36,372 nt of DNA from Oligoflexia bacterium (GTDB lineage: Bacteria > Bdellovibrionota > Bdellovibrionia > JABDDW01). The position numbers and the translations under genes are program-made. Position 1 is the first letter of the stretch. Every line of letters begins with the position of its first letter. Below, piece by piece: positions 1 to 36,372 of this stretch. The DNA is taken from the NCBI GenBank assembly GCA_034439615.1, contig JAWXAT010000015.1, positions 1 through 36,372 of the forward strand. The letters are read 5' to 3'. The notes under the pieces were generated by a model. The model made no database searches and was not told the origin of the DNA. It was given only the letters and a program-made list of their open reading frames with translations.

Positions 1-99
1 GCAGAACAAGCAACTGCAGAACAAGCAACTGCAGAACAAGCAACTGCAGAACAAGCAACTGCAGAACAAGCAACTGCAGAACAAGCAACTGCAGAACAA
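1..99. repeat. 15-bp tandem array at left edge
   Basis: Six perfect copies of GCAGAACAAGCAACT and a seventh partial copy run from the window edge to base 99. The unit length is a multiple of three and the unit has no stop in any of the six frames, so the array can be read through everywhere. On the + strand the frames read AEQAT (stop at 112), QNKQL (stop at 143) and RTSNC (stop at 138). It may be the end of a gene that begins outside the window. The Gln/Asn/Lys-rich QNKQL frame resembles the Gln-rich hinge of the HNH protein just downstream, but which frame is translated, if any, cannot be decided here. Confidence 0.9.
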
Positions 100-114
100 A
101 CGCATCGTTTATGA

Positions 115-439
115 TTACTTTCACACGCCTGGCCGATTAAATTAATTTAAAAAAATAATGGCGCAACCTGAAACATAGGTCAATTTTAATATTGACAATG
201 GTTTTTATGACTTTTTTGAATTTTAAGTCTGCTTATGGAAACATGCTTTAAATGCTAGCTACAGTCTACACGTTTGGCGTGGTTGCACCTTTTTAATAAA
301 TATCCGCCCCTTCTCAAATATTAAAAAATATTAGCTGTGTCCGTCAATAAACGCGTAAAATCTGTCGTCAAAAAGTCATGTTATTATTTTAAATCAGAAG
401 TTAATGAAAATAACCAAGTCTAATGAAGAGGGAATAATC
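115..439. other. AT-rich intergenic region
   Basis: No convincing gene is seen between the tandem array and the HNH gene. The stretch is AT-rich. It contains a small inverted repeat, GTCAAT at 179-184 and ATTGAC at 191-196, that could be a protein-binding site. I see no clear terminator or strong promoter. Confidence 0.5.
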
Positions 440-1441
440 ATGATTCATGAAACTCAAATCAGAAACTTAAGAAAACTTTCAAGCAAAGATCTTGTTTTAG
501 AAGCTAAAAGTTCAGTAAAGGCAGAAACTGCAAAAACTCTTTGGATTTTGCATGTACTAAGAGAAATTGAAAGACGACGAGCATTTGCAGAGGAGGCTTA
601 CCCAAGTTTGATCGAGTTTTGTGTTGGAGAATTAAAATATTCGCGTGGGGCAGCATACAGAAGAATCAATGCCATGAGACTTCTCAAAGATCATCCAGAA
701 TTAGAAGATAAATTAGCCAATGGAATATTTGAACTCTCAGCTTTAGCTTCGGCACAAAGCTATTTTTATGCAGAAGCTAAAGAAAGCCAGCCTTTGAGCC
801 ATAATGCAAAGTGTGAAATTCTTGGTGTTTTGGAAACAAAATCAACGATAGAAGCACAAATTTATTTAAATCAGCTATCACCACGTCCATTAATGAAAGA
901 AAGAATCAAACAAATTACTGAGGATATTTCTGAAATGCGACTTCCCATGCCTAAGCGCGTGAAAGATAAGATTGATAGGTTTAAAGATCTACTCTCGTAC
1001 AAGAATAACAATCTTAAAACTATTGATGTGATCGAGGAGGCTCTCGATAGGGCTATTTCCCAGTTAGAAAAGCAAGAAAGGAAACTGAACAATCAATTAG
1101 AAAAGCAAGATCAAATGCTGAACAATCAATGTGAGCCACAAAGTAAAATTCTTGAGCAAAAGAAGTGTCCGCTAGCGGACACGGTTAGATCAACCCAAGC
1201 AGTTTTACGATCTACAAGAAGGCAGGTATTTCACCGAGATGCAAATCGGTGTAGCTACATTTATCCTACAACAATGAAAAGATGCGCTTCTAGATCTAGG
1301 CTTGAAGTTGATCACATCGCGCCAAGGGCTCTTGGGGGCTCAAACGATTTGAGTAATTTAAGGCTCCTATGTCGGGTTCATAACATTCATGCTGCTGTGA
1401 CAGTTTTTGGTCTAGGTCACATGGATAAATTCATTAATTAG
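440..1441 (+). CDS. HNH endonuclease
   Basis: This is a probable HNH-family nuclease of 333 residues from the ATG at 440, which is preceded by GAGGG at about eight bases; an in-frame ATG at 404 lacks a good ribosome binding site. The N-terminal two thirds are helical (LRKLSSKDLVLEA, then a segment containing SRGAAYRRINAMRLL). A Gln/Lys/Asn-rich hinge follows with two 11-residue repeats starting QLEKQ. The C-terminal HNH domain shows RRQVFHRDANRC, EVDHIAPRALGG and NLRLLCRVHN, which supply the catalytic His and metal-binding Asn/His residues. Similar proteins occur in many copies in Bdellovibrio-type genomes, from memory. The gene sits between two tandem arrays and carries an 18-bp palindrome between hinge and HNH domain. 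Its biological target is unknown. Confidence 0.85.
   Translation: MIHETQIRNLRKLSSKDLVLEAKSSVKAETAKTLWILHVLREIERRRAFAEEAYPSLIEFCVGELKYSRGAAYRRINAMRLLKDHPELEDKLANGIFELSALASAQSYFYAEAKESQPLSHNAKCEILGVLETKSTIEAQIYLNQLSPRPLMKERIKQITEDISEMRLPMPKRVKDKIDRFKDLLSYKNNNLKTIDVIEEALDRAISQLEKQERKLNNQLEKQDQMLNNQCEPQSKILEQKKCPLADTVRSTQAVLRSTRRQVFHRDANRCSYIYPTTMKRCASRSRLEVDHIAPRALGGSNDLSNLRLLCRVHNIHAAVTVFGLGHMDKFIN
1061..1126 (+). repeat. 33-bp in-frame direct repeat in HNH hinge
   Basis: Two imperfect 33-bp units encode QLEKQERKLNN and QLEKQDQMLNN. They form the hydrophilic linker between the helical N-terminal part and the HNH domain. Copy-number change here would keep the frame and alter linker length. Confidence 0.8.
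1165..1182. repeat. 18-bp perfect palindrome inside HNH gene
   Basis: GTGTCCGCTAGCGGACAC is identical to its own reverse complement over all 18 bases. It is GC-rich in an AT-rich gene and encodes part of the linker just before the HNH domain. It could be a protein-binding or nuclease site, or a hairpin in the mRNA. Its role is inferred only. Confidence 0.8.
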
Positions 1442-1530
1442 GCTATATTGCAGCTGCTATCACAGTGATTAGGCTATATTGCAGCTGCTATCACAGTGAT
1501 TAGGCTTATATTGCAGCTGCTATCACAGTG
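1437..1530. repeat. 31-bp tandem array overlapping HNH stop codon
   Basis: There are three head-to-tail copies: 1437-1467, 1468-1498 and 1499-1530. The first two are identical and the third carries one extra T. Each copy holds the palindromic segments GCAGCTGC and ATCACAGTGAT (the latter completed by the next copy's first bases). The stop codon of the HNH gene lies in the first copy. There are no spacers, so this is not CRISPR. In one frame the unit reads IAAAITVI, which resembles the NIHAAVTVF near the HNH C-terminus, so the array may derive from a related gene end. Confidence 0.9.
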
Positions 1531-1579
1531 ATTAAACTTTTATAACCCAGATAACCTGCGACCGTGCTAAAAGGGGCTC

Positions 1580-1813
1580 ATGGATTTACTCACTCAGGCC
1601 AAAGAATTTATCGACCGTGAAGTGCGCCCCATGATTCAGGGTGATGGGGGTGATATTGAAGTTGTTGAACTAACACCAGAGAATGTTTTAAAAGTACGCC
1701 TTCAAGGGTCTTGCGTAAATTGCGCATCAGCATCGATGACTTTAGCTTTTGGTGTTGAAGAGCGTATTAAAGAATATCTTCCCGAAATCACAGGTGTTGA
1801 GCAAGTCTCTTAA
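1580..1813 (+). CDS. NifU-like Fe-S scaffold domain protein
   Basis: This 77-residue protein is a stand-alone NifU C-terminal (Nfu) domain, which in the family carries an Fe-S cluster for delivery to apoproteins. The start of the domain reads VRPMIQGDGGDIEVVEL, and the cluster-binding Cys-x-x-Cys is at C45 and C48 in GSCVNCASA. The length matches single-domain Nfu proteins. The ATG follows AAGGGG at close spacing. It converges on the BFD-like ferredoxin gene with only 12 bases between the stop codons, so two likely Fe-S proteins lie tail to tail. Confidence 0.88.
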   Translation: MDLLTQAKEFIDREVRPMIQGDGGDIEVVELTPENVLKVRLQGSCVNCASASMTLAFGVEERIKEYLPEITGVEQVS

Positions 1814-1825
1814 ATAAAATTTGAT

Positions 1826-2077
1826 TTAGTTTTTTTTGATGAGCGGTACTGGTTGGGGTAATTCTTCGTCAAACTTTCCGGTTTCAATATATTTTTCAAG
1901 CATCGGAGCAATACGTCTTCTGCAACTGCCGCCACAGGGGCCAACGCCGGCTGTTGTTTTATCATAAATTTCATTTAACGTTTGAGCACCTGATTTAATG
2001 GCATCCTCGATCACATCTTTAGGAACATTATTACAAAAGCAGACAATTAGTTTTGGTTGTTTTTTGTTTTTTCCCAC
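1826..2077 (-). CDS. BFD-like [2Fe-2S]-binding protein
   Basis: This 83-residue protein resembles bacterioferritin-associated ferredoxin and other BFD domains, which bind a [2Fe-2S] cluster with four Cys residues. It shows C13-x-C15 in LIVCFCNNV and then C48 and C52 in GVGPCGGSC. The classical spacing of the second pair is Cys-x2-Cys; here it is Cys-x3-Cys, which is unusual against E. coli Bfd. The start is GTG, three bases after the stop of the upstream DHH phosphoesterase gene, so translation is probably coupled. No bacterioferritin gene is in the window, so the partner is unknown. Confidence 0.8.
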   Translation of the reverse strand: MGKNKKQPKLIVCFCNNVPKDVIEDAIKSGAQTLNEIYDKTTAGVGPCGGSCRRRIAPMLEKYIETGKFDEELPQPVPLIKKN

Positions 2078-2080
2078 GAG

Positions 2081-3121
2081 CTAACCAGAAACTGCTTTCT
2101 TTTCTAGTTCAGTGAAAAGTTTTTCAAAACCTTTGAGTACTTTTGACTTCAAATCTGGGTAAGTAGATTGAGCGTATGCTCCAGATGAAAATTGATGTCC
2201 ACCGCCACCTAAGCTTTGGGCTAAATCGCTAACACCAAAAAGTCCTTTGCTCCTAAAGCTAACTTTAAAATGATCTTTAGCTTCTTCTCTAAATAAAACG
2301 GCTGCTTCAATTGATTCAACATTGATGACCATATCAATGATGTCTCGAGTGTCATCCATCTCAAGACCCAATGCATTCATGTCATCTTTACGAACACGTA
2401 CACACGCAAGGCGACCTTCGCATTCATACTCTACCGCACCTAATACTTGAGATAAAAACTTCAACTTATTAGGTGTGTGATTTCCAAATAAATGACGATG
2501 CACTTGTTGTGGCTCGATATTATGTCTTAATAGTTCAGCTGCGATCAAATGAGGTGTGGAATCGCCCCGAATGTATCTGAAGTAATTTGTATCAAAGACG
2601 ATACTCGCATAAAGCGGTAAGGCAATTTGTGCATCAAGAGCAATGTTCATTGTTTTAATAATGCTAAAAGCAATTTGCCCTGTGGAGCTAGAGTTAGTAT
2701 CAATAAAATGTTCGTCACCTTGAAGTGGATAACGTTCAAGTGGCGGGTGGTGATCAACTATAAGAACTTTTTTGCATTTAGTTTGCAATTCATCCCATAA
2801 GCCCAAGAGCAATTCAGGGTCATTTGTATCAAAGATTAAGGCCACATCTGTTTTTTCAAGTGGAGTTTTGAGGTGATTAAAGGTCTCAATATTTTTATGT
2901 GGATCTAAAAAGTTATATTTTTTTGGTGTGTCATCAACGTTTAAAATACGAACTTTTTTACCAGCTTTTTTGAGAGCCCAAAAAAGTGCTACCTGTGAAC
3001 CTAAGCCATCACCATCGGGTTGGGTGTGTGTGCTTAAGACAATAGAATTTGCATTTTTTATGACTTCAAAAAATGGATGCATGGTTACTCTATTGTCCTC
3101 GGTTTTAAGGCGGTAAGTCAA
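2081..3121 (-). CDS. DHH-family phosphoesterase (NrnA-like)
   Basis: This protein of up to 346 residues is a DHH/DHHA1 phosphoesterase, the family that includes NrnA, which degrades nano-RNA and dephosphorylates pAp. Visible motifs in order are STHTQPDGDGLGS, IFDTNDPE, the DHH triplet in IVDHHPPLERYP, FDTNYFRY and the C-terminal GGGGHQFSSGAYA substrate-binding loop. Length fits NrnA. The longest frame begins at a TTG; an in-frame ATG at 3082 (MHPFFEV) with GAGG upstream is an equally good or better start and gives 333 residues. The BFD-like gene follows after three bases, so the two form an operon. The exact substrate cannot be read from sequence. Confidence 0.85.
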   Translation of the reverse strand: MTYRLKTEDNRVTMHPFFEVIKNANSIVLSTHTQPDGDGLGSQVALFWALKKAGKKVRILNVDDTPKKYNFLDPHKNIETFNHLKTPLEKTDVALIFDTNDPELLLGLWDELQTKCKKVLIVDHHPPLERYPLQGDEHFIDTNSSSTGQIAFSIIKTMNIALDAQIALPLYASIVFDTNYFRYIRGDSTPHLIAAELLRHNIEPQQVHRHLFGNHTPNKLKFLSQVLGAVEYECEGRLACVRVRKDDMNALGLEMDDTRDIIDMVINVESIEAAVLFREEAKDHFKVSFRSKGLFGVSDLAQSLGGGGHQFSSGAYAQSTYPDLKSKVLKGFEKLFTELEKKAVSG

Positions 3122-3183
3122 CTTAGACTAGACTGGCCTAGCTTGCTTTAGTTTTCTTATAAGAACTGTGTTAAATTAAACTC

Positions 3184-3681
3184 ATGAAAACATGGCTCAT
3201 AATTCTTGGTCTGATTTTTCCTTCAATGCTTATTGCTGGTGAAGCTTTAAAGTTGCAGCAAGACTTTCCGCAATTTGATTTAAAAATCATAGGTAGTAAG
3301 CAAAAAGTGAGTTTGACAAAACTCAAAGGCAAAGTAGTAATCGTTAATTTTTGGGCCAGCTGGTGTGAGCCCTGTAAGAAAGAACTTCCACTGTTTAATA
3401 AAATTCATCATGAATTATCAAAACAGGGGCTAGTCATTATTGCTGTAAATGAAGACGACGAGGAGTCAGTGGCAATAGAGTTTCTTAAAACAATGCCCCT
3501 AGATTATCAGTCAGTGCATGACATTGCGAGTAATGGTCAAAAACTTGCTGAGATGTGTAATCTTATGGCAGTGCCGTCTACTTTCTTGATGAATCGACAG
3601 GGTAAAATTGCAGCAATTTATAATGGTTTTGGACCCGGTGATGAGAAAAAAATTAGAAAAAAGATTAAAGAACTTCTCTAA
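3184..3681 (+). CDS. TlpA/ResA-like exported thioredoxin
   Basis: This 165-residue protein has an N-terminal hydrophobic signal segment (residues 1-19) and a thioredoxin fold of the TlpA/ResA type, which reduces disulfides outside the cytoplasm, for example in cytochrome c maturation. The active site is WASWCEPCKKE with C61 and C64, and the cis-proline loop is AVPSTF. No good Shine-Dalgarno sequence precedes the ATG. TTAAAT at 3171-3176 would fit as a -10 element with transcription starting close to the ATG, so a leaderless message is possible. It is transcribed divergently from the DHH gene. Confidence 0.87.
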   Translation: MKTWLIILGLIFPSMLIAGEALKLQQDFPQFDLKIIGSKQKVSLTKLKGKVVIVNFWASWCEPCKKELPLFNKIHHELSKQGLVIIAVNEDDEESVAIEFLKTMPLDYQSVHDIASNGQKLAEMCNLMAVPSTFLMNRQGKIAAIYNGFGPGDEKKIRKKIKELL

Positions 3682-3781
3682 CCCCTTAATATCACTAGCA
3701 ATATGAACCCTTGCGTCATTATTTTACCTAAGTTAGTATTCTCGGTCTTTATATTTTCGACCTAAAACAGGAGTAAATGAA

Positions 3782-4270
3782 GTGAGTGAAGATACAGTAC
3801 CCATGACGGTTAAAGGCAAAAAGAAACTTGAAGAAGATTTGAAGCTCTACATGTCTGTTGAACGGCCTAATGTGATTAAAGCCATTGAAGAAGCTCGTGG
3901 GCATGGTGATCTAAGCGAAAATGCTGAGTACAATGCTGCAAAAGAACGACAGTCCTATGTGGAAGCACGCATCGCCGACATCAATAACAAACTCTCACGT
4001 GCTCAGGTAGTAGACCCTTCAAAATTAAAAAGTGATAAAATAGTATTCGGCGCAACAGTTGTGCTCGAAGACATCAATGAAAATGGAAAAGCTAAAAAAG
4101 TAACTTACCAAATAGTTGGTGTTGATGAAGCCGATGCTCAAGCGGGTAGACTCTCTATTGCCTCACCCATTGCTCGTGCCCTCATTGGCAAGGCTGAAGG
4201 TGAGATTGTGTCAGTTACTACTCCCAGTGGAATCAAAGAATTCGAAGTTGTTGAATTTAGTTTTGAGTAA
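3782..4270 (+). CDS. greA: transcription elongation factor GreA
   Basis: GreA stimulates transcript cleavage by backtracked RNA polymerase. The 162 residues contain the N-terminal coiled-coil with the conserved acidic tip in HGDLSENAEYNAAKERQ and the C-terminal FKBP-like domain ending in SPIARALIGKAEGE and EFEVVEF. Length matches the family (about 158). The start is GTG at 3782, preceded by AGGAG at eight bases; the ATG four bases earlier hits a stop at once. The globin gene follows after ten bases. Confidence 0.95.
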   Translation: MSEDTVPMTVKGKKKLEEDLKLYMSVERPNVIKAIEEARGHGDLSENAEYNAAKERQSYVEARIADINNKLSRAQVVDPSKLKSDKIVFGATVVLEDINENGKAKKVTYQIVGVDEADAQAGRLSIASPIARALIGKAEGEIVSVTTPSGIKEFEVVEFSFE

Positions 4271-4280
4271 TTAATAAATC

Positions 4281-4670
4281 ATGGTTAAAAAACTTACTCA
4301 ACTCTATGTTGATGCCAGTGGAGAGACTGGTATTGAGAAAATCCTCATTCGTTTTTATGAGAAAATGGCAAAAGATATAATGCTAGGATTTTTTTTCGAT
4401 AATAAGAATCTCAACCACATCATACAACAACAAAAAACGTTTCTTCTACGTGCTATGGGTAAAAACTATCAGTATTTTGGAAAATCCCCAACTACTGCTC
4501 ATTTAGAAATGCCTCCGATTTTAAAAGGTCATTTTGATAGGCGTGTTGTTTTGTTGCGTGAGACTCTGACTGAGGTAGGTATGCGTGAGGAGAGTATTCA
4601 AACATGGATTGAGTTTGAAGAAAATTTTAGAAATGCGATTGTAAAAGAAGAAGGTCCTATTAAAAAATAA
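4281..4670 (+). CDS. truncated hemoglobin-like protein
   Basis: The 129-residue protein matches the pattern of truncated (2-on-2) globins, which bind heme and react with oxygen or nitric oxide. FYEKMAKDIMLGFFF fits the B helix and CD region with a possible B10 Tyr. TTAHLEM fits the proximal (F8) His, and KGHFDRRVVLLRETL fits the G-helix start. Length fits group I/II truncated globins. No ribosome binding site is obvious, and the gene lies ten bases after greA, so it is probably co-transcribed. Similarity is moderate; the exact group is not assigned. Confidence 0.7.
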   Translation: MVKKLTQLYVDASGETGIEKILIRFYEKMAKDIMLGFFFDNKNLNHIIQQQKTFLLRAMGKNYQYFGKSPTTAHLEMPPILKGHFDRRVVLLRETLTEVGMREESIQTWIEFEENFRNAIVKEEGPIKK

Positions 4671-4694
4671 AACCGCTTTCTTTCGAAAGCGGTT
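4662..4694 (-). terminator. rho-independent terminator for the small secreted protein gene
   Basis: A 10-bp perfect stem (AACCGCTTTC at 4671-4680 and GAAAGCGGTT at 4685-4694) with a four-base loop is followed on the minus strand by TTTTATTTTTTA. It terminates the leftward gene at 4725-5135. The U-tract complement overlaps the 3' end of the globin gene. On the + strand no T-run follows the stem. Confidence 0.85.
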
Positions 4695-4724
4695 CATACC
4701 GTTCACTTTAAAGATGAAAAAAAA

Positions 4725-5135
4725 TTATCTTTGATCTTTGAGATAGCGACGGCAAGCCATATCTCCACCGTAACTAGCACCATCGGCTGCTAATACTAAA
4801 CGGCCCCAGTGCAACCCGTTTGAACCGGGTTCTTTGGTTACTTGAAAGTTAACACCTGCATAACGACCGGTTTGATTTACGCGCAGTTTTGCTTCGTAAA
4901 TTTCGGTTCGAGCAGTCACTGCTTTTGAGATCTCAACTCCACGAGCTGTTCCGATGGTTCCAACATCGCGGTTCTCAGATGAAACAATAAGAACTGCTGG
5001 GTTAGAAGTACCATTTACCGGTTGCACGTGATTATACATCTTCACGCGATAACCTTGGCCTTGGCACTCATAACCACTTGCGAATGAAACCGAAGAAATA
5101 AGAACACAGAGAAAAGAAATAACAAGAAGCTTCAT
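4725..5135 (-). CDS. small secreted protein of unknown function
   Basis: I do not recognise this family. The ATG at 5135 is preceded by AGGAG at good spacing and opens directly into a signal peptide (MKLLVISFLCVLISSVSFAS), so the longer upstream frame is not used. The mature part is about 117 residues with two Cys (near YECQGQ and DMACRR) that could form a disulfide. It contains alternating hydrophobic stretches (AVLIVSSE, GVNFQVT, LVLAADG) suggesting beta-structure. It ends in a strong terminator and is probably a single-gene unit. Confidence 0.75.
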   Translation of the reverse strand: MKLLVISFLCVLISSVSFASGYECQGQGYRVKMYNHVQPVNGTSNPAVLIVSSENRDVGTIGTARGVEISKAVTARTEIYEAKLRVNQTGRYAGVNFQVTKEPGSNGLHWGRLVLAADGASYGGDMACRRYLKDQR

Positions 5136-5388
5136 ATGACGACTCCTATGACATAAAATTACAATCTGCCCCGAAAATTCACCCACGATGGGTGGTAAAA
5201 GGTCACAGATCAACTTTTAGGCATAGAAGACAACCAGCGGATGTCTCTATTAAATTTAGTTAAGGCTGAGTAAGAATTATTGTCAATAAAAGATTTAACA
5301 CGATCTTAACAAAATTGCGCGCATGGTCAGGGCGTGTGTTGGTTGCATAGACAAAATCTTGGGCCTATGGAAAACTTATTGGATCACC

Positions 5389-5844
5389 ATGGCACTCAGA
5401 CAAGTTTGGACTGATATTGAAATCAATAGTACTCCCGAAAAAGTTTGGGAAGTGCTCATTGATTTTTCTAAATTTAATCAGTGGAACCCACTTTTTAATT
5501 TTATTGAAGGTGACCCTTCTAAACATGGTTCTCCCTTAAGAGAACATATTTTTTTATTTGGAAGAGGTGGCCCTATGGTGAAGTGGCGATCAAAAGTTAT
5601 GATTTATAATCCGCCCTATGAATTTGCTTGGCGCGGGCATGTTTGGTTTAGACAATTTGGTTTAGGTGAACATCATTATCAAATTATTCCACTAGGTGAG
5701 AACAAAGTACGCTTTGTGCACTGGGAATTGTTTTTTGGATTTTTTCCGACACTATTTTTTAAATATTTTATGAAGAAAAAAACAACGTTACTTTTTCATC
5801 AAATGAATCTTGCGATTAAAAACAGAGTGGAGAATCTAATTTGA
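5389..5844 (+). CDS. SRPBCC (START-like) domain protein
   Basis: The protein is a SRPBCC/polyketide-cyclase-like fold, a small hydrophobic-ligand-binding domain. The opening RQVWTDIEINSTPEKVWEVL and DFSKFNQWNPL are typical of the family's first strand and helix, and the C-terminal long helix is MKKKTTLLFHQMNLAIKNRV. The ATG at 5389 (151 residues) is chosen because the domain starts there; an in-frame ATG at 5323 would add 22 residues but has no better ribosome binding site. The stop overlaps the TTG start of proB, so they are likely co-transcribed. The ligand is unknown. Confidence 0.72.
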   Translation: MALRQVWTDIEINSTPEKVWEVLIDFSKFNQWNPLFNFIEGDPSKHGSPLREHIFLFGRGGPMVKWRSKVMIYNPPYEFAWRGHVWFRQFGLGEHHYQIIPLGENKVRFVHWELFFGFFPTLFFKYFMKKKTTLLFHQMNLAIKNRVENLI

Positions 5845-6617
5845 GTATGCGTCGATGGGTGATCAAAGCTGGAAGTCAAATTGTCTGTGATGGTGGCCCT
5901 GTTTTGCTAAGGTCTTGGATGCAACAACTCTTAACACTTAGGCGTCAACATCAAATCGAAGTAATTTGGGTGACATCAGGTGCAATCGCTTCAGCAGTTG
6001 AACGAACTGAATTTAGTAAAACAAGAGCTGACTGGTCGTTGTTTGAAAAACAAGCACTCAGTGCCATTGGACAGCCGATGTTAATGGATCTCTACAACAT
6101 TGCACTCAATGCAACGGGTCTTGTGGGCGCTCAAGTTTTACTAACATATAAAGATTTGTCAGATCCAAAAAGACGACTTAATTTTAAACATACAGTTGAA
6201 CAGCTGATGAAGTGGAAAGTTGTCCCCATCATAAATGAAAATGATGCTGTAGCTACTGATGAAATAAAATTTGGTGATAATGATTCTTTGTCCGCAAAAG
6301 TTGCTGCCGTGACAGGTGCCGAGCGTCTTATTATTTTGACAGATGTTGAAGGTCTTTATGACATGGATCCCATGAAATACAAAAATGCTAAACTTATAGA
6401 AACACTTAATAGCGTTTCGTCAAAACTTCTTAAAGAAGTGGGATTATCTTCTAAATCAAGTCGTGGTACGGGCGGGATGTTCTCAAAACTTAAAGCTGCA
6501 AAAGAAGCGGGTAGTAAAGGAATCACCACCCAGCTTATCAAAGGTGATTTGCAAGCAGGACTCACTCGAATCGCTCAGGGTGAAAATGTAGGAACTGTAA
6601 TTTCAAGGAGTAAATAA
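5841..6617 (+). CDS. proB: glutamate 5-kinase
   Basis: ProB phosphorylates glutamate in the first step of proline synthesis. Its amino-acid-kinase motifs are WVIKAGSQIV, WVTSGAIAS, PIINENDAV, GDNDSLSAKVA, LTDVEGLYDMDP and GTGGMFSKLKAA. At 258 residues it lacks the C-terminal PUA domain present in E. coli ProB (367 residues), which is a known natural variant. The start is probably TTG at 5841, eight bases after GGAG and overlapping the previous stop (TTGA); an ATG two codons later is possible. proA follows with a one-base overlap. proC is not in the window. Confidence 0.92.
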   Translation: MSMRRWVIKAGSQIVCDGGPVLLRSWMQQLLTLRRQHQIEVIWVTSGAIASAVERTEFSKTRADWSLFEKQALSAIGQPMLMDLYNIALNATGLVGAQVLLTYKDLSDPKRRLNFKHTVEQLMKWKVVPIINENDAVATDEIKFGDNDSLSAKVAAVTGAERLIILTDVEGLYDMDPMKYKNAKLIETLNSVSSKLLKEVGLSSKSSRGTGGMFSKLKAAKEAGSKGITTQLIKGDLQAGLTRIAQGENVGTVISRSK

Positions 6618-7882
6618 TGGGGCAAATTAATAAAACCCACTTTAAGCATTTGAGTTCGGCAAAAGCAGGCGCAAAAGAATTAAGAAGTGCGACCACAGAT
6701 CGAAAAAATCAGGTGTTACTTTCATTAATTGATCTTATTCAAGAGCGACAAGGTGAAATCTTAAAAGCAAATAGTCTTGATCTTAAGCGCTTACCCAAAA
6801 AAACAGAAGCTGCATTTCGAGATCGCCTACTTCTTAATAAAGAACGAATAGATAATATCTGTGCGAGTCTTCAGCAAGTGATTCAGCTGACTGACCCCGT
6901 AGGTGAAGAGCTTGATAGTCGTACATTGGAGAATGATTTAATTCTAAGGCGCATTCGATCACCCTTAGGTGTTATCTTTATGATTTTTGAATCACGCCCA
7001 AATGTCGCAATCGAGGCATTTTCACTGGCATTGAAGTCCGGCAATGTATTAATTTTGCGCGGCGGAAAAGAATCAATGAAAACCACAAGCACACTTTATG
7101 AAATCATAGGAGAATCTTTGATGCTCCATGGTTTTTCTCCGAGTTGTTTTTGGGGGATTACGGATCCTGATCGAAAAGTCGTTAAAACACTTTTAAAACA
7201 AAGACAATGGATTGACGTAGTGGTTCCTCGAGGTGGTGAAAGTCTCATTGAATTTGTTGTGAGCAATTCTGAAATTCCGATTATTAAAAATGATCGCGGC
7301 CTATGCCATGTTTATATTCATGAAGATGCTGATTTTGATATGGCTTTAGATATCGTTACAAATTCAAAAATTCATAGACCCGGAGTGTGTAATTCAATGG
7401 AAACACTTTTGGTACATGAAAAAATAGCTAAAGAATTTCTGCTAGCACTTTATGATAAAATCGCAGCCTCTGGTGTAGATTGGTATGCTTGTGTGAAAAG
7501 TGCGCAGATTTTAAAGGGCAAGCGCCATGTAACTCGGGCGAGAGAAAAAAGTTGGGATACTGAATACCTTGATTTAAAAATGAATTGTCGCGTGGTGAAA
7601 TCATTTGGTGTGGCTGTTGAACATATTGATTTACATGGTTCTAAACATTCTGAAGCAATCGTAACAAAGTCAGAATCTATAGCGCGCAAATTTCAATCAG
7701 AAGTTGATGCGGCTGCAGTATATTGGAATGCCTCCACTCGGTTTACTGACGGCTTCGAATTTGGTCTGGGTGGAGAACTTGGAATTAGCACGCAAAAATT
7801 GCATGTTCGTGGCCCCGTGGGGCTTCGTGAACTCACAAGTGCTCGTTGGATTATCGATGGTAAGGGTCAAGTCAGAGAGTAG
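6617..7882 (+). CDS. proA: gamma-glutamyl phosphate reductase
   Basis: ProA reduces gamma-glutamyl phosphate with NADPH, the second step of proline synthesis. The 421 residues match the family length (417 in E. coli). Conserved parts are SPLGVIFMIFESRPNVA, LKSGNVLILRGGKE, VPRGGESLI and the active-site Cys C258 in HRPGVCNSMETLL. The C-terminal GFEFGLGGELGIST and LHVRGPVGL are also typical. The ATG follows AAGGAG at six bases and overlaps the proB stop by one base, showing translational coupling. Confidence 0.95.
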   Translation: MGQINKTHFKHLSSAKAGAKELRSATTDRKNQVLLSLIDLIQERQGEILKANSLDLKRLPKKTEAAFRDRLLLNKERIDNICASLQQVIQLTDPVGEELDSRTLENDLILRRIRSPLGVIFMIFESRPNVAIEAFSLALKSGNVLILRGGKESMKTTSTLYEIIGESLMLHGFSPSCFWGITDPDRKVVKTLLKQRQWIDVVVPRGGESLIEFVVSNSEIPIIKNDRGLCHVYIHEDADFDMALDIVTNSKIHRPGVCNSMETLLVHEKIAKEFLLALYDKIAASGVDWYACVKSAQILKGKRHVTRAREKSWDTEYLDLKMNCRVVKSFGVAVEHIDLHGSKHSEAIVTKSESIARKFQSEVDAAAVYWNASTRFTDGFEFGLGGELGISTQKLHVRGPVGLRELTSARWIIDGKGQVRE

Positions 7883-7934
7883 ATAATTTCATGACTACAA
7901 TTTAAATGATCGCTAGAACCTTTCGTTAATCTTT

Positions 7935-7942
7935 GCTACATT
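7935..7942 (+). promoter_or_regulatory. possible extended -10 promoter for ABC-F gene
   Basis: GCTACATT preceded by T gives TG-C-TACATT, an extended -10 pattern, ending eight bases before the ATG at 7950. No Shine-Dalgarno sequence is seen before that ATG, so the transcript may start at or very near the start codon. The -35 region is weak. Confidence 0.35.
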
Positions 7943-7949
7943 CACGACC

Positions 7950-9602
7950 ATGATTCATTTAAGCAATGTTACAAAACAGTACGGCGATAGAATTCTTTAC
8001 CGCGACGGTAGTTTTCAAATTCGACCCAATGATAAAATCGGCCTCGTTGGCCCAAATGGTGCTGGGAAAACTACGATTTTTCGCGTCATTATGGGTGAAG
8101 AAAGTGTCGACAGTGGGCATGTGAATATTCCCGATAAACTCGTCATTGGCTATTTTTCTCAAGATGTAGGTGACATGAAGGGGCGCTCAGCCCTTGAAGA
8201 AGTAGAAGCAGGTGCAGGGCGCGTATCAACATTAGCCGCTCAAATTGCTGAAATGGAACTTCGACTTCAAGAAACTGCAGAAAAACCACTCTCTGAACAA
8301 GACATGGCCACACTTCTTGATAAGTATGGTGAAGCCCAACTCGAGTTTGAAGCGCGCGGTGGGTATGATCTTAATGCGCGTGCAAAAACAATTTTAACTG
8401 GTCTTGGAATTGGGCCAGATGATTTCAATCGCTCCGTTGAGAGTTTTAGTGGTGGTTGGAAAATGCGTATCGCATTAGCTAAAATTTTAGCTCTGAATCC
8501 TGATGTACTTTTGATGGACGAGCCCACTAACCATTTAGATTTAGAATCAATCATTTGGCTTGAAGAATGGTTACGAAATTTTAAAGGTGCTCTCGTTATG
8601 ACAAGTCATGACCGTGAGTTTTTAAACCGATTAGTGAATCGAATTGTTGAAATCGCAAATAAAAGCATTACCTCATTTACAGGTAATTATGCATTTTATG
8701 AAAAAGAACGGGGCATTAGAAAAGATCAACTCCTGGCTTCACATAAAAAACAACAAGACATGCTCGCAAAAGAAGAAGAATTCATAGCAAGATTTGCAGC
8801 AAGGGCATCTCATGCAGCTCAAGTGCAATCACGAGTTAAAAAAATTGATAAAATCGATCGCATAGAAATTCCACCTGAAGAACAAGCAATGTATTTTGAT
8901 TTTCCTCAAGCCCCTCGCAGTGGTAATGAGGCCGTTAAAATTGAGAGTTTATCAAAAACATACACCCAAGAAGATGCTAAGAAAAAAACCGTTTTTACTA
9001 ATCTCACTGGAATGGTGCGGCGTCTTGACAAGATAGCTGTCGTTGGTGTTAACGGCGCGGGCAAATCGACACTTCTTAAAACTATTGTGGGTCAAACAGA
9101 TCCAACTGAGGGTAAGGTTACCATCGGTGCGAATATAAAACTGGGTTATTTCAGTCAGCATTCTTTAGACGTATTAAATCCGAAAAATACTATTTTTGAA
9201 GAAGTTCAAAACCGAATTCCAAATTCAACAATTGGCAGTATTCGAAGTTTACTTGGTTGTTTTTTATTTAGCGGTGATGATGCCGATAAAAAAATCTCAG
9301 TACTTTCTGGTGGAGAAAAAAGTCGGGTTGTTTTAGCTACAATTTTAGCCACACCTGTTAATTTTCTGATTCTTGATGAACCTACAAACCATCTTGATAT
9401 TCGTTCTCGCGAAGTATTGCTTGAGGCCTTGAAAAAATTTGAAGGCACAATCATGTTTGTTAGCCATGATCGTCATTTTTTAAGAACACTCTCTAACCGC
9501 GTATTTTTTATCGACCATGGAAATCTAAAAGTTTTTGAAAGTGGTTTTGAGTATTATGAACCTGAGCTTTTAAAAATGGGACTTTTGGGAGAACCGTCAT
9601 AA
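7950..9602 (+). CDS. ABC-F family ATPase
   Basis: This 550-residue cytoplasmic protein has two ABC ATPase domains and no membrane segment, as in the ABC-F family of ribosome-associated translation factors. Domain 1 has Walker A GPNGAGKTT, signature FSGGWKMRIALA and Walker B VLLMDEPTNHLD. Domain 2 has GVNGAGKST, LSGGEKSRVVLA and LILDEPTNHLD. The interdomain linker (about residues 250-310) is charged and helical, with ASHAAQVQSRVKKIDKI, most like the YheS/YbiT type. The start lacks a ribosome binding site. Which ribosomal state it acts on cannot be told. Confidence 0.92.
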   Translation: MIHLSNVTKQYGDRILYRDGSFQIRPNDKIGLVGPNGAGKTTIFRVIMGEESVDSGHVNIPDKLVIGYFSQDVGDMKGRSALEEVEAGAGRVSTLAAQIAEMELRLQETAEKPLSEQDMATLLDKYGEAQLEFEARGGYDLNARAKTILTGLGIGPDDFNRSVESFSGGWKMRIALAKILALNPDVLLMDEPTNHLDLESIIWLEEWLRNFKGALVMTSHDREFLNRLVNRIVEIANKSITSFTGNYAFYEKERGIRKDQLLASHKKQQDMLAKEEEFIARFAARASHAAQVQSRVKKIDKIDRIEIPPEEQAMYFDFPQAPRSGNEAVKIESLSKTYTQEDAKKKTVFTNLTGMVRRLDKIAVVGVNGAGKSTLLKTIVGQTDPTEGKVTIGANIKLGYFSQHSLDVLNPKNTIFEEVQNRIPNSTIGSIRSLLGCFLFSGDDADKKISVLSGGEKSRVVLATILATPVNFLILDEPTNHLDIRSREVLLEALKKFEGTIMFVSHDRHFLRTLSNRVFFIDHGNLKVFESGFEYYEPELLKMGLLGEPS

Positions 9603-9690
9603 AAGTAGGTTGATAAATTCTCGTCATTACAGATTTCATGTAAATAATTTAACAAATTTTTAAACAGATCCGCTATTTGGTCCATTGGCT

Positions 9691-9726
9691 GGCACACACT
9701 TTGTAATGGTGTAGTTGTGTGTTGCC
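9691..9726 (+). other. imperfect hairpin upstream of small membrane protein
   Basis: GGCACACAC at 9691-9699 can pair with GTGTGTTGCC at 9717-9726 with one bulged T, closing a 17-base loop. A run of G follows (CCGGGGGG). No U-tract follows, so it is not a standard terminator. It may be a structured leader of the transcript carrying the 58-residue protein and the aldolase. The rest of 9603-9840 is AT-rich and shows nothing else I can name. Confidence 0.35.
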
Positions 9727-9840
9727 GGGGGGCAGAAATAGGGTGAACGTTATCGAACCAATAATAAATTCGCTAACATTGCATGGCGTCAATTTCCGTG
9801 TTACTTGAAAGTTTAAATAAGCAATTTAAAGAGGTGCAAG

Positions 9841-10017
9841 ATGTCTGATTTAAAACGCTCAACATTACTATTCATGACTCGCAGTGGAACTTTTGGTTCT
9901 ACAGAGCAAATCCTCAATCATGGTGGAAAAATCAGTGATCCCCATTGGGTCTATTCTTGGCTTCTCGTAGTAGCTCTAGCTGGAGTTATTTGCATTCATA
10001 CTGGTCTTTTCTTCTAA
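9841..10017 (+). CDS. 58-residue single-span membrane protein
   Basis: This short gene starts at ATG 9841 after AGAGG at good spacing and ends at TAA 10015-10017. The product begins MSDLKRSTLLFMTRSGTFG and ends with a hydrophobic stretch, YSWLLVVALAGVICIHTGLF, that is a clear membrane span. The first 37 residues are polar. I do not recognise the family. It lies 74 bases before the aldolase gene in the same direction, so the two may share a transcript. The good ribosome binding site and the clean soluble/membrane pattern support it being real. Confidence 0.65.
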   Translation: MSDLKRSTLLFMTRSGTFGSTEQILNHGGKISDPHWVYSWLLVVALAGVICIHTGLFF

Positions 10018-10091
10018 CTCTCCTCAAGATGCTCTTGCACCCCGGGCAAAGCCCGTGTAATCCATGATGATTACTTAAAAAGGAGCATCAT

Positions 10092-11018
10092 ATGACCCCT
10101 CGGGTAAAAGAGATTTTAAGCTGGTACGGTTCTGATAATCCAGGTGTACTTGCCAACCTCACACGACTCATGAATACAGGTCGAATCGCTGGTTCTGGAA
10201 AACTTGTCATTTTGCCAGTTGATCAAGGTTTTGAACATGGCCCTGCTAGATCTTTTGCAGTGAATCCTTCGGCATATGATCCTCAATATCATTTTCAATT
10301 AGCCCTTGAATCAGGGTGTAACGCATATGCAGCTCCACTTGGTTTTATAGAAGCGGGTGCTCGCGAATTTGCTGGTCAAATTCCTTTAATTTTAAAACTT
10401 AATAACTCTGATGTTTTGTATTCCTCTAAAGAACCAAAATCAGCCATGACGGGTTCAGTTGATGAAGCTCTTAGACTTGGTTGTGCAGGAATTGGTTTTA
10501 CGATTTATCCGGGAAGTGCACAGCGTAATGACATGTACAAAGAAATTGCTGAACTTACTCAAGAAGCAAAACGTAAAGGTCTTGTGGTTGTCGTTTGGTC
10601 GTATCCTCGAGGTGGAGGCCTTAGTAAAGAAGGTGAAACGGGTATTGATGTTATTGCCTACGGTGCTCACATTGCGGCACAACTTGGTGCGCACATTGTT
10701 AAAGTAAAACCACCTACCAATCATATCGAGCAAGCAGAAGCAAAAAAAGCTTATGAAAAAGCACAAATTCCAATTGCTACAATGTCTGAGCGCATTCGTC
10801 ATGTTGTTCAAAGTACTTTTAACGGCCGACGCATTGTAATTTTCTCAGGCGGATTAGTTAAAGGTGATGCTGAGCTTCTTGAAGAAGTAAAAGGAATTGC
10901 TCAAGGCGGCGCATTTGGAAGTATTATGGGGCGCAATGCTTTTCAGCGTCCTAAAAACGATGCCATTAAATTATTAAATCAAGTTCAAGATATTTTTAAA
11001 TCTGCTGAGAGGGCTTGA
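10092..11018 (+). CDS. fbaB: class I fructose-bisphosphate aldolase (FbaB/DhnA type)
   Basis: The 308-residue protein matches class I, Schiff-base aldolases of the DhnA/FbaB family, which cleave fructose 1,6-bisphosphate in glycolysis and form it in gluconeogenesis. Family features are LVILPVDQGFEHGPA, IGFTIYPGS, WSYPRGGG, GAHIVKVKPPT with the candidate Schiff-base Lys at K204 or K206, and IFSGGLVKG with GRNAFQRP near the phosphate site. The ATG follows AAGGAG at seven bases. lysS starts six bases after the stop, so they are probably co-transcribed. Confidence 0.9.
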   Translation: MTPRVKEILSWYGSDNPGVLANLTRLMNTGRIAGSGKLVILPVDQGFEHGPARSFAVNPSAYDPQYHFQLALESGCNAYAAPLGFIEAGAREFAGQIPLILKLNNSDVLYSSKEPKSAMTGSVDEALRLGCAGIGFTIYPGSAQRNDMYKEIAELTQEAKRKGLVVVVWSYPRGGGLSKEGETGIDVIAYGAHIAAQLGAHIVKVKPPTNHIEQAEAKKAYEKAQIPIATMSERIRHVVQSTFNGRRIVIFSGGLVKGDAELLEEVKGIAQGGAFGSIMGRNAFQRPKNDAIKLLNQVQDIFKSAERA

Positions 11019-11024
11019 GTTCAG

Positions 11025-12503
11025 GTGGATAATACTGACAATCCAATTAAAGCTGAAAAACGACGAAAGCTTCACGAATTTAAAAAAGCGGGTATTGATC
11101 CGTTTCCTCATAATTTTGAACGAAACAGCACAATCTTAGAAGTGCGTTCAAAATTTGGTCATCTTAAAGCTACAGAACATACACTTGAGCCTGTGATTCG
11201 ACTTGCGGGTCGAGTGATGACTGTTCGCTTGATGGGTAAGGCTGCATTTTTTAATCTGCAAGATCAATCAGGCACCATGCAAGTTTATCTTAAGTTAGCT
11301 GAACTATCTGCTGAGGACGCAAAAAGTTTTGAGCTGTTAGATCTTGGCGACATTGTTGGTGTTGAAGGTTTGATGTTTGGTACAAAAACCGGTGAACTCA
11401 CTCTCAGTGCTAAGAAATTTCAAATGCTTTGTAAAACTCTTGAGCCATTACCAGATAAACATTCAGGTCTTGCTGACGTAGAGGTGAAATATCGTGCGCG
11501 CTACCTTGATCTAATTACTAACCCTGAAGCGCGTCTTGTTTTTGAAACGCGTTCAAAAATAATCAGAGAAGTAAGAAATTTTTTAGATTCTCGCGGATTT
11601 TTAGAAGTTGAAACTCCCGTGCTTCAACCTATCTATGGGGGAGCAGCAGCACATCCATTTAAAACTCATCACCGAGCACTCGATATACCTTTGTTTTTAA
11701 AAATTTCACCGGAGCTCTATCTTAAAAGACTTATCGTTGGTGGATTTGAAAAAGTTTATGACATGAGTAAAAATTTTAGAAACGAAGGAATTGATCGATC
11801 GCATAATCCTGAGTTTATGATGCTTGAGTGGTATGAGGCCTATACTGATTATAATTATCAAATGAAACAATTTGAAGATTTAATCTCAACAGTAGCTCTA
11901 AAAGTTTGTGGCAAAACTAAAGTAAAATATGGTGAGCATGAAATTGAGCTAGCCCCACCATGGCGTAGACTCACCATGCATGATGCCATTAAAGAGTATG
12001 GAAAATTTGATTCATCAACACTTGATGACAAAGCTCTTTTTGAAAAAGCAAAATCATTAGGTTATGACGAAGAAAAAATGCCAGCTCGTGGTGTAATGAT
12101 TTGTGCTATTTTTGAATTAGTAGCAGAGAAGCATTTAATTCAGCCCACGTTTATTATCGACCATCCTGAAGAAATTTCGCCACTCACAAAAAGTCATCGT
12201 AAAACAAAAGGTTTGGTTGAGCGTTTTGAGCCCTTTATTGCAGGGATGGAAGTAGGTAACGCTTATACAGAGCTTAATGACCCAGAAGAGCAAAGACGTC
12301 GACTTCAAGATCAAGAAAAACAAAGAGTCATTGATGATGAAGCGCACCCTATGGATGAAGATTTTTTGCATTCTATCGATGTCGGTATGCCACCAACGGG
12401 TGGTGTCGGAGTTGGAATTGAGAGAATTGTGATGATTCTCACGGGGCAACTTTCTATACGAGATATTATTTTGTTCCCTACCATGAGACCTATGAATCGA
12501 TGA
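11025..12503 (+). CDS. lysS: lysine--tRNA ligase, class II
   Basis: LysS charges tRNA-Lys. The 492 residues carry an N-terminal anticodon-binding OB fold (RLAGRVMTVRLMGKAAFFNL) and the class II catalytic domain: motif 2 in KNFRNEGIDRSHNPEFMMLE and motif 3 in GVGIERIVMILTG, followed by SIRDIILFPTMRP. The OB fold and full length separate it from the short paralogue EpmA. The start is GTG at 11025. The stop overlaps the next gene by four bases (ATGA). Confidence 0.96.
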   Translation: MDNTDNPIKAEKRRKLHEFKKAGIDPFPHNFERNSTILEVRSKFGHLKATEHTLEPVIRLAGRVMTVRLMGKAAFFNLQDQSGTMQVYLKLAELSAEDAKSFELLDLGDIVGVEGLMFGTKTGELTLSAKKFQMLCKTLEPLPDKHSGLADVEVKYRARYLDLITNPEARLVFETRSKIIREVRNFLDSRGFLEVETPVLQPIYGGAAAHPFKTHHRALDIPLFLKISPELYLKRLIVGGFEKVYDMSKNFRNEGIDRSHNPEFMMLEWYEAYTDYNYQMKQFEDLISTVALKVCGKTKVKYGEHEIELAPPWRRLTMHDAIKEYGKFDSSTLDDKALFEKAKSLGYDEEKMPARGVMICAIFELVAEKHLIQPTFIIDHPEEISPLTKSHRKTKGLVERFEPFIAGMEVGNAYTELNDPEEQRRRLQDQEKQRVIDDEAHPMDEDFLHSIDVGMPPTGGVGVGIERIVMILTGQLSIRDIILFPTMRPMNR

Positions 12504-13405
12504 AAATTTTAAGAAAAATCGGGTTTATTTTAATTCTAGCAATCGTTGCGATGATTGTTTTTACGTTTATATTTTCACCAGCTCAAGCTCAGCCTGTTAC
12601 GATTCCGATTGGTAAAGCTCCAAAATATCCGCCAAAAAAGAAGCAGTTTAAAACACCCGTGGTTCTTGATGCGAGACCTGCATTTAAATATGCCATGGGA
12701 CACCTCAATTTAGCACAACCCATTCGCTGGGAAGATTATTCTCAAACCGAAGAACAGCATAAAGGGGCTCTTGATCCAGATTATGGATTACTTGCCCGAA
12801 AACTTCGTCTTTTAGGTGTTAAGCCTGATCGAGAGGTTATTGTATTGGGTGATGGGGCCCAGGGTATTGGCGAAGAAGGTCGTATTGGTTGGATGCTTTT
12901 GTATTTGGGAGTAAAGAAAGTCCAAGTTTTTAATGTTGATTACATGAAGGGTAAAAAACTTTTTGGTGAAAGATTAGATGTTGATGAAGCCCCACTTTGG
13001 ACGCCTAAGATAAATGCGTTAATAAAAATTGAAAAAAGAGAACTTGCAGTTTTTGTAAAAGAAAAAAAATCCGACAAAGTAATTATAGATGTGCGAACAG
13101 CTGAAGAATTTAATGGTAAAAAAACTTTAAACGAAAAGCGTCCAGGGCATATTCCAGGAGCCATTAATATTACGTGGACTAAATTTCTTAATGATTCCGG
13201 AAATATCTCTGATGCAGATAATTTAGTTAAGCTCTTAAAAGAACATAAAGTTAATACTAACTCTGAGCTTGTTTTTTATTGTTCAAATGGGGTTCGTTCA
13301 GCCCATGTGGCCTTTGGTGCCTTAAAAGCAGGGTTAAGTGCACGTCTATATGATGGTTCATTTATGCAGTGGTCAGCTGATGACCAAATGCCCGTTGACA
13401 TATAA
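12500..13405 (+). CDS. exported double-rhodanese protein
   Basis: The 301-residue protein starts with a hydrophobic segment (residues 8-27, ending in SPAQAQ) that is a signal peptide or anchor. Two rhodanese domains follow. The first (about 45-160) has VVLDARPAFKYAMGHL but LGDGAQG where the catalytic Cys loop should be, so it looks inactive. The second (about 190-300) has IIDVRTAEEF, RPGHIPGAINI and the loop FYCSNGVRSA with catalytic C261. This inactive-active order is as in tandem thiosulfate sulfurtransferases. It overlaps lysS by four bases, so it is probably in the same operon, with no obvious functional link. Confidence 0.85.
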   Translation: MKILRKIGFILILAIVAMIVFTFIFSPAQAQPVTIPIGKAPKYPPKKKQFKTPVVLDARPAFKYAMGHLNLAQPIRWEDYSQTEEQHKGALDPDYGLLARKLRLLGVKPDREVIVLGDGAQGIGEEGRIGWMLLYLGVKKVQVFNVDYMKGKKLFGERLDVDEAPLWTPKINALIKIEKRELAVFVKEKKSDKVIIDVRTAEEFNGKKTLNEKRPGHIPGAINITWTKFLNDSGNISDADNLVKLLKEHKVNTNSELVFYCSNGVRSAHVAFGALKAGLSARLYDGSFMQWSADDQMPVDI

Positions 13406-13423
13406 TATTTTAAAATTAAATTA

Positions 13424-14011
13424 TCAGAGATACCAGTCAAGACCCAGATAAGTATAAAAAAGTATACCTACCATCTTATTAGGGAGATCCATATTAGAAG
13501 TTGTTTCACCTTGACGAGTCATGATGGATCCAAATTCTAAGCGCTGGGCTCCAGCATTAATACTTAAACGAAACGGGGAGCTTCCTTCACCGATGATATC
13601 CCAACCTAAGACTCCGCCCACACTTCCGCCAGTCCATGTTGTGAATGTTGAAGTAAGGCCGCTGTTTGAGAGACGTTGAAGGCGTGATAAACCCATTTTG
13701 TATTTGATGTACCAATTTTCTAGCCAATAAAACTTAATGTAAAGTCCACCATCAGCAAAGTAGTCGGTGATTGTGCCTTGAAAACTGAAGAATTGGCCTT
13801 CCATACCTAGAGCAAAATCTTGGATATGAAATCCAGTATTTAAAGTCATGAGAGGTCCGCCAATATTATAGCGTGTATATCCATCGCTCACGTCGATACC
13901 CGCAGGACCGAAACCAAAACCTGTCGCAAATCCTAAAGGACCTGTGCGTGCATGAGCAGCACTTGTAATGAGTAGCATAGATGCAAGAACTAAGAAAAGT
14001 TGGGCACGCAT
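13424..14011 (-). CDS. outer-membrane beta-barrel-like protein
   Basis: I do not recognise a named family. The 195 residues start with a signal peptide (LFLVLASMLLITSAAHA). The mature part has alternating aromatic and glycine-rich strands, such as LYIKFYWLENWYIKYKMGL and GGVLGWDIIG, and ends in TYLGLDWYL with a terminal hydrophobic residue, consistent with a small barrel. It converges on the rhodanese gene with 18 bases between stops. Its role is unknown. Confidence 0.7.
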   Translation of the reverse strand: MRAQLFLVLASMLLITSAAHARTGPLGFATGFGFGPAGIDVSDGYTRYNIGGPLMTLNTGFHIQDFALGMEGQFFSFQGTITDYFADGGLYIKFYWLENWYIKYKMGLSRLQRLSNSGLTSTFTTWTGGSVGGVLGWDIIGEGSSPFRLSINAGAQRLEFGSIMTRQGETTSNMDLPNKMVGILFYTYLGLDWYL

Positions 14012-14134
14012 AGTATTATTGTGCCTTAAGTTTACTTAGAGTGCATAGATGGTGTTGCTTCAAACTTAAAACTAGTCCAAAGCAGAGTCATTATGGGCTA
14101 GATTTTAAGTCTAGTTATGTGTGAGGGCGTAGCC

Positions 14135-14887
14135 TTACTTCTTCCAGAAATTTCTCATTCTAATAAACGGTTCTTCTCTCATGCAACATGCTAGGACTTC
14201 TTTTTCTTCAAGCTTGAGAAAAGATTGAAGGCTATTTTCAAAACTCACATCTAAGAGTGTTTTTGTTGCTTGAAGTGCTCTGGGCTCTTGGCTACTAATG
14301 ATTTTGCTCCAAGCCGTAGCTGCGTTAATCATATCGTTTTGATCTATAACTTTTGTGACCAGCCCCCATTGAAGGGCTGTTTGGGAATCAATGAGTTGGG
14401 ATGTCATCATTAATTCTTTAGCACGCGCAAGACCAATGAGGCGCGCCAATCGAAAACATGTTCCCGCAGGATTAACAAAACCAATTTTAGCTGCCGGAAC
14501 AGAAATTCTTGTGTCTTGAGTTGCATAGCGAAAGTCACACCCAGCGGTAAGCTCAATGGCCCCACCGACTGTAAGACCTTTGAAAATAGCCAATGTAGGA
14601 AATGATAATGCAGCAACTCTGTTAAAAGTTTGAGTTGCCGTTTTTGTAGCATCAACTAAATCTTCAGGTTTTGCATTCATAGTAATTTTGAGATCTAGGC
14701 CCATTGAAAAATTCTTCTCACGAGCACAAATTATTAAGCCTAAGGTGTCTTTTTTCTTATCAACCTGATCAAGGGCAGTGTTGAGTTCTTGAAAAAAATC
14801 GGAGCCCATGAGATTGAGCCCCTTAGTGTCGTTGAGCCAAATCCAGCCAAATTTATCAACAAAATCTAATTGAATTTTATCGCCCAT
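14135..14887 (-). CDS. enoyl-CoA hydratase/isomerase (crotonase) family protein
   Basis: The 250-residue protein from the ATG at 14887 (AGGAG six bases before; a longer start at 14905 is less likely) belongs to the crotonase family acting on acyl-CoA. Oxyanion-hole regions are NFSMGLDL and LTVGGAIEL. The position usually occupied by the first catalytic Glu reads VPAAKIGF instead of PE, while the second Glu appears kept in RAKELMMTS. One-Glu enzymes in this family include isomerases, so isomerase activity is more likely than classical hydration; this is inference. It stands alone with no other beta-oxidation gene nearby. Confidence 0.82.
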   Translation of the reverse strand: MGDKIQLDFVDKFGWIWLNDTKGLNLMGSDFFQELNTALDQVDKKKDTLGLIICAREKNFSMGLDLKITMNAKPEDLVDATKTATQTFNRVAALSFPTLAIFKGLTVGGAIELTAGCDFRYATQDTRISVPAAKIGFVNPAGTCFRLARLIGLARAKELMMTSQLIDSQTALQWGLVTKVIDQNDMINAATAWSKIISSQEPRALQATKTLLDVSFENSLQSFLKLEEKEVLACCMREEPFIRMRNFWKK

Positions 14888-15074
14888 TTTTTCTCCTATT
14901 ATCATTTTAGTAATACAGTAATTAAACTAGTGAATCTCATGGTGTGTTCCTTTGAGGTGTAATTAAATAATAATCGTTAGTACAAAAATGGATGTTGAAG
15001 TGTATATTGTCAAATAAGAAAAATTAGTCTAAATATAGGTTTGATTCCTGCCATATTCAATTTGAGGAGATTTT

Positions 15075-16106
15075 TTGATTAAAAGTCGCAGTTTTGCCAG
15101 TGATAATAATTCCGGTGTGCATCCGCAGATTTTAAAAGCTATAGCAAATGCTGGTTCGGGTCATGTGGTCGCATATGGGTCCGATAATTACACAGATAGG
15201 GCGGTTAAAAAATTTCGTACCATCTTTGGCAAAGATACGGAGGTTTTTTTTGTATTTAATGGTACTGCGGCAAATGTTTTAGCTTTAGCAGCAATGACTA
15301 AGTCTTATCATGCTGTGATCTGTTCACAATTTGCACATCTTCATATGGATGAATGTGGTGCCCCAGAAAAATTTACGGGTAATAAACTTCTAACAATACC
15401 TACACTTGATGGGAAAATAAATTTAGAAGGAATAAAAAAACAATTTGCTGGTCAGGGTGATCAGCACCATGTGCAGGCCAAAGTCATTTCAATCACACAA
15501 GTTACAGAATTGGGTACTGTTTATTCAGTAAAAGAAATTAAAGCGATTACCAAATTTGCCCATGAAAATGATTTGTATGTGCATATGGATGGTGCTCGCA
15601 TTGCAAATGCAGCAGCAAGTCTTGGTTTGGGTCTTAAACAGGCCACTCGTGATTTAGGAATAGATGTTTTGTCATTTGGTGGTACGAAAAACGGTCTTCT
15701 TTTTGGAGAAGCTGTTGTTTTTTTCAACACGAAACTAGCACATGATTTTAAATTTATCAGAAAACAGGGTATGCAGCTGGCTTCAAAAATGCGATTCATA
15801 GCTGCGCAATTTGATGAGCTCTTAACAGATGATTTATGGTTAAGAAATGCACGCCATTCAAATCGTATGGCGCAACTTCTTTATAATGAGTTACAAAATA
15901 TACCCGGTATAAAAATTCCACGCAAAACAGTAGCAAATTCTGTGTTTGCACAGATTCCAAAGAAGGTAATTTCAAAATTGCAAAAAGAATATTTTTTTTA
16001 CGTGTGGGATGATGAAAAATCTGAAGTACGTTGGATGACGTCATTTGACACACAAGAAGAAGATATCTTTGCGTTTGTACGAGCACTTCGAAAAGTACTA
16101 AAATAG
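15075..16106 (+). CDS. low-specificity threonine aldolase (PLP-dependent)
   Basis: This 343-residue protein is a fold-type I PLP enzyme of the threonine aldolase/beta-eliminating lyase family, which cleaves threonine or allo-threonine to glycine and acetaldehyde. It starts SRSFASDNNSGVHPQILKA, contains VFNGTAANVLAL, HLHMDECGAPE, LYVHMDGARIANAA and the PLP lysine K205 in SFGGTKNGLLFGE. The start is TTG at 15075 after GAGGAG at five bases. Length matches the family. Substrate stereochemistry cannot be read from sequence. Confidence 0.88.
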   Translation: MIKSRSFASDNNSGVHPQILKAIANAGSGHVVAYGSDNYTDRAVKKFRTIFGKDTEVFFVFNGTAANVLALAAMTKSYHAVICSQFAHLHMDECGAPEKFTGNKLLTIPTLDGKINLEGIKKQFAGQGDQHHVQAKVISITQVTELGTVYSVKEIKAITKFAHENDLYVHMDGARIANAAASLGLGLKQATRDLGIDVLSFGGTKNGLLFGEAVVFFNTKLAHDFKFIRKQGMQLASKMRFIAAQFDELLTDDLWLRNARHSNRMAQLLYNELQNIPGIKIPRKTVANSVFAQIPKKVISKLQKEYFFYVWDDEKSEVRWMTSFDTQEEDIFAFVRALRKVLK

Positions 16107-16133
16107 TATCTGATACTTGGCTTAGATGACTTG

Positions 16134-16162
16134 TTGACATACTCCTTATAAAATATTGTAAT
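16134..16162 (+). promoter_or_regulatory. sigma-70-type promoter for peroxiredoxin gene, probably leaderless
   Basis: TTGACA at 16134-16139 is a perfect -35 box. After 17 bases comes TGTAAT at 16157-16162, one mismatch from TATAAT. Transcription would begin about base 16169, which is the A of the ATG, and no Shine-Dalgarno sequence is present. Confidence 0.7.
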
Positions 16163-16168
16163 TTAAGT

Positions 16169-16654
16169 ATGGAAGGCATCGGCACAGTAATTGGCAAAAA
16201 AGCACCTGATTTTACATTAAAAGACCACCATGGTGGTACTGTCACTTTGAGTCAAGTTTCCGCAGTGGCTCCAACAATACTAGCTTTTTATCCTGGTGAT
16301 TTCACACCTGTTTGCACAAAACAGATGTGTAATTATCGTGATAATTTTGAGAATTTTATCAAGTTTGGAGTTCAAGTTTTTGGCATCAGTCACAATGATA
16401 CCGAGAAGCATGTTGAATTTGCTGAAAAGTATGATTTTCCATTTCTGCTTTTGTCAGATCCAGATCACCTTGTCGCAAAATCCTATGGATGTACTTCGCT
16501 TTTGATGTTTGGGCAAGTGAGTCGAGCAGTTTTTATTATTAATACAAAAGGTTATATTCTCTATCGTTACGTTGAGCCAACAATACTCACTCACCGGAAT
16601 GCAGGTGAGCTCGTTAAAATTTTAGAAGACCTTAAGAAAAATAATCTGCTCTAA
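16169..16654 (+). CDS. peroxiredoxin, PrxQ/BCP type
   Basis: The 161-residue protein is an AhpC/TSA-fold thiol peroxidase that reduces hydrogen peroxide and alkyl hydroperoxides with electrons from thioredoxin. The peroxidatic Cys is C49 in GDFTPVCTKQMC and a second Cys follows at C54, the Cys-x4-Cys pattern of atypical two-Cys PrxQ/BCP enzymes. PDFTLKDHHGG near the N-terminus is typical. It is cytoplasmic, with no signal peptide. A near-consensus promoter places the transcript start at the ATG. Confidence 0.9.
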   Translation: MEGIGTVIGKKAPDFTLKDHHGGTVTLSQVSAVAPTILAFYPGDFTPVCTKQMCNYRDNFENFIKFGVQVFGISHNDTEKHVEFAEKYDFPFLLLSDPDHLVAKSYGCTSLLMFGQVSRAVFIINTKGYILYRYVEPTILTHRNAGELVKILEDLKKNNLL

Positions 16655-16740
16655 TATTTTCAACTTAAATTATACAAGTCAGTGACAGAGATTTCTTTTT
16701 AAGAAGAACACGATTTCCTTAAGCCTTTGTTTAAGCATGT

Positions 16741-16785
16741 AAAAGCGCCGCTTTTGGTGCCCAGGAGGCTCACCAAATCGTTTTT
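16741..16785 (+). terminator. candidate double hairpin and terminator
   Basis: A short hairpin AAAAGC-GCC-GCTTTT (16741-16755) is followed by an overlapping stem TTGGT (16754-16758) with ACCAA (16772-16776), with inner pairs GCC/GGC. Three bases later comes GTTTTT. It could end peroxiredoxin transcription before the sigma-28 promoter that follows. The alternative is a small structured RNA. The rest of 16655-16918 shows no gene. Confidence 0.5.
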
Positions 16786-16860
16786 AAAATTGCGGTGATT
16801 TATCTAGCGCCAAAGTTCACTTAAACGCCTAGAAGTTGGGTAAAATTCATGAAACTCGAC

Positions 16861-16887
16861 TAAAGTTTTAGTACGCAAAGCCGATAT
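16861..16887 (+). promoter_or_regulatory. sigma-28 (FliA) type promoter, first lipoprotein operon
   Basis: TAAAGTTT at 16861-16868, 11 bases, then GCCGATAT at 16880-16887. Against the enterobacterial FliA consensus TAAAGTTT-N11-GCCGATAA this is 8/8 in the -35 box, exact spacing and 7/8 in the -10 box. It lies 32 bases before the GTG start of the first lipoprotein gene. Confidence 0.75.
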
Positions 16888-16918
16888 ACATAATAGGCAA
16901 TTATGTGGAGCGTGCGGC

Positions 16919-17941
16919 GTGAATGTTATTTCGGGCATAAATAAATCTATTCAAATATTTAGGCGATTTCACAAAGTCGTGATTTTCGCATTTATGTTTC
17001 CGATTCTCATGATGGGCTATACAAACTGCGGTCAATTTGATGTTAACGATCAAACTCTGTTTTCAAAGTTTCCGCCAAAAGTTCTCAATATAAAAGTTAA
17101 GAAATACTGCCCCGCAAGTGGCAGCACTTTCAAACAATATTTCGTGATTAACGCATCAAGCGTTGTAACGGCTGAAGGTAACTTCACACCTGATTCAGAT
17201 CGCGATGGGTTGTCAGATGACTTTGAAGAAAATCAAGAAAACCGTGATGTCTTTGGCATCGGGCCCGACGGCGAAGATCTAAATAATGATGGGTTTCTTG
17301 ACGGTTTTGATACTAACTCTGATGGTTACAATGATTTCTTGATGGTCAAAGCTGGTTACAAAAAAGATGATCAAAAAAGTTTACCCAATTGTCCAAATGG
17401 TTACAGTTTTGATGCCGATAAAGACAACCTCAATGATTGCGAAGAAGATCTACTAGGCACAGACAAAGACAAAGTTGATTCAGATGGTGATTTGATACCT
17501 GATGATCTTGAATTTAAATTTGGAATGAATCCTCTCTACGCAAATGATGCAGCCTTTGATCCAGATGTAGATGGCTTGAGTAATCTTGAAGAACTAAAGA
17601 AAAATTCTCCTCGATTTTTATCTAACAGTCTTTTAATGCTTCCGTACCCTCCGGTTTTTCAAAATGAGTTGGTGATAAGTGAAAATACAAATCTTGGATC
17701 ATGCTACAATCTTACAGTTAAAAATATTCCCGTAATGAATGTTAAAAACGGAAATGATATTCGAATTATTTTTATCGAAGATAATGCCGGCCAGCATCAA
17801 GCACAAAAAATGAGCGCCGTAATTGCTAGTGAAATTAAAAATGATACAATGATTGAATTTGACTTTAAAGATGGTGAAATTTTAACTTTTACAAATCGTG
17901 ATGTGCCTGTTGAGGAATTATTTGAAGGAGATCAAAAATGA
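16919..17941 (+). CDS. lipoprotein with TSP3-like calcium repeats and shared C-terminal domain
   Basis: The family is not one I can name. The 340 residues begin with a long signal segment ending in MMGYTNCGQ, where C37 is the probable lipidated Cys. Residues about 91-235 hold acidic Asp/Asn-rich repeats of thrombospondin type 3 style, such as DSDRDGLSDD, DLNNDGFLDG, DSDGDLIPDD and DPDVDGLSN, which bind calcium in that family. Residues about 258-335 form a C-terminal domain (SCYNLTVKN, RIIFIEDN, FDFKDGE) also found in the next gene and in the gene at 23151. It matches the vWA proteins without the vWA domain. The start is GTG with GGAG eight bases upstream. The stop overlaps the next start by four bases. 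Confidence 0.82.
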   Translation: MNVISGINKSIQIFRRFHKVVIFAFMFPILMMGYTNCGQFDVNDQTLFSKFPPKVLNIKVKKYCPASGSTFKQYFVINASSVVTAEGNFTPDSDRDGLSDDFEENQENRDVFGIGPDGEDLNNDGFLDGFDTNSDGYNDFLMVKAGYKKDDQKSLPNCPNGYSFDADKDNLNDCEEDLLGTDKDKVDSDGDLIPDDLEFKFGMNPLYANDAAFDPDVDGLSNLEELKKNSPRFLSNSLLMLPYPPVFQNELVISENTNLGSCYNLTVKNIPVMNVKNGNDIRIIFIEDNAGQHQAQKMSAVIASEIKNDTMIEFDFKDGEILTFTNRDVPVEELFEGDQK

Positions 17942-19614
17942 ATCTCCGCTTATTTTTAAGTAAACGCACTGCAATGTCGATCTCACTTTTAGCAATCAGC
18001 TCTGTGCTAATTATTGCTTTTAATAATTGCGGCGACCCACGCATTGATAAAAAGAAAACTTTACCCTCTGGTGAGCCACTCATTGATAATCAAAAAGCAC
18101 TCATCGAGTTTTGTACTGTTGACGACGTAAAGCTTCGCACGCAATTAAAATTTGTTTTCGTGATTGACCATTCTTCAAGTAACATTAACCTAATAAATCG
18201 CCCAGACCCACTTTCACCTTTACCACCTACTGATCGCCAAGGAACACGCCGTTATGATCCACTATTACAGTTTGTAAGTGGAGATGCATTAAGTGCACAG
18301 CCAGATTTATTTTATACAATCATCAACTTTAATGACACCGCAGAATATGTAACTGGTTACGAAAGTAGCGTAACAGATCAACCCGAGGTTTCAAATACTA
18401 ACAACTCAATAATCGACAAACTTGGTTTTGAAAAATCAAAAGTACTAGAGCGTGATAGAGGTGGCACTCGCTATGATCTGGCATTAGATAAAGTACGTGA
18501 ATTTATTTACAACGATCTAGACAGAGTAAAACTATTAAATACACAAAATGAAATCGTCACCTCTGCATATGTTGTTTTCTTTATTTCTGATGGCGAACCT
18601 GATGAAGGCCTTAATGCTAGCGTTTACCGCGCAAAAGTAAAATCAATTATTTCACCTCCCGATAGTAAGCTGCGTTATCTTGATCGCGTGACTTTTAATA
18701 CGGTTTACTATTATCAAAATCATTCACCCGTTGCTCAAAATATTTTAAATAGCATGAGTGATGAAGGCAAAGGTCTCTTCATACAAGCAGCCGCTGGTCA
18801 GGCAATTAATTTTTCAGAATTTGCAGCACCACCAAGACTAACAAAATCTACTTTTATGGAACTCTGGATTCAAAATACTAACACAATATGGTGGCAAGGA
18901 AAGTTTTTAGCCGACTCTGACGCTGACTTTTTACCCGATGAAATTGAAAGAACTCTTGGCAGTGATCCACTCAATCATGATTCTGATGGTGATGGCGTAC
19001 GTGACGGCGTGCAATTTTCATCTACTGGAAAACCCTGTAGTTCTACCAGCTGCGCAACAACAAGTGCTGTCAGTTTAAAATGTGCAAATATTCCCCATTC
19101 AAATTCAGCGCCATTTACATTTGAAGATACAGATGGTGATTTTTTAAATGACTGCGAAGAGCTCACACTCAGATCTGACGTTGAAAGATTTGATTCAAAT
19201 AATGATGAAGTTCCCGATTCATTGGCACTTCCAAGCGGATTACCAATCGTCGGACAATCGGTAGCTATTCAAACAGACAATGATATGGATGGCAAAAATA
19301 ATTACTATTCATTAAAAGAGAATTTTCCACTGAATAATTTTGGAGTAAAATCTCCAATACTTTTTAAGCCAATGTCTTACAAAGTTTTTCAAACTACCCC
19401 TAATGAGGCTTCACAAAAATGCTATCATTATGACATTGAAAATTTAGCTACTCTTCCACTAGCAAATGGGCAACCCAATCAAATCAGAATTCATCTCATT
19501 GAAAACGTAACTCTTAGTGGACGAAAAACCACATTACGCACAAGCACTAAACCTCTTCGCGGTATGCGCATTGAATTCACACACAAAGATTTTAAATTTT
19601 CTTCAGCTAATTGA
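17938..19614 (+). CDS. vWA-domain lipoprotein with TSP3-like repeats
   Basis: This 558-residue protein has a signal segment ending in IAFNNCGDP with C31 as probable lipid site. A von Willebrand factor A domain follows (about 70-310) with a full metal-ion-dependent adhesion site: D77-x-S79-x-S81 in VIDHSSSN, the Thr in GGTRYDLAL and the Asp in FISDGEPDEG. Then come WWQGKFLADSDADFLPDEIE and further TSP3-like calcium repeats (about 324-430) interrupted by a Cys-containing insert. The shared C-terminal domain is at about 490-555 (KCYHYDIEN, RIHLIENV, IEFTHKDF). It overlaps the upstream gene by four bases. A surface adhesion or sensing role is inferred from the domains. Confidence 0.85.
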   Translation: MNLRLFLSKRTAMSISLLAISSVLIIAFNNCGDPRIDKKKTLPSGEPLIDNQKALIEFCTVDDVKLRTQLKFVFVIDHSSSNINLINRPDPLSPLPPTDRQGTRRYDPLLQFVSGDALSAQPDLFYTIINFNDTAEYVTGYESSVTDQPEVSNTNNSIIDKLGFEKSKVLERDRGGTRYDLALDKVREFIYNDLDRVKLLNTQNEIVTSAYVVFFISDGEPDEGLNASVYRAKVKSIISPPDSKLRYLDRVTFNTVYYYQNHSPVAQNILNSMSDEGKGLFIQAAAGQAINFSEFAAPPRLTKSTFMELWIQNTNTIWWQGKFLADSDADFLPDEIERTLGSDPLNHDSDGDGVRDGVQFSSTGKPCSSTSCATTSAVSLKCANIPHSNSAPFTFEDTDGDFLNDCEELTLRSDVERFDSNNDEVPDSLALPSGLPIVGQSVAIQTDNDMDGKNNYYSLKENFPLNNFGVKSPILFKPMSYKVFQTTPNEASQKCYHYDIENLATLPLANGQPNQIRIHLIENVTLSGRKTTLRTSTKPLRGMRIEFTHKDFKFSSAN

Positions 19615-19687
19615 GGGTATGCACTACAATACATCTCAATATAGCTATAAATATCTGATATTATTAAGTTTTATTCTTGTTTAAGAC

Positions 19688-19714
19688 TTAAGTTTCTAGC
19701 CCTTGATCCGATAA
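19688..19714 (+). promoter_or_regulatory. sigma-28 (FliA) type promoter, second lipoprotein operon
   Basis: TTAAGTTT at 19688-19695, 11 bases, then TCCGATAA at 19707-19714. This is 7/8 in both boxes with exact spacing relative to TAAAGTTT-N11-GCCGATAA. It lies 53 bases before the ATG at 19768, in the only sizeable gap of the five-gene block. Confidence 0.7.
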
Positions 19715-19767
19715 GTATATGTGGGTAATGCGGGACCCTTTTTAGAACGTATTGAGTCGGAGAATAA

Positions 19768-22700
19768 ATGGGCATAGGCAGTAAACCAGCATTCAAACGA
19801 ATCGCACTGACAGCACTTTTTGTGCTGATTGGGTTTACGCTTATTTTTTCTTACCAAAATTTTGCTACTGTGAATCCTCAAATTTGTAATAGCCACGATA
19901 TAAATACTAATTGGGAAGAAGTTGATCGATTTAGCTATACGAAAACTTTTAATGATGGCGGTATCACCGCCGCGGGGCATATTGATAGTCTGCAAATTTC
20001 TGATTCAAATAATCTACTTGGGCAAGAAATTGTAACAGTTGTTGGTCATGGTGATTCTGGAATTCTTAGTGGTAGCTCAACAGCTTCACGTACAAAACGT
20101 TTATTTGTTAGGCGTATACCGATAAATGGAACGCCAGTAGCATCAAAGGTTCAAAACCTTCTTGATTCCGACAATCATTTTTTTCAAGCGAGCAAAGTAG
20201 ATTTCAACGGCAATGTTTTCGCCACAGGTTTTTCAAGCTCAGGTTTATGGCGCTCACGAGTGCTTTTTAGTAATCCTAGTGATATTACAAAAAGTAATTG
20301 GTTTGAAAATCCAAATATCACAGTAACAGGAATTGAACCAAGCGATAGTAGGTTTAGTAAGAGTACATTTTTTGATCAAGGTCGCGATGGCGATATTTTT
20401 ATGGCTATCCGATCACAAACCAGTGCACCACAAGTAGTGTCTTTGTTTCGCAGAGATAATGGTAACGGATCTTGGACTTCGCTAGCTAGTCACGATTTTG
20501 GTATTGCTATCGAAGTGAATTTGTTTTTCAGGGATAATAATAAATTTCTCTATGTTTTTGTCACAGATAAAACATCTGTCGAAATCGCTCGCGCATTTAG
20601 GGTTGATACCACAACGTTTCTAAATGCTACGAAAGTGACTCTCGGTGATTTAAATACAGCTGGCAGTTTTAATTTCTTAGCCAATCAAAAGAAGTTTAAA
20701 ATGATAGATGGCTTTTATGATGAAAAAAGAGACCGCGTATTTCTTGTCGGCCAAACAGTAGACGCCACAGGGTTAGCATCAGCAGCTATTGTCACCACTA
20801 CCAGTGATATACGCTCACCGCCTTCAACACAAACATGGACTTCAATTTCAAAACCACTGAGTATTGGAAAAACTTCTAGATTTACACGAGTCGGCATAGA
20901 TCGTGATGGAAATATTTTTGCCTTTGGTAATGGTTTAGATGCAAATAATAGTGAGCGAAAATTTATTGTCTCAAGTTCAGATGGCGGGACTACTTGGTCA
21001 GCGCCATCAGCTAATTGTGACGGTACAGGATTTTGCACATCAATCAGCGTTGGTGGAAGTTCACGAAGCGTAGTCGTACAGGGCAGCAGCGGAATTTGGA
21101 GCAACGGCTCTGCGTTTAGTGGCGTCATTGCTGATCACACGAACGATGCCATATTTAAAAGTTTCAGCGAAGATCTTTTATCAATTGTTTCAGATCAAGG
21201 CGGAAGACTCTGGGCACTGACCGACTCACCTTCAGGCGCAGGAGATAACACACTTAAAACTCTAAAAGTATATAAAATGTCATGCAGTTCAACTCAAGGC
21301 AGTGCCGCATGGCCATCAGTGAACAGGCCACGCGTTACAATTGGTGTACCAGCAAAACCCGTATTAGTTTTTGACGATATAGCGGGGCAAACAAATCAAC
21401 AGGTGCAATTTAAATGGTCTCATGTTGGTGGGTCACTTTTTTATAAAGTTCAACGCCAAAGATCAAGTGAATTTTCTTTTTCTGAAATGCCTGTTGCTGG
21501 CTCAGTTTCATCACCGACAATTCCGATTTATGCAAAATTGGCAACACCCAATGTAAATGAATTTATTTTTACTGATACACAACTGACAAACAATGAACCT
21601 TATAAGTATCGCGTTTATGGTGTAAGTGTTGATGGAGATATAGGCATTATTTCTTCTCCTGATTTAACTCTCACACCAAATATTCCAACCCCATTAAAGC
21701 CATCAATAACATCAAATGGCGAGAGTCTTGCTGGTAATAAAATATTATTAACAATAAATCGTGGAGACGTTTTCACTACCCGATTTATCTTACAAAGACG
21801 TGAACTTCCAAGCACCATCTTTACGACAATAGCACCCAATCTAACTGCATCTGGTAGTAGCACTGCTTTTGAAGATTCAGGATTAACTACTGAAACTACA
21901 TATGCGTACCGGGTTACTCCGTTCAATAATGAAAATGAAAATGGTCCTGTATCTGATGAGAGACAAGATACTCCACGATTTCCACCACCTCCACCTGTAA
22001 AGCCATTTACACCCGCAAGTCTAACAGCCGCAGCTCAACACACTCCATTTAAAGTTACATTAAACTGGGCAAACGGTAACGGCGATGCAACACATGATGG
22101 CTTTCGAATTACCCGAAGCCTTGATGGTGGTTTAAACTTCATCCAAATTGGTGGAATCGTTTTGCCGACGACACTTACGCTTACTGATGATACTGGCGTT
22201 ACAGGAGGCCAAACACCTCAATATAAAGTGACATCACGTTTTGCAGCAAATACTTCAAAACCAGAAAGTGATCCAGCCACTGCTTCAATCGCTGTACCTA
22301 CTCCAACTCCTGTACCTCCAAGCAATGTTCGTGTAACGCAAAGTACAATGACACTTACACGTGTTGCATGGGATGCGTCACCTTTAACTCAAGCTTACGG
22401 AGTTTTTCGTAGTAAAGATGGAAGTTTAAAAAACCGAGTACAGGTATTCACCAGTACACCTTTAAGCTTAGAGTTTCCAGACACCGATGTTACAGCTGGT
22501 AGCACTTATGCGTATTGCATAAAATCATATTTAAATTTTGGCACAGATAGTGAACTTGAAAGTGCTTGCTCAGCACCTGATGTCGCAATTACTGCACCAA
22601 CACCAGCACCAACACCCAATCAAGGATCATGTATTATCGCCAGCGAAGATATCTCAGCTAATTTACCCATGGGATTTTTCGCTCCCAGCGCTGGGCAAGG

Positions 22701-23154
22701 TTATCAAAAAAGTAACATCACTACTGGCGTACTAGCTGATCTAGAACAGTTTTGCGCACAAGGGCCTTTCGATAGCTTAATGACAGATTATTGTAGGCTT
22801 AACACAAAACAAGCACAAGCCTGCGTAGCTGTTTATTTACCCAACGGCAATCAAAGTGGAACAACATGCAAAACAATCGTCGCTGATATTTTACAGGCTT
22901 CAAAACGCCAGTGCCCAAAATCAGCCGGAAGTGTAATTTCAAAAGGTGCAAATGCTGATAAATTTGATCCGCCAAAAATTAAAAAGAATGTCATCAATTC
23001 AAACCCAACTTGCGGAATGATCTCTACAAACTCTGACGGACCAACCTCAAATGGTGGAATGGGCGCAGTTGCAACAGCGTTTGCATTCTTAATGATTCCT
23101 GCATTTACCACACTCTCACTTCGTAGAAAAGAACGCGAAGGAGGGTTGTTATGA
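19768..23154 (+). CDS. large Asp-box/fibronectin-III surface protein with C-terminal anchor
   Basis: The 1128 residues start with a hydrophobic segment (11-28) ending in SYQNFATV, which copies the lipobox pattern of its neighbours with Phe32 in place of Cys. Residues about 50-520 look like a beta-propeller with at least one canonical Asp-box (SSSDGGTTWSAP, near 404). Four fibronectin-III-like modules follow (roughly 530-930) with Pro/Thr linkers such as VPTPTPVPPSN. A Cys-rich region (about 940-1080) comes next. The end is a Gly-rich stretch, a hydrophobic span (VATAFAFLMIPAFTTLSL) and RRKERE, the layout of C-terminal sorting or anchoring tails. GGAG precedes the ATG; the stop overlaps the next start by four bases. 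Confidence 0.8.
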   Translation: MGIGSKPAFKRIALTALFVLIGFTLIFSYQNFATVNPQICNSHDINTNWEEVDRFSYTKTFNDGGITAAGHIDSLQISDSNNLLGQEIVTVVGHGDSGILSGSSTASRTKRLFVRRIPINGTPVASKVQNLLDSDNHFFQASKVDFNGNVFATGFSSSGLWRSRVLFSNPSDITKSNWFENPNITVTGIEPSDSRFSKSTFFDQGRDGDIFMAIRSQTSAPQVVSLFRRDNGNGSWTSLASHDFGIAIEVNLFFRDNNKFLYVFVTDKTSVEIARAFRVDTTTFLNATKVTLGDLNTAGSFNFLANQKKFKMIDGFYDEKRDRVFLVGQTVDATGLASAAIVTTTSDIRSPPSTQTWTSISKPLSIGKTSRFTRVGIDRDGNIFAFGNGLDANNSERKFIVSSSDGGTTWSAPSANCDGTGFCTSISVGGSSRSVVVQGSSGIWSNGSAFSGVIADHTNDAIFKSFSEDLLSIVSDQGGRLWALTDSPSGAGDNTLKTLKVYKMSCSSTQGSAAWPSVNRPRVTIGVPAKPVLVFDDIAGQTNQQVQFKWSHVGGSLFYKVQRQRSSEFSFSEMPVAGSVSSPTIPIYAKLATPNVNEFIFTDTQLTNNEPYKYRVYGVSVDGDIGIISSPDLTLTPNIPTPLKPSITSNGESLAGNKILLTINRGDVFTTRFILQRRELPSTIFTTIAPNLTASGSSTAFEDSGLTTETTYAYRVTPFNNENENGPVSDERQDTPRFPPPPPVKPFTPASLTAAAQHTPFKVTLNWANGNGDATHDGFRITRSLDGGLNFIQIGGIVLPTTLTLTDDTGVTGGQTPQYKVTSRFAANTSKPESDPATASIAVPTPTPVPPSNVRVTQSTMTLTRVAWDASPLTQAYGVFRSKDGSLKNRVQVFTSTPLSLEFPDTDVTAGSTYAYCIKSYLNFGTDSELESACSAPDVAITAPTPAPTPNQGSCIIASEDISANLPMGFFAPSAGQGYQKSNITTGVLADLEQFCAQGPFDSLMTDYCRLNTKQAQACVAVYLPNGNQSGTTCKTIVADILQASKRQCPKSAGSVISKGANADKFDPPKIKKNVINSNPTCGMISTNSDGPTSNGGMGAVATAFAFLMIPAFTTLSLRRKEREGGLL

Positions 23155-24950
23155 AAACCAGAGTGCTAAGAACTCTAGGCATAATATTTGTAATGACACT
23201 TCTTTTTGGCAGCTACATGAATTGTGCAAGTCCTAAAGTAAGTAGACCTTTACCTAAGGGATCACTTTCACCAGAAGAACTTTTACGACAATCTTTGCAA
23301 AACAAAGTTTCAGTAGATTTTTGCACAACACCTGCGCAAAGTTTAAATTCAAAAATTATTATCATTGCAGCAATAGATATCTCAGGCAGTAATATCAGCT
23401 GGGAAGCGTCAAACATACCCACTGACTGTAAAGGCCTCAGGCGCTTTGAAGAACTCAAGGCGTTTACTAATAATCCTGATTTACCAGATCAAGGAAACTA
23501 TTTTTTTAGGCTTGTTAAATTTGGTAACGAGGCAGCTTCTCAAGATGGCACTGACGACTCTTTGATAGTGCAAAAGACAAATAAAAAATCTGTTTACACT
23601 GGTATGATCAATTCAGCAAAAGCTGAAGCTCTCACTGGTGAACCACAAGAAACAAACTATCAACAAGCTTTATCTAGAATAAAAGCTGTTATGGAAGCCG
23701 ATATTGCACAAGCAAAAATCGTCGATGATACACTTAATTTTATAGTAGTATTTTTATCAGACGGTGTTCCACTTGTGCGCGGAGTAAGACAAGATTATGT
23801 AAATGGCCTACAAAATACCGCAGGTTTAAGCGCAATGGTTTCTGATATCATCGCACTTGGCAAATCTGAAGAAAATCAAGCTAACGTAGAAAGTATTGTT
23901 TTTAATACTGGCTTTTACTCAGCATCGCTTGCAGCTGCAACTACAGCTTGTTCTCCACCACCACAACAGCCTGGCGAACCACCTCGACCACCACCAATAC
24001 TTAATCCAGTGATGCAACAAGAAGCAAAAACATTACTTGATAATATGGCTAAATCAGGCGACGGAAGTTTTACTGACATCGGTACAAGTAGTATTCCCTT
24101 TGATCAATTTATTGCATTGGGTGCAAGACTTCTATTTGAACTTAGTGATGTATGGGTTACTAATCTTAATTCGGCTTGGTGGAATGGTAACTTATTAGGA
24201 GACACTGACTCTGACGGCATACCTGATATAATAGAAGAAGAACTTAAATCTAATCCATTTAATGCAGATACTGATGGCAATGGTGTTCGTGATAGTATTG
24301 ATTTTTTCACCTCAACAAATCACGAGCCATGTAAAAGAAAAACTACTGGAGCCTGTGAAGTAAATTTGGCACTCAAAGCAGAATGCATTTCTGCCGGAGC
24401 TCAGGTGCTGAACGGACGATTCAAAGATCGTGATTCTGATATGCTCAATGATTGTGAAGAATTTTTACTTCAAAGTGACCCAACTAACCCAGATTCAAAT
24501 GGTGATAATATTCCAGATGAATTTGCATACCGTCATGGCTTTACAATCAATGGCCCTGCTACAGAGCGTTCTTCTCGCTCGTTCTTAGACGGCATTCGCC
24601 TTGATTTTAAACTTTTAAATTTTCAACCTCTAGATATTGCTGCCAATAATTTACCTGCTACTTTTTCACCACCCATAACACAACGACTGCTTAACACAAG
24701 ACGTACTGACGGAAGTAAAACCTGCTATTCACAAAACATAGAGCCCATCACTCATATAGCCGTAAGACCACAGGGTGGTATTGAAACTTTTGATAATAAA
24801 ATCCAGGTACTCATTTTAGAAAATCAAGCCATTCTCTCAAGGCGTCAAATCATTCGCATTGGCGAAAGAACAATGCAAAAAGGTGTTCCACTTAATTTTA
24901 CAGATGACGGGGTTAATGATTTTCCCGTGAGGTTAAACAATGGCCAGTAG
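23151..24950 (+). CDS. vWA-domain lipoprotein with TSP3-like repeats (paralogue)
   Basis: This 599-residue protein has the same architecture as the product of 17938-19614. Its signal segment ends in GSYMNCASP with C25 as lipid site. The vWA domain has D76-x-S78-x-S80 in AIDISGSN, a Thr in ETNYQQAL and the Asp in FLSDGVPLV, so the metal site is intact. A Pro-rich insert (PPPQQPGEPPRPPP) lies within the vWA region. The segment VTNLNSAWWNGNLLGDTDSD then leads into calcium-type repeats (about 350-480) with a Cys-containing insert. The shared C-terminal domain is at about 520-595 (TCYSQNIEPI, IQVLILENQA, LNFTDDGV). It overlaps the previous gene by four bases and the next by eleven, so tight coupling is expected. 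Confidence 0.85.
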   Translation: MKTRVLRTLGIIFVMTLLFGSYMNCASPKVSRPLPKGSLSPEELLRQSLQNKVSVDFCTTPAQSLNSKIIIIAAIDISGSNISWEASNIPTDCKGLRRFEELKAFTNNPDLPDQGNYFFRLVKFGNEAASQDGTDDSLIVQKTNKKSVYTGMINSAKAEALTGEPQETNYQQALSRIKAVMEADIAQAKIVDDTLNFIVVFLSDGVPLVRGVRQDYVNGLQNTAGLSAMVSDIIALGKSEENQANVESIVFNTGFYSASLAAATTACSPPPQQPGEPPRPPPILNPVMQQEAKTLLDNMAKSGDGSFTDIGTSSIPFDQFIALGARLLFELSDVWVTNLNSAWWNGNLLGDTDSDGIPDIIEEELKSNPFNADTDGNGVRDSIDFFTSTNHEPCKRKTTGACEVNLALKAECISAGAQVLNGRFKDRDSDMLNDCEEFLLQSDPTNPDSNGDNIPDEFAYRHGFTINGPATERSSRSFLDGIRLDFKLLNFQPLDIAANNLPATFSPPITQRLLNTRRTDGSKTCYSQNIEPITHIAVRPQGGIETFDNKIQVLILENQAILSRRQIIRIGERTMQKGVPLNFTDDGVNDFPVRLNNGQ

Positions 24951-27909
24951 ATATATAAACAGAACATATTTCATAGTCGCTGGACTCTCATTACTGGGCG
25001 CGCTCATCTTGGGTTTCGGTCAGGCTTGCGGTAAGTCTGGTCAATCAATTTTAGCAACACGCGTAAGAGCGCCCAAACCGCTACCGCCCCCAGCATCACT
25101 GAATGCATTTCAACCGCCACTTGCTCCGCATTTAGTTTGCAAAATGTTTTTAAATTCTGCTCCAACGGTTTTTAGAACAATAGATAGTCAGCCAGCTAAA
25201 GAGGTTTTTGATTCTCGCGTATTACCCAAAGAAGATGAAAATTTCACCATTGATTGTCGAAACACTACAAGTGGTGTGGTTGACAATGTTAATAAGCTTG
25301 AGTTTAAAATTGAATTTCATGACTCAGATTTTTTACCTTTGGATTTAAAATCTACCTTAAAAAAAGATACAGCACCCATATTTAATTATGCAGTAAAAAA
25401 TGGCACTTACGTTGGTACAATTACAGCAACAGACACCTTAGGTTTAAAATCATCGCGTGATTTTTTACTTCAAGTTAGCTGTAACAACACTCAACCCATC
25501 ACTCTTAACATGAATAAACTTATTATTAAGCCGGTTCCTGAATTAGACCGCACCGCTGCAGATCAAAATCGCGCCACTGGAGATCGCTACGAATACAATC
25601 CGCGCGACCCAAATAGCCCTAGTGATATAACAAAATCTATTGTTGTTTTACCACCCGGTTCACCGGCCAATGAGCTTGATAAATATGTTTACTCATTTGA
25701 TTTTAACGGCGATGGATTATTTGACCCATACAAAGATGGCCGCATTTTTAAATCATGGTCTGAGATGCAAGAAAACTTTGATGATAACGATGGCGTGGTT
25801 GAAGAGGGTGACGGAAATCCATTCAATAGCGTGTTTAGTTATTTCCGCGGAAAATGCACACTCATCGACGATACAAGTTCACCCGGAAATAAAACATGTG
25901 AAAAAAATGCGAACAAAATACCGGTTATAAATACAAATAAAAGAGTTGGTGTTCGTGTTTTAGATTCTGTGTGCAATGTTTATCAAGAAGGTTTTATCGA
26001 TTACAATTTTGGTGTTGATGAGAACAACCAACCTTCGCTGCAAGCTACACCCACACCCGCTGTTCCAATTACAGATCAACCTTTTTACGAAGTTGCAGGA
26101 ATGTTCCCAAATCAATTGTTTGCTATATATTTAGTTGCTGACTGGTTACCTATACGTAATCCAGCCAACGGTGTAATGAATGACGATAAGCGCATTGATA
26201 ATATTCATTATGTTGGCGTCACACCTTTAAAAGAGCGCCTCAGCAATTCAGATCGATTTTTATTTCGCTTCAATAGAGGTATCGGTTTTACTGGGCAACC
26301 TCGACACCTAAGTACCGTTAGCATGCTAGGTAGTACAAAATATTTTAGTGAAGAAAACAGAGGAACTCATGGCATGCAAGTGGGCCTACTCTACCAAGAC
26401 CTCACTGTGGCCTCTGAAAGTTTATTAATAAAAGCTAAGATGTGTAAAGGTGGCGAGACAGCATATGATCCGCTAAATCCACGGATCATTACACCTTGCA
26501 TACAGTTTGTGAATGTTTCTGGCGCAAGCATGAGTGAAACCTCAGGCCTCTATGGCACTGACATTCGCTATGCTCCAAGTGACACAAATTCATGTGAAGT
26601 CGAATATCAAATTGTACGTACCGAGCCAGGCGCTGCGGCATGTTTACTTTCAGGTGGTGTAATCGATATTTTTCCTTCTGGGTTATTGCCACAAAACATT
26701 ACCGTACGCGAAGGTAAAGTTGTTGAGTGGGTAAATAACAATACCGCAGGTGCTGTACAAGGTACGCTTAAAATATATAGACAAGGCGCAACACCTACTG
26801 ATCTTACAGAAGTATTCAGCAAAACTATTGCTGTTGGCGCTCGAGAAATACCGCCCGAAAGTTTATTTGCGAATCCGGCAACATTTAAATATGAGTGGAT
26901 TTCATCAATCACAGCACCCAATCCACGAGTTGGTTTTGTAAGCGTTATCGAAGATACCACAACAAATCCCAACTCAAGCCCTACACCTACACCAACACCG
27001 GTGCCACAAGGTGGGCTCATCGACCTTGAAATTTCAGGTCAGCTACCAACAAAAACTACGCAAAAAGGTTTCAAAATTAACTTTAAAAATATTGCAACTG
27101 CCTCATCTGGTGAAGGCATTTTGCGCGTTTATTCTGCCACCAAGAGAACGCAAGCTGGGCAACTTTTGAGCGATGGCCTTGACTTAGATACACAAGGAAA
27201 TATCAAACTCACACAAATCGCTTCACCACTAACCCCTACAGTTTTTGATATCAGAATCGGACCCACGGCAACGGCTGAATTTTTATTTAATACACCGGGA
27301 GTTTATAAATACACATGGTCGCCAAATACATCAGATGCTGATGGCGGCTATATTGCCGTACTAGATACATTCGTACGGAATCAACCACGGCCATTTTCGA
27401 TGCAGATCGACGGTAAAATTAAATGTACGTCACTCGACAATGGCGCCGTTGAACCAGAGGGTGGCACGATCAAACTCGAAGATGCCGCCCCAACACCACG
27501 CGATCTTTCAACGAAAAAAGGTTTTAAAGTGATCTGGACTAATAGCAACACCGTTGGTGCCTTTGGAACATTAAAATTATTTGAAGCAGATTCAACAGTT
27601 ACCGGGGGTTTTAAACCATTTCTTGTTAATGGCGCTGCATTTGAAAGAGGAATTTCAATTAATTCTTCGACTGACTTTACCTTTACTGTACCGAAACTTT
27701 ACAAATATACATGGACAATTGGCAGTCAAACTATGGAGGGCACCATAAATGTTGTCGATGCCCTACCCACAAACCAACGGCGCTTTATGAAATTTGAAAG
27801 CGGACGATTTAATCTCAGAGTTGGAGAATCAGAAAAAGGAATTTGCGGTGAACCTGGTCCAGGCCCCGGCGATGATGGACCACCACCCAAAGAGCCACCA
27901 GCCTTATAA
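24940..27909 (+). CDS. lipoprotein with three degenerate cupredoxin-like repeats
   Basis: I do not recognise a named family for the whole 989 residues. The signal segment ends in LGFGQACGKSG with C30 as lipid site. Residues about 80-185 resemble an Ig/PKD-like beta-sandwich (NGTYVGTITATDTLG). Near 253 is an EF-hand-like loop, DFNGDGLFDPYKD. Three related repeats lie at about 572-672, 691-810 and 841-940. Each starts with a KG-x-K-V-x-W-like strand and ends with a strand such as LYKYTWTIGSQTMEGTINVV, the layout of a plastocyanin-like domain. The copper Cys is Trp and the His is lost. The C-terminus is Gly/Pro-rich. It overlaps the upstream gene by eleven bases. Confidence 0.78.
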   Translation: MASRYINRTYFIVAGLSLLGALILGFGQACGKSGQSILATRVRAPKPLPPPASLNAFQPPLAPHLVCKMFLNSAPTVFRTIDSQPAKEVFDSRVLPKEDENFTIDCRNTTSGVVDNVNKLEFKIEFHDSDFLPLDLKSTLKKDTAPIFNYAVKNGTYVGTITATDTLGLKSSRDFLLQVSCNNTQPITLNMNKLIIKPVPELDRTAADQNRATGDRYEYNPRDPNSPSDITKSIVVLPPGSPANELDKYVYSFDFNGDGLFDPYKDGRIFKSWSEMQENFDDNDGVVEEGDGNPFNSVFSYFRGKCTLIDDTSSPGNKTCEKNANKIPVINTNKRVGVRVLDSVCNVYQEGFIDYNFGVDENNQPSLQATPTPAVPITDQPFYEVAGMFPNQLFAIYLVADWLPIRNPANGVMNDDKRIDNIHYVGVTPLKERLSNSDRFLFRFNRGIGFTGQPRHLSTVSMLGSTKYFSEENRGTHGMQVGLLYQDLTVASESLLIKAKMCKGGETAYDPLNPRIITPCIQFVNVSGASMSETSGLYGTDIRYAPSDTNSCEVEYQIVRTEPGAAACLLSGGVIDIFPSGLLPQNITVREGKVVEWVNNNTAGAVQGTLKIYRQGATPTDLTEVFSKTIAVGAREIPPESLFANPATFKYEWISSITAPNPRVGFVSVIEDTTTNPNSSPTPTPTPVPQGGLIDLEISGQLPTKTTQKGFKINFKNIATASSGEGILRVYSATKRTQAGQLLSDGLDLDTQGNIKLTQIASPLTPTVFDIRIGPTATAEFLFNTPGVYKYTWSPNTSDADGGYIAVLDTFVRNQPRPFSMQIDGKIKCTSLDNGAVEPEGGTIKLEDAAPTPRDLSTKKGFKVIWTNSNTVGAFGTLKLFEADSTVTGGFKPFLVNGAAFERGISINSSTDFTFTVPKLYKYTWTIGSQTMEGTINVVDALPTNQRRFMKFESGRFNLRVGESEKGICGEPGPGPGDDGPPPKEPPAL

Positions 27910-27924
27910 AGTGGCAAGAGCCGC

Positions 27925-27944
27925 TTTTGCCTGCCTGGGCAAAA
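27925..27944 (+). terminator. possible hairpin after lipoprotein operon
   Basis: TTTTGCC at 27925-27931 pairs perfectly with GGCAAAA at 27938-27944 around a six-base loop, 15 bases after the stop codon. No T-run follows, so it is a weak or factor-assisted terminator at best. The stretch 27945-28152 also has an inverted repeat AGTAGTT/AACTACT at 28074-28089, a possible operator for the next gene. Confidence 0.4.
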
Positions 27945-28152
27945 CCACCCATACTTAAACAAACAGCTAAAACGGAAAATTCAAAAACGCCTGTTAGCGT
28001 ATGACAGTTGTCTAAGCCTGGTACACGCCAGATTGAATCTATTGAATTTGGCTGCTGACTCGTACAGAGTACTAGTAGTTTTAACTACTTAGCGTTTGTG
28101 CATGGTCATTGCAAAATCATGTGCTGGAGAGATGATTTATAAGGAGAAACCG

Positions 28153-28500
28153 ATGAAAATCACAGTAATGTTTTTAATGGCGCTTATATATGGTTCACAA
28201 GTTTTTGGTGCCGCGGAAGTAAAATGTAAATCCTCACATAGGTTTCCCTACAGTGTGGCCATTGAGGGACTTTCAAGTGAAAATAAGAAGCTTGTGACCA
28301 TCAAACGTAAAAATAGAATCGTATATCGTAATGTTGTAAAAGCACATGAACAAGCCAATCAGAAAGATTTTGTTTTAGGCCGTCAATTTGCGATGAGTAT
28401 TTCAAAAAGAAATTCTTTTGCCAATCTTAACGCCGTTGTACGTGAAGAGGGTGGTCGTAAAATGATTGCTGATGGTCACATGGCGTGTAAAATTTTGTAA
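28153..28500 (+). CDS. small secreted protein of unknown function
   Basis: I do not recognise this family. The ATG at 28153 follows AAGGAG at seven bases and opens a signal peptide (MKITVMFLMALIYGSQVFGA); an in-frame ATG at 28096 has no such site. The mature part of about 95 residues is basic, with two Cys (VKCKSS and HMACKIL) that could form a disulfide. In size, signal peptide, paired Cys and C-terminal MACR/MACK motif it resembles the product of 4725-5135, so the two may be distant relatives. Confidence 0.72.
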   Translation: MKITVMFLMALIYGSQVFGAAEVKCKSSHRFPYSVAIEGLSSENKKLVTIKRKNRIVYRNVVKAHEQANQKDFVLGRQFAMSISKRNSFANLNAVVREEGGRKMIADGHMACKIL

Positions 28501-28608
28501 GTTTGCGCTGAGTTAAAGATATTGTTAGCTCAGATTCTTCTTTGATCCGTTGAATGTTTCAAGTAGACTCTTGCCATATTAAAAATCAAAAAAATCGCAA
28601 GGGCTCAA

Positions 28609-30636
28609 ATGTCTCGTATAGCATCATGGACACACAACCTTAATCCAGAGCAATGCAAAGCTGCACTTCATAACGAAGGGCCGCTCCTTATTCTTGCAGG
28701 CGCTGGTTCAGGTAAAACCACAGTACTGGTAACACGGACAGGGCGTCTTATTGACGAGAAAAGAGCTGCACCCAAAGAGATCTGTGTGCTTACATTCACA
28801 AATAAATCAGCTCGTGAACTTAAAAATCGTGTGACGGCAAAACTTGGCGACCAAGCGCAAGGGGTTTGGGCTGGAACATTTCATTCTTTTGGGCTTCAAA
28901 TTCTTCGGCAATTTCACAAAGAGGCGGGGCTTCCTAAGTTTTTTGGAATACTTGATTCATCTGACAGCCAATCTCTTGTTAAAGAAATCATGAGAAACTT
29001 TAACCTTAGTGGAAAAATAGATTTTGATGCTGGTAAGTTATTATCTGTAATGGGTAACATGCGAGCCCTTGGAAAATCTGAGAACCCTCAAGACGATGAA
29101 TACAGTACGGCGGCAGAATGGTGTCTGCCCAAGTACATGAAAAAATTAAGTCAATTGGGAGTTGTTGATTTTGATAATCTCATTCAAAAACCTTTAGAGC
29201 TTTTTGATAAATCTAAAGAGGTTAAAGAACGGGTACAAAACGCTTTTAAGTTTGTGATGGTCGATGAATTTCAAGACACCAATAAACCACAACTGGCTTT
29301 GGTAACAAATGTTGTTGAAAAACATCTTAATATTGCTGTGGTGGGCGATGATGATCAATCAATTTACGGGTGGCGTGGGGCATGTATTGAAAATATTTTA
29401 ACTTTCCCGAGTTATTATGAAAAGTGTGCCGTAGTGAGGCTTGAGCGCAATTACAGATCAACTCCTGCAATTTTAAATTTGGCAAATGCTGTGATTTCAA
29501 AAAACGAGAAACGTCATGCTAAAAAATTAAAATCAGATCCAAATGCTCAAGAAGGTATTTTACCTGAAGTTTTTGTCTATGAATCTGAAGAAGAAGAAGT
29601 TGAAAGAGTGATTGGTGAAATCACAAATCTCAAACAAAGCGGCAGAGAACACCACGAGTTTGCAATTTTATTTAGGTCAAATAGTCAAGGAGCACTGCTT
29701 GAAGCTGAAATGCGCAAACAAGGTATTCCTCATCAAATCACAGGGGGCACTGCATTTTTTGACCGTAAAGAAATTAGAGATATTTTAGCGTATTTAAGAT
29801 CAGCTATTCGGCCTAATGAAGTTAGCTTTAGACGTATTCTCAATGTTCCTTCTCGTGGTATCGGAGAAGCTACTGTAGATCTAATAGCTGAATCCTCGAG
29901 TCAAAATAAAACATCTTTTTATAAAGCAGCAAAAGAGTGGAGAAATTCAGAGATTAATGAAAATGCGGGTCTTAGTATTGATCAATTGATAAAAGATCTC
30001 GACAGTCTTGTTCCTGATCTGGTTGCGACTGATTCAACGCCTGGTGATAAACTTATTAATTTTCTCACTCATATTGGGTACAAAAATTATCTTGAAAAAG
30101 AATCAAAAGATTCTCTAGCTTTTTCAAAGCGCTGGGGGCTTGTTGGAATATTTGCGCAAGTGCTTAATAAATTCGCAGCGCACAGTGGTCGCACTGAAAA
30201 AACCATTAAAGGTTTTATTGATGCCATGGAGCTTCGTGATAATCAAGATGAAGAAGATAAATCTTCTGTGAGTTTGATGACTCTGCATTCGTGTAAAGGT
30301 TTAGAATTTCCAATAGTTTTTATGGTTGGTATTGAAGAAGATGTAATACCCCATCGAACTCTCGGGTCAGATATTAGTGAGGAGCGCAGGCTTTTTTATG
30401 TAGGTGTGACGCGTGCTCAGGAACGCTTAATTCTCAGTCGTGCTAGGCAGCGCAAGCGTCACGGAAAACTTATTCCTTCAGCACCATCAAGATTTTTATT
30501 GGAAATTCCTAAAGAACTTTACAAAGAATATGAACTTGGTTGGCGCCCATTGTCAGGAGATGCTAGAAAATCGCTTCTAGAGGATCTTTATAAAAAACTA
30601 GCCTTTGATGCTACAAATGAAACTGGGAAACTATAA
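28609..30636 (+). CDS. UvrD/Rep-family DNA helicase
   Basis: This 675-residue protein is a superfamily 1A 3'-5' helicase. Motifs in order are: Q-motif region LNPEQCKAAL, Walker A LAGAGSGKTT, motif Ia LTFTNKSAREL, Walker B MVDEFQDTN, motif III GDDDQSIYGWRGA, motif IV LERNYRST, motif V SLMTLHSCKGLEFP, and motif VI YVGVTRAQERL. Length equals E. coli Rep (673) and is shorter than UvrD/PcrA (about 720), so Rep-like is favoured. It probably acts in replication restart or repair. AAGGG precedes the ATG. The next gene starts two bases after the stop. Confidence 0.93.
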   Translation: MSRIASWTHNLNPEQCKAALHNEGPLLILAGAGSGKTTVLVTRTGRLIDEKRAAPKEICVLTFTNKSARELKNRVTAKLGDQAQGVWAGTFHSFGLQILRQFHKEAGLPKFFGILDSSDSQSLVKEIMRNFNLSGKIDFDAGKLLSVMGNMRALGKSENPQDDEYSTAAEWCLPKYMKKLSQLGVVDFDNLIQKPLELFDKSKEVKERVQNAFKFVMVDEFQDTNKPQLALVTNVVEKHLNIAVVGDDDQSIYGWRGACIENILTFPSYYEKCAVVRLERNYRSTPAILNLANAVISKNEKRHAKKLKSDPNAQEGILPEVFVYESEEEEVERVIGEITNLKQSGREHHEFAILFRSNSQGALLEAEMRKQGIPHQITGGTAFFDRKEIRDILAYLRSAIRPNEVSFRRILNVPSRGIGEATVDLIAESSSQNKTSFYKAAKEWRNSEINENAGLSIDQLIKDLDSLVPDLVATDSTPGDKLINFLTHIGYKNYLEKESKDSLAFSKRWGLVGIFAQVLNKFAAHSGRTEKTIKGFIDAMELRDNQDEEDKSSVSLMTLHSCKGLEFPIVFMVGIEEDVIPHRTLGSDISEERRLFYVGVTRAQERLILSRARQRKRHGKLIPSAPSRFLLEIPKELYKEYELGWRPLSGDARKSLLEDLYKKLAFDATNETGKL

Positions 30637-30638
30637 AC

Positions 30639-31271
30639 ATGTCGTTAAAATTTAAAAAATTAATTTTTGCATTTTTAATTATTTTTGCATCACCTGTTGT
30701 AGCTCACGCATTTGGTTTAGAATTGCGTGGTAACTTTGGTGGTACTTTTGTTGACCCCGGTGGAATGAATCTTTTTTTGCGAAATAATGGGATCAAAGAA
30801 GTCTATGTGTACGGAAATGTGGGGGGAGACATTATTATATTCCCCATCATTGTACCTATCGGAGTTGGTGCGCGTTATGAGTACAATGGAGTTAAAGTTG
30901 ATGCCATAAATAAAGGTGCAATTAACGAAGGTGAGTTGCAAGCTGCAAAGTGGTCAGCACTTTTAACTGCGAGAATTGTACAGCCCGCTTTTTACGGCGG
31001 TTTGATTTTTACTTTAGGGGTTGATCATAAATCTACTTTTACGCTCCGAACACCCTCTGGCAAGCGAACCTATAACGACAATCAAGTTAATACTACGTAT
31101 TCCATTGGTTTTGATTCTGGGTTTAAAATTTTTAATATTAGATTAGGTTCAGAGGCTGGTTATCAAAGTTATGTTATTAAAGAAGTTAAAGGTTCAGCAG
31201 CAGGTAATAGCGGGATCAGCATTGATCTGAATGGTTTTTACGCCATGATACATATTGGAGTTGGATTTTAA
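30639..31271 (+). CDS. outer-membrane beta-barrel-like protein
   Basis: The 210 residues have a signal peptide (LIFAFLIIFASPVVAHA) and a mature part of alternating strands, such as LELRGNFGGTF, VGARYEYNGVKVD and FYAMIHIGVGF. It ends in Phe, the usual last residue of outer-membrane barrels. No named family is recognised. It is only two bases from the helicase gene, so it is co-transcribed despite having no clear link to DNA repair. Confidence 0.72.
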   Translation: MSLKFKKLIFAFLIIFASPVVAHAFGLELRGNFGGTFVDPGGMNLFLRNNGIKEVYVYGNVGGDIIIFPIIVPIGVGARYEYNGVKVDAINKGAINEGELQAAKWSALLTARIVQPAFYGGLIFTLGVDHKSTFTLRTPSGKRTYNDNQVNTTYSIGFDSGFKIFNIRLGSEAGYQSYVIKEVKGSAAGNSGISIDLNGFYAMIHIGVGF

Positions 31272-31309
31272 TAAAAAATACCCCGAGAACATTCAGCATG
31301 CTCTCGGGG
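31272..31309 (-). terminator. rho-independent terminator for porin gene
   Basis: CCCCGAGA (31281-31288) pairs with TCTCGGGG (31302-31309). On the minus strand the stem is followed by TATTTTTTATT, a good U-tract. It lies between two convergent genes and serves the leftward porin gene; the stem could also slow rightward transcription. Confidence 0.85.
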
Positions 31310-31315
31310 TTAATG

Positions 31316-32392
31316 TCACAAAGCCATTTGAGCATTAAGTATAACGAGGGTCCCGTCTCTGCCAGCCACCGGATTATATGTTCCTGATGAAACGTTAACA
31401 CCTGCTGTACTTGTTGATGAAGTACTACTCATGTTTTTAAGCACAGTACCAGCAAGTTGAATTTTTGCATTGTGACTATGAATTAAATAATTCAGCCCAA
31501 GTGTATAAGCACTTGATGATGAAGTATTTGGATCTGTAGTCACTTGAAAATTTTCGTAACGTAATGCTGGCTGAAATTTATCTGACACGTCATAGGCAAC
31601 TTCGGTGGTCATGCCGTTTCGATCGATGTCTAGCTCTTTAGCTTGTACACCTTCTGCTCGCAATTGTAACTCATCCCACTTAAAACGCAGATTTCCGCCA
31701 TATCGAGTACTACTTCCTACTACAGCTTGGGATTGTCCGTAAAAAGCTCCAGCTTTAAAAGCATCAGATATTTTATAATCAAGGCGTGTGTTTAAATCTT
31801 TAGAGTTATTCGTGTCATCAATATTTGCAGCATTTGAATTGACGTTTGGTTGACCGTTTGAAGCCATGAGTTTTGCTTGCAACGGGCCAAATGTTCCATT
31901 GAGCATCATTCCTATATCTCTGCGATCACCGAAGTATCGTGAGACATACGCTCTTTCAGGAAATAAAAGTTCAGATGATGAATCAAGTCCTTCTGAAGTT
32001 GTGGGAATTTTAAATTGACCAGCTACGATTTCAAGATCTGGATAAAGAGTAAAAGCTACTCCTAAATCTTGAAGTACTTTATTATCATTATTTGTAGATA
32101 CACTGCCTGAGCGAAGGGACTTTGCCGGATCAATCATTACAAACCAACGCGTGTTTTCTACGACTGATCCACTGAGTTTAAGTTCTGCGCGGCGAAGTCG
32201 GTAATTAAGGTGACTATCTCCTGTGCTACTCAGAATAGTTGTGTCATCAATCATCCAGGTTTGAAGAAGGACTCCTAGTTTAGCTTTTCCTTTTCCTACA
32301 GAGAGGGATTCCAATGGCACATCTTCAGCAAAACTAGAAGATGTTGCCAGTAGTGCTGTAATGGCGAATATAACCAAATTTATTTTATTCAT
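31316..32392 (-). CDS. OprP/OprO-like porin
   Basis: The 358-residue protein has a signal peptide (MNKINLVIFAITALLATSSS, cleaved near SFAED) and resembles the phosphate-selective porin O/P family. SHLNYRLRRAELKLSGSV and FVMIDPAKSL match the early strands, and DLEIVAGQFKIPTTSEGLDS with LLFPERAYVSRYFGDRRDIG is characteristic of the family. AAGGAGG lies upstream at good spacing. Substrate selectivity cannot be inferred. It stands as a single gene with its own terminator, next to the two-component system genes. Confidence 0.85.
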   Translation of the reverse strand: MNKINLVIFAITALLATSSSFAEDVPLESLSVGKGKAKLGVLLQTWMIDDTTILSSTGDSHLNYRLRRAELKLSGSVVENTRWFVMIDPAKSLRSGSVSTNNDNKVLQDLGVAFTLYPDLEIVAGQFKIPTTSEGLDSSSELLFPERAYVSRYFGDRRDIGMMLNGTFGPLQAKLMASNGQPNVNSNAANIDDTNNSKDLNTRLDYKISDAFKAGAFYGQSQAVVGSSTRYGGNLRFKWDELQLRAEGVQAKELDIDRNGMTTEVAYDVSDKFQPALRYENFQVTTDPNTSSSSAYTLGLNYLIHSHNAKIQLAGTVLKNMSSTSSTSTAGVNVSSGTYNPVAGRDGTLVILNAQMAL

Positions 32393-32507
32393 TAAAGGCC
32401 TCCTTAGTATGTTTATTTACTTACGTATTATGTATCCCAGAATTGGTCAAGGTACTGTTAGGACTGTATTATGATTTATTGGCTGGTGGTTTATTGGGTG
32501 TAAATTT

Positions 32508-33215
32508 TTAACTAGATTTTTTGAGTGATGCAAGATTGCTATTTAGCCAATGACGAATTTTTTGCAATTCTGTGTCATTGAGCCCAATAAAGTTTGCACT
32601 AATGAAATACAATCCTGCATTTGAAGGATCACGTGTGTAACCGGTGACACGTAAAATAGGTGGCTCGATGCCAATTTGTTGAAAAAACTCACTATTCACT
32701 TTAACTTTTGTATCCATAGGTGCAAAGAGGGGAGACCGTAAAGTCAATCCTCGCTCAGAAATATAAGTGATCTGTGTATCTACATCCCATTGAGCTTTGC
32801 GACGAACCGGACCTTCTGGAAAACTTGTAGTAGGTACTTGTACTGATTTCTTTTTGAGAAGTGCTTGAATTTTTCCAAGTAAAATCATGGGATCAATTGG
32901 CTTAATAATGTAATCATCAGCGCCACTGTCTAAGCCCAACTGAATATCTTTTTTATCACGACGACCGGTGAGCATTGCAATGGGAATGTGAGCAAATTTT
33001 GGCTTGCCACGAATAGTTTTAATGAGTTCATATCCAGAAACACCACCTGGCATATTAGCATCGGTGATGACCATATCAAACACTTCACGCTCCAGCTTGT
33101 CTAAACCATCTCGTGGATCTGTGCTTGTAACGACAGAGTAGCCAGAACTTTCAAGTATGTCCTTGACCAATTTTAAAGTTACTTTGTCATCATCAATGAA
33201 GAGAATATTAGTCAT
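32508..33215 (-). CDS. response regulator with PilZ-like output domain
   Basis: This 235-residue protein has an N-terminal receiver domain (1-120) with acidic pocket FIDDDK, phospho-acceptor D52 in MVITDANMPGG, Thr in IAMLTGRRD and Lys in YIIKPID. The C-terminal part (about 130-225) looks like PilZ: TYISERGLTLRSP fits the second motif, followed by strands and FISANFIGLND. PilZ domains bind cyclic di-GMP; the first Arg-rich motif here (VRRKAQ) does not fit RxxxR well, so binding is uncertain. GAGGA precedes the ATG. It lies just downstream of the hybrid kinase, probably in one operon, and may receive its signal. Confidence 0.82.
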   Translation of the reverse strand: MTNILFIDDDKVTLKLVKDILESSGYSVVTSTDPRDGLDKLEREVFDMVITDANMPGGVSGYELIKTIRGKPKFAHIPIAMLTGRRDKKDIQLGLDSGADDYIIKPIDPMILLGKIQALLKKKSVQVPTTSFPEGPVRRKAQWDVDTQITYISERGLTLRSPLFAPMDTKVKVNSEFFQQIGIEPPILRVTGYTRDPSNAGLYFISANFIGLNDTELQKIRHWLNSNLASLKKSS

Positions 33216-33248
33216 GTTCTTTCCTCACCCACTATTTCGGAACAATGC

Positions 33249-33377
33249 TCAAGAAGCTTGAGGAGTACTAGTCTTAAGGCTAGCTTCTAATTGATTCTTT
33301 GCTACCAAATAGGCACCTTCTAATTCATTTGTTAAATGAACGGCAACTCCTGAAATTACTCCAGACTTTCCTATTTC
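33249..33377 (-). pseudogene. detached C-terminal end of the HPt domain
   Basis: After the TAA of the hybrid kinase the same frame reads EIGKSGVISGVAVHLTNELE and continues through LVAKNQLEAS to a TGA. HPt domains usually continue after LCxxL with a Glu and an amphipathic helix of this kind. If the TAA were GAA (one base change), the product would be 890 residues with a full HPt domain. No start codon with a ribosome binding site lies here, so it is not a separate gene. Confidence 0.75.
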
Positions 33378-35921
33378 TTAAAGCTTTCTACATAGATCTG
33401 AAACTTGGATAATACCAAGGTTTGAGCTACTTGACTTAAGTGCATGGGCCTCTGCAGCCAATGCTTCTGCATTATTTGTTAAAACAGCTTTTCTGATTTT
33501 TTTCAAATAAGGTGGAGCTGTTTCAAAGTACAACTGAGTAAGTTCATGAATCATATTCGGTGCACCTGGGCGCTGGAATTTTTCTAATCTCTTTAAGATA
33601 TTCCAGTCAATTATAACGGGAGCAGAGTTTTGGGTTACTTGTGCTGGTTGTTCAGTTTCAATCGGTGATGCAGTGTTAACAACTGTTTTATTTGAACTAT
33701 GTCTGAGCCATTTTTCTATTGTTAAAGCAAGTCGTTCAAATTCAATTGGCTTAGTAATGTAATCATCCATTCCAGCTTCGTAACATTTTTTTCGATCGCC
33801 ACTTGTGACATCGGCAGTCACTGCTACGATGGGAACATGTCTTGCCGTTCCAAACTCATCTTTTCTAATTTTTCGAGTTGCTTCATAGCCATCCATTCCT
33901 GGCATCTGGCAATCCATCAAAATTAGATTATAGTTTTTCTCTGAAATCGCCTTAAGAGCTTCAAAACCATTCCCAACAGCCTCTGCTTTAAGCCCAATTT
34001 GTTCGATCATTTCAAGAACAACTCTTTGATTAACAAGATTATCTTCAACGACCAAAAGATTCATTGTAGCTTTTTCGCGATCAGTGAGACTCTGAGCAAC
34101 AGGTTGAGATTCAATGACAGGTTTATTGCCATTTTCTAATTGCATCGTAAACCAAAAGACCGAGCCTTTGGTTTCTTCACTTTGAACACCAATTTCACCG
34201 TGCATCATTTCTACGAGTCTTTTACAAATTGCTAATCCAAGCCCCGTACCACCAAATTTACGAGTTGTTGATGTATCTGCCTGAGTAAAGGGTTGGAAGA
34301 GTCTATTTTGTGCATCGATAGAGAGACCAATGCCTGAGTCATGGACTTCAATTCTTAATTCAACGTTATTATTAATTTGTTGCTGACGTGTTACGAGGAG
34401 AGACACTTCACCTTGGCGGGTGAATTTCACGGCGTTTCCAAGAAGATTTACAAGAATTTGCCTAATTTTACCAGGGTCACCTCTTAAATACGGTGGTACT
34501 TCGGGTGAGATATCAATGCGTATTCCGATGCCTTTTGTTTTTGCGCTATGATTTAGCATTTTTTCTGTGTCACTGATGACACTTCGAAGATCAAAATCAA
34601 TAGTTTCAAATACCATTTTTCGAGATTCAATTTTTGAAAAATCTAGGATGTCATTGATTAACGTTAATAGAGCTTCTGCAGACACTCGAATAGTTTCAGC
34701 ATACTGTTTTTGTTTAGGATTAAGTTCTGTGGAGCTCAAAAGACCGGCCATTCCGATAACACCATTCATCGGTGTGCGAATTTCATGACTCATATTTGCT
34801 AAAAACTCAGATTTAGCTAGGGAAGCTTCCAGCGCCACTTTTTTAGCATTGATTAACTCTTGTTGTTCACGTTTTTCATTAGAGATATTTTTAATAAAGC
34901 AGTAGTGACCACCAAATTGATGATTATCATCGTGTGTGAGGATCATTGTCATGCGTAGATAGCATTGTGTCCCATCTTTTTTCTGAGCAACGATTTCAAT
35001 TTCTTGTTTGCCATTTATGATTATCCCTTGATGCGCAGATGCCACTTTTTTCTGATCAGCAGGAACAATATGGGTGAGCCAATTTTTACGTTCTAATTCT
35101 TCAGTATTGTAACCCAACATTTTTGCATATGTTTTATTGACGTTAAAGTAATTACCCCTTGCATCGACCCGTGCAATACCCTCAACGGCGTGCTCAAGGG
35201 CTGTGCTCATTTTGCGTAATTCATTTTCAGCACGTTTTCGCTCTTCAATACTGCGAGTAACGACAAGTCTTGATGCAACGAGAAACGTAAAGGCTAAAAA
35301 ACAAGCAAGTACAATTGTATTATGCGACCTGCTTGCAGCACTTTCAGCGTCAAGAACATGCTCTTCGAGCATACTTCGTTCTTGTGTTTCAATCTGTGTA
35401 GTGACTTTGCGGATGTCTTCCATGATGTATGCACCTTGAGTGATTAATGGCTCAAGACGTTCTTTTGTATAGGATTTACTTTGTCTGAGACTCACGATGC
35501 CATCTAATTGACTGAGTTTTTCTTTGATAAGTGAGTTGAGTTTTGAAATTAATTTTTGTTGTTCTTCGCTTTCTGATTCTGCAAAAAGTTCAGAGAGATT
35601 TTTAAGATGTACATCCATATTTTTAATTTTACTTGAATACTGTTCCAAAAACGCAGGGTCTTCTGCTAGCAGATAACTATTCATTCCACTTTCAGCTTCT
35701 TGGAGTTGTGACATTGTGGCTTTAAGTTCGAGGAGTACTTGATTTGTTTGTGCTGTTTGCCGAGCATGTTCTGTCAGTTTGACTTTTCCCTTATGCGAAA
35801 AAACAGTAACTGAAAGTAGAATTGCTATAACGAGGCCCAGCCCGATATCAGATTTTCTAAAAATCGAAACCAGATCTTGAAGTTGTAAGTTGTTAGTATT
35901 TTTTGGAGTCTGGTTTCTCAT
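33378..35921 (-). CDS. hybrid histidine kinase, HPt domain cut by in-frame stop
   Basis: The 847 residues contain a membrane span (about 27-43), a periplasmic CHASE3-like sensor ([20 protein letters not shown]), a second span (about 200-218), a PAS domain, HisKA with H379 in [14 protein letters not shown], an HATPase domain ([25 protein letters not shown]), a receiver with D670 in [13 protein letters not shown] and an HPt domain with H826 in [13 protein letters not shown]. The TAA at 33378-33380 ends the protein right after LCRKL. The same frame then stays open for 42 codons to a TGA at 33249-33251, and these complete a normal HPt end. So the gene carries a nonsense mutation, a recoded stop or a sequencing error. 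No Shine-Dalgarno sequence precedes the ATG; a sigma-28-like element lies just upstream. Confidence 0.9.
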
Positions 35922-35928
35922 GTATCAC

Positions 35929-35956
35929 TTATCGGTTTTAGACTCGCAAAACTGAA
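35929..35956 (-). promoter_or_regulatory. sigma-28-like promoter of the hybrid kinase
   Basis: On the minus strand TTCAGTTT (35956-35949), 12 bases, then ACCGATAA (35936-35929). The -10 box is 7/8 and the -35 box 6/8 of the FliA consensus, with spacing one base longer than ideal. Transcription would start at about the ATG at 35921, so the message would be leaderless. It is weaker evidence than the two sites in the lipoprotein block. Confidence 0.45.
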
Positions 35957-36041
35957 TAAAAGGCTTGCTTGCTAAATGTCTATATTGCGCGCAGAGTCAT
36001 TTCGTGAACAGGCATCTAATTTGCAATCACTTTGCTGAGTT

Positions 36042-36372
36042 ATGGTTTTTAATGAAGGTTATAATTGTTGGAGAATAGAAAAAGCTTCTAAAGCGTCAGT
36101 GATTATTGACGCTGAAAGTTATTTTGAAGCATTTGTACTTGCAGCTGAAAATGCAACCCAATCTATTTTTATATTAGGTTGGGATCTAGATACGCGTATC
36201 AAGCTTAGACCTTCATTTAATTTTCCAACTTTAGGTGATTTTTTAAAGTCACTTGTACGTAAAAATTCTAATCTCAATATTCATATTTTAATTTGGGATT
36301 TCACATTTATTTATTACTCAGAAAGACAATCACCTACGCAATTTAAAAAAGATTTGAGTGGTGAACCTCAGA
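36042..36372 (+). CDS. phospholipase D-like protein, 5' part
   Basis: The open frame starts at ATG 36042 and runs off the window (110 codons seen). It begins MVFNEGYNCWRIEKASKASV, with ESYFEAFVLAAENATQSI, ILGWDLDTRIKL, GDFLKSLV and IHILIWDFTF. This matches the first part of PLD-superfamily proteins of the cardiolipin synthase/phospholipase D1-2-like type, in which the HKD motifs come later and lie outside the window. It is divergent from the hybrid kinase. Function beyond phosphodiesterase or phosphatidyl transfer cannot be stated. Confidence 0.75.
   Translation, partial: MVFNEGYNCWRIEKASKASVIIDAESYFEAFVLAAENATQSIFILGWDLDTRIKLRPSFNFPTLGDFLKSLVRKNSNLNIHILIWDFTFIYYSERQSPTQFKKDLSGEPQ

Follow-up and report, generated by a model that had tools for sequence, protein, structure and literature searches.

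Cupredoxin-like domains devoid of copper ligands in a predicted lipoprotein of an Oligoflexia bacterium

Introduction

The window analyzed here, a 36,372-nucleotide stretch of DNA from an Oligoflexia bacterium related to Bdellovibrio (contig JAWXAT010000015.1), encodes a predicted lipoprotein in which the initial annotation had noticed three tandem segments resembling plastocyanin-like proteins and devoid of their copper ligands. This raises the question of whether these segments truly belong to the cupredoxin fold, how they came to lie within a lipoprotein, and what an electron-carrier fold would do there.

Sequence features of the three repeats

The lipoprotein is the 989-residue product of gene 5 (positions 24940–27909, on the forward strand like all features of the window given below), the last gene of an operon, and it carries all three domains. 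Its signal peptide, assigned by eye like the lipobox, ends in LGALILGFGQAC; the lipobox, LGFGQAC (residues 24–30), provides Cys30, which is invariant in an alignment of the gene-5 family. Repeat 1 (26653–26955, residues 572–672) is joined by a Pro/Thr-rich linker, NPNSSPTPTPTPVP (26956–27006), to repeat 2 (27007–27366, residues 690–809), which has an extra loop of about 20 residues. The conserved segment FSMQIDGKIKCTSL (27367–27459), assigned to the ancestral C-terminal region and aligned with GEFxCPxL in other families, separates repeat 2 from repeat 3 (27460–27759, residues 841–940). A conserved C-terminal tail (27760–27906), ...SGRFNLRV...CGEPGPGPGDDGPPP, is equivalent in the alignment to the family sequence NGKFYC...CxGGGGGGGxPPP.

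The three repeats, each of about 100–120 residues, are mutually homologous. Their pairwise local alignment scores are 82, 101, and 98. Shuffled sequences averaged about 28 (sd 5), and none of 500 shuffles per pair reached the observed value; sequence identity among them is 31–33%. The overall range that the initial annotation had given, 26653–27759 (residues 572–940), proved exact, and its individual repeat boundaries were correct to about one residue. The terminal strand that it had described as YKYTW...GxIxVxD is present in every repeat in the more general form (Y/F)KY(T/E)W, followed by G-x-(I/V)-x-V-x-D.

The ligand positions also bear out the earlier description. Trp653, Trp793, and Trp925 occupy the position of the ligand Cys in repeats 1, 2, and 3, respectively, as seen in a HMMER alignment with plastocyanin. 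The repeats contain neither His nor Cys, while the remaining 668 residues of gene 5 have 13 Cys and 5 His residues (hypergeometric P = 8e-4). Thus, the His-Cys-His ligand set of type-1 (blue) copper proteins is absent from all three repeats, which by their ligands are not type-1 copper proteins, as judged from sequence. The single Met, in QTMEG of repeat 3, is located two residues before the conserved Gly, at the position of the axial Met of plastocyanin. This residue would favor an alternative of non-canonical binding, in which the domains would retain a metal or redox cofactor, e.g., through Trp, Met, Asp, or Glu at the old site. Against it stand the lack of Cys and His throughout, the lack of Met in repeats 1 and 2, and the related copy described below, which has no Cys or Met and a single His outside the ligand position. 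Such residual binding is therefore considered extremely improbable.

Evidence for the cupredoxin fold

As a single protein, gene 5 gave no significant match in Pfam, NCBIfam, or PDB searches, and a contig scan of the genomes with this protein alone as the query gave no match. The repeats remain below the Pfam thresholds: the best E-value for PF00127 was 0.047, in one of four copies (the three repeats and the related copy), and PF13473 gave no match. A profile built from the four copies was more informative. When all PDB chains were searched, plastocyanins ranked first (E = 0.0013), and copper nitrite reductase appeared lower in the list at a non-significant E-value of 0.28. In 144 genomes of the class, the profile found, besides its own copies, one real cupredoxin (in genome G109, E = 6e-5) with the copper ligands ...YFCIPHE...M. 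A hhalign comparison of the repeat profile with two copper cupredoxins gave a probability of 86%. A match in G075 covered the Pro/Thr-rich linker only and was rejected, and weak phylum-wide matches in G277, G358, and G157 (E = 0.005–0.009) were left out of the counts.

The AlphaFold2 model of repeat 3, built from a four-row alignment, has a pLDDT of 83, a pTM of 0.76, and nine strands. In a Foldseek search of the PDB, its first 33 matches were all cupredoxin-fold entries, including plastocyanin, pseudoazurin, amicyanin, auracyanin, NirK, and the CuA domain, with a best E-value of 6.5e-5 and query TM-scores of 0.48–0.61 that rest on the same four-row alignment. In a viral structure library, one of the top two matches was a blue type-1 copper protein. 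A 408-residue tandem model built without an alignment reached a pLDDT of only 33 and was discarded; since it was unusable, repeats 1 and 2 were assigned to the fold by homology. The structural comparison proposed for all three repeats was accordingly borne out directly for repeat 3, which had a confident model; the other two repeats receive the fold through homology. The outcome that the initial annotation had named as contrary to its claim, a fold other than the cupredoxin sandwich, was not obtained.

The moderate TM-scores and the sub-threshold single-protein matches would also fit another Greek-key or immunoglobulin-like sandwich (PKD, Big, or Calx-beta), common in bacterial surface proteins, that matches cupredoxins by convergence. 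However, cupredoxins rank above all immunoglobulin-like folds in two independent searches of the PDB, one with the sequence profile and one by fold, and the conserved blocks P-x-x-x-T-x-x-x-G-x-x-V-x-(W/F)-x-N and G-x-Y-x-Y are in register with those of cupredoxins, leaving convergence highly improbable. We take all three segments to be real cupredoxin-fold domains without a type-1 copper site, on the strength of the model for repeat 3 and of homology for the other two. Like plastocyanin/azurin-type cupredoxins (PF00127/PF13473; PDB 1pcs, 1j5c, 2plt, and 1id2), they have a predicted Greek-key β-sandwich and the same order of conserved blocks. They differ from these proteins in lacking the His, Cys, and His ligands, in having Trp at the Cys position, and in being three copies inserted in a 989-residue lipoprotein that fall below every curated family cut-off.

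Organization of the five-gene operon

Gene 5 is preceded by four tightly packed genes, and three junctions of the operon overlap (genes 1/2, by 4 bases; genes 3/4; and genes 4/5). Gene 1 (16919–17941) encodes a 340-residue lipoprotein with TSP3-like Ca-binding repeats, in which an MtsD-like region matches NF047639 with an E-value of 2.5e-19, below the family cut-off. Gene 2 (17938–19614) encodes a 558-residue vWA-like lipoprotein with a DxSxS (MIDAS) motif and TSP3 repeats, and gene 4 (23151–24950) a second vWA/TSP3 paralogue, a lipoprotein of 599 residues. Gene 3 (19768–23154) encodes a protein of 1128 residues with one or more fn3 domains and a hydrophobic/RRK tail at its C-terminus.

In the compared proteins of genes 2 and 4, the MIDAS residues Asp76, Ser78, and Ser80 and an SDG motif are invariant, and a lipobox is present. 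These proteins had no vWA match in Pfam, and their profile found no vWA structure in the PDB; the vWA assignment is therefore based on the motifs DxSxS and SDG. Genes 1, 2, and 4 have in common with MtsD (NF047639), a cell-cell cohesion protein, and CglD (NF033765) a TSP3 Ca-binding repeat region, and the match is confined to this region, with 43–69 and 9–22 bits against cut-offs of 800 and 400, respectively.

Among the operons compared, the fn3 protein of gene 3 occurs only in the version of the window's family. This protein and its orthologue in genome G002 have at their C-terminal end a stretch rich in Cys and Gly, a hydrophobic segment, and LRRK; the arrangement is reminiscent of the sorting tails known as MYXO-CTERM or GlyGly-CTERM. 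A MYXO-CTERM assignment was not supported, as no NCBIfam model matched.

Relatives and insertion history

Three genomes of the window's family were compared, one of which (G001) is without the operon. The other, Oligoflexia bacterium isolate SJ240 (Bdellovibrionota; contig JADLCR010000061.1, genome G002), shares all five genes and their order. Its gene 5 contains a single ligandless domain with the sequence YKYTWELAQG. The N- and C-terminal parts of the window's gene 5 are orthologous to positions 9055–11244 of locus L004.

Three further families also have gene 5, in a total of at least seven genomes (loci L037–L043), where it encodes proteins of about 480–570 residues and adjoins the same TSP3 and vWA genes. 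The gene-5 proteins of these seven genomes contain no cupredoxin-like region, and their C-terminus has the pattern GEF/Y-x-CPxL ... NGKF(Y/F)C ... C-x-GGGGGGG-x-PPP. After in silico removal of the repeats, the proteins of the window and of SJ240 aligned with this family from the lipobox to the tail. Since these orthologues lack the domains and the repeat-less proteins align from end to end, the simplest interpretation makes the domains lineage-specific insertions into a conserved Bdellovibrionota lipoprotein. Two insertion sites are apparent, both within the C-terminal Cys/Pro-rich region. The first, before the GEFxCPxL segment, holds repeats 1 and 2 of the window and also the single SJ240 domain; the second, between the GEFxCPxL and NGKFYC segments, holds repeat 3. 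Because the SJ240 copy is likewise ligandless, copper loss is common to all known copies, and the simplest reading is that the copper site was lost before the first insertion.

The three-gene core itself (a TSP3 lipoprotein, a vWA/TSP3 lipoprotein, and gene 5 with its CxGGGGGGGxPPP tail) recurs in several Bdellovibrionota families. The gene-5 member that was searched matched no NCBIfam model.

Other cupredoxin-fold proteins of the window genome, namely an azurin-like protein, NirK, and CoxB, were weighed as the source of the domains. Only the azurin-like protein was aligned with the repeats, and its identity of 16–28% is too low to decide. Elsewhere in the same genome (G000), a protein at 1468–2718 of locus L009 (contig C9) is an unusual fusion of ankyrin-like repeats to a C-terminal cupredoxin domain, the latter with its Cys and His retained (CGIHGA).

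The variation among relatives bears on a possible, though rather doubtful, alternative in which the domains are inert spacers that arose by insertion and duplication at permissive sites and do no more than make the lipoprotein longer or stiffer, having no binding role of their own. Orthologues without the domains exist, copy number is one or three between close relatives, no more than about 12 alignment columns are invariant, mostly at fold positions, and the linker between repeats 1 and 2 is stalk-like. On the other hand, the F/YKYxW...G-x-V-x-D strand and the Trp are retained in all four copies at 24–33% identity, so some constraint persists, perhaps on folding alone.

Linkage to Glt-like gene clusters

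In two relatives (G056 and G053), the vWA–TSP3–gene 5 set is located between GltC/TPR/OMP-like and TolR/TolQ/GltG-like genes, and in a third (G005) it adjoins GltC-like and TPR genes. The vWA/TSP3 set linked to Glt-like genes in G049 is a more distant one. The vWA protein CglB is the Glt surface adhesin of Myxococcus (PMC13104615), and Bdellovibrio has core Glt genes (PMC3169522). With the Glt focal-adhesion machinery of Myxococcus xanthus the operon would share a surface vWA protein as a partner type, and in relatives the core genes are linked to GltC/GltG/TolQR-like genes. In contrast, in the window genome the operon has no Glt genes beside it, and Glt-like clusters lie on other contigs. Because the vWA/TSP3/gene-5 core sits in Glt-like gliding clusters of some relatives, a role in surface adhesion is our best guess for the operon. 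We know of no counterpart of gene 5 and its cupredoxin-like domains in the Glt set.

One Glt-like cluster of the window genome (L066, contig C28, 4038–17513) comprises GltC-like, TPR, GltG-like, and TolQ/TolR-like genes and has its own vWA lipoprotein. At 5663–6172 of the same locus, a 169-residue open reading frame has several MKTSK(T/A)-type repeats in succession at its N-terminus, ahead of a signal-like segment. The window genome and SJ240 each have one further vWA/TSP3 lipoprotein operon that is more distantly related (L050, 7393–12295, contig C34 of the window genome; L051, 8021–11595, contig C64 of SJ240).

Proposed role of the copper-free domains

Since no copper-binding Cys or His is left, the electron-carrier fold probably serves here in a new capacity, as a structural or binding module beside likely adhesion proteins. 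We favor, with a probability of about 0.6, a scheme in which cupredoxin domains, now without the type-1 copper site, were inserted into the C-terminal region of the conserved lipoprotein and multiplied in the window's lineage. One operon would produce gene 5 together with Ca-binding TSP3-type and vWA/MIDAS-type lipoproteins, and the five proteins would form an adhesive assembly exposed at the outer-membrane surface, similar in kind to the adhesins of CglB type that belong to the Glt gliding machinery. Here the copper-free domains would carry no electrons and would serve as stalk or contact modules that lengthen the protein or supply a variable binding surface toward the substratum, a neighboring cell, or a partner protein. 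Surface exposure, a joint complex, and adhesive function of the five proteins are what we infer from this arrangement. The suggestion in the initial annotation that the fold was reused as a surface module agrees with the lipobox, the vWA/TSP3 neighbors, and the insertion pattern; the binding function that it also allowed for is at the level of inference.

For ephrins, an origin from cupredoxins with loss of copper has been proposed (PMC6485061). Their ectodomains, like the repeats, have a cupredoxin fold without copper ligands, and they are displayed on the cell surface and bind through protein contacts (PMC6485061). Unlike the repeats, ephrins are animal proteins with disulphides; the likeness concerns the use of the fold and implies no sequence kinship. 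Copper-free cupredoxins for surface recognition are thus already known, and what is new is a bacterial, lineage-specific, and multiplied set in a conserved, predicted surface lipoprotein. A bolder and rather unlikely proposal is that the domains mediate contact or recognition within an adhesin used for gliding or predation. This would be an independent bacterial parallel to the origin of ephrins, in which a redox fold shed its metal and turned into a surface ligand, and additional copies at exposed sites would diversify binding or extend it.

The conserved vWA/TSP3/gene-5 operon, which lies inside Glt-like clusters of some genomes, is a concrete candidate set, and the insertions provide a clear before-and-after series of zero, one, and three domains for the conversion of a redox fold into a predicted surface module.
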